Of a stretch of 64,000 nucleotides of DNA, positions 1 to 64,000 are shown piece by piece. The translations under genes were made by a program, and so were the position numbers. Below the pieces are notes generated by a model. It was not told where the DNA came from. It did no database searches and saw only the letters and a program-made list of their open reading frames with translations. Source of the DNA: Mesorhizobium atlanticum (GTDB lineage Bacteria; Pseudomonadota; Alphaproteobacteria; Rhizobiales; Rhizobiaceae); NCBI RefSeq assembly GCF_003289965.1, contig NZ_QMBQ01000001.1:868001-932000 (forward strand), read 5' to 3'. Position 1 is the first letter of the stretch, and each line of letters begins with the position of its first letter.

Positions 1-481
1 GCGGCAGCGCCGAGCCGACGGTGAGCGCGCCGATGACCGCGCCGAGCGCCAGCCCCCTGTCGCGTGTGAACCAGGTGGCGACCAGCTTCAGCGCCGGCGG
101 ATAGACCCCGGCAAGCGCGGCGCCGGTGACGATACGCGCGGCGATTATGCCGCTAGGCCCCGGATGAAGCAGCAAGGTCGCGTTGGCTAAAGCGGCGACA
201 AGCGCCGCCGCCGCCATCAGCCGGCTCAGCCGCACAAGGTCCGGCAGATTGACGAGGCTCGCCGCCAGCGCGCCAATCACGAAACCGACCTGGACGCCAT
301 TGGTCAGCCAGGCTTCGGCGCTCGCGCCGAGCGCCAGTTCCTGCTTCAATTCGGGAAGGATGGCGGTCGCAGAGAACCAGGTGGTCAATGACAGGACGAC
401 CGCGAGACAAAGCAGCGACAGCACGCGCCAGCGCTCGGCGTCGGCCGCCATGCCAAGCCGGCCGTCGCTGACCGTGCTCAT
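1..481 (-). CDS. MFS transporter, N-terminal part (runs off the window)
   Basis: The minus strand is open from an ATG at 481 to the window edge, giving about 160 residues of a polytopic inner-membrane protein. The first hydrophobic helix is near residues 20-42, and a motif typical of MFS helices 4-5 (RIVTGAALAGVYPP followed by ATWF) lies near residues 110-135. The family exchanges small solutes by proton-coupled transport; the substrate is not readable. The start overlaps the stop of the upstream MaoC gene (ATGA, 478-481), so it is the last visible gene of the CoA-ligase/thiolase operon and may move that pathway's substrate. The C-terminal two thirds are outside the window. Confidence 0.75.
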   Translation of the reverse strand, partial: MSTVSDGRLGMAADAERWRVLSLLCLAVVLSLTTWFSATAILPELKQELALGASAEAWLTNGVQVGFVIGALAASLVNLPDLVRLSRLMAAAALVAALANATLLLHPGPSGIIAARIVTGAALAGVYPPALKLVATWFTRDRGLALGAVIGALTVGSALP

Positions 482-930
482 GCGCCTTGCAGCGGAACGG
501 TGAAGACTGTGGCCGTGCCGGTGAGGCAAAACTCGCCCTGGCCATTGCGCACGCTGGTCTCGATCTTGCAGATCGGCTTGTCGGGGCGCACTTCCTTGAC
601 CTCCACACGACCGGTGATTTCTTCGTCAACGCCGACGGCCTTGACGAACTTCCACGCGACTTCGAGGAACACGGTTCCAGGCCCGGGCAGATCCTCCGCG
701 ACCAGGGCGTTGAGGATGCCGGAGGTGACGCCGCCCTGGACGATCAGCTTGCCGAACACCGACTTCTCGGCCAGCGCGCGGTCGTAATGCAGCGGATTGC
801 GATCGCCGGTGATGTCGGTGAAAGCCTCGATGTCGCTCATCTTCGTGCGCCGCGTACGCTCGGCGAAGGCACCGACCTGCGGACGACCCTTCACGACACC
901 CACCCAACCATCTTTCGTCTCGGTGCTCAT
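478..930 (-). CDS. MaoC-like (hot-dog fold) acyl-CoA hydratase
   Basis: This 150-aa single hot-dog protein has the MaoC hydratase signature: FTDITGDRNPLHYD near residues 36-50 supplies the Asp/His pair that adds water to trans-2-enoyl-CoA, and FGKLIVQGG follows about ten residues later. Length fits single-domain (R)-hydratases. It overlaps the DUF35 gene upstream (ATGA, 927-930) and the MFS gene downstream. Next to a DUF35 protein and a Cys-less thiolase it resembles the hydratase partner in ChsH1/ChsH2-Ltp2 type complexes, so it may act as a dedicated subunit rather than in bulk fatty-acid metabolism. That partnership is inferred from order only. Confidence 0.85.
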   Translation of the reverse strand: MSTETKDGWVGVVKGRPQVGAFAERTRRTKMSDIEAFTDITGDRNPLHYDRALAEKSVFGKLIVQGGVTSGILNALVAEDLPGPGTVFLEVAWKFVKAVGVDEEITGRVEVKEVRPDKPICKIETSVRNGQGEFCLTGTATVFTVPLQGA

Positions 931-1367
931 TGCGGCTTCTCCTCTGCTCCGGGTTCGACTGGTTTGAAGGCCGGCAGGACGCGGCCGCCGATGGCGGTCG
1001 GCGCAAGAAGCAGCATGTCCCCGACTTGTAGCGGCCGTGTGCCGGGCAGGACGAAGCTCAGCATCGTCGGGCCTTCGGGCAGTTCGACCAGGCCGACCAC
1101 ATAGGGTGCCGCCTGCAGCCAGCCGGGATGGCCGGGCTTATGCACCTCGGAAAAGGATTTGAGCCGTCCCCTGCCCGACGCATCCTTCCAGATCAGCCGC
1201 TTGCTCCAGCAGTGGGGGCAGATCGGGCGCGGATAGAAGATGGCCTTGCCGCACTCCTCGCAGTGCTGGATGGTCAGCCGCCCATCGGCGGCGGCGTCCC
1301 AGAACGGCCTGGTCAGCGCGGTGACCGTCGGGCCGGCGGTCTTGAGCGTGTTCAAATCGATCGGCAT
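927..1367 (-). CDS. DUF35 Zn-ribbon/OB-fold acyl-CoA-associated protein
   Basis: This 146-aa protein starts with a helix, then a rubredoxin-like zinc ribbon (CEECGKAIFYPRPICPHC, residues about 35-52) and a C-terminal OB fold, the order of the DUF35 family. Such proteins bind thiolase-like partners and are required for their activity or stability. The gene is squeezed between the thiolase-like gene (the junction reads TGATG, one shared base) and the MaoC gene (ATGA overlap), which is the neighbourhood expected for a complex subunit. No enzymatic residues are visible in it. Confidence 0.85.
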   Translation of the reverse strand: MPIDLNTLKTAGPTVTALTRPFWDAAADGRLTIQHCEECGKAIFYPRPICPHCWSKRLIWKDASGRGRLKSFSEVHKPGHPGWLQAAPYVVGLVELPEGPTMLSFVLPGTRPLQVGDMLLLAPTAIGGRVLPAFKPVEPGAEEKPQ

Positions 1368-2518
1368 CAGGCGGCTCCCAGCACGAGCGCGGTCGCTTCG
1401 CTCATCGTCGCGCCGTTGCCGGTGACCAGTGCCAGCCTGGCCTTGCCGATCTGGCGTTCGCCCGCCTCTCCGCGCAACTGGCGCACCGCCTCGACGATAT
1501 GGGTCATGCCGCCGGCAAGGTCGGGCTGGCCGAAGCCGAGCTGGCCGCCATGCGTGTTGAGCGGCTTGTCGCCCTTATGCGAAAGGTCGTGGTCGTTGAG
1601 CCACGCGCCGAACTGGCCCGGCGCGCAAAGGCCGGCATCCTCGATCGTGGCCGCGACCATGATCGTGTAGCAGTCGTAGAGCGACAGAAGATCCATCTCA
1701 TCGGCCCGCGTGCCGGATTGTTGGAAGGCCCGCGCCATGGCGCTCTTCAGCGGGCCGGAGGTGAGGCTCGGCGCCTGGCTCACGGCACGATGCGTCACCT
1801 TCTCGCCGGCGCCGAGCAGATTGACGGGCGGTTTGCACAACGACCGCGCGCGTTCGGCGGAGGTGACGACGACCGCTTCGCCGCCGGCGACCGGCATGAC
1901 GATTTCGAGGAGATGCAGCGGCGAGGCGATCATCGGCGAGGCCAGCACCGCTTCGACATCGGCCGGCTTGCCATAGAAGATGGCGTCGGGATTGAGCTGC
2001 GCGTTGGCGCGCGCCGCCGCGGCGATCATGGCGAAGTCGCGCGCGGTCGAGCCGTATGCCGCCACATGCGCCTGCATCAGCAGCGCGTAGGAGATGTTGG
2101 CGCCGGAGGCGCCGAAGGGCACGTCGAACTCGCGGATCGGGTTGCGGTTGGGCGAGCGGGGCGCAACCTCCTCGCGGTTGTTGGCGAGCACGCACAGCAC
2201 CGCCTCGCACATGCCGGCCTCGATCGCTGCGGCCGCGCGCCAGACCATGCCGGCGCCGGACGCGCCGCCGAGATCGACGACATTGGCCATGGTCGGCGCG
2301 AGACCCAGATATTCGGCAATGGTCGCCGGGACATGCTGCGGCGTCTCGCCGACCTGCGGTCCGACCAGCAGCCCGTCGATCGCCGCCGGCTCCAAGCCGG
2401 CGTCGAATACCGCAAGGCGCGAGACTTCCGCGATCATCTCCAGTGTGGTCACACCTTGCGTCAGGCGCTGCGGCTTCAACTCGCCAACGCCGACGATCGC
2501 TCCCTTGGCCCGGCTCAT
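1367..2518 (-). CDS. Thiolase-like (SCP-x/Ltp2-type) protein without nucleophilic Cys
   Basis: The ATG at 2518 is preferred because it overlaps the ligase stop (ATGA); an in-frame start 42 bases upstream would add an unconserved 14-residue tail. The 383-aa product has the thiolase fold (NTHGG near residue 315, GFGQP just after). Where biosynthetic and degradative thiolases carry the acyl-accepting Cys, it reads LGGASGAG (residues 83-90), so the nucleophile is absent. Lipid-transfer-type thiolase homologues such as Ltp2 share this loss and work as retro-aldolases with DUF35 partners. A YDCYTI motif near residue 270 is in the region where Ltp2 has a catalytic Tyr. An aldolase role is inferred. 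Confidence 0.8.
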   Translation of the reverse strand: MSRAKGAIVGVGELKPQRLTQGVTTLEMIAEVSRLAVFDAGLEPAAIDGLLVGPQVGETPQHVPATIAEYLGLAPTMANVVDLGGASGAGMVWRAAAAIEAGMCEAVLCVLANNREEVAPRSPNRNPIREFDVPFGASGANISYALLMQAHVAAYGSTARDFAMIAAAARANAQLNPDAIFYGKPADVEAVLASPMIASPLHLLEIVMPVAGGEAVVVTSAERARSLCKPPVNLLGAGEKVTHRAVSQAPSLTSGPLKSAMARAFQQSGTRADEMDLLSLYDCYTIMVAATIEDAGLCAPGQFGAWLNDHDLSHKGDKPLNTHGGQLGFGQPDLAGGMTHIVEAVRQLRGEAGERQIGKARLALVTGNGATMSEATALVLGAA

Positions 2519-4461
2519 GCCGCCTTGCTCCGGTCGAGCGCTCGGTATTCGTCCAGGCATGCCGGATTGGCGAGCGAGGCCATGTTCTTGACTGGCTTGC
2601 CCTCGAGCGTCGTGCGGGCAGCGCCCTCGACGCGCTTGCCGTTCAGCGTGTAGGGCACGGCCTGCACCGCATGGATCCGATGCGGCACGTGGCGCGGCGA
2701 GGCGCCTTCACGGATCGCGCGACGGATTTGCGCGGCAAGCTCGGGGCTCAGCGCATAACCGTCCTTGAGCTTGACGCAGAGCACGATCTCTTCGTCGCCC
2801 TCGACCGGCGCCCCGAAAACAAGGCAATCCTCGATCTCGGTAAAGTTCTCGCAGGCGGCGTAGATCTCGGCGGTGCCGATGCGCACGCCGCCGGGCTTCA
2901 GCGTCGTATCCGAGCGGCCGTGGATGACGCACGAGCCGTAAGCGGTCATCTCGGCGACGTCGCCATGCGTCCAGATTTCCGGGCGGGCGGCGAAGTAGGT
3001 GGCGTGATAGCGCTCGTCGCCATCCTTGCCCCAGAAGGTCAGCGGCATGGACGGGAACGGCTCGGTGCAGACGAGATCGCCCTGACGGCCGATGACCGGC
3101 GCATTGCGGTCGTCCATCACCGCCACGGCAAGGCCGAGCCCCTTTACGGTCAGCTCGCCGCGCCGAACGGCATGGATCGGCGATTCCAGCAGGAAACAGC
3201 CTACGATCTCCGTACCCCCGGAGATGGAAGCGAAGATCATGTCGCGCTTCACATGCTCATAGACCCAGTCGAACTGTCCGGGCGAAACCGGCGCGCCGGC
3301 CGAAAGCAGCGAGCGCAGCGACGACAGATCGTGCAGGCGCCCCGGCGCGTAGCCTTCGGCGGCGAGCGTGGCCAGATATTTCGGGCTGGTGCCGAAATGC
3401 GTGACGCGAGCGCGCTCGGCCATTGTCCAGAGCGGGCTGGGATCGAGGCCATCTGCCGATTTCAGGATCGGCGCGCCGTCATAGAGCACCACGGTCGCAC
3501 CGCAGGCGAGGCCCGAGATCAGCCAGTGATACATCATCCAGGCGGTGTTCGTGTACCAGCTCATCACGTCGCCCGGGCGGACGTCGCCATGCAGCAAATG
3601 TTCTTTCAGATGCTGCAGCAGCACGCCGCCGGCGCGATGGACGATCGCTTTCGGCGCGCCGGTCGTTCCGGACGTGTAGAGCACATAGGCCGGATGGTCG
3701 AAGGGCACGCGCTCGAAGGAGAGTGGCGCGTCGCCGCCGAAATCGCCGAAAGAAACACAAACCGCCGCGCAATCCGGCTTGGGGCCCGGTTCGCCGGTCA
3801 GCACCAGCGTCGTCACCGTCGGCATCGCGGCGACGATCTCGGCCAGCCTGGCGGAGATGTCATGCTCCTTGCCCGCATAGCGGTAGCGCGGCGCGGCGAA
3901 CAGCACCTTGGGTCCAATCTGGCCGAGGCGGTCGACGATCGCGGCGGCGCCGAAATCCGGCGAGCAGGACGACCAGACCGCGCCGATGGAGAGCGTCGCA
4001 AGAAGCGCTGCGAGGCCCTCGACGCGATTGGGCAGGATACCGCCGACGCAATCGCCTTTGCCGATGCCGGCCGCGCGCAGGCCATGCGCCGTCCTGGCGA
4101 CGAGCCGGTGCAATTCGCCGAGCGTGACTGTGCGGAAATGACCGGTCTCATCGGCTTCGATAAGAGCTGCCCTGCCCGGCTCGCCGCGCAACAGATTTTC
4201 CGCAAGATTAAGCTTTGCTTCCGGCAGGAAGCGACTCTTGGTCATCGGCGCATTGTCGTCGCGCAGGAAGGCGTTCGAGCCCGGATCACCGATGACCTCG
4301 CCGAAATCCCACACCGCGCGCCAGAAGGCGCCGGGGTCGCCGATCGACCAGCGATGCAGCGTCTCGTAGTCATGCGGATCGAAGCCGTTGGCCATCGAAA
4401 AGCGCGCAAGGTTGGACGATTGGAACGCGGCCGGCGCCGGCGTCCAAAGCACGGATGACAT
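2515..4461 (-). CDS. Acetoacetate-CoA ligase (acetoacetyl-CoA synthetase family)
   Basis: The 648-aa product matches the full length of acetoacetyl-CoA synthetases. It has the family N-terminus (LWTPAPAAFQSSN), the AMP-binding P-loop YTSGTTGAPK near residues 258-270 and the C-terminal Lys motif LNGKRVE near residue 610. The ATG at 4461 follows GGGAGGA with good spacing; a longer frame to 4524 has no such site. The enzyme adenylates a 3-oxo acid and transfers it to CoA in the cytosol. It is the first gene of the minus-strand operon and diverges from an acetyl-CoA acetyltransferase, which could cleave its acetoacetyl-CoA product. A related branched 3-oxo acid is also possible as substrate. Confidence 0.88.
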   Translation of the reverse strand: MSSVLWTPAPAAFQSSNLARFSMANGFDPHDYETLHRWSIGDPGAFWRAVWDFGEVIGDPGSNAFLRDDNAPMTKSRFLPEAKLNLAENLLRGEPGRAALIEADETGHFRTVTLGELHRLVARTAHGLRAAGIGKGDCVGGILPNRVEGLAALLATLSIGAVWSSCSPDFGAAAIVDRLGQIGPKVLFAAPRYRYAGKEHDISARLAEIVAAMPTVTTLVLTGEPGPKPDCAAVCVSFGDFGGDAPLSFERVPFDHPAYVLYTSGTTGAPKAIVHRAGGVLLQHLKEHLLHGDVRPGDVMSWYTNTAWMMYHWLISGLACGATVVLYDGAPILKSADGLDPSPLWTMAERARVTHFGTSPKYLATLAAEGYAPGRLHDLSSLRSLLSAGAPVSPGQFDWVYEHVKRDMIFASISGGTEIVGCFLLESPIHAVRRGELTVKGLGLAVAVMDDRNAPVIGRQGDLVCTEPFPSMPLTFWGKDGDERYHATYFAARPEIWTHGDVAEMTAYGSCVIHGRSDTTLKPGGVRIGTAEIYAACENFTEIEDCLVFGAPVEGDEEIVLCVKLKDGYALSPELAAQIRRAIREGASPRHVPHRIHAVQAVPYTLNGKRVEGAARTTLEGKPVKNMASLANPACLDEYRALDRSKAA

Positions 4462-4530
4462 GGATTTCCTCCCGCAATGCAGGCCGGGCTCGATGCCGCG
4501 ACCTTGCCTGCCGATGCATTTCATGATTAT

Positions 4531-4542
4531 TGGTTATAACCA
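4531..4542. promoter_or_regulatory. 12-bp perfect palindrome in divergent promoter region
   Basis: TGGTTATAACCA is a perfect inverted repeat in the 133-bp gap between the divergent ligase (start 4461) and thiolase (start 4595) genes. Its position suits an operator that controls both transcripts. No regulator gene lies next to it, so the binding protein is unknown. Confidence 0.5.
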
Positions 4543-4594
4543 GAATGTCAAGCCGCGATCGCAGGTCGGCAATCGGCATTTGAGGAGGACTGGA

Positions 4595-5773
4595 ATGGAC
4601 GCCGTTTATATCGTTGCCGCCAAGCGGACGCCGATCGGCAAGTTGAACGGCGCGTTCGCCGGCCTAGCGGCGGCAGAGCTAGGAGCGCAACTTGTCCAGA
4701 CGATGCTCGCGCAAACGCGGCTCGCGCCCGACGCCGTCAGCGAGGTGATCATTGGCCAGGTGCTGACCGGAGGCGCCGGGCAGAACCCGGCGCGGCAGGC
4801 CGCGCTCAAGGCTGGCCTTCCGGTCAGCGTTCCCGCCATGACCGTCAACAAGGTGTGCGGCGCCGGGCAGAAGTCGATCCATCTCGCCGCGCAGGCCATC
4901 CGCTGCGGCGACGCCGATTGCGTGATCGCCGGCGGGCAGGATTCGATGACTTCCGCGCCGCATGTCATTCACGGCGTCCGCGGCGGCATCCGCATGGGCG
5001 AGCGCACCGTCAAGGATTCCATGATCACCGACGGGCTGTGGGATGCCTTCCATCAGGTGCATATGGGCGTAACCGCCGAAGCGCTGGCGCGGCGCTACCA
5101 GATCACCCGCGAGGAACAGGACCGTTTCGCGTTGCGCTCGCAGGAGAAGGCGGACGCCGCTACCCGGGCCGGGCGGTTCGACGACGAGATCGTCCCAATC
5201 TCGATAAAGACCAAACAGGGCGATCTCATCATCGAGCGTGACGAGCATCCCAATCCCTCCACCACCATGGAAGGCCTCGGCCGGCTGAAACCGGTCTTCG
5301 ATGCGGCGGGAACGATCACCGCCGGCAACTCCTCCGGTCTCAACGACGGCGCCGCGGCGGTGCTGGTGATGTCTGGGGCGCGGATGGAGGAACTCCGCGG
5401 CCTGACGCCCCTCGCCCGCATCGCCTCCTACGCTTCCGCCGGCGTCGAGCCGATGGATATGGGCCTCGGCCCCGTCGCGGCCTCGCGCCGCGCGCTCGAC
5501 AAGGCAGGCTGGCGCGCGTCCGACCTCGACGTCATGGAGATCAACGAAGCCTTCGCCGCGCAGGCCATCGCCGTCAATCGCGAGATGGGCTGGAACGAGG
5601 ACATCATCAACATGAGCGGCGGCGCCATCGCGCTTGGACATCCGCTGGCCGGCTCCGGCTGCCGCATCGTGGTGACGCTGTTGCATGAGATGGTCCGCCG
5701 CGATGCGCGGAAGGGCCTCGCCTCGCTCTGCATCGGCGGCGGCCAAGGTGTCGCGATCTGCCTGGAGCGATGA
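4595..5773 (+). CDS. Acetyl-CoA C-acetyltransferase (thiolase II)
   Basis: The 392-aa product is a complete thiolase: nucleophilic Cys88 in VNKVCGAGQ, the His of GGAIALGHPLAGSG near residue 350 and the second Cys in SLCIGGGQG near residue 380. The ATG at 4595 follows GAGGAGGA; reading-frame extension upstream is across the divergent promoter and is not used. It interconverts two acetyl-CoA and acetoacetyl-CoA. Divergent pairing with an acetoacetate-CoA ligase suggests degradation of acetoacetate or a 3-oxo acid to acetyl-CoA. A role in polyhydroxybutyrate synthesis (phaA) is less likely because no phaB or phaC is nearby. Confidence 0.92.
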   Translation: MDAVYIVAAKRTPIGKLNGAFAGLAAAELGAQLVQTMLAQTRLAPDAVSEVIIGQVLTGGAGQNPARQAALKAGLPVSVPAMTVNKVCGAGQKSIHLAAQAIRCGDADCVIAGGQDSMTSAPHVIHGVRGGIRMGERTVKDSMITDGLWDAFHQVHMGVTAEALARRYQITREEQDRFALRSQEKADAATRAGRFDDEIVPISIKTKQGDLIIERDEHPNPSTTMEGLGRLKPVFDAAGTITAGNSSGLNDGAAAVLVMSGARMEELRGLTPLARIASYASAGVEPMDMGLGPVAASRRALDKAGWRASDLDVMEINEAFAAQAIAVNREMGWNEDIINMSGGAIALGHPLAGSGCRIVVTLLHEMVRRDARKGLASLCIGGGQGVAICLER

Positions 5774-5866
5774 GTTCAGGGCGATCATCGCGGCCGCGCT
5801 AAATGCGGCTCTCCGACCTCGTGTTCATCACCCGTCCCGACGCTCACAGCGGCCCCTTTCCAACAA

Positions 5867-5880
5867 TTGATGTGGATCAA
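5867..5880 (+). promoter_or_regulatory. FNR/FixK-type box upstream of the RbbA exporter operon
   Basis: TTGAT-GTGG-ATCAA is an exact match to the consensus TTGATnnnnATCAA bound by FNR, Anr and FixK regulators. It lies 66 bases before the ATG of the small ORF at 5946 and 241 before the HlyD-type gene. If the box is centred at -41.5, transcription would begin near 5915. The match is seen directly; oxygen-responsive control is inferred. Confidence 0.65.
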
Positions 5881-5945
5881 GGTCGCTGCAACCGGTCTCT
5901 GTTTTGGTCGCGCGAGCTTGGCAACCTGAACGGAGTTCCCCTGAC

Positions 5946-6125
5946 ATGGACGGCATTACCTTAAGCGCCGAACAGATCGGCGCCTGGCGGCGGGAGATTG
6001 CCTCGGCAAGGCTCCTTCCCTTCCCCGCTTCGGGGCCGCTGTCTCCGGCGCCGGTCCATCTCGAGGGGGCGCTTTTGGCGCCGGCCGATGCTGACGGGTC
6101 GCGCAAAACCGGAGGCCGGCTATGA
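5946..6125 (+). CDS. Hypothetical 59-aa protein, coupled to the HlyD gene
   Basis: This short frame begins with an ATG nine bases after GGAG and ends in an ATGA overlap with the adaptor gene (6122-6125). The predicted peptide starts MDGITLSAEQIGAWRRE and is Ala/Pro rich with no membrane segment and no recognised domain. The spacing after the FNR-type box, the ribosome-binding site and the coupled stop favour real translation, either as a small protein or as a leader that sets adaptor expression. High GC makes chance frames common, so confidence is moderate. Confidence 0.42.
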   Translation: MDGITLSAEQIGAWRREIASARLLPFPASGPLSPAPVHLEGALLAPADADGSRKTGGRL

Positions 6126-7189
6126 AGGCTTCCCCGCGATGGCTGATCCTCGGCGCCCTGATCGCCTTCGGAGCAGCCGGCTACTACGCGTGGCAGCGCT
6201 CCAAGGACGGACAGTTGCCGGAAGGCATCGCCAGCGGTAACGGCCGCATCGAGGCGGTCGAAATCGACGTCTCGACGAAGGCGGCGGGGCGGATCAAGGA
6301 AATCGTTGTCGGCGAAGGCGATTTCGTCAAGGCGGGCCAGGTGCTTGCCCGCATGGACACAGCGCAGCTCGAGGCGCAGCGCCGTCAGGCGGAGGCGCAG
6401 CTTCAGCGCGCCACCATCGGGGTCGAGACCGCGGGCAGCCTGGTGACGCAGCGCGAGGCTGAAAGGACGGCGGCCGGCGCCGTCGTCGCGCAGCGCGAAG
6501 CCGAGCTCGACGCCGCCGAGCGGACCTTGGCGCGCTCCCAACAGCTCGCGGTCAACAACACCGTTTCCCAGCAGGTTCTGGATAACGACCGCGCGGCCGA
6601 GCAGAGCACGAAGGCCGCCGTCGCCGCGGCGCAGGCCCAGCTTGCCGCCAGCGAGGCGGCCATCAACGCCGCGCGGGCGCAGGTGGTCGATGCCAAGGCC
6701 GCGGTCGATGCGGCCCAGGCCGCGATCGAAAGCATCGACGCCGATATCGGCGACGCCACGCTGGCGTCGCCGCGCGACGGGCGCATCCAGTTCCGCGTGG
6801 CGGAACCTGGAGAGGTGCTGGCGGGCGGCGGGCGCGTGCTCAACCTCGTCGACCTCGGCGATGTCTACATGACCTTCTTCCTGTCGACCGCGCAGGCGGG
6901 ACGCGTCGCGATCGGCTCCGATGTGCGCCTCGTGCTCGACGCGGCGCCGCAATACATCATCCCCGCCAAGGTGACCTTCGTCGCGGACGTCGCGCAGTTC
7001 ACGCCCAAGACGGTCGAAACGGAGGAGGAGCGCCTGAAGCTCATGTTCCGGATCAAGGCGCACATCGCACCGGAGCTGCTCCGCAAATATATCCAGCAGG
7101 TGAAGACCGGCCTGCCCGGCGTGGCCTATGTGCGGCTCGATCCGCAGGCCGAATGGCCAGCGAGCCTCAAGGGAAAGCTCGTGCAATGA
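6122..7189 (+). CDS. HlyD-family periplasmic adaptor of an RbbA-type exporter (YhiI-like)
   Basis: The 355-aa protein has one N-terminal membrane anchor (residues about 5-24), a first lipoyl half ([20 protein letters not shown]), a long Ala/Gln-rich coiled-coil hairpin (residues about 80-210) and the second barrel half ([20 protein letters not shown]). This is the layout of membrane-fusion proteins that bridge an inner-membrane exporter to the outer membrane. It overlaps the next gene by ATGA, and the three-gene order adaptor, double ABC-permease, permease matches E. coli yhiI-rbbA-yhhJ. The cargo is unknown. Confidence 0.88.
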
Positions 7190-9963
7190 ATGCGCGGCCG
7201 GACGCCGGCGTGGCCCTTCCGTCAGGCTGCGTGGCGCGGCTGGAGAATGTCGGCCACGCTTACGGAAAGGTCCGGGCTCTCGATGCCATAACGCTCGATT
7301 TCCCGGCCGGCCGCATGGTCGGCCTGATCGGGCCGGACGGCGTCGGCAAATCCAGCCTGCTTTCCCTGATTGCCGGAGCACGGACGATCCAGCAGGGGCA
7401 TGTCGAGGTGCTGGGCGGCGACATGGCCGATCTCGGCCACCGGCAGAGCGCCTACCCCAGGATCGCCTATATGCCGCAAGGCTTGGGCAAGAACCTCTAT
7501 CCGACGCTGTCGGTCTTCGACAACATCGATTTCTTCGGCCGCCTGTTCGGGCATGATCGGCGCGAGCGCGAGCGCCGCATCGGCGAGCTCCTGAAGCGAA
7601 CCGGGCTGGCGCCTTTCGCCGACCGGCAGGCCGGCAAGCTTTCGGGCGGCATGAAGCAGAAGCTCGGCCTGTGCTGCGCCCTCATCCACGATCCAGACCT
7701 CCTGATCCTGGACGAGCCGACCACCGGCGTCGACCCGTTGTCGCGCCGCCAGTTCTGGGAACTGATCGGCGAGATCCGCAAGGGTCGCGAGGGCATGAGC
7801 GTCATCATCGCCACGGCCTATATGGAGGAGGCCGCGCGCTTCGACTGGCTGGTGGCCATGGACGCGGGCCGCGTGCTCGCCTCCGGAACCCCGGCCGACC
7901 TACTCGAAAGAACCGGCGCACCCGATCTGGACGCCACCTTCATAGCCCTTCTCCCGCCGGAGAAGCGGGACAGCCACGAGGCTGTGGTGATTCCTCCGCG
8001 GCCCGCCGGCGCCGACGGCGAACCCGCCATCGAGGCCGAGCACCTCACCATGCGCTTCAGTGATTTCACCGCCGTCGACGACGTGAGCTTCCGCATCGGC
8101 CGCGGCGAGATCTTCGGTTTCCTCGGATCGAACGGCTGCGGCAAGACGACCACGATGAAGATGCTGACCGGGCTGCTCGAGCCGTCCGAGGGCAAGGCAC
8201 GGCTGTTCGGGCGCGAGATCGATCCCCGCCACATCGAGGTGCGGCGGCGCGTCGGCTACATGTCGCAAGGGTTCTCGCTCTACTCGGAGCTGACGGTCCG
8301 ACAGAATCTCGAGCTCCACGCCCGCCTCTTCGGCATGGCCGATGCCGCGGTCCCGCCCCGGGTCGAGGAGGTCGCGCAGCAATTCGGCCTCGCCGACAGT
8401 GTCGACACGTTGCCTGAAGCGCTCCCGCTCGGCATTCGCCAGCGGCTGTCGCTGGCTGTGGCGATGATCCATTCTCCGGAGATACTGATCCTCGACGAGC
8501 CGACCTCCGGCGTCGACCCGGTCGCCCGTGACGGGTTCTGGCGGATCCTTGCCGATCTCTCCCGCAAGCGGAACGTGACGATCTTCGTGTCCACGCACTT
8601 CATGAACGAGGCGGAACGCTGCGATCGCATCTCGCTCATGCATGCCGGCAGGGTCCTGGTCAGCGACACGCCTGCCGCGATCGTCAAAAGCCGGTCGGCG
8701 GCAACGCTGGAGGAAGCCTTCGTCGGATATCTCGAGGAGGCGACAGGCACGCAGGCCGAAACTGCCGGGACAAGGCCGGTCCCGGAAGTCCCGGAGGCGC
8801 CGGCCAGTCGCCCCGGAAGGAGCGGCACAGGCCGTTCCTTCGATTTGCGCCGCATGTTCGCCTACACGCGGCGGGAGGCGCTTGAGCTCCTGCGCGATCC
8901 GATCCGGGCCACGCTGGCGACCGTCGGCAGCCTCATCCTGATGTTCGTGGTCGGCTACGGCATCAACATGGACGTCGAGAACCTCTCCTTCGCCGTCCTC
9001 GATCGCGACGGCACGACGATCAGCCGGGACTATGTGCTGCAGATCGCGGGCTCGCGCTATTTCACCGAGAAGGCGCCGATCACCGACTATGCCGATCTCG
9101 ACCGGCGCATGGAGAACGGGGAGCTCAGCCTCGCGATCGAAATCCCGCCCGGCTTCGGACGCGACGTTGCGCGCGGCCGCCACGTCACGGTCGGCGCCTG
9201 GATCGACGGCGCCATGCCGACACGGGCGGAAACCGTGCAAGGCTACGTTTCGGGAATGCATGCCGGCTGGCTGACGCAGAAGGCGCGTGAACTCTATGGC
9301 GACGCCGCCACCGCCAGCGCCTTCCAGCTCGACATCCGCTATCGCTACAATCCCGACGTCCGCAGTCTCGATGCCATCGTTCCGGCGGTTATCCCGATGC
9401 TTCTGCTGCTGATCCCGGCGATGCTGGCCGTGCTCAGCGTGGTGCGGGAGAAGGAGCTCGGCTCCATCATCAATTTCTACGTCACGCCCGTCACTCGGCT
9501 GGAGTTCCTGATCGGCAAGCAAATTCCCTATGTCGCCCTCGCGATGCTCAACTTCGGGCTTTTGACGGGCTTCGCCATCTTCCTCTTCGGCGTGCCGCTG
9601 ACCGGCAGCCTCCCGGCTTTCGCCGCCGCCGCCCTTCTCTATGTCACAGCCACGACGGCAATGGGGCTTTTCCTGTCGACCTTCATGAGCAGCCAGATCG
9701 CGGCAATCTTCGGAACCGCGCTGATCACCATGATCCCGGCCACCCAATATTCTGGCATGATCGACCCGGTGTCGTCGCTCCAGGGCGTGGGCGCATTCAT
9801 CGGCCGGATCTATCCAACCACCTATTTCGTGACGATCTCGCGCGGCGTCTTTTCCAAGGCACTCAGCTTTGCCGACCTGTCCGGCGCGTTCGTGCCGCTA
9901 CTCGTCGCCATTCCGGTGCTGCTCGGCCTTGGAGCGGCGTTCTTGAAAAAACAGGCCCGGTGA
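7186..9963 (+). CDS. rbbA: RbbA-like ABC protein: two ATPase domains fused to an ABC-2 permease
   Basis: The 925-aa protein starts at the ATG that overlaps the adaptor stop. Domain 1 has Walker [10 protein letters not shown], signature LSGGMKQKL and Walker [13 protein letters not shown] (residues about 1-235). Domain 2 has [10 protein letters not shown], a degenerate signature LPLGIRQRL and [12 protein letters not shown] (about 285-515). After a linker comes an ABC-2 membrane domain with one helix near 590 and a cluster of helices from about 730 to the end. The degenerate second signature and overall order match E. coli RbbA, which has also been described as ribosome-associated. Here genomic context points to export with its adaptor and second permease. 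Confidence 0.88.
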
Positions 9964-11075
9964 TGCGCATCGCCAACATATACAATCTCGGCATAAAGGA
10001 ACTGCGCGGTCTCATGCGGGACCCGATGATGCTTGTGCTGATCGTCTATGCCTTCACCGCCGCCATCTACACCGCCTCGAAGGCGATGCCCGAGACGCTC
10101 AATCACGCTCCGATCGCCATCGTCGACGAGGATCAGTCGCCGGTCTCGTCGCGTATCGTCACGGCATTTTATCCGCCCTACTTCACCGCGCCGTTGCTTA
10201 TCTCCCAGCCAGAGATGGACAGCCGCATGGATTCAGGCACGGATACTTTCGCGCTGGATATTCCGCCGAACTTCCAGCGCGATCTCCTGGCCGGCCGTTC
10301 GCCAACGGTTCAGCTCAACATCGACGCCACCCGGATGTCGCAGGCCTTTACCGGCGGAGGCTATATCCAGTCGATCGTTTCCGGGGAAGTGAACGAATTC
10401 CTCGACCACTACCGTTCCAAAGCCTCCCTGCCCGTCGACCTCGACCTGCGGGCGCGCTTCAACCCCGAACTCAACAAGGGCTGGTTCGGCGCCATCACCG
10501 ATGCGATCTCCTCCATCACCATGCTGTCGATCGTGCTCACCGGCGCAGCGCTGATACGCGAGCGCGAGCACGGCACGATCGAGCATCTGCTGGTGATGCC
10601 TGTCACTCCGTTCGAGATCATGACGAGCAAGATCTGGTCGATGAGCATCGTTGTGCTTGCAGCATCCGGCCTCGCCCTCGTCTTCGTCATCCAGGGACTT
10701 CTGTCGGTCCCCATCAATGGATCGATCACGCTGTTCATGGTGGGCGCGGCCCTCGACATAGTCGCCATGACCTGCCTGGGGATCTTCCTCGCCACGGTCG
10801 CCGGGTCCATGCCGCAATTCGGTCTGCTGCTGATGATGGTGCTGCTGCCCCTGCAGGTGCTGTCCGGCGGCGTCACGCCGCGCGAGAGCATGCCGATCGC
10901 CATCCAGGCCATCATGTTCGCAGCGCCCAACACGCATTTCGTCATGCTGGCACAGGCGGTGCTGTTCCGCGGCGCGGGCCTTGGTGTCGTGTGGCCGCAG
11001 CTCGCGGCGCTGCTGGTCATCAGCGCGCTCCTGTTTGCCTTCTCGCTCCGCCGCTTCCGACAGTTCCTGAAATAG
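9963..11075 (+). CDS. ABC-2 type permease (YhhJ-like)
   Basis: The 370-aa integral membrane protein has one N-terminal helix (residues about 20-38), a periplasmic domain of about 140 residues, and five to six C-terminal helices including ALIREREHGTIEHLLVMPVTP, typical of ABC-2 permeases. Its ATG shares one base with the RbbA stop; a GTG one codon earlier is a possible alternative. It is the last gene of the exporter operon and probably pairs with the RbbA membrane half to form the channel. The 279 bases after it hold no recognised gene. Confidence 0.88.
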   Translation: MRIANIYNLGIKELRGLMRDPMMLVLIVYAFTAAIYTASKAMPETLNHAPIAIVDEDQSPVSSRIVTAFYPPYFTAPLLISQPEMDSRMDSGTDTFALDIPPNFQRDLLAGRSPTVQLNIDATRMSQAFTGGGYIQSIVSGEVNEFLDHYRSKASLPVDLDLRARFNPELNKGWFGAITDAISSITMLSIVLTGAALIREREHGTIEHLLVMPVTPFEIMTSKIWSMSIVVLAASGLALVFVIQGLLSVPINGSITLFMVGAALDIVAMTCLGIFLATVAGSMPQFGLLLMMVLLPLQVLSGGVTPRESMPIAIQAIMFAAPNTHFVMLAQAVLFRGAGLGVVWPQLAALLVISALLFAFSLRRFRQFLK

Positions 11076-11354
11076 GACCGGCCCGGGCGAAAGCGGCTCG
11101 ACGTGGGCAAGCCATCGCCGTCAGCCCATCCTTCGAGCTATGCAGGCCATGCCATCATCAGCGGGTGCGCGCCTGAGGTTGGGCGCAGGAACAAGCGCGC
11201 GTCGCGGTCGCGGGTTCAAGACCAACCCAGCCCGTCTTGAGCCCTCCGCGGGAGTCCGCCGGGTCGCGGTGATCCAGGACCAGGCTACTTGGCAGATGCC
11301 TTGTTCATTCTAACTGCGATAGACGCCGCAGCTTTCATCTCGACGATCCAGATG

Positions 11355-12065
11355 TCAGGCGCTCACGAGCCGCATGATGGTGTCGATATTGAATTCCAGA
11401 CGCTCATTTAGAGCGTTCTTCTCCATGAGGTCGCGCTCGAAAATAATCGAGCCCGTAAACCTGTTGGTCAGATAGTAGTATCCGATCGCAGCAATCGTGA
11501 TGTTGAGCTGCACAGGATCGATACCGGCGCGGAAATCGCCGCTGCTGACGCCCCGCTCAAGTATGCCCGACACCATGGCGACGAATTTGCGGCTGGCGGT
11601 CTTGATCAGTTCGGACTTCTTCACATGCTTCGCGCGGTGAAGGTTCTCGCTGTTGACCAGGGTGATAAACTCCGGATTCTTCAGATAATATTGCCATGTA
11701 AATCGCACGAGGCGTTCAAGGGCATCCCTCGGTTCCAGGTCGTCGAGATGAAGTTTCTGCTCGGCCGTGCGGATGTCCAGATAGGCATTTTCCACCACCG
11801 TCTGGAAGAGACCGTCCTTGCTGCCGAAATAATGATAAATCATACGCTTGTTGGCGTTGGCCTTGGCCGCGATAACATCGACGCGCGCGCCGCCGAGGCC
11901 ATTCTTGGCGAAATCGCTCTTCGCCGCTTCCAGAATACGAAGCTTGGTCGCTTCGGCATCCCGAAGCCGCTTCTTCTTGGCGACATTGCCTGATTTTTCG
12001 GACTTGGCGTCCACTTTGGCCGCTCCCTTGATTCCAGTTCCAGCGTGCTGTCGACGATCGGTCAT
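11355..12065 (-). CDS. TetR-family regulator, predicted controller of the downstream sugar/CoA regulon
   Basis: The 236-aa protein has a Lys-rich 30-residue N-terminal tail followed by a TetR helix-turn-helix (residues about 37-83; VDVIAAKANANKRMIYHYFG) and an all-helical C-terminal ligand domain. It is transcribed divergently from the CUT2 importer. A degenerate copy of the GTAACTAnnTRGTTAY operator lies at 12146-12161 between them; better copies occur at 22128, 28615 and 28729. TetR proteins usually repress and release DNA on binding a small molecule, so the inducer may be an intermediate of the pathway. Assignment of those operators to this protein is inferred from position. Confidence 0.85.
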   Translation of the reverse strand: MTDRRQHAGTGIKGAAKVDAKSEKSGNVAKKKRLRDAEATKLRILEAAKSDFAKNGLGGARVDVIAAKANANKRMIYHYFGSKDGLFQTVVENAYLDIRTAEQKLHLDDLEPRDALERLVRFTWQYYLKNPEFITLVNSENLHRAKHVKKSELIKTASRKFVAMVSGILERGVSSGDFRAGIDPVQLNITIAAIGYYYLTNRFTGSIIFERDLMEKNALNERLEFNIDTIMRLVSA

Positions 12066-12145
12066 GCGCTGAAAGTCATTTCAATTGTCCAAGAAGTCAA
12101 CAGGCCGCGCACCGCGCCGCCGCTTGACTCTCGCGCATTCAGGAA

Positions 12146-12161
12146 GTAACTAGATGGTGCA
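12146..12161. promoter_or_regulatory. Degenerate TetR-type operator between regulator and importer
   Basis: GTAACTAGATGGTGCA keeps 12 of 16 positions of the perfect site GTAACTAGATAGTTAC (reverse complement of 28615-28630). It sits 80 bases before the TetR start and 95 before the binding-protein start, a position suited to autoregulation and control of the importer operon. The right half is weak. Confidence 0.45.
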
Positions 12162-12256
12162 TTCAGCGATCAAGAGAGCGGTTTGGACGGCCTGGCTTCT
12201 CGAGGTTGCTCAATAGACGGCCCGCCCTTGCGGGCTGTCGCCAAATGGGAGGTAAC

Positions 12257-13369
12257 ATGTCGACTTTCATCAAGGATTTCATCGAGCGCGAGACCGTCAA
12301 TCGGCGCAATTTCCTGCTCGCCACGGCTGCCGGCATGGGGGCGATGGCCGTGCCATTCGCCTTCGGCGGCGGCGCTGCCCGAGCGGCGATCAGCGACCCG
12401 GCGATCGCCTGGTCGTATCGCGACCGCGCCTCGGCTTACTGGAACTCGGTCGTGTCGGGCGGCGAGGCATTCGTAGAGTCCCTCGGCAAGTCCAAGGATT
12501 CCCTCGTCTCGCTGATCAACGAAGGGTCCTCCGAAAAGTCGCTGGCCGACATCAAGGCTTTCCTGGCCAAGACCGGCGGCAAGTGCGCTATCGCCTGCGA
12601 CGCCAATGACAGCCCGAACGCGCGTCCGGTGGTTGAGGCGGTGCGCGACGCCGGCGCCTACATTTCCACGATCTGGAACAAGACCGACGACCTGCACCCG
12701 TGGGACATCGGCGACAACTACGTCTCGCACATGACTTGGTCGGACGAGAAGCCGGCCGAGCAGACGGCGCGGATCCTGTTCGATGCCATGGGCGGCAAGG
12801 GTGGCGTCGTGCATCTGGGCGGCATTGCCGCCAACAACCCGGCAATCGAGCGTCTGAACGGCTTGAAGAACGCCTTGAAGGACTTTCCCGACATCCAGCT
12901 CCTCGATGCTCAGCCCGCCGACTGGGACACGACCAAGGGCACGGAGCTGATGGCGTCTTTCCTGACGCGTTTCGGCGACAAGATCACCGGCGTGCACTGC
13001 GCCAACGACAACATCGCCTATGGCGTGATCGAGGCGCTGCGCGCCGAGGGGATCGAGAACATGCCGATCGTCGCCTATGACGGAAATCCGGAAGCCGTGA
13101 AGCTGGTGATGGACGGCAAGCTGCTGGCGACCGTCTTCACCAATCCGCATTGGGGCGGCGGCATCACGGCGGCGCTCGCCTATTACGCCGCGACCGGCGC
13201 CTTCAAACCTTCGGAGGAACCGAAGGAGCACCGCGAATTCTACGGCCCGACGGTCCTCGTCACCAAAAAGGACGCCGCGGACTTCAAGGCCAAATATCTG
13301 GACGCCGTTCCTTCCTACAATTGGAAGGATTTCTGGGGACCGAGCAACGGCCAGATCAAGTACAAGTGA
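12257..13369 (+). CDS. CUT2-type sugar ABC transporter substrate-binding protein (Tat signal)
   Basis: The 370-aa protein begins at an ATG preceded by GGGAGGT. Residues 15-21 (NRRNFLL) and the following hydrophobic stretch to an ARA cleavage site near 43 form a twin-arginine signal, so it is exported folded to the periplasm. The mature part is a periplasmic-binding-protein type 1 fold (VHCANDNIAYGVIEAL, MPIVAYDGNPEAV) like ribose/xylose binding proteins. It leads an operon with ATPase, two permeases and three oxidoreductases. The ligand is probably a sugar or polyol, but it cannot be named. Confidence 0.88.
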   Translation: MSTFIKDFIERETVNRRNFLLATAAGMGAMAVPFAFGGGAARAAISDPAIAWSYRDRASAYWNSVVSGGEAFVESLGKSKDSLVSLINEGSSEKSLADIKAFLAKTGGKCAIACDANDSPNARPVVEAVRDAGAYISTIWNKTDDLHPWDIGDNYVSHMTWSDEKPAEQTARILFDAMGGKGGVVHLGGIAANNPAIERLNGLKNALKDFPDIQLLDAQPADWDTTKGTELMASFLTRFGDKITGVHCANDNIAYGVIEALRAEGIENMPIVAYDGNPEAVKLVMDGKLLATVFTNPHWGGGITAALAYYAATGAFKPSEEPKEHREFYGPTVLVTKKDAADFKAKYLDAVPSYNWKDFWGPSNGQIKYK

Positions 13370-13383
13370 TACGAAGCTCGATC

Positions 13384-13406
13384 GAGCGGCCCTGAACGGG
13401 CCGCTC
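13384..13406 (+). terminator. Strong intercistronic hairpin after the binding-protein gene
   Basis: GAGCGGCCC-TGAAC-GGGCCGCTC forms a perfect 9-bp GC-rich stem with a 5-nt loop, 14 bases after the binding-protein stop. There is no U-tract, so it more likely stabilises the binding-protein mRNA or attenuates read-through than acts as a full terminator. Confidence 0.6.
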
Positions 13407-13441
13407 CCCTCTACACGGCACGCTTGGACGGGAGGCCGGAG

Positions 13442-14407
13442 TTGCCACGCATCCTCACGCGGGAGAACGCGATCCGCTGGGCGCCCTTCATGGTGCTTCT
13501 CGCGCTCATAGTTCTGTTCACGGCGATAAACCCCTCGTTCCTGTCGCAACGCAACTTCGCGCGCATCGCAATCGCGGCGGCGCCTGCGCTCATGGTTGCG
13601 GTCGGGGTGACCTTCATCATCGTGATGGGTTCCATCGACCTCTCCATGGAGGGCGTCGTTTCCCTGACGGCCGTCCTTTTTTGCTTCCTGATGCTGGCAC
13701 TCGGTGGAACGCTCGCGTCGGGTGGCTGGGTCGCAATCCCGGTCATTCTTGCCGTCGGGGCCGCGATCGGCCTGGTGAACGGTTTCATCCACGTCAAGCT
13801 GAAGATACCGTCCTTCATGGCGAGCCTCGCGCTCGGATTCGTCGGCACGGGCGCCGCGATCCTGCTGACCGGCGGCGACATCGTCAAATTCAACGATCCG
13901 ACGTTCCGCGCCCTGCTGACCTGGCGCATCCTCGGCTTTCCGCTGATGGTCTATGTCGCGGGCCTCTGCCTCGTCCTCGCCTGGTTCATCCAGTCCCACA
14001 CTCGCCTTGGGCGTTACTTTTATGCGGTCGGCGGCGGCGAGGAACTCGCCCACGCCTCGGGCGTGCGGGTGCAGCATGTGAGGATGGCCGGCTTCTCGCT
14101 TGCCGGCTTCTTTTACGCGATCGCGGCGATCCTGCAGGTGGCAAAGCTCGGCCAGGCCGAATCCGTCACCGGATCGAACTTCATGTTCATGTCCATCACT
14201 TCGGTGGTGGTCGGCGGCGTGGCGCTCTGGGGTGGCATCGGCGGGGTATGGAACACGCTCGTCGGCGTACTGATCGTCGCCGTCATCAACAACGGCATGG
14301 TGGTCATCGGCCTGCCCGATTTCCTGCAGGCCGCCGTCCTCGGGCTGCTGGTCATCATCGCGGTCATCCTGTCGACGGACCGGCGCGCGGTCGCGTTCGT
14401 CAAGTGA
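13442..14407 (+). CDS. CUT2 ABC sugar permease 1
   Basis: The product of 321 aa has about nine hydrophobic helices and the RbsC/BPD_transp_2 hallmark near the middle (FNDPTFRALLTW, then GRYFYAVGGGEELAHASGV). The start is taken as TTG at 13442, six bases after GGGAGG (13430-13435); an in-frame TTG at 13424 precedes that site and is unlikely. It forms the inner-membrane channel with the second permease at 15930. Two distinct permease genes flanking the ATPase indicate a heterodimeric channel, less usual than the single RbsC-type permease. Confidence 0.88.
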   Translation: MPRILTRENAIRWAPFMVLLALIVLFTAINPSFLSQRNFARIAIAAAPALMVAVGVTFIIVMGSIDLSMEGVVSLTAVLFCFLMLALGGTLASGGWVAIPVILAVGAAIGLVNGFIHVKLKIPSFMASLALGFVGTGAAILLTGGDIVKFNDPTFRALLTWRILGFPLMVYVAGLCLVLAWFIQSHTRLGRYFYAVGGGEELAHASGVRVQHVRMAGFSLAGFFYAIAAILQVAKLGQAESVTGSNFMFMSITSVVVGGVALWGGIGGVWNTLVGVLIVAVINNGMVVIGLPDFLQAAVLGLLVIIAVILSTDRRAVAFVK

Positions 14408-14414
14408 GGCCGCA

Positions 14415-15920
14415 ATGTATGAATTGAAAGCCGTCGAAAAGAAGTTCCCGGGCGTCCGTGCGCTGAAATCGGTCGACTTTTCCATCAGCCGCGGCGAGAT
14501 CGTCGGGCTGGTGGGAGAGAATGGCGCGGGCAAGTCCACGCTCATGAAGGTGATCTACGGCGCCTACCAGCCCGACGGCGGCGAGATCCTCATCGATGGC
14601 AAGCCCGTCCGGTTCGCCGGCCCGCGCGACGCCATGGAGCGAGGCATCGGCATGGTGTTTCAGGAGCAATCGCTGATCACCAACCTGTCGGTGATGGAAA
14701 ACATCTTCCTGGGCTATGAAGACCAGTTCTCGCGCTTCGGCGTGGTCAACTGGAAGGCGATGGCCAAAGCCGCCGGGAAGCAGCTTGCAAAGGTCAAGCT
14801 CGATATCGATCCGCGCACCATCACCTCAAGCCTTTCCTTCGCGCAGCGCCAGCTTGTGGAACTGGCCAAGGTGCTGACCCTGGAGGAACGGGTGCAGGGT
14901 CATCTGGTCGTCTTGCTCGACGAGCCGACCTCGGTGCTGGCCGAGGAAGAGGTGAAGCTCTTGTTCAAGCTCGTGCGGGAGCTGACGACGCGCGCCTCAT
15001 TCATCTTCGTGTCCCATCGCATGGACGAGGTGATGGAGCTCTCGGACCGCATCTATGTGATGAAGGACGGCCAGGTGGTCGACGTCGTCTCGCGCGGCGC
15101 GGCGACGCCGGAGGCGATCCAGCACAAGATGGTCGGCCGCCACGTGGACAAGGAATATTATCGCGAACAGCGGCAAAAGCCCTACGACGCGACGAAGCCG
15201 CTGGTCGAGCTGTCAGGCGTGGACCTGCCGGGGCGGGTTCACGATATCTCGCTGACGCTGCATGCCGGCGAGGTGTTGTGCCTGGTCGGCACCGAAGGCT
15301 CCGGCCGCGAAGCGATCCTTCGAACGATCTACGGCATGCGGACGCCCACCAAGGGCACCCTCAAGATCAAGGGCGAGACCGTCTCCAGGCTGACCGCCCG
15401 GGGAGCGGTGGAGCGCGGCGTCGGCTATGTGCCGCGCGAGCGCAAGATCGAGGGCATCGTGGCCGGCATGAATGTCTACGAGAACATGACGCTGTCGCAA
15501 ATGCCGCACTATGCGCGGATGGGCTGGCTCGACGTTGCCGACGAGCGTGCCCTGGCCCGGAAATGGATAGGCAAGCTCGCCATCAAGGCAAGCTCCGAAT
15601 ATGCCGACTGCGGCAACCTTTCCGGCGGCAACCAGCAGAAGGTCGTGCTTGCGAAATGGCGGTCGGGCGGCTCCGACATCATGCTGCTCGATCATCCGAC
15701 CCGAGGCCTGGACATCGGCGCCAAGGAGGATGTGTACGACATGATCAGGGAAATGTGCGACGACGGGGTCGGCGTTGTCCTGGTCGCCGACACGCTTGAG
15801 GAGGCGATCGGCCTCTCCCACACCATCGTCGTCATCAAGGATGGTGAGATCCAGAAGCGCTTCGACTGCGTGCCCGGTTCCAAGCCGACGCTCTACGACC
15901 TTCTGCACTACATGATCTGA
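14415..15920 (+). CDS. CUT2 sugar ABC ATPase (double nucleotide-binding domain)
   Basis: The 501-aa protein carries two ATPase halves. The first has Walker A GENGAGKS (34-41), LSFAQRQ and LLDEPTSVL. The second has the degenerate Walker A GTEGSGREA usual in this family, signature LSGGNQQK and Walker B LLDHPTRGLDIGAK, where His replaces the catalytic Glu normally seen in this family (DEPTRG). One site may therefore be inactive for hydrolysis. It energises uptake with the permeases on both sides; spacing to each is under 10 bases. Confidence 0.9.
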   Translation: MYELKAVEKKFPGVRALKSVDFSISRGEIVGLVGENGAGKSTLMKVIYGAYQPDGGEILIDGKPVRFAGPRDAMERGIGMVFQEQSLITNLSVMENIFLGYEDQFSRFGVVNWKAMAKAAGKQLAKVKLDIDPRTITSSLSFAQRQLVELAKVLTLEERVQGHLVVLLDEPTSVLAEEEVKLLFKLVRELTTRASFIFVSHRMDEVMELSDRIYVMKDGQVVDVVSRGAATPEAIQHKMVGRHVDKEYYREQRQKPYDATKPLVELSGVDLPGRVHDISLTLHAGEVLCLVGTEGSGREAILRTIYGMRTPTKGTLKIKGETVSRLTARGAVERGVGYVPRERKIEGIVAGMNVYENMTLSQMPHYARMGWLDVADERALARKWIGKLAIKASSEYADCGNLSGGNQQKVVLAKWRSGGSDIMLLDHPTRGLDIGAKEDVYDMIREMCDDGVGVVLVADTLEEAIGLSHTIVVIKDGEIQKRFDCVPGSKPTLYDLLHYMI

Positions 15921-15929
15921 GAGGCCTCC

Positions 15930-16871
15930 ATGGACATCCAACGCCTCAAGCCGCACTTCCCCTGGATCACACTTCTGGTCCTGGTCACGATCGTCGGCAT
16001 CGCCGATCCGAGCTTCCTCAAGCCGGCCAATCTGCTGAGCCTTGCAGGCGATATCGTGCCGCTGTTCATCATGGCGCTCGGACTGACCTTCGCGATCTAT
16101 ATCGGCGGCATCGACCTGTCGGCACAGTCGATGGCGAACATGATCACCGTCGTCGCTTCGGTGTACCTGGCGCCGCTGGGGATCTGGGTCGCGGCGCTCT
16201 GCATCCTTGCCGGATTCACGCTGGGAACACTCTCCGGCTACCTGACCACCCGCATGTACGTCCCATCCTTCATCTCCACGCTGGCCGTCGGCGGCATCTG
16301 CTTCTCGGTGGCGCAATGGCTTTCCGGCAACCGCGCCCTGAACATGGACGCCACCCAGCGCAACGAGACGTTCGGCTGGATGATCGGTCGAACCGGCATC
16401 GTGCCGCACGAGCTGTTCATCGCGATCGGCTTGCTGGCGATCTGCCTGCTCATCGAACGGCGCACGGTCCTCGGCCGCGCGCTGAAGGCCGTGGGCGCCG
16501 GCGAACTGGCCGCGGCCGCGTCCGGCCTCAACGTCGCCCGCTACAAAATCCTCGCCTTTGCGATATCCGGAGGGCTGGCCGCGGTGGCCGGGCTGCTGTT
16601 CTCCGTCAAGCTGTCGGGCGGCGCGCCGACGATCGCCAACGGCTTCCTCCTGCCGGCCATCGTCGCGGTGCTTGTCGGCGGAACGCCGCTGACGGGCGGC
16701 GTCGGCGGTGTGCTCAATACCGCGATCGGCACGCTGATCGTGGCGGTCATCCGCGCCTCGATGCTCTATTTCGGCATCGCGGCGACGCAGCAACAGATGG
16801 TCTTCGGCCTGGTGCTGATCGCCGCCATCGCCTTGACTATCGACCGCTCCAAGCTTCGCACGGTGAAGTGA
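15930..16871 (+). CDS. CUT2 ABC sugar permease 2
   Basis: The 313-aa protein has eight to ten hydrophobic helices and the BPD_transp_2 pattern (YIGGIDLSAQSMANM, then GRALKAVGAGELAAAASG). It starts nine bases after the ATPase stop with GAGAGG in front and shares the general layout of the permease at 13442 without being a recent duplicate. It probably pairs with that protein. The following dehydrogenase begins two bases after its stop, so transport and catabolism are co-transcribed. Confidence 0.9.
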   Translation: MDIQRLKPHFPWITLLVLVTIVGIADPSFLKPANLLSLAGDIVPLFIMALGLTFAIYIGGIDLSAQSMANMITVVASVYLAPLGIWVAALCILAGFTLGTLSGYLTTRMYVPSFISTLAVGGICFSVAQWLSGNRALNMDATQRNETFGWMIGRTGIVPHELFIAIGLLAICLLIERRTVLGRALKAVGAGELAAAASGLNVARYKILAFAISGGLAAVAGLLFSVKLSGGAPTIANGFLLPAIVAVLVGGTPLTGGVGGVLNTAIGTLIVAVIRASMLYFGIAATQQQMVFGLVLIAAIALTIDRSKLRTVK

Positions 16872-16872
16872 G

Positions 16873-17904
16873 ATGGCAACCATGCGCGCCGCCGTCCTGA
16901 CCGCTCCGCACCGTTTCGATCTGCGCGAGGTCGCCATCCCGGAGGTGGGACCCGACGACGCCTTGATCCGCGTCTCGCGGACCGGCATATGCGGCACCGA
17001 CATCCATATGTTCAACGGTCACTATGCCGCCGACCGGCTGCCGTTGGTGCCGGGCCACGAGTTCGCCGGAACGGTCGCCGCGACAGGCGAGCGTGTGAAG
17101 CACATCAAGCCAGGCACGACCTGCGTCGCGGACATCAATATCGGCTGCGGCCAATGCTATTGGTGTCGCCGCAACGAGATCCTCAACTGCCCGTCGATGA
17201 CGCAGGTGGGCATCGGGCGTGACGGCGCGTTCGCCGAATATGTGTGCGTGCCAGCCAGGCTTGTCATACCGGCTTCGGACGATGTGCCGGTTCAGGTGCT
17301 TGCCCTGACGGAGCCGGTGTCTTGCGTGGTGCGCGCGGCGCGCAAAGCGCACGCGAGTTTCGGCCAGTCCGTCGTCGTTCTCGGAGCAGGACCGATCGGC
17401 AATCTTCATGTCCAGATGATGCGCCTGTGCGGCGCCGCGCCAATCATCGTCGCCGACCTGTCGGAAGACCGCTGCCGCCTTGCCCTTCAAGCCGGGGCGG
17501 ACGCAGCCGTCGCCGATCCCGCCCAACTTAAGGCGGAGGTCCTGAAAAGGACCGGCGGGCGCGGCGCGGATCTCGTGATCGAGAGCGTCGGTTCGCCGCG
17601 GCTCTACGCGCTCGCTTTCGAGCTCATCCGCAAGGGCGGTCATGTCGCTTTCTTCGGCCTCACCGGACCCAACGACACGGTGCCGGTCGATATCCTTCGT
17701 ACCATCATCGAGGAGAACAGTCTCAAGGGCTCGGTCGCCGGCATGGGCGAAGACATGCACGATGCGCTGACGCTCTTGTCGCATGGCCGCTTCCGGACGG
17801 AGGCGTTCACGCGCGCGACCTTCCCGCTCGACGACATCCAGCGCGCCTTCGAGACCCTGGCCGAGCGGCCCCAGGATCTCAAGACGCAAATCATATTGAA
17901 CTAG
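16873..17904 (+). CDS. Zinc-dependent medium-chain alcohol/polyol dehydrogenase
   Basis: The 343-aa protein has the catalytic zinc region (GICGTDIHMFNGHY, then PGHEFAG), four structural-zinc cysteines (CGQCYWC and a fourth Cys eight residues on) and a Rossmann motif VLGAGPIGNLHV. It belongs to the sorbitol/threonine dehydrogenase group and should oxidise a secondary alcohol of a sugar, polyol or similar compound with NAD(P). It sits between importer and ALDH in the same operon, so it probably acts early on the imported substrate. Confidence 0.88.
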   Translation: MATMRAAVLTAPHRFDLREVAIPEVGPDDALIRVSRTGICGTDIHMFNGHYAADRLPLVPGHEFAGTVAATGERVKHIKPGTTCVADINIGCGQCYWCRRNEILNCPSMTQVGIGRDGAFAEYVCVPARLVIPASDDVPVQVLALTEPVSCVVRAARKAHASFGQSVVVLGAGPIGNLHVQMMRLCGAAPIIVADLSEDRCRLALQAGADAAVADPAQLKAEVLKRTGGRGADLVIESVGSPRLYALAFELIRKGGHVAFFGLTGPNDTVPVDILRTIIEENSLKGSVAGMGEDMHDALTLLSHGRFRTEAFTRATFPLDDIQRAFETLAERPQDLKTQIILN

Positions 17905-17966
17905 GAGCCGGCGCGACCCGCTTGCAGCGGCGGGCGGCCGGCGCACCGCCAGAACGGAGGCATTCC

Positions 17967-19463
17967 ATGCTCGATTTCACCGACCGCGCGACCCTGCCGG
18001 ATGCACCGCGCGAATTTGGTTTCTGGTCGGACGGATCCTGGCACAAGGGCGGCGCTTTGTTCGAGCGCCGGTCGCCGGGCCACGGCGTGCCGGTAACGCT
18101 CACGCCCAGATGCACGGTGGACGACCTCAATGCCGCCGTCGCGGCGGCGCGCCGTGCATTCGAGGATCGCCGGTGGGCCGGACTGCCGGGTGCCGACCGG
18201 GCCGGCGTGCTGCTGAGGACAGCCGATATCCTGCGCCGCCGCCGCGACGAAATCGCCTATTGGGAGGTCCTCGAGAACGGCAAGCCGATCTCCCAGGCGC
18301 GCGGCGAGATCGATCACTGCATTGCGTGCTTCGAGGTCGGCGCCGGCGCTGCGAGGCTATTGCATGGAGACAGCTTCAACAGTCTCGGCGACGGCCTTTT
18401 CGGCATGGTGCTGCGCGAGCCGGTCGGCGTGGTCGGGCTCATCACGCCGTGGAATTTTCCGTTCCTGATCCTGTGCGAGCGCATTCCTTTCATCCTGGCC
18501 AGCGGATGCACCGTGGTCGTCAAGCCTTCGGAGGTCACGTCGGCGACCACGCTGCTGCTCGGCGAGATCCTTTCCGAAGCCGGCGCGCCGGACGGCGTCT
18601 ATAACGTCGTCACCGGATCGGGCCGGACGATCGGCCAGGCCTTGAGCGAGCATCCCGATGTCGACATGCTGTCTTTTACCGGATCGACATCCGTCGGACG
18701 CTCATGCGTCCATGCGGCGGCCGATTCGAACTTCAAGAAACTCGGCCTGGAACTGGGCGGCAAGAATCCGATCATCGTCTTTGCGGACAGCGACCTCGAG
18801 GACGCGGCGGATGGCGCGGCCTTCGGCATAAGCTTCAACACGGGCCAGTGCTGCGTGTCGTCGAGCCGCGTGATCGTGGAACGCTCGGTCGCTCGCGAGT
18901 TCGAGGATATCCTCGCCGCCAAGATGGCCAAGATCGTCGTCGGCGATCCGCTGCAGACGAAGACGCAGGTGGGAGCCATCACCACCGATGCGCAGAATTC
19001 GACCATCCTGAGCTATATCGACAAGGGCAAGGCCGAAGGGGCGAGGCTTGTCGCCGGCGGGCAGGCTCTGGATCTCGGTGGCGGCCAGTATATCGCGCCG
19101 ACATTGTTTTCCGGGGTCACGCCCGGAATGTCGATTGCCCGCGACGAAATCTTCGGGCCTGTCCTGTCCTCCTTCCATTTCGACACGGTCGAGGAGGCCA
19201 TCGGCCTCGCCAACGATACGGTGTATGGCCTGGCTGCCAGCGTGTGGACGAAGAACATAGACAAGGCGCTGGTGGTGACGCGGCGCGTGCGCGCCGGCCG
19301 GTTCTGGGTGAACACGATCATGGCCGGAGGGCCGGAGATGCCGCTTGGCGGGTTCAAGCAGTCCGGATGGGGAAGAGAGGCCGGAATGTACGGCGTGGAG
19401 GAATACACACAGGTGAAGTCCGTCCACATCGAGGTCGGCAAGCGTGCGCATTGGATCAAGTGA
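17967..19463 (+). CDS. NAD(P)-dependent aldehyde dehydrogenase
   Basis: The 498-aa protein starts at an ATG following GGAGG; the reading frame extends 15 codons further upstream without support. It has the ALDH fold with TPWNFPF near residue 157, LELGGKNP (general-base Glu) near residue 262 and the catalytic Cys in GQCC (Cys296). It oxidises an aldehyde to an acid in the cytosol. The stop overlaps the GMC oxidoreductase start (TGATG), suggesting alcohol to aldehyde to acid flow, which would feed the CoA-transferase of the same regulon. Confidence 0.92.
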   Translation: MLDFTDRATLPDAPREFGFWSDGSWHKGGALFERRSPGHGVPVTLTPRCTVDDLNAAVAAARRAFEDRRWAGLPGADRAGVLLRTADILRRRRDEIAYWEVLENGKPISQARGEIDHCIACFEVGAGAARLLHGDSFNSLGDGLFGMVLREPVGVVGLITPWNFPFLILCERIPFILASGCTVVVKPSEVTSATTLLLGEILSEAGAPDGVYNVVTGSGRTIGQALSEHPDVDMLSFTGSTSVGRSCVHAAADSNFKKLGLELGGKNPIIVFADSDLEDAADGAAFGISFNTGQCCVSSSRVIVERSVAREFEDILAAKMAKIVVGDPLQTKTQVGAITTDAQNSTILSYIDKGKAEGARLVAGGQALDLGGGQYIAPTLFSGVTPGMSIARDEIFGPVLSSFHFDTVEEAIGLANDTVYGLAASVWTKNIDKALVVTRRVRAGRFWVNTIMAGGPEMPLGGFKQSGWGREAGMYGVEEYTQVKSVHIEVGKRAHWIK

Positions 19464-21067
19464 TGACGACAGGTTTCGATTATGTGATCGTCGGCGCAGG
19501 CTCTTCGGGTTGCGTGCTTGCCGCGCGCCTGTCCGAGAATCCGGCAGTCCGCGTCTGCCTCATCGAGGCCGGCGGCAAGGACAGCCATCCTTACATCCAT
19601 ATGCCGGTCGGCTTCGCCAAGATGACTACGGGGCCGCTCACCTGGGGGCTGGTCACGGCGCCGCAGAAACACGCCGACAACCGTGAAATTCTCTATGCGC
19701 AGGCAAAGGTGCTGGGCGGCGGTTCCTCAATCAATGCCGAGGTCTATACCCGAGGGCACGAGACCGACTACGACCGGTGGGCGAACGAGGAAGGCGCGGA
19801 CGGCTGGGCGTTCAAGGATGTGCGGAAGTATTTCCTCCGTTCCGAGGGCAACAGCATATTCTCCGGCATGCTCCACGGCACCGACGGACCGCTCGGCGTG
19901 TCGAACATACCAGATCCGAACGTCGTCTCGCGCGCATTCGTCCAGAGCTGCCAGGAATATGGGCTGCCCTATAATCCGGACTTCAACGGCGCGAAGCAGG
20001 AAGGCGCCGGCATCTACCAGACCACGACGCGCAACGCCCGCCGCTGCTCGGCCGCCGTGGGCTACCTCAAGCCCGCCCTGGCGCGCCCGAACCTCACGCT
20101 GATCACAGGGGCGCTGGTCCATCGCATCGTCTTCAAGGGCCGCCGGGCCGTTGGCGTCGAATGCTCGGTCGGCGGCTCGCTGAAGGTCATAAACGCCGAC
20201 AGCGAGGTGCTGGTCACTTCGGGGGCGATCGGCACACCGAAGCTGATGATGCTGTCCGGCATCGGCCCTGCCGAGCACCTGCGCCATCATGGCATCGAGA
20301 CGATCCAGGACCTCCCGGGCGTCGGGCAGAACCTCCAGGATCATTTCGGCATCGACATCGTGGCCGAGTTGAAAGGCCACGATTCACTCGACAAGTACAA
20401 CAAGACCCACTGGATGCTGTGGGCGGGCATTCAGTACGTGCTGTTCAAGACCGGCCCGGTAACGTCGAACGTGGTCGAGGGCGGCGCCTTCTGGCATTCC
20501 TCGGGGAACCATGCCGGGGCGGTTCCCGATCTGCAGTTCCACTTCCTGGCGGGAGCCGGCGCGGAAGCAGGCGTGCCGTCGGTCCCGAGGGGATCGTCCG
20601 GCATCACGTTGAACAGCTACACGCTGCGCCCGAAATCGCGTGGGAGCGTGACGCTCCGTTCGCCGGATCCGCGCGACAATCCGGTCGTCGATCCGAATTT
20701 CCTCGCGGACCCGGACGACCTCAGAGTGTCGGTCGAAGGCATCAAGATCAGCCGGGAGATATTCAATCAGCCTTCGCTGCGAAAATTCATCAAGGAACTC
20801 CGTTTCCCTGACACAAATGTGCGTTCGCAGTCAGACTATGAAGCCTATGCGCGACGCTATGGCCGGACCTCGTATCACCCGACTTGCACCTGCAAGATGG
20901 GGAAGGACGCGATGTCCGTGGTCGACCCGCAACTGCGCGTGCACGGCTTGGATGGCATCCGCATCTGCGACAGCTCGGCAATGCCGTCGCTGGTGGGGTC
21001 GAACACCAATGCGGCGACAATCATGATCGGCGAGCACGCGTCGGACCTGATCCGAGGCAACCGCTAG
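19463..21067 (+). CDS. GMC-family FAD alcohol oxidoreductase (choline dehydrogenase-like)
   Basis: The 534-aa protein has the N-terminal FAD motif VIVGAGSSGCVLAARL (residues 8-23), the GMC signature around VLGGGSSINAEVYTRG (near 92-107), and the C-terminal catalytic His472 in YHPTCTCKMG with the Asn of SNTNAATIMIGE. It oxidises a primary alcohol and passes electrons to the respiratory chain or oxygen. It is translationally coupled to the ALDH and is the last gene of the importer operon; a rhizobial repeat follows. Confidence 0.9.
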   Translation: MTTGFDYVIVGAGSSGCVLAARLSENPAVRVCLIEAGGKDSHPYIHMPVGFAKMTTGPLTWGLVTAPQKHADNREILYAQAKVLGGGSSINAEVYTRGHETDYDRWANEEGADGWAFKDVRKYFLRSEGNSIFSGMLHGTDGPLGVSNIPDPNVVSRAFVQSCQEYGLPYNPDFNGAKQEGAGIYQTTTRNARRCSAAVGYLKPALARPNLTLITGALVHRIVFKGRRAVGVECSVGGSLKVINADSEVLVTSGAIGTPKLMMLSGIGPAEHLRHHGIETIQDLPGVGQNLQDHFGIDIVAELKGHDSLDKYNKTHWMLWAGIQYVLFKTGPVTSNVVEGGAFWHSSGNHAGAVPDLQFHFLAGAGAEAGVPSVPRGSSGITLNSYTLRPKSRGSVTLRSPDPRDNPVVDPNFLADPDDLRVSVEGIKISREIFNQPSLRKFIKELRFPDTNVRSQSDYEAYARRYGRTSYHPTCTCKMGKDAMSVVDPQLRVHGLDGIRICDSSAMPSLVGSNTNAATIMIGEHASDLIRGNR

Positions 21068-21111
21068 CATTTGCCAGTCACCTCGGATCTGCCCGCACCT
21101 GTTCGCGCGCC

Positions 21112-21239
21112 TAGAGCGTTTCACCGTTTCACGGAAACGGCGAACCGCTCTAACTCTTTGTTTTGACGCAATTCCTGACGGAAGGCTACGGCGAAGACGC
21201 CAAGCCTAACCGCTCACACTTTTCCTGGACTTGCTCTAG
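21112..21239. repeat. Rhizobial hairpin repeat A
   Basis: TAGAGCG (21112-21118) pairs with CGCTCTA (21146-21152), with an inner CCGTTTC/GAAACGG stem, followed by a further conserved-looking segment that ends GCTCTAGG at 21239. This is the composite palindromic repeat type common in Mesorhizobium and Rhizobium. Its right end supplies the TAG stop of the minus-strand aldo/keto reductase (21236-21238). It may also act as a bidirectional terminator between convergent genes. Confidence 0.75.
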
Positions 21240-22057
21240 GCGTCGAAATCCGGCGCATATGGGATCAGCCGCTTCCCGACAACGCGATAACCGACGGCAT
21301 TCATGGCGTCGATGCGGCCCATGTCGATACTCGACAAGGTGAAGTCCATCACGTCGAAATTCGAGCGGATGTTGTCCGGCTTGGTGGACATCGTGTTGAT
21401 CGGCAACCCCTTCTGCAGGATCCAGCGCAGCACGACCTGAGCGGCCGATTTGCCGTATGTGGCGCCGATCTCAGCGAAAAGCGGATGCTTGAAGACCTCG
21501 CCGCGCGCGACCGAGCAGTAGGATGACAGAGGGATACCCGTTTCACTCGCGGCCGCCAGCAGCTTGCGCTGGTCAAGAAGCGGATGGAATTCCACCTGAT
21601 TGGTCACGAGCGGCACGCCGGCGATCTGCCTCGCCTGGCGCATCATCGCCGCTGTGTAGTTCGAAACTCCGACGGTGCTGGCGAAGCCCCGTTCCTGCGC
21701 CTCCTGAAGCAGTTCCAGCGAAAGCTTGATGTCGCCTCCCGGCGTCGGCCAGTGAAGCAAAAGGATGTCGACATGGTCCAACCTCAGGTCCCGCAAGGAC
21801 TGTTCGACGGACGGCATGAACCGTTCCGGCGAGAAGTTCTCCACGGTGACCTTTGTCGTGATGCAGAGCTCGTCCCTGGATATGCCGCTCTCGGCCAAGG
21901 CCAAGCCCGTGTCGGCTTCATTGCCATAAGCCTGAGCCGTGTCGAACGCGCGGTAACCCGCATCGATCGCAGCCGCGATCGCGGCACGCAACGTATCCCC
22001 CTTAAGAGGGAAAGTTCCAAACATCCGCTGGTTCGTCTTCTGGAACATGATGTTCAT
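21236..22057 (-). CDS. Aldo/keto reductase (2,5-diketogluconate reductase-like)
   Basis: The 273-aa protein is a compact AKR barrel with the catalytic tetrad visible: Asp and Tyr in FDTAQAYGNE (near 38-47), Lys in CITTKV and His in LLLHWPTP. It reduces aldehydes or ketones of sugars with NADPH. A ribosome-binding site GGGAGGA precedes the ATG. It is transcribed divergently from the CoA-transferase, and an operator copy at 22128-22143 lies between the two. The C-terminus ends exactly at a repeat element. Confidence 0.88.
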   Translation of the reverse strand: MNIMFQKTNQRMFGTFPLKGDTLRAAIAAAIDAGYRAFDTAQAYGNEADTGLALAESGISRDELCITTKVTVENFSPERFMPSVEQSLRDLRLDHVDILLLHWPTPGGDIKLSLELLQEAQERGFASTVGVSNYTAAMMRQARQIAGVPLVTNQVEFHPLLDQRKLLAAASETGIPLSSYCSVARGEVFKHPLFAEIGATYGKSAAQVVLRWILQKGLPINTMSTKPDNIRSNFDVMDFTLSSIDMGRIDAMNAVGYRVVGKRLIPYAPDFDA

Positions 22058-22127
22058 CGAAATCCTCCCGCTGGTCGCCGCCGGCGCGGAGCTTGCCTTG
22101 CAAGCCGCAGGCGGCTATATCACGCTT

Positions 22128-22143
22128 ATAACTATCTAGTTAC
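22128..22143. promoter_or_regulatory. Inverted-repeat operator, AKR / CoA-transferase divergent region
   Basis: ATAACTATCTAGTTAC contains arms TAACTA and TAGTTA around a 2-bp centre. It is nearly identical to the site at 28615-28630 and lies 29 bases before the GTG start of the CoA-transferase, so bound repressor could block that promoter directly and also the divergent one. Confidence 0.65.
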
Positions 22144-22171
22144 TTATTGCCAAGCCTTATGGAGAGGAAGC

Positions 22172-23743
22172 GTGAGCAAGGTCAGGTCCGCGGCGGAGGC
22201 CGTCGCTCAGATTCGCGACGGAGCGGTGGTAGCGGTCAATTCGTCATCCGGTCTGCTTTGCCCGGACGCCGTGCTTGAAGCCCTTGGCAAGCGCTTCGCG
22301 GCTGAAGGGGCGCCTCGCGACATCACCACCATCCATCCGATTGCCGCCGGCGACATGTTCGGCACCAAGGGGGTCGATCACATCGCCCTGCCGGGCTTGA
22401 TCAGCCGCATTATCGGCGGTTCGTACCCGTCGGGACCGACCAACGCCGAGCCGCCGCTGATCTGGCAGCGTATCCTTGCCGAGGATGTGGCGGCCTGGAA
22501 CTTCCCCTCGGGAATCGTGTTCGACATGCTGCGCGAGGGCGCGGCGCAGCGTCCGGGTGTGCTGACCAAGGTCGGCATGGACACGTTTGTGGATCCGGCG
22601 CTCGAAGGCGGAGCCATGAACGCATCGGCGCGGAAATCGCCCATGGTGCAGCGCGTGGAGTTCAACGGCGAGACATGGCTCCACTTCCCTCCCCTCCGGC
22701 CGGATGTGGCGATCATCCGGGCGACCACGGCGGACGAGAAGGGAAACCTCACCTTCGAGCAGGAAGGGGCGACGCTCGGCGCCATGGAAATGGCGCTTGC
22801 GGCGCGCAACTGCGGCGGCATCGTAATTGCGCAGGTGAAGCGCGTCGCGGCTCAGGGCACGCTGCGGCCGCATGACGTGCATGTGCCCGGTATCCTGGTG
22901 GATTTCATCGTCGAAGCACCGGATCAGCTGCAGACCACGGCGACGGCTTATGACCCGGCCATATCGGGCGAGCTGTTCCGGCCGCTGCACACATTCCGCA
23001 CGCCGGAATACAATGTTTCAAAGGTCATCGCGCGCCGCGTCGCGCAGGAGCTTCGAGCGGGCTGGGCGGTCAATATCGGCTTCGGCATCTCGGCCAACGT
23101 GCCTCGCATCCTGATAGAGGAAGGCTTGCACGGCGCCGTCACCTGGGTGATCGAACAGGGACCGGTAGGTGGCGTGCCGTTGCTCGACTTCAAGTTCGGT
23201 TGCGCCTCGAACGCGGAAGCCTTCGTCGCCTCGCCGCATCTCTTCACTTACTTCCAGGCCGGAGGCTTTGACTGCTCCTTGCTGTCGTTCCTCGAAATCG
23301 GCTCCGACGGTTCCGTCAACGTCTCGCGCCTTTCCTCGACGCCGCATCGCACCGCTGGCGCCGGCGGCTTCGTGGACATCACCTCGCGGGCGCGCAAGAT
23401 CGTGTTCTCCGGCAACTTCAACGCCGGCGCGAAGATGCGGCTGGAGAACGAAAAGCTGGTCATCGACAAGGAAGGCAAGGTCGCCAAAATCGTCCCGAAG
23501 GTGGACCAGGTCAGTTTCTCGGGGCAGCGCGCCGTCAGCCAGGGCCAGGACGTCACCTATGTGACGGAAAGATGCGTCATCCGCCTGACGGCCGATGGCC
23601 TCGTCGTCACCGAAATAGCCCCGGGGCTCGACCTCGAGCGCGACGTCCTGCGGCAGGCGGCGTCTCCTCTGGCGGTCTCGCCCGGACTGAAGCTGATGGA
23701 CGCGGCGCTGTTCCTCGACCAGCCGATGGGATTGCGACTGTGA
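22172..23743 (+). CDS. Acyl-CoA:acetate/3-ketoacid (propionate-type) CoA-transferase
   Basis: The 523-aa single-chain protein starts at GTG with GGAGAGGAA in front; the frame is open upstream but runs through the operator. It is a family I CoA-transferase with both halves fused, as in YdiF/propionate CoA-transferase. Glu328 in VIEQGPVGG is the expected nucleophile that forms the glutamyl-CoA thioester. It would move CoA from acetyl- or succinyl-CoA to a short organic acid. Coupling to an enoyl-CoA hydratase (GTGA overlap) indicates that the acid is then processed by beta-oxidation-like steps. Confidence 0.88.
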   Translation: MSKVRSAAEAVAQIRDGAVVAVNSSSGLLCPDAVLEALGKRFAAEGAPRDITTIHPIAAGDMFGTKGVDHIALPGLISRIIGGSYPSGPTNAEPPLIWQRILAEDVAAWNFPSGIVFDMLREGAAQRPGVLTKVGMDTFVDPALEGGAMNASARKSPMVQRVEFNGETWLHFPPLRPDVAIIRATTADEKGNLTFEQEGATLGAMEMALAARNCGGIVIAQVKRVAAQGTLRPHDVHVPGILVDFIVEAPDQLQTTATAYDPAISGELFRPLHTFRTPEYNVSKVIARRVAQELRAGWAVNIGFGISANVPRILIEEGLHGAVTWVIEQGPVGGVPLLDFKFGCASNAEAFVASPHLFTYFQAGGFDCSLLSFLEIGSDGSVNVSRLSSTPHRTAGAGGFVDITSRARKIVFSGNFNAGAKMRLENEKLVIDKEGKVAKIVPKVDQVSFSGQRAVSQGQDVTYVTERCVIRLTADGLVVTEIAPGLDLERDVLRQAASPLAVSPGLKLMDAALFLDQPMGLRL

Positions 23744-24510
23744 GCGATCCCCGTCTCGACCTCAGCTTCGACGGAGCGGTCGCGCGGATGACCATCCGCA
23801 GGCCTGAGAAGCTCAACGCGCTCGATGCCGCGATGGTCGATGCGCTCGTGCCGCTGTGCAGGGCGGTGGAGCGTTCCGCGGCGAAGGTGCTGATCCTGAC
23901 CGGCGAGGGCGAGAAGTCGTTCTGCGCGGGTGGCGACGTCGCCGCCTGGAGCGCGCTCGACCCGCCGGAGTTCGCCCGCCACTGGATCCGCGACGGCCAT
24001 GCCGGCTTCGACGCTCTCGCCAGGCTTTCGCAACCGGTCATTGCCGTCCTCAACGGCCATTGCCTTGGCGGGGGCCTGGAGCTCGCGGCCTGCGCGGACT
24101 ATCGGATCGCCGAGAGCCACGCCCGCATCGGACTGCCTGAAACCAGCCTCGGGATCGTACCGGGCTGGTCGGGCACCCAGCGCACGGCTCGCCGTTTCGG
24201 CCCCCAATTGATCCGGCGCATGTCGCTCTTCGGCGAGGTCTATTCCGCAGACGAGGCCTTGAGATTGTCGCTTGTCGACAAGGTGGTCGACAAGGGGAGC
24301 GGCCTCGCTGCTGCCGAGGAACTCGCCGCCATCGTCGCGGGCCGGTCCGCTACCGCCACGGAGCTCGCCAAGATGCTCATCAACGCTGCCGAAGGCGAGG
24401 AACGGGAGCGTGTCCTGGATGCGTTTGCCGGACGTATCGCCGCTGGCAGCGACTACCTTCGGGCGGGCCTCGCTGCCTTCCGGGAAAAGGGCCGCCAGTC
24501 GAGCGACTGA
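23740..24510 (+). CDS. Enoyl-CoA hydratase/isomerase (crotonase)
   Basis: The 256-aa protein begins with GTG overlapping the CoA-transferase stop. It has the crotonase oxyanion-hole motif CAGGDVAAW (62-70) and GHCLGGGLELA, with both catalytic glutamates conserved (Glu114 and Glu134 in LPETSLG). Enzymes with both glutamates usually hydrate 2-enoyl-CoA. With the acyl-CoA dehydrogenase and SDR of the facing operon it would complete one turn of beta-oxidation on an unusual short acid. A 119-base gap without features separates it from the convergent operon. Confidence 0.88.
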   Translation: MSDPRLDLSFDGAVARMTIRRPEKLNALDAAMVDALVPLCRAVERSAAKVLILTGEGEKSFCAGGDVAAWSALDPPEFARHWIRDGHAGFDALARLSQPVIAVLNGHCLGGGLELAACADYRIAESHARIGLPETSLGIVPGWSGTQRTARRFGPQLIRRMSLFGEVYSADEALRLSLVDKVVDKGSGLAAAEELAAIVAGRSATATELAKMLINAAEGEERERVLDAFAGRIAAGSDYLRAGLAAFREKGRQSSD

Positions 24511-24629
24511 TTTCGGGCTCGATCTGAGGCGGCAGAAGTCTGTTTCGCAGGGCGGCGGCTGACCGCTCAACAGTCCCTCGAAGCTGGGATACCCCCACGG
24601 CTGCGAGCGCCGCCGGCTGTCCTCTGTCT

Positions 24630-25490
24630 TCAACAAACGGAGCGAAAGCGCTCCACGCAGGCGTCCAGCACGTCCGCGGGATCACGCCTCCACCAGTTCT
24701 GCGCCGAGAACACCTCCACCTCGCAAGGTCCATTATAGCCGGCCGCTTCCACCGCCGCGCGGATCGCCTTCAGGTCGGCCACGCCGTCTCCCATCATGCC
24801 GCGGTCGAGCAGCACGTCGTGTGTCTGCGCCAGCCAGTCGCAAAGATGATAGCCGAAAATGCGTTCCGGTCCGGCCCGCAGCAATTCGTCGGCCAGCGTG
24901 CGATCCCACCAGACGTGGTAGACGTCGACCGCGACGCCAACGTTGGGGGCATCAATGGCAAGGCAAAGATCGACCGCGTCGCGCATCGTCACCAGGCACG
25001 ACCGGTCGCCACCATAAACCGGATGCAGCGGCTCGAGAGCCAGGCGAACGTTGCTGGCCGCCGCGTAGGCTGCAGCTTCGGCGACGCGATCCGCGACCAG
25101 CTTGAGGCTTTCGCCGATGCCTTTCGTTCCCGGCTCGACCCCGCCGCAAACGATGGTCAGGACAGGCGCGCCGAGTCCGGCGGCCATGTCGATCGCTGCG
25201 CGGAAATCGTCCATGATCGCCGCGCGGCCGGGCAGCGCCAGCGGGCCGGCGAGATAAGGCGCGCGGCACAGGCCGACGACACTCAGGCCGGCCGCGCGAA
25301 CCCGCTCGCCGATCTCGACGGCACGGTTGCCGATTTCGCGACGCCAGAAGACAATGCCGCCGAACCCTCGTTCGGCACAGGCCTCGACCACACGCTCGAC
25401 CGACCAGCCCGCCCCGTGCCCGTCCAGATTATGACCGAGCGTCGCTGTGTTCAGCGCCAGCGCGGAATGATCCTTCGCAAAATCGCGCAT
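24630..25490 (-). CDS. Sugar phosphate isomerase/epimerase-like TIM barrel
   Basis: The 286-aa protein is an AP-endonuclease-2 fold barrel. Metal ligands are visible as Glu in LALEPLHPVYGG, Asp/His in VAVDVYHVWWD and Glu in CEVEVFSAQ. The family includes IolE dehydratase, hydroxypyruvate isomerase and tagatose/psicose epimerases, so isomerisation or dehydration of a keto sugar or keto acid is likely. The ATG at 25490 is eight bases after the DUF993 stop; a longer frame into that gene is not used. It is the last gene of the four-gene minus-strand operon. Confidence 0.82.
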   Translation of the reverse strand: MRDFAKDHSALALNTATLGHNLDGHGAGWSVERVVEACAERGFGGIVFWRREIGNRAVEIGERVRAAGLSVVGLCRAPYLAGPLALPGRAAIMDDFRAAIDMAAGLGAPVLTIVCGGVEPGTKGIGESLKLVADRVAEAAAYAAASNVRLALEPLHPVYGGDRSCLVTMRDAVDLCLAIDAPNVGVAVDVYHVWWDRTLADELLRAGPERIFGYHLCDWLAQTHDVLLDRGMMGDGVADLKAIRAAVEAAGYNGPCEVEVFSAQNWWRRDPADVLDACVERFRSVC

Positions 25491-25498
25491 ATCGCTGA

Positions 25499-26647
25499 TC
25501 AGAGACCGTAAAGAGCAAGCAGCTTGTGCATGCGTGCGGCCGCCAGTTCCGGATCCCCAAGCAGGCCGCATCCGTCGGCCAGCTTGAACACCTCCACGAA
25601 ATAGGGCAGCGGCCGCATCGACTGGGCGCCCGCGAGCATGATGAAATGATCCTGGAACCCATTCAGCCAGGCTAGGAACACGACCCCTGTCTTGTAATAT
25701 TGCGTGGGCGCTCGAAAGATCAGGCGCGCGAGCGGCACGGTCGGATCCAACGTCGCGTGGAAGCCTTGGATATCGCCCCGGCCGAGCCGATCGATGGCGT
25801 AGGCGGCGGCCGGCGCCAAAGGATCGAAGATGCCGAGAAGGGCATGCGAGACCCCCTGCTCGTCGCCCGCGATCAGCTCCGGATAATTGAAGTCGTCGCC
25901 GGTATACATCTTCACGCCGGCGGGCAGCCGGCGGCGCATCGCGATTTCCTTCTCCTTGTCGAGGAGCGAAATCTTGATGCCGTCGACCCTGGCGGTGTTG
26001 TTTCCGATAATCGCCAAGACCGTCTCGAGCGCGTCCTCGAAGCGGTCGGCTCCCCAGTAACCCTTGAGGGCCGGATCGAACATCTCTCCAAGCCAGTGCA
26101 GGATCACCGGCCTGTCGCAGCGCGCGAGCACATCGCCATAGACCGAAACATAATTGTCCGGCGAACGCGCCACGGCCGCCAGGGCCCGGCTGGCCATGAC
26201 GATCAATCTGCCGCCAACCTTCTGGATGGCCTCGATCTGCTCGAAATAGGCTCGGCGGACATCGTCGAGCGAACGTGCATCGGCCGGTCCGAGCTGGTCG
26301 GTGCCGGCGCCGTTGAAGACGAGCGCATCGGGCAGCTCGCTCCTGGTCCTGCGGATCAGTTCCAAGGCCGAAGGCCAGTCGAGGCCCATGCCACGCTGCG
26401 CGGTGTCCATCGCCTCGGCAATGCCGAGGCCGAGGCCGTGAAGATGGCGCCTGAATGCCATCGTGGCCTTCCAGTTAATGGCGGCAGGGCCGCCAGGATC
26501 GCCGGCACTGAAAGGATCCGCAACGACATGGGCCGCCGACAGCACGGTGCGTGGCGCATCGAGGGACAATCGCGCGGCCGGTATCGTCTTGCCCTGAAGC
26601 CGGTAGTCGGAAAGTCTTCCCGTGTTATCCGGCAGCTGGATGATCAT
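25499..26647 (-). CDS. DUF993 protein, dihydrodipicolinate-synthase-like aldolase fold
   Basis: The 382-aa protein resembles the DUF993 family, distant members of the DHDPS/NAL class I aldolase superfamily (GTDQLGPADARSL, VDGIKISLLDKEKE, MYTGDDFNYPELI). The Lys in DGIKISLLD is the candidate Schiff-base residue; the usual GxxGE motif is replaced by FNGAGTDQL. No characterised member is known to me. Placement between an SDR and a TIM-barrel isomerase suggests cleavage or condensation of a keto-acid intermediate, which is inference. Confidence 0.75.
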   Translation of the reverse strand: MIIQLPDNTGRLSDYRLQGKTIPAARLSLDAPRTVLSAAHVVADPFSAGDPGGPAAINWKATMAFRRHLHGLGLGIAEAMDTAQRGMGLDWPSALELIRRTRSELPDALVFNGAGTDQLGPADARSLDDVRRAYFEQIEAIQKVGGRLIVMASRALAAVARSPDNYVSVYGDVLARCDRPVILHWLGEMFDPALKGYWGADRFEDALETVLAIIGNNTARVDGIKISLLDKEKEIAMRRRLPAGVKMYTGDDFNYPELIAGDEQGVSHALLGIFDPLAPAAAYAIDRLGRGDIQGFHATLDPTVPLARLIFRAPTQYYKTGVVFLAWLNGFQDHFIMLAGAQSMRPLPYFVEVFKLADGCGLLGDPELAAARMHKLLALYGL

Positions 26648-26674
26648 GGCGTTCTCCCTGACGCTGCGCCGCGG

Positions 26675-27457
26675 TCAGAACCGTGGCACCAACATGCCCG
26701 CGTCGACGGCAATGACATGGCCGGTCGTATAGGGCAGCTCGCCCGTGGCGAGCGTCGCCATGACGCGACCGACATCTTCCGGCTTGCCGAGGCGGCGGAT
26801 CAATGTCAGCCCCTCCTCGTCGATGCGACGCTGGTAAGTCTCGCTGACCGCCCTGGTCATGGCCGTCTCGATCAGACCGGGCCTGATGTCGTAGACGGCG
26901 ATGTTCTCGCGACCCAAGCGGACGGCGAAGACCTGGCTGACCATCGCGGACCCGGCCTTGGACACGCAATATTCGGCGCGCGGCTCGGCCACCGCCGTGG
27001 CATTGGAGGAAGAGACATTGATCAGGCTGTAGAAGCGGCCGTCATCGCGCTTGCGGGCAAGCAGCCGCCTGGCCCAACGCTGCGACAGGAAGAACTGCGC
27101 CTTCGTGTTGATTGCCTGGCAGCGGTCGTAGCTCTCCTCGGTCACGTCGAGCGGGTCGCCGCGCGAGATGACCGACACGCCGGCATTGTTGATCAGCGTC
27201 GACAGAGGACCGATCACAGCCTCGGCTGCATCAAGCATATCCTCGTGGCCGCCGAGATCGGCGACGTCGCCCGCGACACGCGCGACCGGAACGCCGAGCG
27301 CAGCGACTGCGGCTTCGGCGGATTTCAATTCCTCGTCATCGGCCGGACCGTTGAGCGCCACGCCGAATCCGCGCCGGGCGAGCTCCAATGCCGCCGCCAG
27401 CCCGATGCCGCGGCTCGATCCCGTGACGAACGCCGCATGATGCGATCCGGCACTCAC
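26675..27457 (-). CDS. Short-chain dehydrogenase/reductase
   Basis: The 260-aa protein starts with GTG overlapping the acyl-CoA dehydrogenase stop (GTGA). It has the classical SDR set: TGSSRGIGLAAALE (cofactor), NNAGV near residue 92, a Ser-rich strand NVSSSNA, and YCVSK (catalytic Tyr/Lys). Three residues separate the glycines in a pattern common to NADP or NAD users. In this setting it may act as the 3-hydroxyacyl-CoA dehydrogenase, the step missing from the rest of the operon, or oxidise a free sugar acid. Confidence 0.88.
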   Translation of the reverse strand: MSAGSHHAAFVTGSSRGIGLAAALELARRGFGVALNGPADDEELKSAEAAVAALGVPVARVAGDVADLGGHEDMLDAAEAVIGPLSTLINNAGVSVISRGDPLDVTEESYDRCQAINTKAQFFLSQRWARRLLARKRDDGRFYSLINVSSSNATAVAEPRAEYCVSKAGSAMVSQVFAVRLGRENIAVYDIRPGLIETAMTRAVSETYQRRIDEEGLTLIRRLGKPEDVGRVMATLATGELPYTTGHVIAVDAGMLVPRF

Positions 27458-28599
27458 GCCCGGGCTCCGTGCTTGAGGAGCTCGCGGGCGATGATCATGC
27501 GCTGGATCTGGTTGGTGCCTTCATAGATCTGCGTGATCTTGGCGTCCCGATAGAGGCGCTCGACCTCGAAGCCGCGTATGTAGCCGGACCCGCCGAAGAC
27601 CTGCACGGCATCGGCGGTGCGCGCCACGGCTATGTCTCCCGCGAAACATTTGGCGATCGAGCAGGCCTTGGTGGCATTTTCCCCCGCATCGATCTTCTCG
27701 GCGGCGCTGCGCACGAGCAGACGAGCCGCCTCGATGTCCTTCGCCATGTCGGCAAGCAGCCACTGCACGCCCTGGAAATCGGCAATCGGCTTGCCGAACT
27801 GGCGTCGCTGCTGGGCATAGTCGACCGCCGCCTCGAGCCCGGCCTGGGCAATGCCGACGGCCAGCGAGGCGATGCCGACACGCCCCTTGTCCAGCACGCT
27901 CATCATCATGTGGAAGCCACGGCCTTCTTCGCCCAGCAGCGCTTCAGGACCCAGGACGACATCGTTGAAATTGAGCGCGCCGACCTGGCTGGCCCGCTGC
28001 CCCATCTTATGTTCCTTCGGCCCGCGCTCTATTCCCTTGGCGTGCAGGTCGACGATGAAGATCGACATGCCGCGATGGCCCGCATCCTTGTCGGTGCGCG
28101 CCAGCACGAAACCGACGTCGGCGACCGGCGCGTTGTGGATCCAGATCTTGCCGCCGTTCAGCCGCCATCCATTCCCGTCGCGTGTCGCGGTGGTGCGTAT
28201 CCCGGAAACATCGGTGCCCGCTTCGGGCTCGGTGATGCAGTAGGCAGCCTTCTTCTCGGCGCGCATGGCAGGACCCAGCCACTGCTGCCGCTGCGCCTCG
28301 CTGCCATGCTGAACAAGCAAGGTGCTGATCAGCTCGACGAGGCCGCACTGATCGGCGACGGACGCATAGCCGCGCGACAACTCTTCCATCACCAGCGCGT
28401 AGGTAAGCGTGTCGAAGCCGGGGCCGCCCATGGACTCCGGAACGCCGATGCCGAAGAGACCGAGTTCCCCCATCTGCTCATATATCTCGCCAGGAAAGCG
28501 CTCATCCCGATCAAGCGCCTCGGCAACCGGACGAATGACATCCTCGGCAAACTGGCGCGCCATCTCGCGCACCTGCTGCTGCGTTTCACTCAGCGGCAC
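27454..28599 (-). CDS. Acyl-CoA dehydrogenase (short-chain type)
   Basis: The 381-aa FAD protein has the family signatures CITEPEAGTDVSG near residue 122 and QIYEGTNQIQR at the end, with Glu360 as the catalytic base in the usual C-terminal position. It introduces a 2,3 double bond into an acyl-CoA and passes electrons to ETF. It is the first gene of the minus-strand operon; a perfect copy of the shared operator lies 16 bases before its start. Presence in a sugar-importer regulon is unusual. Confidence 0.9.
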   Translation of the reverse strand: MPLSETQQQVREMARQFAEDVIRPVAEALDRDERFPGEIYEQMGELGLFGIGVPESMGGPGFDTLTYALVMEELSRGYASVADQCGLVELISTLLVQHGSEAQRQQWLGPAMRAEKKAAYCITEPEAGTDVSGIRTTATRDGNGWRLNGGKIWIHNAPVADVGFVLARTDKDAGHRGMSIFIVDLHAKGIERGPKEHKMGQRASQVGALNFNDVVLGPEALLGEEGRGFHMMMSVLDKGRVGIASLAVGIAQAGLEAAVDYAQQRRQFGKPIADFQGVQWLLADMAKDIEAARLLVRSAAEKIDAGENATKACSIAKCFAGDIAVARTADAVQVFGGSGYIRGFEVERLYRDAKITQIYEGTNQIQRMIIARELLKHGARA

Positions 28600-28614
28600 G
28601 GCCGACCTCCCTAT

Positions 28615-28630
28615 GTAACTATCTAGTTAC
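28615..28630. promoter_or_regulatory. Perfect inverted-repeat operator before acyl-CoA dehydrogenase
   Basis: GTAACTATCTAGTTAC has perfect 7-bp arms around a 2-bp centre. It is the best copy of the motif also seen at 22128, 28729 and, weakly, 12146. The length and symmetry suit a TetR dimer. Confidence 0.7.
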
Positions 28631-28700
28631 TCCTACGCCGGAATCGTCGCCGGCGTCAAGCGGCGGACTTCGCGTCGCGACGCGTTGCCGTTACAAGTGC

Positions 28701-28744
28701 TTGCGGCGCCGCGAGGACTTAAATATAAATAACCAGTTAGTTAC
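28701..28744 (+). promoter_or_regulatory. Promoter with overlapping operator before the second AKR
   Basis: TTGCGG (28701-28706) and TATAAA (28724-28729) are separated by 17 bases, a good sigma-70 type arrangement. ATAACCAGTTAGTTAC (28729-28744) follows at once; its arms fit the shared motif GTAACTAnnTRGTTAY in the reverse direction. A protein bound here would cover the -10 end and start site, which argues for repression. Confidence 0.6.
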
Positions 28745-28759
28745 TAATGGAGGAATATC

Positions 28760-29776
28760 ATGAAACCGTCTGACAAGCGCGTATTCGGCCGGTCCGGCCT
28801 CAACGTCACGGCCTTCGCGTTCGGAACCGCTCCTATCGGCAATTTCCTTCAGCCCATAGACGAGCGGACGGCGGATGCCATGATTCAGACCGCCTGGGAC
28901 GCGGGCATACGTTTCTACGACACGGCGCCGATGTACGGCCACGGCCTTTCGGAACTGCGGGCCGGGTATTCGCTGCGCTGGAAGAAGCGCGACGAGTTCG
29001 TCCTCGCCAGCAAGGTGGGCCGGGTGCTCAAGCCCGCGAAACGCTCCGAGATCGACTTCGCGCCGTGGTCGAACGCCGCGCCGAACACCATGAATTTCGA
29101 TTACTCCTACGACGGCACAATGCGGTCGTTCGAGGATTCGCTGCAGCGCCTGGCGCTCGAACATATCGACATGCTGTTCATCCACGACATCGATCGGTTC
29201 ACCCGTGGAGACGAACAGCCGGAGGTCTTCCGGCAGGCGATGGATGGCTGCTGGCGGGCATTGGAGAAACTGCGCTCGGAAGGCGTCGTGAAGGCGATCG
29301 GCGTTGGGGTCAACGAATGGCAGGTTTGCCACGAGGCGCTGAAGCAGCGCGACTTCGACTGCTTCCTGCTGGCGGGACGCTATACGCTGCTCGAACAGGA
29401 AGCCCTCGACGAGTTCCTGCCGCTTTGCGTCGAGCGCGGCGCGGCGGTGCTGGTCGGCGGAGGCTTCAATTCCGGCATCTTGGCCACAGGCGCCATTCCC
29501 GGCGCAAAGCACAATTATTCACCGGCGCCAAAACCGATCATGGAGAAAGTGGCAAAGATCGAAGAGGTCTGCCGCGCGCATGGCGTGCCGCTGCCGGCTG
29601 CCGCCTTGCAGTTCGTGGTGGCGCACCCGGCCATCCCGTCCTTCTGCGCCGGCACCCGTACCGTCCAGCAACTCGAGCAGAACCTCGCATGGTTCAGTTA
29701 CCCGATCCCCGGCGAGTTCTGGCAGGACCTGAAGAAGAACGGGCTGTTGCGGGAAGACGCTCCGGTGCCGGCATGA
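28760..29776 (+). CDS. Aldo/keto reductase, D-threo-aldose/L-fucose dehydrogenase-like
   Basis: The 338-aa protein has the AKR tetrad: Asp and Tyr in FYDTAPMYGHGLSE (near 52-65), Lys in LASKVGR and His in MLFIHDID. The GHGLSE segment and the extended FAPWSNAAPN region are typical of the D-threo-aldose/pyridoxal dehydrogenase branch, which oxidises the anomeric carbon of aldoses to lactones. A GGAGGA site precedes the ATG. It is monocistronic, divergent from the acyl-CoA dehydrogenase operon, and has its own operator copy. Confidence 0.87.
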   Translation: MKPSDKRVFGRSGLNVTAFAFGTAPIGNFLQPIDERTADAMIQTAWDAGIRFYDTAPMYGHGLSELRAGYSLRWKKRDEFVLASKVGRVLKPAKRSEIDFAPWSNAAPNTMNFDYSYDGTMRSFEDSLQRLALEHIDMLFIHDIDRFTRGDEQPEVFRQAMDGCWRALEKLRSEGVVKAIGVGVNEWQVCHEALKQRDFDCFLLAGRYTLLEQEALDEFLPLCVERGAAVLVGGGFNSGILATGAIPGAKHNYSPAPKPIMEKVAKIEEVCRAHGVPLPAAALQFVVAHPAIPSFCAGTRTVQQLEQNLAWFSYPIPGEFWQDLKKNGLLREDAPVPA

Positions 29777-29923
29777 GCGCCGACGCCCAGGGAAACCGCT
29801 CACAGGCTTCGGCGATCATTTCGAAACGCCCTCCAGGGACGTGACCGCGGCCAAGGACCGATCTCAAACCGGAAGCTGCGCGACGTCCTTCGGTTGCGGC
29901 AAGAGCATGACTGGCGAACCGAG

Positions 29924-29979
29924 TGAGCTGATCCTTGAGGGTCAGCTCAATGCCTGTCGCTCAAAAGCGAGCGGCGACA
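29924..29979. terminator. Two inverted repeats between convergent genes
   Basis: TGAGCTGA/TCAGCTCA (29924-29931, 29942-29949) and TGTCGC/GCGACA (29955-29960, 29974-29979) form two hairpins in the 207-base gap between the convergent AKR and enolase-superfamily genes. Neither has a strong U-run, so bidirectional termination is likely but unproven. Confidence 0.45.
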
Positions 29980-29983
29980 AAGT

Positions 29984-31183
29984 TCAGTCGAAGAAGCCAG
30001 CATCCTCTTCCTTGAGATATTTTCTCGCCGCCTCAGCGTCGATATCGAGGCCGAGCCCCGGCGCCTCCAGCAGGTCCACCATGCTGTCCTTCACGATCTG
30101 TTTCGGCAGGCCGACCACGAGGTCTTCCCACCAAGGGTCGGAGGCGCTCGGATATTCGAAGGCGATGTAGTTGGCGGGCAAGGTTGCGCAGACATTGATC
30201 AGCGCGCCGAGGCCGAGCAGGCCGTTGGCGGTGCCGTGAGGCGCCATCAGGATCGAGTGCATGTAAGCGTGCTCGGCGACCCACTTCAGCTCGGCGATGC
30301 CGCCTATATCGGCCGGATCGGGCCCGATGACGCGCACCGCCTGCGACTCGATCAGCTCCTTGAAATTGTGCCGCAGGTAGATCTGCTCGCCGGTATGGAT
30401 CGGTGTCGAGGTTGAGGTGGTCAGCTCGCGATAGGCTTGCGGATTGACCCAGGGCACATAGTCGCCGGTCAGCATGTCCTCCAGCCACATCAAATTGTAC
30501 TTCTCGACGGCGCGGGCGAATTTGATCGCGTCGGGCAGCATCCAGCCCGGGCCGCAGTCGAGCGCCAGGCTCACCTTGTCGCCCAGGACTTCCTTCATCG
30601 CCGCCACGCAGTCGAGCATGTGATTGAAACCGCGCTCGCTGATCACGCCCTGATCCATGGCGCCGTGATAGCCGGCCTTCTTCTGGGTCACGCCGTAGTG
30701 GAATCCCTCGATCGAGTCCTTCATGTTGGAGTGGAACGAGATGCCCTGCTTGACCATGAAGAAGTTCTGCGGCTGCTCCATCATCCATTTGACGTCGGCG
30801 GCGTAATCCTCCGGCCGGTCGCCCGAGCGCTTGCGGCGGATCGAGCCGTTATAGACGCGCACTTTGTCCCGGACCTTGCCGCCAAGCAATTTGTAGACCG
30901 GCACGCCCGCGGCCTTGCCGGCAATGTCCCACAGCGCGTGCTCGATGGCGCTCACCGCCGCGCCATAGGGCTTGAACGAGCCGCGCTGGCGGATCTTCAG
31001 CATCACCCGTTCGACGTCGGTCGGGTCCTCGCCGATCAGCGCCTCGCGGAAATGCAGCACGAAGGGTTTCAGATAGGTCTTCGTGTATTCGACCTCGCCC
31101 AGGCCATGGAGGCCCTCGTCGGTGACGATGCGGACAATCGGGTGCTTGCCGAGGACGGCGCAGCGCAGGTCGGTGATCTTCAT
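29984..31183 (-). CDS. Enolase-superfamily (MR/MLE) dehydratase or racemase 1
   Basis: The 399-aa protein has the capping domain followed by the barrel. Candidate metal ligands are Asp in LALDCGPG (near 209), Glu in MWLEDML and Glu in HTGEQIYL; a His in MAPHGT (near 315) could be the general acid/base. It is close in its C-terminus to the protein at 31619 (both have a WW-[ED]-D-x-V-x-GLPK-x-x-VKD pattern), so the two are paralogues. Members dehydrate or epimerise sugar acids. Last gene of the minus-strand half of the cluster. Confidence 0.85.
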   Translation of the reverse strand: MKITDLRCAVLGKHPIVRIVTDEGLHGLGEVEYTKTYLKPFVLHFREALIGEDPTDVERVMLKIRQRGSFKPYGAAVSAIEHALWDIAGKAAGVPVYKLLGGKVRDKVRVYNGSIRRKRSGDRPEDYAADVKWMMEQPQNFFMVKQGISFHSNMKDSIEGFHYGVTQKKAGYHGAMDQGVISERGFNHMLDCVAAMKEVLGDKVSLALDCGPGWMLPDAIKFARAVEKYNLMWLEDMLTGDYVPWVNPQAYRELTTSTSTPIHTGEQIYLRHNFKELIESQAVRVIGPDPADIGGIAELKWVAEHAYMHSILMAPHGTANGLLGLGALINVCATLPANYIAFEYPSASDPWWEDLVVGLPKQIVKDSMVDLLEAPGLGLDIDAEAARKYLKEEDAGFFD

Positions 31184-31191
31184 GACCGGTC

Positions 31192-31518
31192 CTATTTCAC
31201 AGACGAGAAAGCTGTCGGCGCGAGCAGCTGGCTACTGATATTTGCAATGATCTGCCCGTCGCGCTGGGACTCGTCGACGGCCCTATGCCATGCCGGATCG
31301 GTGACGAAAGCCGTCCATTTCGCCTCACGCTCGGCCAGCGATTCCCAGGCGAGCAAATAGGTGAGGCGATTGTTGTTTTCGCCGATCACCGTGGTGAAGA
31401 ACCCGGCTTGGCGGATGCCATGCCTCTCCCAGATGGCCAGCGTTTGTTCGGAAAAGCGCTTGAGCAAAGCCGGGAGCCTGCCCGGCAGGCAGTCATAGAT
31501 ACGCAGTTCATAGATCAT
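31192..31518 (-). CDS. NIPSNAP-family small protein
   Basis: The 108-aa protein begins MIYELRIYDCLPGRLPALLK and continues with LTYLLAWES and a W-x-x-F region, the dimeric alpha-beta barrel pattern of NIPSNAP. The ATG at 31518 is chosen because homologues start at this strand; the longer frame to 31689 covers the intergenic region. Molecular role is unclear in bacteria. It lies eight bases before the enolase-superfamily gene at 31183 and is probably co-expressed. Confidence 0.8.
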   Translation of the reverse strand: MIYELRIYDCLPGRLPALLKRFSEQTLAIWERHGIRQAGFFTTVIGENNNRLTYLLAWESLAEREAKWTAFVTDPAWHRAVDESQRDGQIIANISSQLLAPTAFSSVK

Positions 31519-31618
31519 CGTTTCGTCCGTTTCTCTCTTCGCCTCTCCCTTGGGAGAGGTCGCGAATGGTCGGTCGTTGGCCCTGCGAGCCTGAGGGAAT
31601 GAGAGCAGAGGGCCTGGG

Positions 31619-32977
31619 CTAACTCCAAGTCCGGTCCCAGCTATATTCATTGTCCCAGTGCTCGGTGGATTGCCATATCCCCGTGACACCGGGCTGCAGA
31701 TGCTGGCTGATCACCTCGTCGACCACATCGTCTATGCCCAGTCCCGGTCTGTCGGACACGGTGATGAAGCCGTCCTTGACGAGCGGCTTGGGAAGGCCCG
31801 TGACGATGTCGTCCCACCAATCGACATCGGCGGAATGGTATTCGAGCGCCATGAAGTTTTCGGTCGCGGTCGCGACATGCGCCGCGGCCATCGCGGCGAT
31901 CGGGCTTTCGGCCATGTGGATCGCCATAGCGACACCGTGGTCCTGCGCCATGTCGCCGATCTTCTTGGTCTCCAGGATGCCGCCGCTGGTGAGGAGGTCC
32001 GGGTGGATTATGGAGACACCGCCGCTCTTCAGCAGAGGCTCGAAGCTCTCCTTGAGGTAGATGTCCTCGCCGGTGCAGATCGGCACCGAGGTCGCCTGCT
32101 GCAATTGCCGGTATTGCTCGGTGTACTGCCAGGGGATCACATCCTCGAGCCAGGCAGGGACATATTTCTCGATACGGCGCGACAGGCGGATGCCATCCTG
32201 CAGCGAGATGTGGCCGACATGGTCGATGGCTAAGGGAATCTCATAGCCGATGACCTCGCGGACCTCGTGGATATATTGCTCGAGCAGGTCGATGCCCTTT
32301 TCGGTGAAATGCAGGCCCGTGAACGGGTGCTGCACATTCTGCGCATCGTAAGCGAGATTGCGGGCCTTGCGCTCCGCGAGCGTGCCGCCGCGGCCGCGCG
32401 GATTGGCGTGAAAGCCTTCGAGCGCGCCGGCCGGCGCTGTGACAGCGCCCGGAATGTGGGCGATTTGCATCAGGCCCAGATCCATCTTGAGGAAGGTGAA
32501 GCCGCGCTCCATGCGCGCCTTGAGGCGCTTGCCGGTTTCGGTGCCGCTCGGCCTCTCGGCGTCAGTATCGCAATAGACGCGCACCTGGTCGCGAAACCTG
32601 CCGCCCAGCATCTGGTAGATCGGGACGCCATAGGCCTTGCCGGCAAGATCCCAGATCGCGATCTCGACCGCCGACACGCCGCCGCCCTGCCGGCCATGGC
32701 CGCCGAACTGCTTGATACGGCGGAACAGCCGGTCGATATCGCAGGGGTTCTCGCCAAGCAGCCGGCTCTTCAGCATCAGCGCAAAGGAGGCGCTGGCGCC
32801 GTCGCGCACCTCGCCGAGCCCGACAATGCCCTGGTTGGTGTAGATCTTGAGTAGCGCCGAGGTGAAGGGCGCGCCGACGATCTCGGCCACCCGCATGTCG
32901 GTGATGCGAAGCTCGGACGGCCTGGAATTCGTGTTGATGCGATTGAGAGCCTCATCGGCTCCGTCCGTCTTTGGCAT
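31619..32977 (-). CDS. Enolase-superfamily (MR/MLE) enzyme 2
   Basis: The 452-aa protein starts at an ATG after GAGGAC; the open frame to 33418 overlaps the next gene and is a shadow. It has a longer N-terminal segment than its neighbours. Candidate ligands are Asp in LAIDHVGH (near 250), Glu in AWLEDVIP (near 278) and Glu in CTGEDIYL (near 305), with His in AIHMAES. The His within DHVGH may be a second acid/base. Paralogue of the protein at 29984. Substrate likely a sugar acid. Confidence 0.84.
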
Positions 32978-33033
32978 GATTTGTCCTCGTTCCGCTGGGA
33001 GTGGCCCCGCCCGCCGCGCCTGCTTAAGCAGTG

Positions 33034-34200
33034 CTAGCCGAGTTCGATCTCGTGGGCCTGCAGGTAGTCGCGGTTCATCTCGACACCGAGGCCCGGCTTC
33101 GACGTCAGCTTGAGGCTGCCGTTCGAAACGTCCAGCGGTCTGTCGATGAGATGATCGTATTTGGAGAGGTCCCACTCCGAGGTTTCGAGCTTGTAGAAGT
33201 TGGGAACGGTCATCATCACCTGCGCTCCCGCGACCACGTTGATCGGTCCGGCGGCGTCGTGCGGCGAGACCGGGACGTAATAGGCTTCGCACAGGGCGGA
33301 AATCTTCTTGAGCTCTGTGATGCCGCCGGTCCAGGTGACGTCGGGCATGATGTAGTCGGCGAGCCTGTTCTCGAGCACCGGCACGAAATCCCACTTCGTG
33401 TGGCCGCGCTCGCCCCATGAGATGGGGGCGCTGACCTTATCGCGCACCTGCTTGAGAGCGTTGAGGCTTTCGGGCGGACAGGGCTCCTCGAACCAGTCGA
33501 TCTGGCCGGCCTCCTCCAGGCTCCGGCAGAGGCGAATGGCGGTGGGAACGTCGAAGCGGCCATGCGCATCGATGAGAATATCGACATCAGGACCCGCCGT
33601 CTCACGGATGAGAGCCGTGAGCTCGGCGGCTTCACGCTCGTCCTTGCGGGTCATGCTGCCGTCGAGATAGCCGTCCCGCCTTTCGCGGGCCACGCCATCG
33701 ACGCTGGGGCCCTGGTGGGGGAACGGATCGAATTTGAGCCCGGTGTGGCCGGACTCCACGATGTCGCGAATTTCGCGGACTACCGCCTCCTTGCTGGTGA
33801 ATTTGGCCTGGTTGGGATGGGTGTATAGCGCGATTTCATCGCGCACCGGTCCGCCCAGCAGCTCGTAGATCGGCTTGCCGAGAACTTTGCCGCGGATATC
33901 CCAGAGCGCGATGTCGATGGCGCTCACACATTCCACGGCGGCGCCGCGGCTGCCCATATAGGTGAAGCTGCGGAAGACCTTGTGCCATAGATGCTCGATG
34001 CGCGCCGGATCCTCGCCTGCCACGGCAAGCCCGATCTGGCGGAGGATCGTGCACAGCGCGCGGTTGGCGAGCTTCGTCGTGGTGGTGATCTCGCCCCAGC
34101 CGCTGACCCCTTCGTCGGTCGTCACTTCGACGAACAGGTACTCTCCCCAGTAGGAAGCGTCGGATTTGATCAGCCATGGCCGAATGCTCGTGATCTTCAT
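33034..34200 (-). CDS. Enolase-superfamily enzyme 3, galactonate/mannonate dehydratase-like
   Basis: The 388-aa protein has the GalD-type set: DAHGR (near 210), FEEP (near 238), GERGHT (near 264) and SPHDA (His near 314). In this subgroup Asp-Glu-Glu bind magnesium and the barrel His acts as acid. It starts 48 bases after the GntR regulator stop, so it is the first enzyme of the minus-strand operon. The exact sugar acid is not readable. Confidence 0.87.
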
Positions 34201-34248
34201 CTGAACTATCCTCTCTGAAACGGCCGAGCTGACGATATCGCGGATCAG

Positions 34249-34959
34249 CTACCCGGCCCGGGCGGCGCTGCGCGCGCGCATGTGTTCGAGGACGTGCCGG
34301 CCGGAGCCCTCGACATGCCGAGCTATGAGCTCGGCCGCCTTGTCGGCCTCTCCCGATTTCACCAGCGCGATGAGCTCGCGGTGCTCGCGGATGATCGCGG
34401 CGCGCCGGGCGAGCGTGAAATTGAAACGCCGGCTGACCGCCCGCAGCACCTCGCGGTGCTTCCACCAGAGCTCGGCGGCATGGCGGTTGTAGTGCCGCTG
34501 GTACATCACGGTGTGGAAGGCGGTATCCAGTTCGCTGTGCCTGAACGTGTCGGCGAAGTTGTTCTCTTCGATCAGGCCCTGGAGACGTTCGAGCTCGGCG
34601 ATGTCCTCCTCGGTCGCCATTCCCACAAACCAGCGCGTCAGGGCGGGCTCGATGAGAACGCCGATCTCGTAGATATCGCGCACGAAATCCTGATCTATGG
34701 GCCGGACGCGCGCGCCCCGGTTGGGAACGAAGGTGACGAAGCCCTCCCCGCGCAACAATTGCAGCGCCTCGCGCACGGGATTGGTCGAGGTGCCGTGACG
34801 GCGGGCGAGATCGGTGACGACGAGCCGCTCGTTGGCAGCGAGCCGTCCCTCGATGATGTCTTCCCTTATCTGCTCGTAAAGCGAGGCGCCCTCGCTCGAT
34901 GCCCCGAGAGCGTCAATCCCCTCGGGTGGCTCTGCTTTGAAATCGCTCGGTTCCGCCAA
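34249..34959 (-). CDS. GntR/FadR-type (FCD) regulator of the sugar-acid cluster
   Basis: The 236-aa form starts at a TTG five bases after GGGGGA; longer in-frame starts (ATG 35001, ATG 35007) lack a ribosome-binding site and run up to the candidate operator. The N-terminus is a winged helix (ARRHGTSTNPVREALQLL) and the C-terminal FCD domain shows the metal-binding Asp and His residues (ELDTAFHTVMY, REHREL, ARHVEGSGRH). It is divergent from the CUT1 importer and upstream of three dehydratases, so it likely represses both and responds to a sugar acid. Confidence 0.85.
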   Translation of the reverse strand: MAEPSDFKAEPPEGIDALGASSEGASLYEQIREDIIEGRLAANERLVVTDLARRHGTSTNPVREALQLLRGEGFVTFVPNRGARVRPIDQDFVRDIYEIGVLIEPALTRWFVGMATEEDIAELERLQGLIEENNFADTFRHSELDTAFHTVMYQRHYNRHAAELWWKHREVLRAVSRRFNFTLARRAAIIREHRELIALVKSGEADKAAELIARHVEGSGRHVLEHMRARSAARAG

Positions 34960-35012
34960 GGCCGTCCCCCTTAGTCCAATACACGATCTGACCGATATCA
35001 TGCACATCTTCG

Positions 35013-35032
35013 ACAAACAATGTACGATTTGT
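35013..35032. promoter_or_regulatory. Candidate GntR operator in divergent region
   Basis: ACAAACAATGTACGATTTGT is an imperfect 20-bp inverted repeat with 5-bp arms ACAAA/TTTGT and a TGTAC-like core, similar to FCD-type GntR sites. It lies 54 bases before the regulator start and 142 before the binding-protein gene. Confidence 0.5.
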
Positions 35033-35173
35033 TGCGTTGACAGCTATTCTGCGATCTGAAAACGTATAAAGTGATCGAAGGGATACATTAGGGCGGAGAA
35101 ATATCCCGGCGATGAACGACCAAGGACCGCTTGCCTCGACGCAGAGCGGCATGGGAGAACCTGGAGGAGACCT

Positions 35174-36655
35174 ATGAGGAGGATCACAGTCGGCGGTGCC
35201 GTCCTGCGCGGCGCTGTCTCTACTGCTTTGACGATATCGCTGATGTCCGCTTCGGCGCTTGCCGCGCCGCCGGTCGACCTGAGCAAGTGGTCGCCGGAAT
35301 ATGTGCGCTCGATTGCCGGCACGCAGGATTTCGACACGGCGGGCGATTGCGCCAAGGTCACACCGCTCGACTACAAGGGGCGACTGACATTCTGGTATCA
35401 GGGCGTGTTCGAGGGCGACCCCGATCTCCTGCGCCAGTACTACAAGGATTTCTTCGCAACCTTCCGCAAGACCTATCCGAACATCCAGCTCGAGGAACAG
35501 GCCCTCACCTATAACGACCTGCTCGACAAGTTCCGCACGGCGCTCCTAGGCAATGCCGCGCCGATGGCGGTCCGCCTGCAAATCCTGGGCGGAACCGAGT
35601 TCGCCTCGAAGGGCTATCTGCAGCCGCTGAAACCCGAGGACGTGGGCTATTCGACCGAGGATTTCTGGCCCGGCGCCATGAAGGCCGTGACCTGGGACGG
35701 CGTGACCTACGGCATTCCGACCAACAACGAGACGATGGCGTTCATCTGGAACGCCGACATCTTCAAGCGGGCGGGTCTCGATCCGAACAAGCCTCCGGCA
35801 ACCTGGGACGACGTCGTCAAATATTCGAAGCAAATCCACGACAAGCTCGGCATTGCCGGCTATGGCCTCGTGGCGCGCAAGAATGCCGGCAACACGCCCT
35901 ACCGCTTCATGCCGCAGCTATGGGCCTATGGCGGCGGTGTGTTCGACGAAGCTAAGGCGAACCCGACCTACAAGGAGATCGAGCTCAACAGCCCGCAGAG
36001 CAAGGCGGCGCTGCAGGCTTCCTACGACATGTATGTCCGCGACAAATCGGTTCCGGTTTCGGCGCTCACCAACCAGCAGGCCGACAACCAGCCGCTGTTC
36101 CTGGCCGGCCAGCTCGGCATGATGATCTCGCACCCGTCCGACTACAATGTCATGCTCGACCTGCAGAAGAAGGCGACGGGCGCCGACAAGGACAAGGCCC
36201 AGACCGTCATCGACAACATGCGCTACGGTCTCATTCCGACCGGTCCCGACGGCAAGCGCGCGGTCGTCTTCGGCGGCTCGAACATCCACATCCTGAAGCC
36301 TGAATATGTCGAGGGCGGCAAGGTGGACGAGCCGGCGGCAAAGGCCATCATCTGCATGTGGACGAGCCCCGAATGGTCGCTGAAGATGGCCTATGCCGGC
36401 TCGAACCCCGGCAACCTCAACGGCTTCAAGACCAAATGGATGAAGGAGCGTCTGGACAGCATCAAGTTCCTCGATGTCACGACGTCGATGCTGCCATACG
36501 GCATCCCCTTCCCGGCGCTGCCGCAGTCGCCCGAGATCATGAACATCATCATCCCGGACATGCTGCAGAATGCCCTGACCGGAGCGATGACCGTCGACCA
36601 GGCGGCGGAGGACGCGGCCAAGAAGGTGAAGGACCTGATGGGCGGCGGACTCTAG
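35174..36655 (+). CDS. CUT1 ABC transporter sugar-binding protein (family 1)
   Basis: The 493-aa protein has a Sec signal (residues 1-30, cleavage after ALA) and a family 1 solute-binding fold (YGIPTNNETMAFIWNADIF, KPPATWDDVV). Its length is larger than maltose-type proteins and fits oligosaccharide or acidic sugar binders. GGAGGA precedes the ATG. It leads an operon with two permeases, an ATPase, an enolase-superfamily enzyme and an RraA-family aldolase. No lipobox, so it is free in the periplasm. Confidence 0.88.
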   Translation: MRRITVGGAVLRGAVSTALTISLMSASALAAPPVDLSKWSPEYVRSIAGTQDFDTAGDCAKVTPLDYKGRLTFWYQGVFEGDPDLLRQYYKDFFATFRKTYPNIQLEEQALTYNDLLDKFRTALLGNAAPMAVRLQILGGTEFASKGYLQPLKPEDVGYSTEDFWPGAMKAVTWDGVTYGIPTNNETMAFIWNADIFKRAGLDPNKPPATWDDVVKYSKQIHDKLGIAGYGLVARKNAGNTPYRFMPQLWAYGGGVFDEAKANPTYKEIELNSPQSKAALQASYDMYVRDKSVPVSALTNQQADNQPLFLAGQLGMMISHPSDYNVMLDLQKKATGADKDKAQTVIDNMRYGLIPTGPDGKRAVVFGGSNIHILKPEYVEGGKVDEPAAKAIICMWTSPEWSLKMAYAGSNPGNLNGFKTKWMKERLDSIKFLDVTTSMLPYGIPFPALPQSPEIMNIIIPDMLQNALTGAMTVDQAAEDAAKKVKDLMGGGL

Positions 36656-36678
36656 CACTAGCCTGACCCTGCGATCTC

Positions 36679-36705
36679 ACCGGCTGCGCCGACAACGCAG
36701 CCGGT
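36679..36705 (+). terminator. Intercistronic hairpin after the CUT1 binding-protein gene
   Basis: ACCGGCTGCG and CGCAGCCGGT form a perfect 10-bp stem around a 7-nt loop, 23 bases after the stop. No U-tract follows, so partial attenuation or mRNA protection is more likely than full termination. It parallels the hairpin at 13384. Confidence 0.6.
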
Positions 36706-36732
36706 TCGTTCCGAAAACAAGGGCACGCCAAA

Positions 36733-37692
36733 GTGACGATCGTGAGCGGCAAGGCCGAGGCTCGCCGAACATTGCAATCCGCCAGGTCCGATGTGCTCCG
36801 CAAGATGTGGGAGCATCGCGCCGACTATGCCTATGTGCTTCCGGCGATTGCCGTGATGCTCATCGTCATCGCCTATCCGATCTACTACACGATCGAGCTG
36901 TCCTTCTTCAACACGCCGCCCGGCCTGCAGCTCCGCGATAAGATCTTCGTCGGTTTCAACAATTACGGCGCCATCCTGACCAGCGGGGTGTTCTGGCAGG
37001 TCACCTTCAACACATTGATCTGGACAGTCGCATCCACTTTCTTTTCGTTCGCCCTGGGATTTGCCGCCGCGCTGGCGCTGCATCGCGACTTCATCGGTCG
37101 CGGCGTCCTGCGCGCCATCCTGATCATTCCCTGGGTCATCAGCGCCGTCGCCGCCTCCTATATCTGGAAGTGGATCTACCATTCGGATTTCGGCATCATC
37201 GGAGCGGTGCTGGTCGAGCTCGGATGGGCCAGCCGACCGCCGAACTTCATCGACAGCGTCTCAACGGTGCTGCCCTCGCTGATCGTCGTCAACATCTGGC
37301 GCGAGTTCCCATTCGCCATGATCATGATGACGGCCGGCCTGCAGACCGTTCCCGAGCAGTTGCTGCGCGCAGCGAAAGTCGACGGCGCCAACGCCTGGCA
37401 ACGCTTCTGGCACGTCACCTTCCCGCATTTGCGCAATGTCTCGACGGTGACGATCCTGCTGCTCGCGGTCGCCAACTTCAACTCCTTCATCATTCCCTGG
37501 ATCATGACCGGCGGCGGGCCGTCCAATGCTTCGCACATCTGGATCACCCACATCTATGAGCTCGCCTTCGGCCGCCAGCGCTGGGGCGTGGCATCGGCCT
37601 ATTCGGTGCTTCTGTTCATCATCCTGATGACGCTCGGTTACTTCTACGTCCGCGCGCTGAGCGGCAACGAGCGGAAGGACGGCGGCGCATGA
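36733..37692 (+). CDS. CUT1 ABC sugar permease (MalF-like)
   Basis: The 319-aa protein starts with GTG. It has six main helices and the EAA-type loop near residue 215 (EQLLRAAKVDGANAWQRFWH), which docks to the ATPase. A second GTG four codons on is possible, since no strong ribosome-binding site marks either. It overlaps the next permease (ATGA) and with it forms the channel. Confidence 0.9.
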   Translation: MTIVSGKAEARRTLQSARSDVLRKMWEHRADYAYVLPAIAVMLIVIAYPIYYTIELSFFNTPPGLQLRDKIFVGFNNYGAILTSGVFWQVTFNTLIWTVASTFFSFALGFAAALALHRDFIGRGVLRAILIIPWVISAVAASYIWKWIYHSDFGIIGAVLVELGWASRPPNFIDSVSTVLPSLIVVNIWREFPFAMIMMTAGLQTVPEQLLRAAKVDGANAWQRFWHVTFPHLRNVSTVTILLLAVANFNSFIIPWIMTGGGPSNASHIWITHIYELAFGRQRWGVASAYSVLLFIILMTLGYFYVRALSGNERKDGGA

Positions 37693-38579
37693 GCACGGTT
37701 TCCGAGACAATCCCACGGGGCCGTTCGGCCCGCCGCGTGCGCATCGATGGATGGCGGTGGGGCGGGCGCGCCTTCCTGGTGTTCATGCTGCTCTACACGG
37801 CGCTGCCGATGATCTGGATGCTGCTCACCTCGATCAAGTCAGGCTTCGCGGCGATGCAGTTTCCGCCGCAGTGGTGGCCCGACCAACCCACACTCGCCAG
37901 CTACCAGAAGCTGCTCGATCCGCAGAACAGCGTCGGCCAGGATTTCCTGCGCTTCTTCTGGAACAGTCTCATCGTCTCCACCGCCACCACCATCCTGTCG
38001 GTGATCGTGGCGGTCCCCGCGGCCTACGCATTCTCGCGCTTCACCTTCCCGGGCCGGAACTTCCTGTTCTTCGCCGTCCTGCTGCGCAACATGTTCCCGG
38101 CGGTGATCTTCCTCGTGCCGCTCTTCATCCTGATGCGCGCGATCGGACTGGTGAACACGCATGGCTCGCTTGTGCTGACCTACCTCACCTTCGGCCTGCC
38201 GCTGGCGATCTGGCTGTTGAAGGGGTTTTACGACAACATCCCGGTGCAGCTCGAGCAGGCGGCGCGCATCGACGGCGCGACGCGGTTCCAGGCCTTTGTC
38301 CTGATCGTGATGCCGCTCTCGGCGCCGGGCATCATCGCCACGGCGATATATTCGTTCATCGGCGCGTGGAACGAATACATCTACGCCTACACCTTCCTCT
38401 CCAAGAACGAACAGCTGACGCTGCCGGTCGGCATCCAGCGCTTCTTCTCGGAGAACACGACGGACTTCCCTGGCCTGATGGCGGCCAGCTTCATGATGAG
38501 CGTGCCCGTCGTGGTGCTGTTCCTCCTCCTGCAACGATACTTCGTACGCGCCCTCACGGAAGGCGCGGTCAAGCACTAG
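37689..38579 (+). CDS. CUT1 ABC sugar permease (MalG-like)
   Basis: The 296-aa protein has six helices and the EAA loop VQLEQAARIDGATRFQAF near residue 190. It forms a heterodimer with the preceding permease. Its TAG stop (38577-38579) is the first triplet of a rhizobial repeat, so the natural C-terminus may have been changed by repeat insertion. Confidence 0.9.
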   Translation: MSTVSETIPRGRSARRVRIDGWRWGGRAFLVFMLLYTALPMIWMLLTSIKSGFAAMQFPPQWWPDQPTLASYQKLLDPQNSVGQDFLRFFWNSLIVSTATTILSVIVAVPAAYAFSRFTFPGRNFLFFAVLLRNMFPAVIFLVPLFILMRAIGLVNTHGSLVLTYLTFGLPLAIWLLKGFYDNIPVQLEQAARIDGATRFQAFVLIVMPLSAPGIIATAIYSFIGAWNEYIYAYTFLSKNEQLTLPVGIQRFFSENTTDFPGLMAASFMMSVPVVVLFLLLQRYFVRALTEGAVKH

Positions 38580-38692
38580 AGCCGGATGATTTCTGGTCGA
38601 AACGACCTGAAATCTGAATCCGGCTCTAAATCAAAGAGATAGAGCATGATGCCACCCGAAAACCGCTTCACGCTTTTCGGCATCATGCTCTA
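38577..38692. repeat. Rhizobial hairpin repeat B (two tandem palindromes)
   Basis: The first palindrome has perfect 11-bp arms TAGAGCCGGAT (38577-38587) and ATCCGGCTCTA (38618-38628). The second has perfect 14-bp arms TAGAGCATGATGCC (38640-38653) and GGCATCATGCTCTA (38679-38692). Both belong to a family abundant in Rhizobiales. The element lies inside an ABC operon, between permease and ATPase genes, and could lower expression of the distal genes. Confidence 0.8.
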
Positions 38693-38705
38693 GGGAGCTG
38701 CCTGC

Positions 38706-39803
<1,098 letters not shown>

Positions 39804-39842
39804 GACAGCGAACGCATGGGACATGAGGGGACGACGACGACG

Positions 39843-40994
39843 ATGAAGATCACCGCGATCAAGCCCTATCCGGTGTGGGTCGGGACCCGTAACCAGATGC
39901 TCGTCAAGGTCGAGACCGACCAGGGCATCTGCGGCTGGGGCGAGAGCGGCCTGAGCGGTCGCGAGAAGGCCGTGGCCGGGGCGGTCGAGCACTATCGCGA
40001 ATTTCTCATCGGCCGCGACGCCACGCAGATCGGCCGCATCTGGCAGGAACTCTACCGCAGCCAGTATTTCGAAGGCGGGCGGGTTCTGCAGGCGGCGATC
40101 TCCGCCATCGACATCGCCCTCCACGACATCAAGGGCAAGGCGCTGGGGGTGCCTGTCTACGAGCTGCTCGGCGGCAAGCAGCGCGACCGCATCCCGACCT
40201 TCGCCTCGACCGGGGACGAAGCCGAGGGCGATGCCGCCATCGAGCGGGCGCGCGAGTTGCGCGCGGAAGGATGGCAGGCAATCCGCTTCTTCCCCGCCGG
40301 GCAGAGCAGCAAAGACATTTTCGAGCCGCGCGAGTCGATCGGTCCTACCGCCACCATGCTGAGCAGGGCACGCGAGGTGCTGGGCGACGATGTCGTGCTC
40401 GGCATCGACTATCATCACCGGCTGTCGGTGGCCGAAGCGGCGAGCTTCTGCAACAAGCTTGGCCGCGGCGTGCTTGATTTCCTCGAGGAGCCGATCCGTG
40501 ACGAGGCGCCGGAGGCCTACGAATCCCTACGCAGGATGACCGACATCCCCTTCGCCATCGGCGAGGAGTTTGCCAGCAAGTGGCAGTTCCTGCCTTACAT
40601 CGAGCGCGGCATCCACCAGTTCAACCGGCTCGATGTCTGCAATGTCGGCGGACTCACCGAGGCGATGAAGGTCGCCGGCTGGAGCGAGGCGCATTATGTC
40701 GACCTGATGCCGCACAATCCGCTTGGCCCGGTGTGCACGGCCGCAACCATCCATCTGGGCGCCGCGGTGCCGAACTTCGCCTGGCTCGAAACCAGGGTGC
40801 CCGAGAAGAAGCTGGGCTTCGACAATTCAGACTTCTTTCCTGTGCAACCGCGGCTGGACGGCACCCATTACCCGGTCGGCGATCTGCCGGGGCTCGGCGT
40901 CGAGGTCAACGAGGCGGCGATCGAGGCACAGAGCTTTCGCTTCTGGGAAGCGCCGCATCTCAAGCGCCGCGACGGTTCCGTCACCAACTGGTAA
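39843..40994 (+). CDS. Enolase-superfamily enzyme 4, D-galactonate dehydratase-like
   Basis: The 383-aa protein has GIDYHHR (Asp near 188), LEEP (near 214), GEEFASK (near 240) and MPHNPLGP (His near 290). The PHNPLGP motif and spacing are those of DgoD-type dehydratases, which remove water from aldonic acids to give 2-keto-3-deoxy acids. The ATG at 39843 is chosen over an unsupported one at 39816. It follows the ATPase in the operon and is distinct from the three minus-strand homologues. Confidence 0.87.
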   Translation: MKITAIKPYPVWVGTRNQMLVKVETDQGICGWGESGLSGREKAVAGAVEHYREFLIGRDATQIGRIWQELYRSQYFEGGRVLQAAISAIDIALHDIKGKALGVPVYELLGGKQRDRIPTFASTGDEAEGDAAIERARELRAEGWQAIRFFPAGQSSKDIFEPRESIGPTATMLSRAREVLGDDVVLGIDYHHRLSVAEAASFCNKLGRGVLDFLEEPIRDEAPEAYESLRRMTDIPFAIGEEFASKWQFLPYIERGIHQFNRLDVCNVGGLTEAMKVAGWSEAHYVDLMPHNPLGPVCTAATIHLGAAVPNFAWLETRVPEKKLGFDNSDFFPVQPRLDGTHYPVGDLPGLGVEVNEAAIEAQSFRFWEAPHLKRRDGSVTNW

Positions 40995-41018
40995 TTCCAT
41001 CTCACCCGGAGTTCGACA

Positions 41019-41753
41019 ATGACGCATACAACCGACATCACCCGGCCGCCCAAGGACCTGATCGAAGCACTGAAGGAGATCGGCGCCGCGACGGTTGCCG
41101 GCACGCTCGGCCATATGGGTTTTCGCAGTCCGCACATGGTCGGCCCGGTGGCGCAGAACCATGGCAAGTCGATCGTCGGACCGGCGCTGACGCTGCAGTT
41201 CCTGCCGCAGCGGCCGGACCTCTTCAACGAAGGCGAATATGCCGATCCGGAAACGCAGCTGCACCGGCATGTGCTCTACCATGCGCAGGAGGGCGACGTG
41301 GTCGTGGTCGACGCGCGCGGCGACATGAGGTCGGGCGTCTTCGGCGATATGATGTCGACGTATTTCAAGGGCCGCGGCGGCGCGGGCATCGTCATCGACG
41401 GATGCATGCGCGACCGGCCCAATGTCGAGAAGCTCGACCTGCCGCTATGGCTGCGCGGCTGGACGCCCAACTATCATGTGCAGACCAGCATCTATCCCAA
41501 TGCCGTCAACGTGCCGATCGCCTGCGGCGGCGTCACGGTGATCCCCGGCGATATCATCGTCGCCGACGATGACGGGGCTGTGGTGGTTCCCGTCTCGATG
41601 GCGCCCATGGTGATCGAGGAGGCCCAGAAACACCACGATTGGGAAGAGTTTTCCCGAGAGAAGCTCATGCAGGGCGCGCCCTTGCAGCGCTACTATCCGC
41701 TGCACGACGATGCTCGCGGAGAGTATGAGGCGTGGCGCAAAACGAGGCGCTAG
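41019..41753 (+). CDS. RraA-family aldolase/decarboxylase (HMG-aldolase-like)
   Basis: The 244-aa protein belongs to the RraA/HMG aldolase family. The region GRGGAGIVIDGCMRDRPN (near 125-142) supplies the Arg-Asp pair for pyruvate-enolate and magnesium binding, and DMRSGVFGDMM the preceding glycine segment. These enzymes cleave 4-carboxy-4-hydroxy-2-oxo acids or decarboxylate oxaloacetate. Placed after a sugar-acid dehydratase, it could cleave the resulting 2-keto-3-deoxy acid. It is the last gene of the operon and precedes repeat C. Confidence 0.85.
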   Translation: MTHTTDITRPPKDLIEALKEIGAATVAGTLGHMGFRSPHMVGPVAQNHGKSIVGPALTLQFLPQRPDLFNEGEYADPETQLHRHVLYHAQEGDVVVVDARGDMRSGVFGDMMSTYFKGRGGAGIVIDGCMRDRPNVEKLDLPLWLRGWTPNYHVQTSIYPNAVNVPIACGGVTVIPGDIIVADDDGAVVVPVSMAPMVIEEAQKHHDWEEFSREKLMQGAPLQRYYPLHDDARGEYEAWRKTRR

Positions 41754-41893
41754 CGGAGCCAAGCCAACGAAGGAAGACAACCATCACGACTTGGAGCGAT
41801 GCAGCTTCAAGCCAGTCCAGACGGAACGAGATAGCGCCGCTCGGCACAACGCGGCGCGCAGTCATTGCCTGTTGGGTCGGCGGCAATCCAAGC

Positions 41894-42000
41894 CTAAAGC
41901 GCGTCGCGATCCTTCGGATTCGCTCCATGCGCTTTAGGTCTTGATTTTACGCATGTCTTTATCCCGAAACCGGTTCCCACTTTCGGGAGATATGCTTTAG
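41894..42000. repeat. Rhizobial hairpin repeat C
   Basis: CTAAAGCGC (41894-41902) pairs with GCGCTTTAG (41929-41937); further on CCCGAAA (41963-41969) pairs with TTTCGGG (41981-41987), closed by GCAT/ATGC-like flanks. This composite form is typical of Rhizobiales intergenic repeats. It lies between the convergent RraA and binding-protein genes and may terminate both transcripts. Confidence 0.75.
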
Positions 42001-42029
42001 AGGATCGCCGCCGGGCGAGTATTTCCGCG

Positions 42030-43289
42030 TTACTGCAGCTTCGCCTGCAGCGCGTTGACGTCGTCTGTCGTCATCTCGCCGTCGGTCGTCACCTTGCCGT
42101 CGACGATCTTCCAGAGCCGGAACGGACCGGTGATATCGCCGAATTTGTCGAAAGAGACCGGGCCGATCACGCCTTCGTAGCGGATCGGCTTCCCGTCCTT
42201 GATCAGGCCGAGCGCCTTGGCGAATTCCTCCTTGCCGGCATAGATCGGCGTGCCTGCCGGGTCGACCGCCTTGTACATGGCGTCCTTGATCTTGGCCGGG
42301 TCGTCCGAACCGGCGATGGCGATGGCAAGCCCGACGATGGCCCCGGCGTCATAGGAACGATCGGCGGCCGGGTTCGACGGCTCGATGCCTGAGAATTCCT
42401 TGTAGTTCTTGTTGAAATAGTCGGTCGACGCGGTCGGGCTGGTGCCGGAGGACGTGCCATAGGCATCCTTGAGATAATCGGCTCCGACGGATTCAATGAA
42501 GTCGGGACTGTTCATGCCGTCATTGAGCAGGAACTTCTGCACGCCGCCTTGCGAGATCCAGGTGCGGGCGACAGTGGCGCCGTCGACGGGCGTGCTGACG
42601 AGATAGAGTCCGTCCGGCTCGCCGGCCATCGCCGCCGTCACTTCCGAGGCATAGCTCGACTGCTTCTCATTGTAGGGCGTGTCGGAGACGATGGTGCCGC
42701 CGAGGGCTTTGTAGGCGCGCGAGAACTCGGCCACCATGTTGACGCCGAAGTCGTTGTTGACGTGGATGATCGACAGCTTCTTGAAGCCCTTGTCGATGGC
42801 GTATTTGGCGGCGGCCACGCCCTGCAGCGCGTCCGAGGTGATGGTGCGGAAGAAAATGCCGTTGGTCTTGCCGTCGCGGCCGAGCGCGGTCAGCGTCGGC
42901 GAAGAGGACGCGGGCGACACCTGGACGATCTTGGCCGGCGCGGTGACCGAGGTGAGGATCGGGATCGACACCGAAGAGATGATGCCGCCGATGATCACCG
43001 GCACCTTCTTGACCTGGACGAGCTGGGTCGCGGCGTCGACTGCGACATTGCCCTGGCTCTGGCTGTCGCGCGTGTCGGTCGCGAGATCGCAACCGCGCAC
43101 GCCGCCCGCGGCATTGATGTCGCGGAAGGCCATCTCGACCGACTTGGCACCCGCCTGCCCGTATTCGCCGGCCGGGCCGGTCAACTCCATGACGAGACCG
43201 ACCGTGATCTTGCAATCGGCGGCATGCGCTGCGCCGGCCAGCGTTACGAGAGCGAGCGCGGTGGTGAATTTCAGGATCGCGTTTCTCAT
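42030..43289 (-). CDS. Branched-chain-amino-acid-type ABC substrate-binding protein
   Basis: The 419-aa protein has a Sec signal cleaved after AHA (residue 23) and a type 1 periplasmic fold (VGLVMELTGPAGEYGQ, DTRDSQSQGNVAVDAATQ). The family binds amino acids, amides, urea or aromatic acids. It is the last gene of the minus-strand operon and the only binding protein near the LivGFHM genes that start at 46542, so it probably serves that importer. The ligand is not readable. Confidence 0.88.
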   Translation of the reverse strand: MRNAILKFTTALALVTLAGAAHAADCKITVGLVMELTGPAGEYGQAGAKSVEMAFRDINAAGGVRGCDLATDTRDSQSQGNVAVDAATQLVQVKKVPVIIGGIISSVSIPILTSVTAPAKIVQVSPASSSPTLTALGRDGKTNGIFFRTITSDALQGVAAAKYAIDKGFKKLSIIHVNNDFGVNMVAEFSRAYKALGGTIVSDTPYNEKQSSYASEVTAAMAGEPDGLYLVSTPVDGATVARTWISQGGVQKFLLNDGMNSPDFIESVGADYLKDAYGTSSGTSPTASTDYFNKNYKEFSGIEPSNPAADRSYDAGAIVGLAIAIAGSDDPAKIKDAMYKAVDPAGTPIYAGKEEFAKALGLIKDGKPIRYEGVIGPVSFDKFGDITGPFRLWKIVDGKVTTDGEMTTDDVNALQAKLQ

Positions 43290-43339
43290 TGTTGTTCCCC
43301 TTGATCTACTCGACTTTGGTTTGATCTCTTGAGCCTGTT

Positions 43340-43768
43340 TCAGCGTTCCGGCACCTGCAGCCAGGTCTCATGCAGATGCCGCCATTCGACCCCGTTGGGC
43401 GCCGATGAACTGGTGGTGAAGACGGCGCTCGACTGGCGGCGGCTGAGCTTGCCACCACGCAGTTGCGCCTCGACATAGAGGACGACGATGGTGTCGTCGG
43501 TTTGCCAGCCGGGCCTGATGTCCTCGATCGCGATGGCAAAGCCGTCGTCGCAGGTGGCGCGGCTTTGCCTGACATGGTCGACGACCGCATCGCGACCAAG
43601 CACCGCCCCGCTCGGCGCGATCATGGTCAAGCCTTCCCCCATGGCGGCTTCGAAGCGACCGAAGTCGACCGCGTCGGCGCGCGTGGCGACAAACCAGTCG
43701 ACGAAGAAGCGGTGCAGATCGACGATCTCGGTGCTGGCGCGGGAAAACAGCGAGGCCTCCTGACTCAT
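43340..43768 (-). CDS. NTF2-like (SnoaL/DUF4440 type) protein
   Basis: The 142-aa protein has the cone-shaped NTF2 fold pattern (helical start, then DAVDFGRFEAAMGEGLTMI and a run of beta strands ending WRHLHETWLQVPE). The ATG at 43768 is taken; a GTG at 43777 overlapping the AKR stop is an alternative. Members are isomerases, dehydratases or ligand-binding scaffolds. No catalytic residue can be assigned with certainty. It is embedded between an AKR and the binding protein in one operon. Confidence 0.75.
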   Translation of the reverse strand: MSQEASLFSRASTEIVDLHRFFVDWFVATRADAVDFGRFEAAMGEGLTMIAPSGAVLGRDAVVDHVRQSRATCDDGFAIAIEDIRPGWQTDDTIVVLYVEAQLRGGKLSRRQSSAVFTTSSSAPNGVEWRHLHETWLQVPER

Positions 43769-43773
43769 GGCGT

Positions 43774-44823
43774 TCACACCCGGCCCGCATTCAGATTGTA
43801 GTGCATGATTGAGCCGTGGCGGCCATGGCGGTCACGCTCAAGCGTGTAGACGTCGCCTTCGAGACCGGGGCTTTGCGCGATCACGGCGCCAATAGCCGCC
43901 TTGTCGTCAGGGCTCAGTTGGACGTCCATGATTGCCGCATTGGCAAGCGCGTGCGACTGGTTGCGGGCGCCGACGATGACGGCCGCGACCTGCGGCTGTT
44001 CCAGCACCCAGGCGCTGGCGATGGTGGCGATGTCGACGCCGTGGCGATCGCCGACCGTCTTCAATGCCTGCAGCAATTGCTGGAACAGGTCCCACCCGCC
44101 GAAATCGTCGATGATCAGCTTGTATTTGACCAGCGAGCGGTTTTCGAGCGGCGTCGCCGGCTCGGCAGCGCCAAGCCATCGATCGCTGAGGAAACCTCCG
44201 GCAACCGAACCGTAGCATAGGAAATGCATGCCATGTTTCTTCGCCAGCGAGGCAAGGCCTTGGGCAGGGCGCTGGTCGAGCACGGAATATTGCAGTTGCT
44301 GACTGACCAGCGGAATGCCCGCCGCCAGGATTTCGGCGAGCCGCTGCGTGTCGAAATTAGTGGTGCCGAGATGGCGAACCTTACCCTCGCGGCGGAGCTC
44401 GTCGAGCCAACCCATCGCCTCGACATAGCGAGGCTGCGCATAGTCCCACCAGTGGAATTGCACGAGGTCGATGCGCTCGGTCTTCAGCCTGCGCAGCGAC
44501 TGGTCGATGATGCCCCTGATATAGTCGCGGCTGATGCCGGCCAGCCGCTCAAGGTCGGGCACCAGCTTGGTGTGCACCTTCATCCTGGCGGCGGCATCGA
44601 GGCCGCGTTCGTTGCCAAGCAGCAGACGCGCGGCGCCGATCAGTTCCTCGACGCCGGTGTAGATGTCGGCGCAGTCGTAGGTGAAGATGCCGGCGTCGAA
44701 GGTCGCGATCAAATCGCTCACCGCTTGTTGCCGATCGATCGCGCCGTGCCCGCCGGCGAGCTGCCAGCCGCCGCGGATGACGCGCGAGATGGTGTAGCCG
44801 GGGCTGAGTTCGACGGTCGTCAT
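43774..44823 (-). CDS. Aldo/keto reductase
   Basis: The 349-aa protein has the AKR tetrad: Asp and Tyr in FTYDCADIYTG (near 50-60), Lys in VHTKLVPD and His in LVQFHWWDY. The Cys before the second Asp and the WWDY segment set it apart from the two AKRs of the upstream regulon. It overlaps the TIGR04076-like gene (ATGA). Likely role is reduction or oxidation of a carbonyl intermediate derived from the Liv-type importer's substrate. Confidence 0.87.
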   Translation of the reverse strand: MTTVELSPGYTISRVIRGGWQLAGGHGAIDRQQAVSDLIATFDAGIFTYDCADIYTGVEELIGAARLLLGNERGLDAAARMKVHTKLVPDLERLAGISRDYIRGIIDQSLRRLKTERIDLVQFHWWDYAQPRYVEAMGWLDELRREGKVRHLGTTNFDTQRLAEILAAGIPLVSQQLQYSVLDQRPAQGLASLAKKHGMHFLCYGSVAGGFLSDRWLGAAEPATPLENRSLVKYKLIIDDFGGWDLFQQLLQALKTVGDRHGVDIATIASAWVLEQPQVAAVIVGARNQSHALANAAIMDVQLSPDDKAAIGAVIAQSPGLEGDVYTLERDRHGRHGSIMHYNLNAGRV

Positions 44824-45179
44824 TTCTCTTCACCTTTCCCCGGCAGCGGCACCGCCGTCGTTTCGGCATGGCTGAACCGCCGCTTGGCCACCCTGACGAT
44901 CCTGAGCCGGCTGGCGCAGTTGGGATCTGGACAGGCGATCTCGGCGTCGGACGTCATCCAGTCATTGGCGTGGGTCGGCCGCTGCTTGGCCGCCAGCAGC
45001 GGCAGCACGGCGGCAATGGAATAGATCGAAAAACCCTGCCCCGGCGGCAGCGACAGCATCTCGCCCTTCAGTTCGAAATAGTCGCCGGCCTTGGCGCCGC
45101 AATAGATCGGCTTGCCCTCGGGGATGACCGCCTCGACGCGAAGATCGAAGAGCTCGAAACTGTCGTCGCGCCCGGCCAT
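44820..45179 (-). CDS. TIGR04076-like small cysteine protein
   Basis: The 119-aa protein resembles the TIGR04076 family, with a beta-rich start (FELFDLRVEAVIPEG), GDYFELKGEML, and CPDPNC near residue 83 that may bind metal. No function is established to my knowledge. It lies three bases after the DUF3830 gene and overlaps the AKR, so it is tightly co-translated with both. Confidence 0.7.
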   Translation of the reverse strand: MAGRDDSFELFDLRVEAVIPEGKPIYCGAKAGDYFELKGEMLSLPPGQGFSIYSIAAVLPLLAAKQRPTHANDWMTSDAEIACPDPNCASRLRIVRVAKRRFSHAETTAVPLPGKGEEK

Positions 45180-45182
45180 TTT

Positions 45183-45671
45183 TCAGATCTCCGCTCGCGT
45201 GAAGGCGACGTCGCAGGCACCATTGCGGCGAATGACCCCGCAGGCGGCGGCGAACTGTTCCCGCTGCTCCGGCAGCACCTGCGCGACGACGCTTCCAGCG
45301 AGCCACCCGATCGGAAACAAGAGCCGCGCGCCCTGCCCGTAGAACAGGCCGATGTCGAAGATCGCATTCGGATTGCCGCCCCACATGCGTGGCGGCACGT
45401 AGGAGAGCACGATGTCGCCGGGCTGGGGTGTCAGCGTCGCATTCTCGGCCGGCAACGGCTGGGCATAGGTCTCGCCTTCCAGATGCGACGACGGCACGGG
45501 ACAGGAGATTTCAGGACCGGTCCACATCGCGTGGATGCCGGAGACCACGCGCGGCTCCCCCAGATAGCTCCAGAGAAAAGCAGCATTGCCCGGCGCCTTT
45601 TCCGGCAACAGCACCGCCGTCGCCGACAATCCTGAACGCGGCTCGGTGATTTTTATGGCGCGTTTTGTCAT
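45183..45671 (-). CDS. DUF3830 family protein
   Basis: The 162-aa protein matches the DUF3830 pattern: KITEPRSGLSATAVLLPE, NAAFLWSYL, then PGDIVLSYVPPRM and FDIGLFYGQG, consistent with a cyclophilin-like beta barrel. The ATG at 45671 lies one base after the GntR stop; the longer frame to 45779 is inside that gene. The family recurs in catabolic clusters for nitrogenous compounds but has no defined reaction known to me. Confidence 0.78.
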   Translation of the reverse strand: MTKRAIKITEPRSGLSATAVLLPEKAPGNAAFLWSYLGEPRVVSGIHAMWTGPEISCPVPSSHLEGETYAQPLPAENATLTPQPGDIVLSYVPPRMWGGNPNAIFDIGLFYGQGARLLFPIGWLAGSVVAQVLPEQREQFAAACGVIRRNGACDVAFTRAEI

Positions 45672-45672
45672 C

Positions 45673-46401
45673 TCACTCCATTCGAGCCTTGGATTGCAGC
45701 TTGTCGCGAAGAAAGGCAAAGGGCCGGCTGATGTCGGCCACCAATGCCTCGCGCGCGGCCTGTGCGTCCTGCGCCGCAAGCGCCGCGACGATGCTGCGAT
45801 GGTAATGCGCGGTGTCCACCTCGCCGGCTTCGGAAAAGGCGTAGATGGCGACGCGGATGCATGGGCCGGATTGCAGCCAGAGGCTCTCTATCATCGGTAT
45901 CAACACGGCAGACCCGCAGGCACGATAGATTTCGAAGTGGAAGCTCTGGTTGAGCGTAACCTCGCGGTCGATATCCTTCTTGTGCTTCAGCGCCCGGACC
46001 TCGTCCCATTCGCGCAGCAGGGCCTCGACGATCGCAATGCCACGCGGCCCCATGCGCGTTGCAGCGAGCGAGATCGCCTCCCCCTCGATCAGGATGCGTG
46101 CGCGCAGCAGGTCGTCGATCCGCTCCAGCGTGATCGGCGGCACGCGCACCGAGCGGTTGGGCAGCGCCTCGAGCGCTTTTTCCGTGATCAGCCGTCCGAG
46201 CGCCTCACGCACGGGCATGGTCGAGGTGACCAGCGCGTCGGCAAGGCCGCGAATGGTCAGCACCTGGCTTGGCTCGAACAGGCCACCGATCAGAGCGCGA
46301 CGCAGCTCCGAATAGACGCGGTCCTGCACAGTCTCGCGGCCGACCGGCGCAAGCTGCGCGGCGAAAACGTCATTGGTCCGCTCCACGGCTGCCCTGTGCA
46401 T
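45673..46401 (-). CDS. GntR/FCD regulator of the Liv-type cluster
   Basis: The 242-aa protein has a winged helix (ALVTSTMPVREALGRLITE) and FCD domain with candidate metal-binding His residues (NQSFHFEIY, HYHRSIV). It is the first gene of the minus-strand operon and divergent from the LivG-type gene, with a GTGATCA repeat operator between. It is likely autoregulated and induced by the importer's substrate or a product. Confidence 0.87.
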   Translation of the reverse strand: MHRAAVERTNDVFAAQLAPVGRETVQDRVYSELRRALIGGLFEPSQVLTIRGLADALVTSTMPVREALGRLITEKALEALPNRSVRVPPITLERIDDLLRARILIEGEAISLAATRMGPRGIAIVEALLREWDEVRALKHKKDIDREVTLNQSFHFEIYRACGSAVLIPMIESLWLQSGPCIRVAIYAFSEAGEVDTAHYHRSIVAALAAQDAQAAREALVADISRPFAFLRDKLQSKARME

Positions 46402-46473
46402 GCGCTCCCGACTCCAGCCTTTTTGGCCGACCCGCCTGTTTTCGGCTTGCGGAGAAAATTAAAGCTGATTAGC

Positions 46474-46497
46474 GTGATCAAAGCAAGTGTGATCACA
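46474..46497. promoter_or_regulatory. Candidate GntR operator pair
   Basis: GTGATCA occurs at 46474-46480 and again at 46489-46495; the second lies in the perfect 10-bp palindrome TGTGATCACA (46488-46497). The copies are 15 bases apart and lie between the regulator (start 46401) and the ATPase gene (start 46542). Confidence 0.55.
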
Positions 46498-46541
46498 TAT
46501 CAAAATCAGGAAACGACAAACGCTTCCGGCCCGAGGGACTG

Positions 46542-47342
46542 ATGGGAGACACGGTGAAACGGCATGGGGCTGACACCCAGCAGCCGGTGCTGGCGGCAAA
46601 AAACGTCGTCAGGCGCTTCGGCGGGCTCGTTGCCGTGAACAATGTCTCGTTCGATGTCCGCGCTGGCGAGATTCTGGGCCTGATCGGACCGAACGGCGCG
46701 GGAAAGACGACAATGTTCGACCTTCTGGCCGGCAGCATTCTGCCATCCAGCGGCGAAATCTATCTGGGCGGCGTGCCCGTTTCCGGCGAGGCCGCGCACC
46801 GCCGCATCGGACGCGGCCTCGGGCGCACGTTCCAGATCCCACGGCCGCTCCCCAATCTGACGCTGATCGAGAACGTCATGCTTGCCGCGCAAGGGCAGAC
46901 CGGCGAGCGGCTGCTTGCTAATTTCCTCACGCCGTGGCGGGTAGCCGCCGAAGAGAAAGCCGCCGCGAAGAAAGCCGCCGAGCTGCTGGAGCTCGTCTCG
47001 CTGAACCGCCTGGCGCACGAGCCGGCGCGAGTGCTTTCCGGTGGCCAGCGCAAGCTGCTCGAGCTCGCCCGTGTGATGATGGCCGATCCGGCGATCATTC
47101 TGCTCGACGAGCCGGCGGCCGGCGTGAACGCCACGCTGCTCGAGGTCATCATCGACCGCATCCGTGACATCAACGAGAGCGGCATCACCTTCCTGCTGAT
47201 CGAGCACAACATCGACATGGTGACGCGGCTTTGCCACCGCGTGCTGGTGATGGCGAGCGGCGAGTTGCTGTGCGAGGGCACCGCCGACGAGGTGGCGCGG
47301 GACCCGCGTGTCATCGAGGCCTATCTCGGGGGCGCGGCATGA
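46542..47342 (+). CDS. Liv-type ABC ATPase 1 (LivG-like)
   Basis: The 266-aa protein has Walker A GPNGAGKTT (near 48-56), signature LSGGQRKLLELARVMM, Walker B ILLDEPAAGVN and the C-terminal extension of LivG-type ATPases. It overlaps the second ATPase by ATGA. With LivF, LivH and LivM homologues it forms a heteromeric importer of the branched-chain amino acid/amide class. Confidence 0.9.
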   Translation: MGDTVKRHGADTQQPVLAAKNVVRRFGGLVAVNNVSFDVRAGEILGLIGPNGAGKTTMFDLLAGSILPSSGEIYLGGVPVSGEAAHRRIGRGLGRTFQIPRPLPNLTLIENVMLAAQGQTGERLLANFLTPWRVAAEEKAAAKKAAELLELVSLNRLAHEPARVLSGGQRKLLELARVMMADPAIILLDEPAAGVNATLLEVIIDRIRDINESGITFLLIEHNIDMVTRLCHRVLVMASGELLCEGTADEVARDPRVIEAYLGGAA

Positions 47343-48106
47343 ACGAAACCGTGCTGGACGTCAGCGATCTCGAAGCCGGCTACGAGCCTGGCGTGCCGAT
47401 CGTGCGCGGCGCCTCGATCACCGTCAACAAGGGCGAGATCGTCGTCGTGCTCGGGCCGAATGGCGCCGGCAAATCGAGCCTGATCAAGGCCATCGCCGGC
47501 CTTGTGCCGATCAGCCGGGGCAAGGTTCTGCTCGATGGCAAGGACATCACCGCGGCGCCCGCCCACACCATGGTCCGCCTCGGCCTTGCCTTCGTGCCAC
47601 AGACCGAAAACGTCTTTCCCCGGATGTCGGTGGAGGACAATCTGAAGGTTGCCTGCGGCATCCTTGAACGGCGCCAGGCGCCTGCCCGCATCGAAGAAAT
47701 GTACGCGGCCTTTCCCGACCTTCTGCGTCAGCGGCGGACCCCGGCTGGCAACCTCTCGGGCGGGCAGCGTCAGATGCTCGCGGTGGCGCGGGCGCTGATC
47801 GTCCATCCGAAGGTGCTGGTGCTTGACGAGCCCTCGGCCGGACTGTCGCCGAAATTCGTGTCGATGGTGTTCGAGATGCTTTCGGACATCCGCAAGTCCG
47901 GCGTCACCATCCTGCTGGTCGAGCAGAACGCCAAGGCAGCGCTTGCCATCGGCGACCGCGCCTACGTGCTGGTCGAGGGCAAGGAGCGGCACGAGGGGGC
48001 CGCCTCGACGCTATGGGACGATCCAGTCATCGCAGAGCTCTATCTTGGCCAGCGGCCGCTGCGTAAGGACAGCGCAAGGCACACCGAGACCGGAGGCGCG
48101 GCATGA
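47339..48106 (+). CDS. Liv-type ABC ATPase 2 (LivF-like)
   Basis: The 255-aa protein has Walker A GPNGAGKSS, signature LSGGQRQMLAVARAL and Walker B VLVLDEPSAGLSP, and lacks the LivG extension. The ATG overlaps the LivG stop, and its own stop overlaps the LivH start, so all four transporter genes are translationally coupled. Confidence 0.9.
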   Translation: MNETVLDVSDLEAGYEPGVPIVRGASITVNKGEIVVVLGPNGAGKSSLIKAIAGLVPISRGKVLLDGKDITAAPAHTMVRLGLAFVPQTENVFPRMSVEDNLKVACGILERRQAPARIEEMYAAFPDLLRQRRTPAGNLSGGQRQMLAVARALIVHPKVLVLDEPSAGLSPKFVSMVFEMLSDIRKSGVTILLVEQNAKAALAIGDRAYVLVEGKERHEGAASTLWDDPVIAELYLGQRPLRKDSARHTETGGAA

Positions 48107-49011
48107 ACCTGCAATTCGTCGTCGACGGGCTGCTCACCGGCTCGATGATCGGACTTGGCGCCATCGGCGTGACGCTGACCTATTCCATCCTGCGCTTCTC
48201 GAACTTCGCCCATGGCGATTTCATGGCCTGGGGCACCTATGCGACCTTGGCCGTGGTCGGCGCCATTGCCGCCATGTTCGGCAAGGTGGCGCCGATCGCG
48301 CCTTTGTCTTTCGGCTGGCCGCTCATCGTCGCGCTGATTGTCGGCGCGGCGTTTACGGCCTTGCTCGCGCTGCTGCTCGACAAGGTGCTGTTTTCGCGGC
48401 TGCGCAAGCAGGAGCAGGCGATCATCGCGGTAATGGGAAGTTTTGGCGCCTCGATGGCGCTCAGAAGCCTGCTCGAATTCATCTTCACCTCGCGCCCGAC
48501 CTATTTCAGCCGCGCCATCCAGATCGCGATGCCGGTCGGCTTCGGCATCCGCATCACGCCCGATCAGATCGCGCTCCTCATTCTGACCGCAGCGCTGGTG
48601 CTGGGCGTGCACCTTCTGACGACACGCACCCAGACCGGCCGCTCCATGCAGGCGATGAGCCAGAACCCGGCCCTTGCCCGCATCGCCGGCATCGACGTCG
48701 CCAGCGTGGTGCGCGTCACCTGGGTCATCGGCGCGGCACTGGCCTGCGTCGCCGGCGTGATGATCGGCGTGTTGGTTCAGATCCGTCCACTGATGGGTTT
48801 CGACATGCTGTTGCCGATGTTCGCCGCCGCCATACTGGGTGGCATCGGCAGCATTCCGGGCGCGGTGCTGGGTGGCCTGATCATCGGCCTCGCCGAGGCC
48901 GGTGCCGTCCAGCTGATCGGCGCTGAATGGCGCGCCGCGGTCTCCTTCATCATCCTGATGGCAGTGCTGATCGTGCGCCCTATCGGGCTCTTCGGGGTGC
49001 GTGAAAGATGA
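48103..49011 (+). CDS. Liv-type ABC permease 1 (LivH-like)
   Basis: The 302-aa protein has about eight helices and the LivH motif GAIGVTLTYSILRFSNFAHG (residues about 15-34), with the conserved loop GRSMQAMSQNPALARIAGID near residue 180. It is the first channel subunit of the importer. Confidence 0.9.
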   Translation: MNLQFVVDGLLTGSMIGLGAIGVTLTYSILRFSNFAHGDFMAWGTYATLAVVGAIAAMFGKVAPIAPLSFGWPLIVALIVGAAFTALLALLLDKVLFSRLRKQEQAIIAVMGSFGASMALRSLLEFIFTSRPTYFSRAIQIAMPVGFGIRITPDQIALLILTAALVLGVHLLTTRTQTGRSMQAMSQNPALARIAGIDVASVVRVTWVIGAALACVAGVMIGVLVQIRPLMGFDMLLPMFAAAILGGIGSIPGAVLGGLIIGLAEAGAVQLIGAEWRAAVSFIILMAVLIVRPIGLFGVRER

Positions 49012-49985
49012 TCGATCTGGTGGGCTACGGCGCCTTTTTCCTGACGACGGCATTGATCTTCTCGCTGATCACGCTGGGCCTCAACCTGCAATGGGGGCTG
49101 ACCGGTCTTTTCAATGTCGGCCTCGCCGGCTTCGTTGCCATCGGAGCCTACACTTCGGCGCTGCTCACCACGCCTGACGACCCCGCCCGGCTGGGCGGCC
49201 TCGGCCTGCCGATCGTCATCGGCTGGCTGGGGGCGATGTTTGTTGGCGGGGTTGCCGCGGCGCTAACCGGCATCGCCACGCTGCGGCTCAGATCGGACTA
49301 TCTGGCAATCACTACCTTCGGTGTCGCCGTCGTCGTGCAACTGGTCGCGCTCAACGCGCAGAAACTCACGGGCGGCCCGTTCGGCATCGGCTTCATCCCG
49401 CGACCCTTCGGCGGCCTCGCCGAAACGCCGCTGCTCTTCAACCTGTCGAACTTGGCCATCGTCTCGGCGGTGACGCTCGCCGCGTTTCTGGCGCTCGAAC
49501 GTCTGACGCGCAGTCCGTGGGGTCGGGTCCTGAAAGCGTTGCGCGAAGATGAGCGCGCCGCGATTTCGCTCGGCAAGAGCGCGCGTTTCTATCGTGTCCA
49601 GGCCTTCGCCGTCGGCGGCGCGATCATGGCGCTTGCCGGCGCGCTGCAGGCGCATTTCATCGGCTTCATCGCTCCCGACAATTACCTGTCGATCCTCACC
49701 TTCCAGGTTTGGGTGATGCTGATCGTCGGCGGCTCCGGGAGCAACGCCGGCGCCATTGCGGGCAGTGTACTGGTCTGGGCGATATGGGCGGGCTCGGGCG
49801 CGCTCACCAGCGTGCTTTTCGCGCCGGAACAGCAGGCGCGAGCCGCATCTCTGCAGATCGTCGCCATCGGCGTTATGCTGTGCGTTATCCTGCTGGCTCG
49901 GCCGAACGGCATATTCGGTGAGCGACCACGGCGGGCGCTTTTCGGCAAGCGGACGAAGGTCACAGCCAGCGAAAGCGGATCCTGA
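49008..49985 (+). CDS. Liv-type ABC permease 2 (LivM-like)
   Basis: The 325-aa protein has nine to ten helices with the LivM motifs LGLNLQWGLTGLFNVGLAG (near 23-41) and GRVLKALREDERAAISLGKS near residue 173. It pairs with LivH. The amine oxidase follows after five bases, linking transport to oxidation. Confidence 0.9.
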   Translation: MIDLVGYGAFFLTTALIFSLITLGLNLQWGLTGLFNVGLAGFVAIGAYTSALLTTPDDPARLGGLGLPIVIGWLGAMFVGGVAAALTGIATLRLRSDYLAITTFGVAVVVQLVALNAQKLTGGPFGIGFIPRPFGGLAETPLLFNLSNLAIVSAVTLAAFLALERLTRSPWGRVLKALREDERAAISLGKSARFYRVQAFAVGGAIMALAGALQAHFIGFIAPDNYLSILTFQVWVMLIVGGSGSNAGAIAGSVLVWAIWAGSGALTSVLFAPEQQARAASLQIVAIGVMLCVILLARPNGIFGERPRRALFGKRTKVTASESGS

Positions 49986-49990
49986 ACGCA

Positions 49991-51280
49991 ATGGCGCGGC
50001 AAGAAGCTCTTTCCCTTTGGCATGCGGTCAGCCGCGACCATCGCCTCCGACCAACGCTGGAAGATAGCCTCGATGTCGATCTTGCCGTCGTAGGCGGCGG
50101 CTTTGCCGGCCTGTCGACCGCGCTGCATGCCGCCAGCAAAGGCCTTTCGGTGGCTGTGCTCGAAGCAGAAATCATCGCCTGGGGCGCCACAGGCCGCAAC
50201 GCGGGCTTCGTCGTGCCAAATTTCGCCAAGATGGATCCGGACGCCATCGTGGCGCATCTCGGCGCGGAGCGCGGCGAGCGGCTGATCGGAGTCGCCGCGG
50301 GCAGCGCCGACCTCGTGTTCAAGCTGATCGAGCGGCACAGCATCGCCTGCGACGCCGTCCAGAACGGCTGGATACAAGCGGCGCACTCACCGGCTGCTCT
50401 CGAAAAAATCCGATCCCGCGCCAGGCAATGGGCGGAGCGCGGCAGGCCGGCGGTGATGCTCGACAGCCAGCAGACCGAGGCTCTGACCGGCGCGCGAGGC
50501 TATGCCGGCGGCTGGATGGATCGCTCGGGCGGCGTGCTCAATCCAGTCGAATTCGCGCGCGGACTGGCCGATGCGGCCGCAACCGCCGGCGCGCGGATTT
50601 TCGAGCACACGCGTGTCACATCGATCGACCGTTCGTCCGACGGCTGGACATTGACGACGCCGTCGGGTTCGTTGCGAGCCGGCAAGGCGCTGATCGCCAC
50701 CAACGCCTATGGCGGAGCGCTCAACCCGACACTGCAGCGCACCTATTTTCCGCTGAAGGTTTTCCAGATCGCGACGGCGCCGCTGCCGTCGCACGCGCGC
50801 CGGCGCCTGCTGCCTGGAGGCCAGGGTTTCTCCGACACCAGACGCAATCTTCTCACCTTCCGCTTCGATGCCCAGAACCGGCTGATCAGCGGCGGCATGC
50901 ATGTGGTAAGCGCGGGCGCCGAGAGACGCGTGCCGCGGACAATCTGGCGGCGGTTGGCGAAGCGCCTGGAATTGCCTGACCTGCCGCCGCTTGAGCATAG
51001 CTGGTCAGGGATCGCCGCCGTCGAACCGGATTTCCTGCCGCATCTGATCGACCTCGGCCCAGGTCTGATGGCGGCCCGTGCCTGCAATGGACGCGGCATC
51101 GCCATGACCACGGCCATGGGCAAGGTGCTGGCCGACTGGGCCGCAGGGACGGAAGGGCGCGACCTGCCGCTGCCATTCGCGCCGCCGGCGCCGATCCCCT
51201 TTCACGGCCTGCTGCGCTACGCGCCCAACATGCTGCTGCCTTGGAGCATGTTGCGCGACCGGCTTGATCGGAGCGGTTAG
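49991..51280 (+). CDS. FAD-dependent amine/amino-acid oxidoreductase (DAO family)
   Basis: The 429-aa protein has the dinucleotide motif VVGGGFAGLSTALH (residues 33-46), the DAO-type WGATGRNAGFV segment and a C-terminal FAD motif ARACNGRGIAMTTAMG. The family (glycine/sarcosine oxidases, putrescine oxidoreductase PuuB) oxidises primary or secondary amines to imines. Placement after LivM implies that the imported compound is an amine or amino-acid derivative, consistent with the Liv importer class. Confidence 0.88.
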   Translation: MARQEALSLWHAVSRDHRLRPTLEDSLDVDLAVVGGGFAGLSTALHAASKGLSVAVLEAEIIAWGATGRNAGFVVPNFAKMDPDAIVAHLGAERGERLIGVAAGSADLVFKLIERHSIACDAVQNGWIQAAHSPAALEKIRSRARQWAERGRPAVMLDSQQTEALTGARGYAGGWMDRSGGVLNPVEFARGLADAAATAGARIFEHTRVTSIDRSSDGWTLTTPSGSLRAGKALIATNAYGGALNPTLQRTYFPLKVFQIATAPLPSHARRRLLPGGQGFSDTRRNLLTFRFDAQNRLISGGMHVVSAGAERRVPRTIWRRLAKRLELPDLPPLEHSWSGIAAVEPDFLPHLIDLGPGLMAARACNGRGIAMTTAMGKVLADWAAGTEGRDLPLPFAPPAPIPFHGLLRYAPNMLLPWSMLRDRLDRSG

Positions 51281-51383
51281 CACAGTTTCTTTCGGGCTAT
51301 TTGGTTGAAAAGCCGCCCTTACTGCGCGTTACCGACGGTTGCAGCCGAGGAATGACCGGTAACTGCTCGGGTCTCCCCAGAAT

Positions 51384-51647
51384 TCACCGGCCGCACTCTG
51401 CCTGAGGTTCATGCGGCGCGAGACGGGCACTCATATCGCGTAGAGTGCTAGCACTCCGGCGCGATTCCAATGGCTTAGGAAAGTAAGCGGTAGTGGTGAG
51501 CTTTACGGGCGGCCAGGACGGGTCCCAACCTTGCGCGAGGATTCTCCAAGCGGTGTTTGCCTTGGCGTTCTCCCAGCACATCGGCGAGCAGAAGTAGTAT
51601 CGCACCGGGCGGTTATTAAAAACGCGGCTGCATGTAATGCAAATCAT
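51384..51647 (-). CDS. Small YHS/TRASH-like zinc-finger protein
   Basis: An 87-aa frame starts at an ATG six bases after GAGG. It shows CITC at residues 3-6 and YYFCSPMC at 17-24, a C-x2-C-x13-C-x3-C set like YHS/TRASH metal-binding fingers. The rest of the protein is without recognised motifs. It is isolated in a 537-base gap between the amine oxidase and the RND pump; the remaining bases of that gap (51281-51383 and 51648-51817) show no feature. The finger pattern and ribosome-binding site support a real gene, but the length and isolation leave doubt. Confidence 0.5.
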   Translation of the reverse strand: MICITCSRVFNNRPVRYYFCSPMCWENAKANTAWRILAQGWDPSWPPVKLTTTAYFPKPLESRRSASTLRDMSARLAPHEPQAECGR

Positions 51648-51817
51648 GTAGAACCTCATTTATTCAGCGAGGATTTTGCCACAAAACCGAACCGTCGCGC
51701 GGATTCACTGGAGCGGGCTGGGGCTGCCATATAAAGGCGTTCGGCCTGTAACTCCCGGCAAGCTACCCCTGAAGCCCGGTGAGGCGAGCCACGGCCGATC
51801 CGCGGCCCGCCTCTCGA

Positions 51818-54800
51818 TCACGCCTGCAACGCAAGGATTCCTGTGTGCGCGGGCTCCGTGCAGGATTCAGCCTCACCCGGTTCACTGATCCGGAACCACG
51901 CGACATAGAGAGCGGGCAAGAAGATCAGAGTGAGAACCGTCGCGACGGCGAGGCCGCCGATGATGGCGAAGGCCATGGGCCCCCAGAAGACGGTCGGCGC
52001 GATTGGCACCATGCCGAGTGTCGCGGCGGCTGCCGTGAGCAGGATGGGACGTGTCCGGTGGATCGCGGCTGTGACGACTGCGTCCCATGGGTGTGCGCCC
52101 GTCTTCCTTTCGGTCTCGATCTGATCGATCAGAATGACCGAATTGCGCGCGATCATGCCAGTCAGCGCCAGCACACCCAAGATCGCGACGAAGCCCATCG
52201 GAGCTTGTGCAAGCAGCAGGGCCGCCACAACGCCGATAATACCAAGCGGAGCGACACTCAAGACCAGGAACATACGCTGGAAGCTCTGCAGTTGGAACAT
52301 CAAGATCGTCAGCACAAGAAAGCCCATCGCGGGCAGCACCGCCATAACCGAAGCTTGGGCCTTGCCACTCTCCTCCACCGAGCCGCCAGTCGAGATGTGA
52401 TAGCCGCTCGGCAGCGCCGCCACGAGTTTGCCGAGTTGAGGCTCAAACGCCTTGACGGCCGTTGCAGGCAGCACACCTGTCACCACGTCTGCCTGTACGG
52501 TCAGGGTCGGAACGCGATCGCGCCGCCAGACGATTGGATATTCCTGGGAATAGTCAAAGGTTGCGATCTGCCGTAGTGGGACCACGCGCCCGCCCGGCAG
52601 CGGTATCTGCAATGAGCGAAGCGATTCAAGAGAGGTCCGCTGTGTCTGCTCGGCGCGCGCGACCACGTCGACCAGGTAAATATCGTCGCGAACCTGCGTC
52701 ATCGTCGTGCCGGAGACAATGGCATTGAGCGCGGTCGCCACCACGGCGGAGCTAAGGCCCAACTGTCTCGCCTGGTCCTGGTCGACGCGGACACGCATAA
52801 CCCGTGATGGCTCGACCCAGTCGAAGTTGACGTTGCGGAGCCCAGCTGTCTTGCCTAGGGCATCGGCAACCTGCAGAGCAATGGAGCGAACTTGGGCCGG
52901 GTCCGGTCCGTCCACTCGGTATTTCACCGGCCAGCCGACAGGCGGACCGAGTTCCAGCGGATTGACACGCGCGACGACCTGCGGGAACCGCGTCGCCAAA
53001 GCCTTCTCGAGACGCGCGCGAACCTGCTCGCGTTCCTTAAGCCCTTTGGTGACAATGACCGACTGCGCGAAGAACGGATTCGGCAGGGCTACGTCGAGCG
53101 GCAAATAAAACCGAATGGCGCCCTGACCGACATAGGTCGAGAAATGCTCGACGTCAGGATCGGCGGCCACGATCTCGTCGAACTGTTGCACGACCTCGTT
53201 CGTCGCGAGAATCGACGCGTTGTCTTGCAGCTTCAAATCCACCAACAACTCAGGCCGATCGGAGGACGGAAAGAACTGCTGCGGGATGAGACGGGCTCCG
53301 GCCAGGGCTGCAGCGAAGAGACCCGCCGTCACCAGGATGGTGATCCACTTGGCGCGCATTGCAGCCAGCAGAGCATGCTTGAACAGGCGCATGGGGGCGC
53401 TTAGCGCTTCGCTATGGGAGTGCTTAGGTTTGCCAAGGAGCGCAACCCCGACCACGGGGGCGAAAAGGCCCGACACTACCCAGGAAGCGAGTAGAGACAG
53501 CGCCACCACTGCAAAGAGCGAGAACGTGTATTCGCCTGCGTCGCTGCGCGCAAAACCGACTGGCACAAAGCCAGCGACGGTGACGAGCGTCCCGGCAAGC
53601 CTCGGCATGGCCGTCGAAGCGTAGGCGAAGATGGCCGCGGTCGGCTTGTCGTCGCCACGTTCGAGACGGCTCACCATGGTCTCGATGGTGATCATGGCGT
53701 CGTCGACCAAAAGGCCGAGAGCGATGATGAGGGCGCCAAGCGAGATACGCTGAAGGTCGATGCCCAAGGCCAGCATTGCCGCGAATACGATCGCAAGAAC
53801 CAGCGGAATCGAGATCGCGACAACGGAGCCGGCGCGGAAGCCGAGGCTCAAAACGCTCACGACGAGGACGATGGCGATCGCTTCCCAGAGCGCTTCCATG
53901 AAGTCGCCGATTGCGTGACTAACTGTCTCCGGCTGGTTGGCGATCATCGTGGGCTCGATTCCGACAGGCAAGTCCTTCCTAAGTTCCTTTATCGTTTCTT
54001 CGACGTTGCGACCGAGCGCCAGGACGTCGCCGCCGTCGCGCATAGAGATCCCGAGCCCCAGGCCAGGCTTGCCGTTGATGCGAAAGATCGGATCTGGCGG
54101 GTTGGCATCCTCGCGGCGCACTTGAGCGATGTCGGCAAGGCGAATGATGCGATCGCCCACGGCGAAGTTGACCGCGAGGATATCCTTCTCGGATTTTAGC
54201 GCGCCGCTTACCTGCAGTTTGATGCCCTCCTGATCGGTGACGATCTCACCCGAGGGAACCACGACGTTTTGAGCCTGCAGCGCTGTTGTCAAAGCCTCCG
54301 CGGTAAGGCCGTAGCCCGCGAGCTTTTGGGGCGAGAACTCGATGTAGATGCGCTCAGGCTGGGCTCCGATCAAGTTCACCTTGGCGACATCGGGCACCTG
54401 CAAGAGCCGCGAACGGACGCTTTCCACGTAATCCCGCAATTCGCGGTTGGAGTACCCGTCGGCGGTGAACCCATAGATGATGCCATAGGTATCGCCGAAC
54501 TCATCATCGGCTACCGGGCCGATCACGCCCTGCGGCAAGGTCAGCCTGATGTCTTCAACCTTCTTGCGCACCTGGTACCAGGTATCGGCCACCACCCTCG
54601 GAGGCGTCGAACCCTTCAGGTATACGAAGACGGTGGACTCGCCCGCCTTGGTGTAGCTCTTCAGGTAGTCGAGATGAGGCGTTTCCTGAAGCTTGCGTTC
54701 CAGGCGTTCGGTTACTTGGTTCAGCGTCTCGTCGAGCGTGGCGCCTGGCCAGCGTGCCTGCACCACCATCGTCTTGATGGTGAAGGTGGGATCCTCGTTG

Positions 54801-54910
54801 CGACCCAATTGCAGGTACGCGCCAAGGCCCAGGACAATGACAGCGAGCATCAGATAGTAGATGACAGAACGATGCGCTAAGGCCCAAGCGGAGAGATTGA
54901 AGCGGCTCAT
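51818..54910 (-). CDS. RND efflux pump inner-membrane transporter (AcrB/HAE1 family)
   Basis: The 1030-aa protein starts at the ATG overlapping the adaptor stop (ATGA). It has the RND layout: helix 1 at residues about 17-36, a large periplasmic loop, helices 2-6 with the proton-relay Asp pair in LLVDDAMITIE (near 405), a second periplasmic loop and helices 8-12. It exports drugs or toxic organics from periplasm to outside using the proton gradient. No outer-membrane factor gene is adjacent, so a shared TolC homologue is probable. Confidence 0.92.
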   Translation of the reverse strand: MSRFNLSAWALAHRSVIYYLMLAVIVLGLGAYLQLGRNEDPTFTIKTMVVQARWPGATLDETLNQVTERLERKLQETPHLDYLKSYTKAGESTVFVYLKGSTPPRVVADTWYQVRKKVEDIRLTLPQGVIGPVADDEFGDTYGIIYGFTADGYSNRELRDYVESVRSRLLQVPDVAKVNLIGAQPERIYIEFSPQKLAGYGLTAEALTTALQAQNVVVPSGEIVTDQEGIKLQVSGALKSEKDILAVNFAVGDRIIRLADIAQVRREDANPPDPIFRINGKPGLGLGISMRDGGDVLALGRNVEETIKELRKDLPVGIEPTMIANQPETVSHAIGDFMEALWEAIAIVLVVSVLSLGFRAGSVVAISIPLVLAIVFAAMLALGIDLQRISLGALIIALGLLVDDAMITIETMVSRLERGDDKPTAAIFAYASTAMPRLAGTLVTVAGFVPVGFARSDAGEYTFSLFAVVALSLLASWVVSGLFAPVVGVALLGKPKHSHSEALSAPMRLFKHALLAAMRAKWITILVTAGLFAAALAGARLIPQQFFPSSDRPELLVDLKLQDNASILATNEVVQQFDEIVAADPDVEHFSTYVGQGAIRFYLPLDVALPNPFFAQSVIVTKGLKEREQVRARLEKALATRFPQVVARVNPLELGPPVGWPVKYRVDGPDPAQVRSIALQVADALGKTAGLRNVNFDWVEPSRVMRVRVDQDQARQLGLSSAVVATALNAIVSGTTMTQVRDDIYLVDVVARAEQTQRTSLESLRSLQIPLPGGRVVPLRQIATFDYSQEYPIVWRRDRVPTLTVQADVVTGVLPATAVKAFEPQLGKLVAALPSGYHISTGGSVEESGKAQASVMAVLPAMGFLVLTILMFQLQSFQRMFLVLSVAPLGIIGVVAALLLAQAPMGFVAILGVLALTGMIARNSVILIDQIETERKTGAHPWDAVVTAAIHRTRPILLTAAAATLGMVPIAPTVFWGPMAFAIIGGLAVATVLTLIFLPALYVAWFRISEPGEAESCTEPAHTGILALQA

Positions 54911-55977
54911 TGGGAAGCTCCCAGCAGCCGGACGTTCTGGCCGGGTCGCAGCGCATGCACGCCGGCGGTTACTACGATTTCGCCGGTTTCGACGCCTCGA
55001 GATACCACGATATGGGAAGAATCCTGTCGCAGCAGGTCGACGGTGCGAAGGGAAACTTGCTGAGTCTTGCCGTCGACGACCCATACCGCGGGCCGATCCC
55101 CCGCCGTCGTCAGGGCGGTTGCCGGCAGCTCTATGCCGCTCGCCACCTGCATGTGCGTCTGACCGGTCACTGTTGCCCCAAGGCGCATCGCCTTCGGCCA
55201 GGCGCTTAGCCCAACTTTAACCCGATAGCTGCGGGTGACGGGATCGGCCTGTGGAGCCACCTCCCGGACCTGGCCAACGGCACGCACCGACGGATCGTCG
55301 GTCAGCGCGACGTCGATCGGCGAGTCAGGTGCCACCTGGCGCATGAGGCTGGCCGGGACGTCGAATACCGCGTCGGCACCGTCACCGTGCGCGACCGTGA
55401 CAATTGTCTGACCTGTCCTGACAACCTCCCCGGCCTCCGCCCCTGTGGCGATCACGGCGCCGGACGAGTCGGCGACCAATTTGGTATAGCTGAACTGGTC
55501 CTGGGCCGTGTGCAACACCGCCGCCGTGGAATCCACCTCGGCTTTCGCACTCAGATATGCCCTTTCTGCGGCATCAAACTGGGCCCGGGTGGTCCAGCCC
55601 TGCCCGAGCAGGGTGCGTTGGCGCTGCAGGGTGTTGGCGGCTTCGTGGACGACTGCTAGCGCTGCTTCGTTCTGCGCCTGCGCGGCATGTAGGCCATCCT
55701 GCTGGGGCTGCGGATCGATTTCGGCGATCACGTCGCCCTGTTGGACGATCTGCCCAACATTGGCTTTGCGGCTAATCATCCGTCCGTCAATGCGGAAGGC
55801 AAGGTTCTCCTCGGTTCGCGCGTGGACATGGCCCGTCAGCGAAACAGGCTCTCCCTCCGCGCTGGCGGAGGCGACTACGGTTCGCACGGGGCGGATGTCA
55901 GGGGGTGGCGGCGCGGATGCACCAGCGCACACAAAAACGGTTAATCCCAGGCAGGCAAGTGTGGATGCGGATTTCAT
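54907..55977 (-). CDS. RND periplasmic adaptor (membrane fusion protein)
   Basis: The 356-aa protein has a signal peptide (residues 1-23, cleavage near AGASA), a lipoyl half (SRKANVGQIVQQGDVIAEID), a hairpin with QAQNEAALAVVHEAANTLQR, and the barrel domain. The ATG at 55977 begins the signal peptide; a longer frame to 56442 runs through the promoter and the divergent TetR gene. It precedes and overlaps the pump gene and is divergent from the TetR regulator at 56125. Confidence 0.9.
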   Translation of the reverse strand: MKSASTLACLGLTVFVCAGASAPPPPDIRPVRTVVASASAEGEPVSLTGHVHARTEENLAFRIDGRMISRKANVGQIVQQGDVIAEIDPQPQQDGLHAAQAQNEAALAVVHEAANTLQRQRTLLGQGWTTRAQFDAAERAYLSAKAEVDSTAAVLHTAQDQFSYTKLVADSSGAVIATGAEAGEVVRTGQTIVTVAHGDGADAVFDVPASLMRQVAPDSPIDVALTDDPSVRAVGQVREVAPQADPVTRSYRVKVGLSAWPKAMRLGATVTGQTHMQVASGIELPATALTTAGDRPAVWVVDGKTQQVSLRTVDLLRQDSSHIVVSRGVETGEIVVTAGVHALRPGQNVRLLGASQ

Positions 55978-56049
55978 GAACAGAACCCTCTTGGTTGTGC
56001 CCAGCCCGATGAAATTTCGTCGCAGGCTGGATAATTTGGGCTTGCTTAT

Positions 56050-56098
56050 ATACATTCGCGTATGTATGTAAATAGGGAAATCATGAATGTATGTAAAA
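56050..56098. promoter_or_regulatory. Candidate operator region of the RND pump / TetR pair
   Basis: ATACAT-TCGCGT-ATGTAT (56050-56067) is an inverted repeat, and TGTATGTAAA occurs twice nearby (in 56063-56072 and 56088-56098), giving direct repeats about 25 bases apart. Both lie in the 147-base gap between the adaptor and the divergent TetR gene. Confidence 0.55.
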
Positions 56099-56124
56099 AT
56101 TGACGCAGCGGAAGGACTCTTTTT

Positions 56125-56808
56125 ATGAGGCGCACCAAGGCAGAGGCCGAACAGACACGCGAGGCCGTCTTGGCCGCGGCGATTGAGGTCTTCCTCGAGC
56201 GCGGCGTGACCCGCGCCACCCTGGAACAGATAGCCAGCGCCGCCGGCGTAACGCGCGGGGCGGTTTACTGGCATTTCCGCGACAAGCAGGAGATCTTCAC
56301 GGCGCTGGAGCGGCGGGCCAACATGCCGAACGAGGAGTTTGGCGATCGCCTCAAGGCTCGCCTCGCCACCCATAATGATCTTGATCCGTTGCGCGAGCTC
56401 ACAGACGCGATCCGGGAGGGGCTGCAAGCATTCGAAACCCATCCGGAACGCCCCCGGATCCTGACGATACTCTGGCTGCGTTGCGAATATTCCGAGGACA
56501 TGCTGCCGGTAGTTACGCGTCAGCGCGAAGCGGACCTGGCGCTCCAGAAGTTGTTTGGGTCCGTTATCGGACTGGCCGCTGCGCGCGGTCGGCTCGCCCC
56601 CGCCCTCTCACCAGAATTGGCCGCGCGCGCGCTCCTGCTTTTGGTCAACGGATCGGTTCTCGATTGGCTTCGCGCTCCCGGACAGTCTGAGTTGACTGAA
56701 AACACAATGCCGATGGTGGCCGGGTTTCTCGAGGCAATCCGCGCGCCAAAAACGCAAACAACGGTGGACCAGAAGCACACCACCTCGGAGCAGAGCTATG
56801 ACAAGTGA
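56125..56808 (+). CDS. TetR/AcrR-type repressor of the RND pump
   Basis: The 227-aa protein has the AcrR-like N-terminus: MRRTKAEAEQTREAVLAAA, then the helix-turn-helix LEQIASAAGVTRGAVYWHF at residues about 33-51. The C-terminal domain follows the AcrR/TtgR length. Divergent placement and the operator-like repeats support local repression of the pump with release by its substrates. Confidence 0.9.
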   Translation: MRRTKAEAEQTREAVLAAAIEVFLERGVTRATLEQIASAAGVTRGAVYWHFRDKQEIFTALERRANMPNEEFGDRLKARLATHNDLDPLRELTDAIREGLQAFETHPERPRILTILWLRCEYSEDMLPVVTRQREADLALQKLFGSVIGLAAARGRLAPALSPELAARALLLLVNGSVLDWLRAPGQSELTENTMPMVAGFLEAIRAPKTQTTVDQKHTTSEQSYDK

Positions 56809-56871
56809 AGCAGTGGCGCGAGCCGAGCCGGAGCTACGCCGACCAACACCTTCTGGCCGGCGGCCAGCGGA

Positions 56872-57474
56872 ATGGCTTTAAAAAAGCGAGCTGAGAGCAA
56901 CGCTCGATCGTCCCTCATTCTTCACCTGGATTCCACGATGGCCGCACGAGGCACCACGCGCGACTATACCGACAAGATGCTGCTCGCCGCTCTGCAGGAA
57001 GCGCAGACGACGGTACGTGCCTACGACACAAAGGCGCAAATCGTCGGCGTTGGTTACATTCTAGCGCTCAATCTGGTGCTCCATTTCGGCGATCTGCTAC
57101 CGACCCACGCGCCGCTCGGGCCACTTTTCTTCGCAGCCGTCTGGGGCGTGCTGATCATGCCGATCCTGCAGTTCGGGCAGGTCATCCACCCGAGCCGGAC
57201 ACGCGCGGAAAAGGATCTTGTTGCGAAGAAGTTCTGTGGCTCCGAGCAGCGCGTTTATTATGTCGACCCCAGCACATTCGCCAATCTCGGGGACTTCGTC
57301 CGGGAGGCGCTAACCGCCGATTGGACCTCGGTTCTTTCCGCCGAACTGCTCAAGGTCTCTCGCGTCAGGATCATCAAGCAGACGCGCTTCCGGCGCGCTC
57401 TGATGATGACCGTGGTTTCGTTCATCGTGTTGGCAGCCGATCAATTTCTACGAAGTCTGGCGGTCGTCCGATGA
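56872..57474 (+). CDS. Small membrane protein of unknown function, 3 helices (PycTM-reminiscent)
   Basis: The frame gives 200 aa; a second ATG at 56938 would give 178 aa and begins nearer the recognisable part. An amphipathic region with LQEAQTTVRAYDTKAQIVG leads into hydrophobic helices near residues 59-78, 86-108 and 177-195. The R-x-x-D-T-K-A run before the first helix recalls Pycsar-type and SLATT two-helix effectors, but no cyclase is present. It overlaps a lipoprotein hydrolase gene by ATGA. I cannot assign a function. Confidence 0.65.
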   Translation: MALKKRAESNARSSLILHLDSTMAARGTTRDYTDKMLLAALQEAQTTVRAYDTKAQIVGVGYILALNLVLHFGDLLPTHAPLGPLFFAAVWGVLIMPILQFGQVIHPSRTRAEKDLVAKKFCGSEQRVYYVDPSTFANLGDFVREALTADWTSVLSAELLKVSRVRIIKQTRFRRALMMTVVSFIVLAADQFLRSLAVVR

Positions 57475-58718
57475 GAAGAGAACGTCACTCCTGGCCAAGG
57501 CCGAGGTTCCGTCTGCGCTGGTGGCGAGTCCTGCTTCTCCCCACGATGCTGTGCCTACTGATAAGCTGCGCCGCTCGACCTGAAAACGTCTTTCAACCCC
57601 TCCCCTTTGCCGCCAGTGACGCTGGCCGTGTCGACATGCTGGTCGCGACGACGCGCAAGCCATCTGACGATCGCGGTCAGCTCTATAGTGGCGATCGCGG
57701 AACGGCGATCTCGCTCAACAATATAGTCGTCTCCATTCCTCCGGATCGGAACCGCACGGTCGGAAAGGTCCAGTGGCCTCTGCTCCTTAAACCCGATCCT
57801 GAAAAGGAGTTTGCCGTACTCAGCGTAGGGAAAATCGGATCGCAACGCGCAGTCCTTAAGTGGGCCCGCAAGAATCGCAAAGGCAAGCGGCAGGTGCTCA
57901 TCTTCGTCCACGGCTTCAACAACACGTACGCCGACGCCGTCTTCCGCTTCGCCCAGATCGTTCACGATACCGGGACAGACGCGGCGCCGATTCTCTTCAC
58001 GTGGCCGTCGCGTGGGGATCCATTCGACTATCTCTATGACAAGGAAAGCACTATTTACTCGCGTCGCGCCTTGGAAGATCTAATCCTCCAGGCAACAAAG
58101 AGTCCCGACGTAGCAGACGTGACGATCCTGGCCCACTCAATGGGTGCATGGCTGACGGCGGAGGCACTGCGCGATATCGCCATGCGCGACCAGACCATTC
58201 CGGCCAAAGTCAGAAACGTGGTTTTCGCGTCGCCGGATATCGACATCGACGTGTTTCGGCGTCAGTTCATCGAGATGGGCGCCACCCGCCCGCATTTCAC
58301 GATCTTCACGTCGACCAATGACAAGGCCCTGCAAGTCTCTCGACTGCTTTCGGGGGGAATTAGCCGCGTCGGTGGAACCGATCTCAGGCCCTATGTTCCC
58401 GTACTCGAAGAGCTTGGCGTTTCGGTTATCGACACCAGCGACATCACACCCAGCGATCCGCTCGGTCACACCGCGTTCGCCGACACACCCGGTATTGTGC
58501 GCCTTCTTGGGCGCCGGCTTGCAGGACAAAGCCTGGCCGGAGAAGAGGCGTCGTACGCCGATAAGATCGGGGTGGCGGCCGTCGGTATTGCCGGTTCGGC
58601 GGCGCGGGTGGCCGTTGCTGCCCCAGCTGCGGTCATCAGCCCCAAGGCTCGAGAAATCTTGAAGCGGGAGCTTTCCTCAGATCGGGGTCAGATTGTGGAT
58701 GGGCGGATATCCTACTGA
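57471..58718 (+). CDS. Alpha/beta hydrolase lipoprotein (DUF900 type)
   Basis: The 415-aa protein starts in an ATGA overlap with the membrane protein gene. A positively charged N-terminus and hydrophobic stretch end in LISC, a good lipobox near residue 34. The hydrolase core follows: FVHGFNNTYADAVFRFA, FTWPSRGDPFDYLYD and the nucleophile elbow AHSMG near residue 219, with DPLGHTAF supplying the probable His. The DUF900 group is thought to cleave esters or lipids; the target is unknown. Coupling to a membrane protein suggests a paired envelope function. Confidence 0.8.
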   Translation: MRRERHSWPRPRFRLRWWRVLLLPTMLCLLISCAARPENVFQPLPFAASDAGRVDMLVATTRKPSDDRGQLYSGDRGTAISLNNIVVSIPPDRNRTVGKVQWPLLLKPDPEKEFAVLSVGKIGSQRAVLKWARKNRKGKRQVLIFVHGFNNTYADAVFRFAQIVHDTGTDAAPILFTWPSRGDPFDYLYDKESTIYSRRALEDLILQATKSPDVADVTILAHSMGAWLTAEALRDIAMRDQTIPAKVRNVVFASPDIDIDVFRRQFIEMGATRPHFTIFTSTNDKALQVSRLLSGGISRVGGTDLRPYVPVLEELGVSVIDTSDITPSDPLGHTAFADTPGIVRLLGRRLAGQSLAGEEASYADKIGVAAVGIAGSAARVAVAAPAAVISPKAREILKRELSSDRGQIVDGRISY

Positions 58719-58776
58719 CTGTCGAGCGTGGCTACAGGCGAATTGGTGATCCGAGCTTACCGTTGAGAGTGAAACA

Positions 58777-59379
58777 ATGGCCCTTCCCAGCACCGCCAGG
58801 AATGATCCTTCAGCTGATGAGAGGTTGCAGATCATTCAAGCTGGCACGGCAGCGTGTCGCCTGTATGGGCCGTCGAAAACGACAGTCTCCGACATCGCTC
58901 GGCTGCTCGGAAAATCTCCCGCAAGCCTATACCGAACGTTCCCCTCGAAGGCGGACATATGGGACGCAATCGCAGCCGATTTTTTCGAAAGTGACCTCCG
59001 CTTCGCGCCGTCCCCTGCAGGCGACCCGGTGGGCGCAGCAGACCAGTTGAAACAAACGATGCTCGGCCACCATCGCTTGCTCCTGCAGGCCATTCACGGC
59101 GACCCCAAAATGTTCGACCTGATTGTCCTTAGCGCGAGCAGCAACTGGTCGTCCTTCAGACAGTTTCGAAATCGGCTTCACGGCCTCGTGGGAGAGCTTA
59201 TTCGTGTTGGCATTGGCACCAAGGAGTTCCAACCGACAGATGTGCGCGCGGCCTCCTGCTGCTTTTGCGCCTCTCTTCTTGTCTTGTGGGATCCCAGGAT
59301 TGTCGGTTCAACGCCTTCGAACCATTGCGAGATCTCAGCTCACAAACTTGTCTCCTTCGCGATTGATGGGTTACGTTAG
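58777..59379 (+). CDS. TetR-family regulator
   Basis: The 200-aa protein has a TetR helix-turn-helix (TTVSDIARLLGKSPASLYRTF, residues about 36-56 with a Pro/Lys-rich continuation) and a C-terminal ligand domain of unassigned group. It follows the hydrolase by 58 bases on the same strand. Its target is not evident; the hydrolase pair or the RND pump are candidates only by proximity. Confidence 0.8.
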   Translation: MALPSTARNDPSADERLQIIQAGTAACRLYGPSKTTVSDIARLLGKSPASLYRTFPSKADIWDAIAADFFESDLRFAPSPAGDPVGAADQLKQTMLGHHRLLLQAIHGDPKMFDLIVLSASSNWSSFRQFRNRLHGLVGELIRVGIGTKEFQPTDVRAASCCFCASLLVLWDPRIVGSTPSNHCEISAHKLVSFAIDGLR

Positions 59380-59491
59380 TTGCGTAGGCGCCTGTTATCC
59401 GAAGTAGGCTTAGGGCAGCGCGCGCAATGCACTGACCTCTGCGCTCCTGGAGTTCCGCGAGGTTAGAACCGATCCAAAGTCGCACTACAGC

Positions 59492-60394
59492 CTACCCGAG
59501 AGTTTGGCTTGCCAGAGCATAGGTCTTCGGCATAGCGGGGCCGCTGGCGGCAAAATCGGCGAGGCGTTTGCCCAGCGACATGGTCAGCACCGTGTCGTAG
59601 ACCGGCATCCCGCTATGCGACAGCAAGGCGGCAAACTCACCGCTCTCCATATGCGTGTCCACCCTGAGGAAGCTGCCTGAATGCTGCGCCACATGCGGGC
59701 GCGCAACTGCTACCGCATCGGTGTCGTTTTCAGCCACAAGCGGTCCCAGGACATGGCCGCGCCCGAACGGCCGGCAGAGCGCGAAAGCGCGTAACCTGCC
59801 GCCCCTAAAAAGACCATAACCGACCGAATGCGCGAACAGCTTTTCAAAGAGCGCGGTCCGCTTGACGCCGAATGCCACCGCGTCGAGCGCGATCGCAGCC
59901 GCCATATCCCTGTCGGTCAAAACCCGAAGCTCGCCCCGCGTCTCCGCCGGCCTGCCCGCCGCTTCGGCGCGGGCGATTCCCTGGCATTGATAAACGGTCT
60001 TTTCCGGCTGGAAGTCGAGCGAGAGATAGAGCCGCCTTGCCGCGCGCGTCGCATTGAGGCGCAGATCGCGCCCGCCGACCTTCTCGAAGACTCGCTTCAT
60101 CAGCCATTGCCCGGCGCCGAGCGTCTGCAGGCGCGGCGAGGTGATGACCATGCCGACGGTCGCGAAGCCAGCGCCATGCCCGAACCACATGGCCGAACCC
60201 AGAACCCGGCCGATCTCATCGAGCGCCACGAACCCTTGACCCGAGCCGCGCAGGAACTGCCAGTCCTCGGCTCGGTGTGGCCATCCCACGGACAGGGACA
60301 GCGCATGCAGCCGCTCGAGCTCGACGTCTTCGATGTCGCCGACGCGCATCGAGAAAGTGTCGATTTTCAAGCTTCCGGACGGCTTCAATTCCAT
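59492..60394 (-). CDS. GNAT N-acetyltransferase with second C-terminal GNAT-like domain
   Basis: The 300-aa protein has an acetyl-CoA-binding GNAT core (GMVITSPRLQTLGAGQWLM, near residues 78-96) followed by a second GNAT-like domain (RPFGRGHVLGPLVAEN). The ATG at 60394 directly abuts GGGGGG, which is too close; a TTG at 60388 has better spacing and may be the true start. The open frame runs on to 61888 but that part is a shadow of argE. It is divergent from the deacylase, across a 240-base gap with no clear element. Confidence 0.8.
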   Translation of the reverse strand: MELKPSGSLKIDTFSMRVGDIEDVELERLHALSLSVGWPHRAEDWQFLRGSGQGFVALDEIGRVLGSAMWFGHGAGFATVGMVITSPRLQTLGAGQWLMKRVFEKVGGRDLRLNATRAARRLYLSLDFQPEKTVYQCQGIARAEAAGRPAETRGELRVLTDRDMAAAIALDAVAFGVKRTALFEKLFAHSVGYGLFRGGRLRAFALCRPFGRGHVLGPLVAENDTDAVAVARPHVAQHSGSFLRVDTHMESGEFAALLSHSGMPVYDTVLTMSLGKRLADFAASGPAMPKTYALASQTLG

Positions 60395-60634
60395 CCCCCC
60401 TGAAGATTGTCGCAAGAGAAGTCGCCACCCGATCAGCGGTCCTCTGCCTGCCAACGCTAACCGAGCGGACCCGTAGGATTTGCTCGAAAGCCGCACGCCA
60501 ACGCTAGATTCGACTGAAACACTTCCGCTTTCGGCACGCAATCGCGAAAGCGTGCGCGCATCCTCTCTCGGAAATCTTGCAAGCCTGCGCAGGACGGCAG
60601 CGTTCCGGCGAACCGAAATCCCTTGAGGAGCTGA

Positions 60635-61759
60635 ATGGACGTTCTTGACATCCTCGACCGGCTTGTCGCCTTCCCCTCCATCGCCGGCAAGCCGAATGCC
60701 GACATCGCCGGCTGGATCGAGGCCCATCTCGCGAAACACGCAGCGCAGATCGCGCTGCTCCCGGGGCCGGAAGGCGACCGCTTCAATCTCTTTGCCACGA
60801 TCGGTCCCGCCGGCGTCCCGGGCTATGTCCTGTCCGGCCATATGGATGTCGTCCCCGCCAGCGAGCCGCAATGGAGCTCGGACCCGTTCACCTTGCGCCG
60901 GGAGGGTGAGCGGCTCTACGGGCGTGGCACCACCGACATGAAAGGATTTCTTGCGGCAGCACTCGCGGCTTTGCCTGTATTGGCAAAACTGCGCCTCGCC
61001 AGGCCGATCCATGTCGCTTTCTCCTATGATGAGGAAATCGGATGCCGCGGCGTGCCGCATCTGATTGCCCGGCTCCCCGAACTTTGCGCCAAGCCCCTCG
61101 GGGTCATCGTCGGCGAACCGAGCGGCATGCGCGCCGTGCGCGGCCACAAGGGCAAGGCAGCGGCCCGCATCACCATCCATGGGCGCCCCGGCCATTCTTC
61201 CCGCCCCGATCTCGGGCGCAACGCCATACATGGTATGGCCGAAACGCTCGGCGCCGTCGTGAGCGAAGCCGAGCGGCTGACGCACGGCCCGTTCGACGCG
61301 GCCTTCGAACCGCCCTACTCCTCGCTTCAGGCGGGCGTGATCAAGGGCGGACAGTCGGTCAACATCATCCCCGACATCTGCACACTGGACCTGGAAGCGC
61401 GCGCCATCCCCGGCGTCGACCCGGCCAGCCTGCTCGCGCCGGTCAGGGCCAGGGCGGAGACCCACGCGACCGATGGTTTTCGCCTCGAGTGGACGCCGCT
61501 CAGCGCCTATCCGGCGCTGTCGCTGCCGCGGAACGCGCGGCTGGCGGCGCTGCTGCAAGAGCTGACCGGCCAAGCGCCGCTTGCCGCCGTCAGCTATGGC
61601 ACCGAGGCTGGGCTCTACCAGGCGGCCGGGCTGGATGCGATCATCTGCGGCCCGGGCGACATCGCACGCGCTCACAAGCCGGACGAGTACATCCTGGCCA
61701 ACGAACTCGTCGCCTGCCAGCAGATGATTGAGGCGCTCGGCGCGCATTGCGCTGCCTGA
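60635..61759 (+). CDS. Acetylornithine deacetylase-like M20 deacylase
   Basis: The 374-aa protein is an M20 di-zinc amidohydrolase: SGHMDVVPA supplies the first His and Asp (near 68-70), GRGTTDMKG the bridging Asp, [10 protein letters not shown] the Glu pair and GHSSRPD the lid-domain His. It matches ArgE, which frees ornithine from N-acetylornithine. The neighbours (hydroxyacid reductase, cupin, ALDH) are not arginine genes, so it may act on another N-acyl amino acid. GAGGAG precedes the ATG. Confidence 0.87.
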
Positions 61760-61772
61760 AGGAGCAACCGGA

Positions 61773-62696
61773 ATGACCTTCCTGTTCAACTCCGATGCGC
61801 GGCGCGGCGCGATCTTCGCCGAAGCCTTCGCGAAGGAATTGCCTGACCTCCCCTTCATCATGGATCCCGCGACGGTCGATCCCGACACAGTGCGCTATCT
61901 CATCACCTGGACGGTGCCGGAAAACCTCGATCGCTACAGCAATCTGGAAATCCTGTTCTCCATCGGCGCCGGCGTCGACCAGTTCCGCTTCGATGCGGTG
62001 CCCGCGACGGTGAAGGTCGTGCGCATGATCGAGGAAGGCATCGTGCGCATGATGCAGGAATATGTCGCGCTCGCCGTGCTTGCGCTTCATCGCAACCTGC
62101 CCGCCTATCTGGCGCAGCAGCGCGCCAGCGAGTGGCGCGATATCGCGCAGCCTCAGGCCGGGTCGCGCCGGATCGGCGTGCTCGGTCTCGGCCAACTGGG
62201 CCAGGCCGTCCTCGACCGGCTGAAGCCTTTCGGCTTTCCGCTTGCCGGCTGGAGCCGCTCGCCGCGACACATCGAGGGCGTGGCCTGCCATCATGGCGAG
62301 CTTGGGCTGGAGAAGATGCTCACGGCTAGCGACATACTGGTCTGCCTGCTGCCGCTGACCGGGAAGACACGCGGCTTCCTCGATGCCGGGCTGTTTGCGA
62401 AACTGCCTGAAGGCGCAGCACTGATCCACACTGGGCGGGGGCCGCAGCTCGATCACGAAGCGCTAGTCGCCGCGCTCGACAGCGGCCAGCTTTCGGCGGC
62501 GATGATCGACGTCACCGATCCCGAGCCATTGCCCGCGGGCCATCCATTCTGGTCACATCCGAAGATCATCTTGACCCCGCATGTCGCCAGCGTCACCCAG
62601 CCGGCGACCGCCGCGCGCGCCGTCGTCGACAACATCAGGCGTCATCGCGCCGGTCTCGACCCGATCGGGCTCGTCGACCGGTCGCGCGGCTATTGA
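61773..62696 (+). CDS. D-2-hydroxyacid dehydrogenase (GhrA-like)
   Basis: The 307-aa protein has the Rossmann motif [12 protein letters not shown] near residue 143, [10 protein letters not shown], and the catalytic Arg, Glu and His ([27 protein letters not shown]). It is shorter than phosphoglycerate dehydrogenases and fits glyoxylate/hydroxypyruvate reductase A. The ATG follows AAGGAG, 13 bases after the deacylase stop. Confidence 0.88.
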
Positions 62697-62720
62697 AGCT
62701 CCAACCAGAAAGGCCGCCCC

Positions 62721-63074
62721 TTGTCCCTGCTCAAGACCGTCGATACCGATCCGTCCTTCGCGCCACGCCAATCCAAGGCCTTGCCCGAGCGGCTGATCGC
62801 CGGCGACCCGGCCTTCAAGACCTGGGCGCAGGACGCCGCCAAGGACGACCTCGTCCACACCGGCGTCTGGGAAGCGACACCGGGCGAGACGCGCTCGATC
62901 AAGGGCGAGACCTTCGAATTCTGTCACATCCTCGCCGGCGTGATCGAAATCACGCCCGACGGCGGCAAGCCGGTGACTTATCGTGCCGGCGACAGTTTTG
63001 TCATGAAACCCGGCTTCACCGGCATTTGGAAGACCATCGAAACGGTGCGCAAGATCTACGTGACGGTCGGTTGA
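62721..63074 (+). CDS. Cupin-domain protein (DUF861 type)
   Basis: The 117-aa protein starts with TTG, 10 bases after AGAAAGG. The single cupin barrel is visible in ETFEFCHILAGVIEITPDGG and DSFVMKPGFTGIWKT. Such proteins often sit in catabolic operons as small-molecule isomerases or sensors. The residues 63075-63190 after it show no feature. Confidence 0.78.
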   Translation: MSLLKTVDTDPSFAPRQSKALPERLIAGDPAFKTWAQDAAKDDLVHTGVWEATPGETRSIKGETFEFCHILAGVIEITPDGGKPVTYRAGDSFVMKPGFTGIWKTIETVRKIYVTVG

Positions 63075-63218
63075 CGGCGCCCGGCTTCAGGCACCGCAAC
63101 AGATTTTGCCGTCCCGCCGGGCCTGCGCGCAACAATCGTCGGCGGTGGTTCGGCGAACGATGCATGCTGCTTGTCCGCCTACGCTAGGCTCATGGCCGAT
63201 GTTGCTGAGTGGTTGCCC

Positions 63219-64000
63219 ATGAGCCTGAACTTCGATCCGGACAAGGTTGCTCTCCCCGTCGGCCATTTCATCGGTGGCGAGTTGATCGCGGCAGAGGGCG
63301 CGATCGAGATGCGCCGCCCGTCGGACGGCAAGGCATACGCCGCCTGCCCGGTGGCGGGCGTCGACATGATCGACCGCGCAGTGGAAAGCGCCAAGGGGGC
63401 CCTGACGTCGAGCAACTGGGGCGGCGTTCGCCCGCGTGAGCGCACGAGGGCCCTGCAGGCCTGGGCCGACCTGATGGAGGCGGAAGCCGCGACGCTCGCC
63501 CGGATCGAGGCGCTGTCCTCGACGCGGCCCGTCGGCCAGCTCGTCGCGGGCGACATCGCCGTGACCGCCGAGCAGATCCGCTTCTTTGCCGAATTCGCCG
63601 ACAAGGAAGGCAGCGAGCTCGTACCGACCGACGACGCCAGCCTCGGCATGATCATGAGCGAGCCCTATGGCGTGGTCGGCGCGATCACGCCGTGGAATTT
63701 TCCGATCTCGATGGCGGGCTGGAAGCTCGGTCCGGCGCTGGCAGCCGGCAACGCAGTGGTGCTGAAGCCGTCGGAAATGACGCCCTTCTCGGCCGTCTAT
63801 CTGGCGGAACTCGCTGTGAGGGCCGGCCTGCCGGCGGGGCTGATCAATGTGGTGCTCGGCGACGGCCCGACGACCGGCACGGCGCTGACCGGCCATGCCG
63901 AGATCGCCAAGGTCAGCTTCACCGGCTCGACCCGCGCCGGTTCCGCCATCATGGAGAACGTCGCTCGTACCGGTGTCAAGCCGATGACGCTGGAACTCGG
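63219..64000 (+). CDS. Aldehyde dehydrogenase, N-terminal part (cut by window end)
   Basis: The visible 260 residues cover the cofactor-binding part of an ALDH: VVGAITPWNFPIS near residue 154, VLKPSEMTPFS and VSFTGSTRAGS, ending at TLEL just before the general-base loop. The catalytic Cys lies beyond the window. ATG 63219 is preferred because homologues begin near MSLNFDP; an in-frame ATG at 63192 is possible. It continues the deacylase-reductase-cupin series and would oxidise an aldehyde product. Confidence 0.85.
   Translation, partial: MSLNFDPDKVALPVGHFIGGELIAAEGAIEMRRPSDGKAYAACPVAGVDMIDRAVESAKGALTSSNWGGVRPRERTRALQAWADLMEAEAATLARIEALSSTRPVGQLVAGDIAVTAEQIRFFAEFADKEGSELVPTDDASLGMIMSEPYGVVGAITPWNFPISMAGWKLGPALAAGNAVVLKPSEMTPFSAVYLAELAVRAGLPAGLINVVLGDGPTTGTALTGHAEIAKVSFTGSTRAGSAIMENVARTGVKPMTLEL

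Follow-up and report, generated by a model that had tools for sequence, protein, structure and literature searches.

An intact hlyD-rbbA-permease operon in Mesorhizobium atlanticum lies behind an exact FNR/FixK box and very probably encodes an exporter that is induced at low oxygen, with FixK- or FnrN-type activation acting through that box. This predicted low-oxygen control is well supported by conservation of the box in the operon's own clade, a comparative promoter geometry that would place the box near -41.5, FixK/FnrN-like genes in the genome and the microoxic induction of blr7872, a Bradyrhizobium diazoefficiens gene that we match to hlyD. The same evidence supports the role under microaerobic conditions that the first-pass annotation had proposed. 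The locus occupies the following positions in the window, by which we mean the whole 64-kb stretch of DNA analysed:

5867-5880, no strand assigned: FNR/FixK box (anaerobox) TTGATGTGGATCAA, exact TTGAT-N4-ATCAA with 0 mismatches
5900-5908, forward strand: putative extended -10, with TG at 5900-5901 and hexamer TTTGGT at 5903-5908, 22 nt past the box
5932-5935: Shine-Dalgarno-like GGAG before the leader ORF
5946-6125, forward strand: leader ORF of 59 codons, its stop overlapping the hlyD start (ATGA)
6122-7189, forward strand: HlyD/membrane-fusion-protein periplasmic adaptor (RND_mfp, 117.6 bits, above cut-off)
7186-9963, forward strand: RbbA-type protein with two ABC ATPase domains and an ABC-2 membrane domain (NF033858)
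9963-11075, forward strand: ABC-2 permease resembling the RbbA membrane half (NF033858 positions 541-901, 136 bits)

A pattern search found TTGATGTGGATCAA to be the sole exact TTGAT-N4-ATCAA in the window, in agreement with its initial description as fitting the consensus at every fixed position. Dinucleotide shuffles of the window gave a mean expectation of 0.02 exact boxes, with a match in 2 of 100 shuffles, and the whole genome holds 11 distinct exact sites compared with 0 for the reversed pattern. From the end of the box, the distance is 65 nt to the leader ATG and 241 nt to that of hlyD. Some exact sites could nonetheless arise by chance: scaled up, the window shuffles predict about two 14-mers of this type per 6.5 Mb, and 2 of the 11 genome sites fall well inside long ORFs (L008 and L011).

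Sought before orthologous operons, as the first-pass annotation had advised, the box proved to be conserved. Within the window's own clade, all 20 promoters that could be read have it and, across 19 clade members, nine of the ten defined box positions are invariant (position 5 is T or C), whereas three of the four spacer positions vary. More broadly, TTGAY-N4-RTCAA precedes hlyD in 60 of 165 RbbA loci, compared with counts of 0-3 for spacers of 0-3 and 5-11 nt. These 165 are the 169 loci collected minus L027 and L036, which had too little upstream sequence, and L052 and L055, which begin at a contig edge and have no HlyD; when the L027 genome was re-read as L348, the box was present. Permuting the half-sites over the same loci gave counts of 25 and 24 for 2 of 59 permutations, owing to overlap with the true motif, and 0 or 1 for the others listed. 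The clade-wide presence of the box, its pattern of invariant and variable positions and the spacer and permutation controls make a chance match at this promoter extremely improbable.

The box is not universal before RbbA operons. It is absent from the near outgroups L071, L073 and L031. Of the 78 named relatives that could be read (the best 80 of a longer list, minus 2 without upstream sequence) just 9 have an exact copy, as do just 2 of 50 loci selected from a larger set of Bradyrhizobium matches. No exact box precedes the rbbA operons of E. coli, P. denitrificans or A. tumefaciens 15955, the last of which has a one-mismatch site. In E. coli, where RbbA is 65% identical to that of the window, no site with one mismatch or fewer occurs within 1.7 kb before rbbA. 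Over the tree as a whole, the state of the box changes at least 24 times.

The first-pass annotation had also considered the box to be placed for activation, a view that the comparative data favour more than does the window's own promoter. The pattern nAnnnT occurs 23 nt past the box in 13 of 49 non-redundant boxes (the next-best offset has 5), and a CTGTTTTGG-like block is visible at the putative -10 position in the clade alignment. This comparative signal supports box centres near -41.5, a class II position, from which activation would be expected. The hexamer of the window itself, TTTGGT, is weak, matching the consensus at only 3 of 6 positions, and a sigma-70 scan found no promoter; the predicted transcription start would lie at about 5915.

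A -10-like signal at this distance is harder to reconcile with a box that is real but serves as a repressor or fine-tuning site, the main control lying elsewhere, for example with a TetR-type repressor that senses the exporter substrate. A TetR gene is indeed found just downstream of the operon (11355-12065), two boxed loci, L205 and L235, have relatives of its product within their 20-kb stretches, and in A. tumefaciens the operon, which is without the exact box, follows a different TetR gene. The box is also missing in many relatives, and an anaerobox downstream of the start site is said, in the accessible part of PMC7888657, to repress fxkR9. We regard this arrangement as unlikely, both from the spacing and because the B. 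diazoefficiens adaptor described below rises, rather than falls, in microoxia.

Activation through the box would call on regulators that the genome appears to supply. It codes for one FixK-like protein (L184) and three FnrN-like proteins (L185, L186 and L187); the latter three have an N-terminal CxxC...C cluster and all four carry E-T-V-S-R in the helix-turn-helix, features that we take to be marks of FnrN/FixK-type regulators. Other exact boxes in the genome precede fnrN/hemN, USP and clpB genes (as we read the ORFs), and a box is found before one of the two fixN copies. Relatives of low-oxygen genes neighboured 14 of 38 boxed and 5 of 25 unboxed operons, a difference that was not significant (p=0.17), and the idea of a low-oxygen gene island around the operon was dropped on this result. 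This comparison counted relatives of USP, FixK/FnrN, FxkR, phosphoketolase, AckA, HemN and acetyl-CoA hydrolase within the stretch read, and its 63 operons came from three plasmid loci, the window (first 20 kb) and 59 fetched stretches; a sixtieth stretch, L255, was left out as it had no rbbA match above the cut-off. According to the portion of PMC7888657 available, the same element as in the window, TTGAT-N4-ATCAA, is bound by FixK and FnrN at fixNOQP, fixGHIS and fnrN of R. leguminosarum 3841, where the genes concerned are respiratory or regulatory and activating anaeroboxes lie at -32 to -34 by that paper's counting. On pRL9 of the same strain, the rbbA operon has only a site with one mismatch, 80 nt ahead of hlyD.

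The proteins encoded behind the box point to export. The RbbA-type protein matches NF033858 over its full length (residues 16-924) with 1555 bits against a curated cut-off of 1050, and the adaptor also resembles PRK03598, although at 168.4 bits this match is below the cut-off. In RbbA, the signature of ATPase domain 1 is canonical (LSGGM) but its switch histidine is replaced by Tyr; the signature of domain 2 is degenerate (LPLGI) and the histidine is kept. This pattern suggests that one ATP site is catalytic and the other degenerate. The leader ORF, which has no Pfam match, is 59, 53 or 29 codons long in 11 loci, the window included, with its stop overlapping the hlyD ATG in all 11; it is not kept in such a form in the remaining 8 of the 19 loci compared. 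In a sample of 297 genomes of the same bacterial family, 59 carried rbbA.

The NCBIfam family name refers to the ribosome, and E. coli RbbA reportedly works there, which would allow the protein to be mainly a ribosome-bound ATPase through which low oxygen would adjust translation and not export. Gene order argues against this: in 167 of the 169 RbbA loci, hlyD lies 5' of rbbA in the same orientation, the other two loci beginning at a contig edge, and the gene directly 3' of rbbA in the window encodes a permease that matches the RbbA membrane half. We therefore consider a primarily ribosomal role for this protein very unlikely. The E. coli genes are ordered yhiI-rbbA(yhiH)-yhhJ.

Expression data are available for a related operon. 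B. diazoefficiens has a single rbbA operon that we could find, an orthologous hlyD-rbbA-permease set with 71-72% identity to that of the window, and we matched its hlyD to blr7872; this hlyD lies 28.7 kb before the rubrerythrin gene, given as blr7895 in PMC6515984. Its promoter contains the box-like CTGATCTGCATCAA, which differs from the consensus by one mismatch, and AATGTT at the -10 offset. In the accessible part of PMC6515984, blr7872 is induced in microoxia (transcript 14.1-fold, protein log2 3.5), shows no differential expression in soybean bacteroids and does not appear in the list of direct FixK2 targets. A symbiotic role, also put forward in the first-pass annotation, is thus not supported, given the unchanged expression in bacteroids and the absence from that list.

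The first-pass annotation described RbbA-type systems as not generally discussed as oxygen-regulated, but such operons do figure, unnamed, in earlier accounts of oxygen control. A FixK regulon prediction by Dufour et al. (2010; PMC2908626) lists the same three kinds of gene as the window operon, namely HlyD RSP3160, ABC subunit RSP3159 and permease RSP3157 (the permease in the table is RSP3157, not RSP3158); within the part of the paper available, RbbA is not named and these entries are without a FnrL-binding mark. The only RbbA match in C. sphaeroides belongs to an operon of the form hlyD-rbbA-permease, located at about 207.6-212.5 kb on a 943,018-base contig. Its RbbA (1384 bits against the family profile) is 57% identical to that of the window, its HlyD was recovered by tblastn at 42% identity, and no exact box accompanies the operon. 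We take the genome to be that of strain 2.4.1. Interpolating the tags of PMC2908626 to the operon's position gave about RSP3163-3164, by which we provisionally identify the operon listed in 2010 as the rbbA operon. A YbhGFSR-type operon, to which four consecutive tags would also fit, was rejected because the locus has an RbbA of 1384 bits flanked by an HlyD relative and a permease, and because its position agrees with the interpolated tags. RSP_3160 is additionally tabulated as a regulon entry in a paper on RpoH, heat shock and singlet oxygen (PMC3441632, seen in excerpt), so other stresses may act on the operon.

Open-licence PMC titles and abstracts retrieved for RbbA with FNR, RbbA with transporter, or yhiI/yhiH/yhhJ drew no link between RbbA and oxygen, and the main text of PMC4999443 does not mention a transporter, HlyD, efflux or similar. 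The accessible portion of PMC3759415 reports an HlyD protein, BCAM2140, raised in micro-oxia, which we do not link to an rbbA operon, and that of PMC6421345 mentions another HlyD-ABC export cluster. With low-oxygen control already in print, unnamed, in the 2010 table and in the table containing blr7872, the novelty is below that first assigned: the window operon is a sound addition to a known control system, though one that was in part foreseen.

We envisage that a drop in oxygen would lead a dimer of the FixK or FnrN type to bind the box, probably at -41.5, and to recruit RNA polymerase in the manner of other class II promoters. A single transcript would then yield the coupled leader peptide, the HlyD adaptor, RbbA and the second ABC-2 permease, whose products may form an ATP-driven, envelope-spanning exporter. 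In this scheme we infer the binding, the acting regulator, joint transcription, an outer-membrane channel partner and the cargo.

Close and distant RbbA groups appear to have come under FNR-type control repeatedly, and from this we tentatively raise the possibility, well short of an even chance, that RbbA exporters form a low-oxygen module that recurs in Pseudomonadota and whose main role may be the export of a compound produced or required at low oxygen rather than a ribosomal one. These exporters are widespread yet carry a ribosome-based name, and to our knowledge none has a known substrate. A shared low-oxygen switch would tie the 2010 prediction and the microoxia data table to one gene family, and would offer a condition in which to seek the cargo of RbbA exporters.

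The window contains a perfect FNR/FixK box in front of an RbbA-type operon, as the first-pass annotation had noted, and this is the sole exact TTGAT-N4-ATCAA in the window (0.02 expected, mean of shuffles). Adjoining genes of the operon share 1-4 bases, so the leader, hlyD, rbbA and permease genes are likely to form a single transcript.

Features around the box
Ends at 5773: thiolase gene, upstream of the operon
5867-5880: FNR/FixK box TTGATGTGGATCAA, by sequence match
5946-6125, same strand, downstream of box: 59-codon leader ORF
6122-7189, same strand, downstream of box: HlyD-type adaptor
7186-9963, same strand: full-length RbbA-type protein (family model NF033858, 1555 bits; cut-off 1050)
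9963-11075, same strand: ABC-2 permease, matching the membrane half of the RbbA model
11355-12065, convergent: gene of the TetR family, immediately 3' of the exporter operon

Relatives of the TetR gene are also present in two 20-kb stretches (L205 and L235). In the mechanism we propose, FixK or FnrN would activate the operon from the box as oxygen falls, and the products would assemble into an envelope-spanning exporter. The two ATPase domains of RbbA look asymmetric at the signature motif and the switch histidine: domain 1 has LSGGM with Tyr212 at the switch-histidine position, and domain 2 has LPLGI with His471. An alignment of four proteins shows no variation at Tyr212, in the LPLGI stretch or at His471.

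The leader ORF had no match in a Pfam search. Across 11 loci, the window counted, it is 59, 53 or 29 codons long, starts M[DVI]GI and has a stop overlapping the hlyD start. Because the lengths differ by whole codons, the leader is probably translated and coupled to hlyD. Other loci depart from this pattern: the 53-codon frame stops just at hlyD in L022 and L026, continues into hlyD in L023, and is absent from L024 and L025, and in L028-L030 our script chose a different start.

RbbA loci were gathered from the genus (146 genomes searched), class (385), family (297) and phylum (398), plus further stretches; 165 of 169 were usable, in that an HlyD gene was present and the sequence reached far enough upstream. 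The box, which the first-pass annotation had proposed to seek before orthologous operons, was found as TTGAY-N4-RTCAA within ~420 nt 5' of hlyD in 60 of the 165 (36 of the 95 whose RbbA shares 62% identity or more with that of the window, and 24 of the 70 below that level); when the spacer was set to 0-3 or 5-11, these half-sites turned up in only 0-3 loci. All 20 readable promoters of the window's own clade carry it (upstream sequence is missing for a 21st member, L036), and 9 of 10 defined box positions are invariant in an alignment of 19 of these promoters, with 3 of 4 spacer positions varying. No box was found upstream of hlyD in the near outgroups L071 (79%), L073 (76%) and L031 (75%), and box state requires at least 24 changes on a FastTree phylogeny of RbbA proteins (158 scored). 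Among the matches listed, the exact box occurred in 9 of 78 named relatives, including 5 of the 52 labelled Alphaproteobacteria. For Bradyrhizobium, 2 of 50 loci chosen from a longer match list were exact and 20 had one mismatch; the one-mismatch site CTGATCTGCATCAA recurs in 12 of 13 loci (L393-L405). Collectively, these counts indicate that the box is fixed in the window's lineage, recurs outside it and is by no means universal.

Several loci stood out in this survey. A second RbbA operon of the same genus, 57-60% identical, has its own box, TTGACRCAGATCAA, in seven loci (L037-L039, L124, L125, L126 and L128); further divergent copies within the genus, L129-L133 among them, had no exact box. 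In a close relative (L035, G075:C1:922106-924882), rbbA appears as two overlapping matches, possibly a frameshift, with the box retained. A boxed locus 72% identical to that of the window came from a genome titled Bacillus subtilis SK6B4 (L283), probably mislabelled or contaminated, and a 4.9 Mb E. coli record filed as a plasmid (L204, NZ_CP141089.1) is, judged by its size, probably a wrongly filed chromosome.

Promoter geometry was examined in 49 non-redundant boxes of the 68 in the 60 boxed loci. A hexamer 23 nt past the box with A second and T sixth followed 13 of 49 boxes (runner-up of 54 offsets, 5), and TATAAT matches of 4/6 at offsets 22-24 followed 10 of 49 (shuffles: mean 3.2, maximum 9). 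This -10-like signal would place the box centre near -41.5, the class II activator position. The window has a weak hexamer there, TTTGGT, which follows a TG and belongs to a block that the clade alignment shows to be conserved; a sigma-70 scan found nothing.

The M. atlanticum genome (6.5 Mb, 29 contigs) has one nifH match above the cut-off and two fixN genes. Among its HTH_Crp proteins, one is FixK-like and three are FnrN-like and bear a CxxC...C cluster; E-T-V-S-R occurs in all four. The genome thus encodes regulators expected to recognise a box of this type. Eleven distinct exact boxes were found genome-wide, and none of the reversed pattern. On a reading of mechanical ORFs, 9 look intergenic and 2 (L008 and L011) lie well within long ORFs; by the same reading, boxes stand 5' of three ORFs resembling universal stress proteins, a hemN/fnrN pair in divergent orientation, a clpB-like ORF and others. 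A second identical TTGATGTGGATCAA lies 108 nt 5' of a universal stress protein-like ORF (L010, C23:776301-776314). The fixN copy on contig C6 has a relaxed box upstream, and the copy on C28 has none, relaxed pattern included; a Cys-bearing FnrN-like gene lies near each (L364, L365, L185 and L186).

In a genome that we take to be C. sphaeroides 2.4.1, the one RbbA match (208.8-211.5 kb of a 943,018-base contig) is flanked by an HlyD relative and by an ABC-2 permease, and no box was found at the locus. The reconstructed FixK regulon of alphaproteobacteria includes an HlyD protein (RSP3160), an ABC subunit (RSP3159) and a permease (RSP3157) (Dufour et al. 2010, PMC2908626). These are likely the rbbA operon, because interpolation between two tags given in the same paper, RSP3044 (78 kb) and RSP3341 (404 kb), places rbbA at ~RSP3163-3164. 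RSP_3160 is also listed in a regulon table of an RpoH paper (PMC3441632); neither this nor the lack of significant enrichment of low-oxygen genes near rbbA operons helps the low-oxygen mechanism. A phosphatidylglycerol lysyltransferase-like gene lies 5' of the C. sphaeroides operon on the same strand (L355, 9690-12470), a possible hint towards envelope lipids.

The single 9,105,828-base contig that we take to be B. diazoefficiens USDA 110 also has one RbbA match, and its hlyD orthologue lies at 8,628,206 (+ strand). From there to the rubrerythrin gene at 8,656,926, which is blr7895 in PMC6515984, 28.7 kb spans 23 tags (blr7872-blr7895), and the window HlyD as query found no further relative within 100 kb. 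Because of the single RbbA, this spacing and the missing second relative, the adaptor gene blr7872 very probably belongs to the orthologous rbbA operon and is induced at low oxygen: that paper reports 14.1-fold more transcript and a protein log2 change of 3.5 in microoxia versus air, and does not count blr7872 as a direct FixK2 target. It also gives blr7872 as unchanged in bacteroids, and the symbiotic role suggested in the first-pass annotation is thus not supported. The view that RbbA systems are not generally discussed as oxygen-regulated was only partly right, as both the 2010 FixK list (PMC2908626) and the microoxic induction of blr7872 (PMC6515984) are in print.

Oxygen control of the window operon is well supported, and the operon is an added member of an already known kind of regulon. 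Low-oxygen control gives this orphan exporter family a condition for testing.
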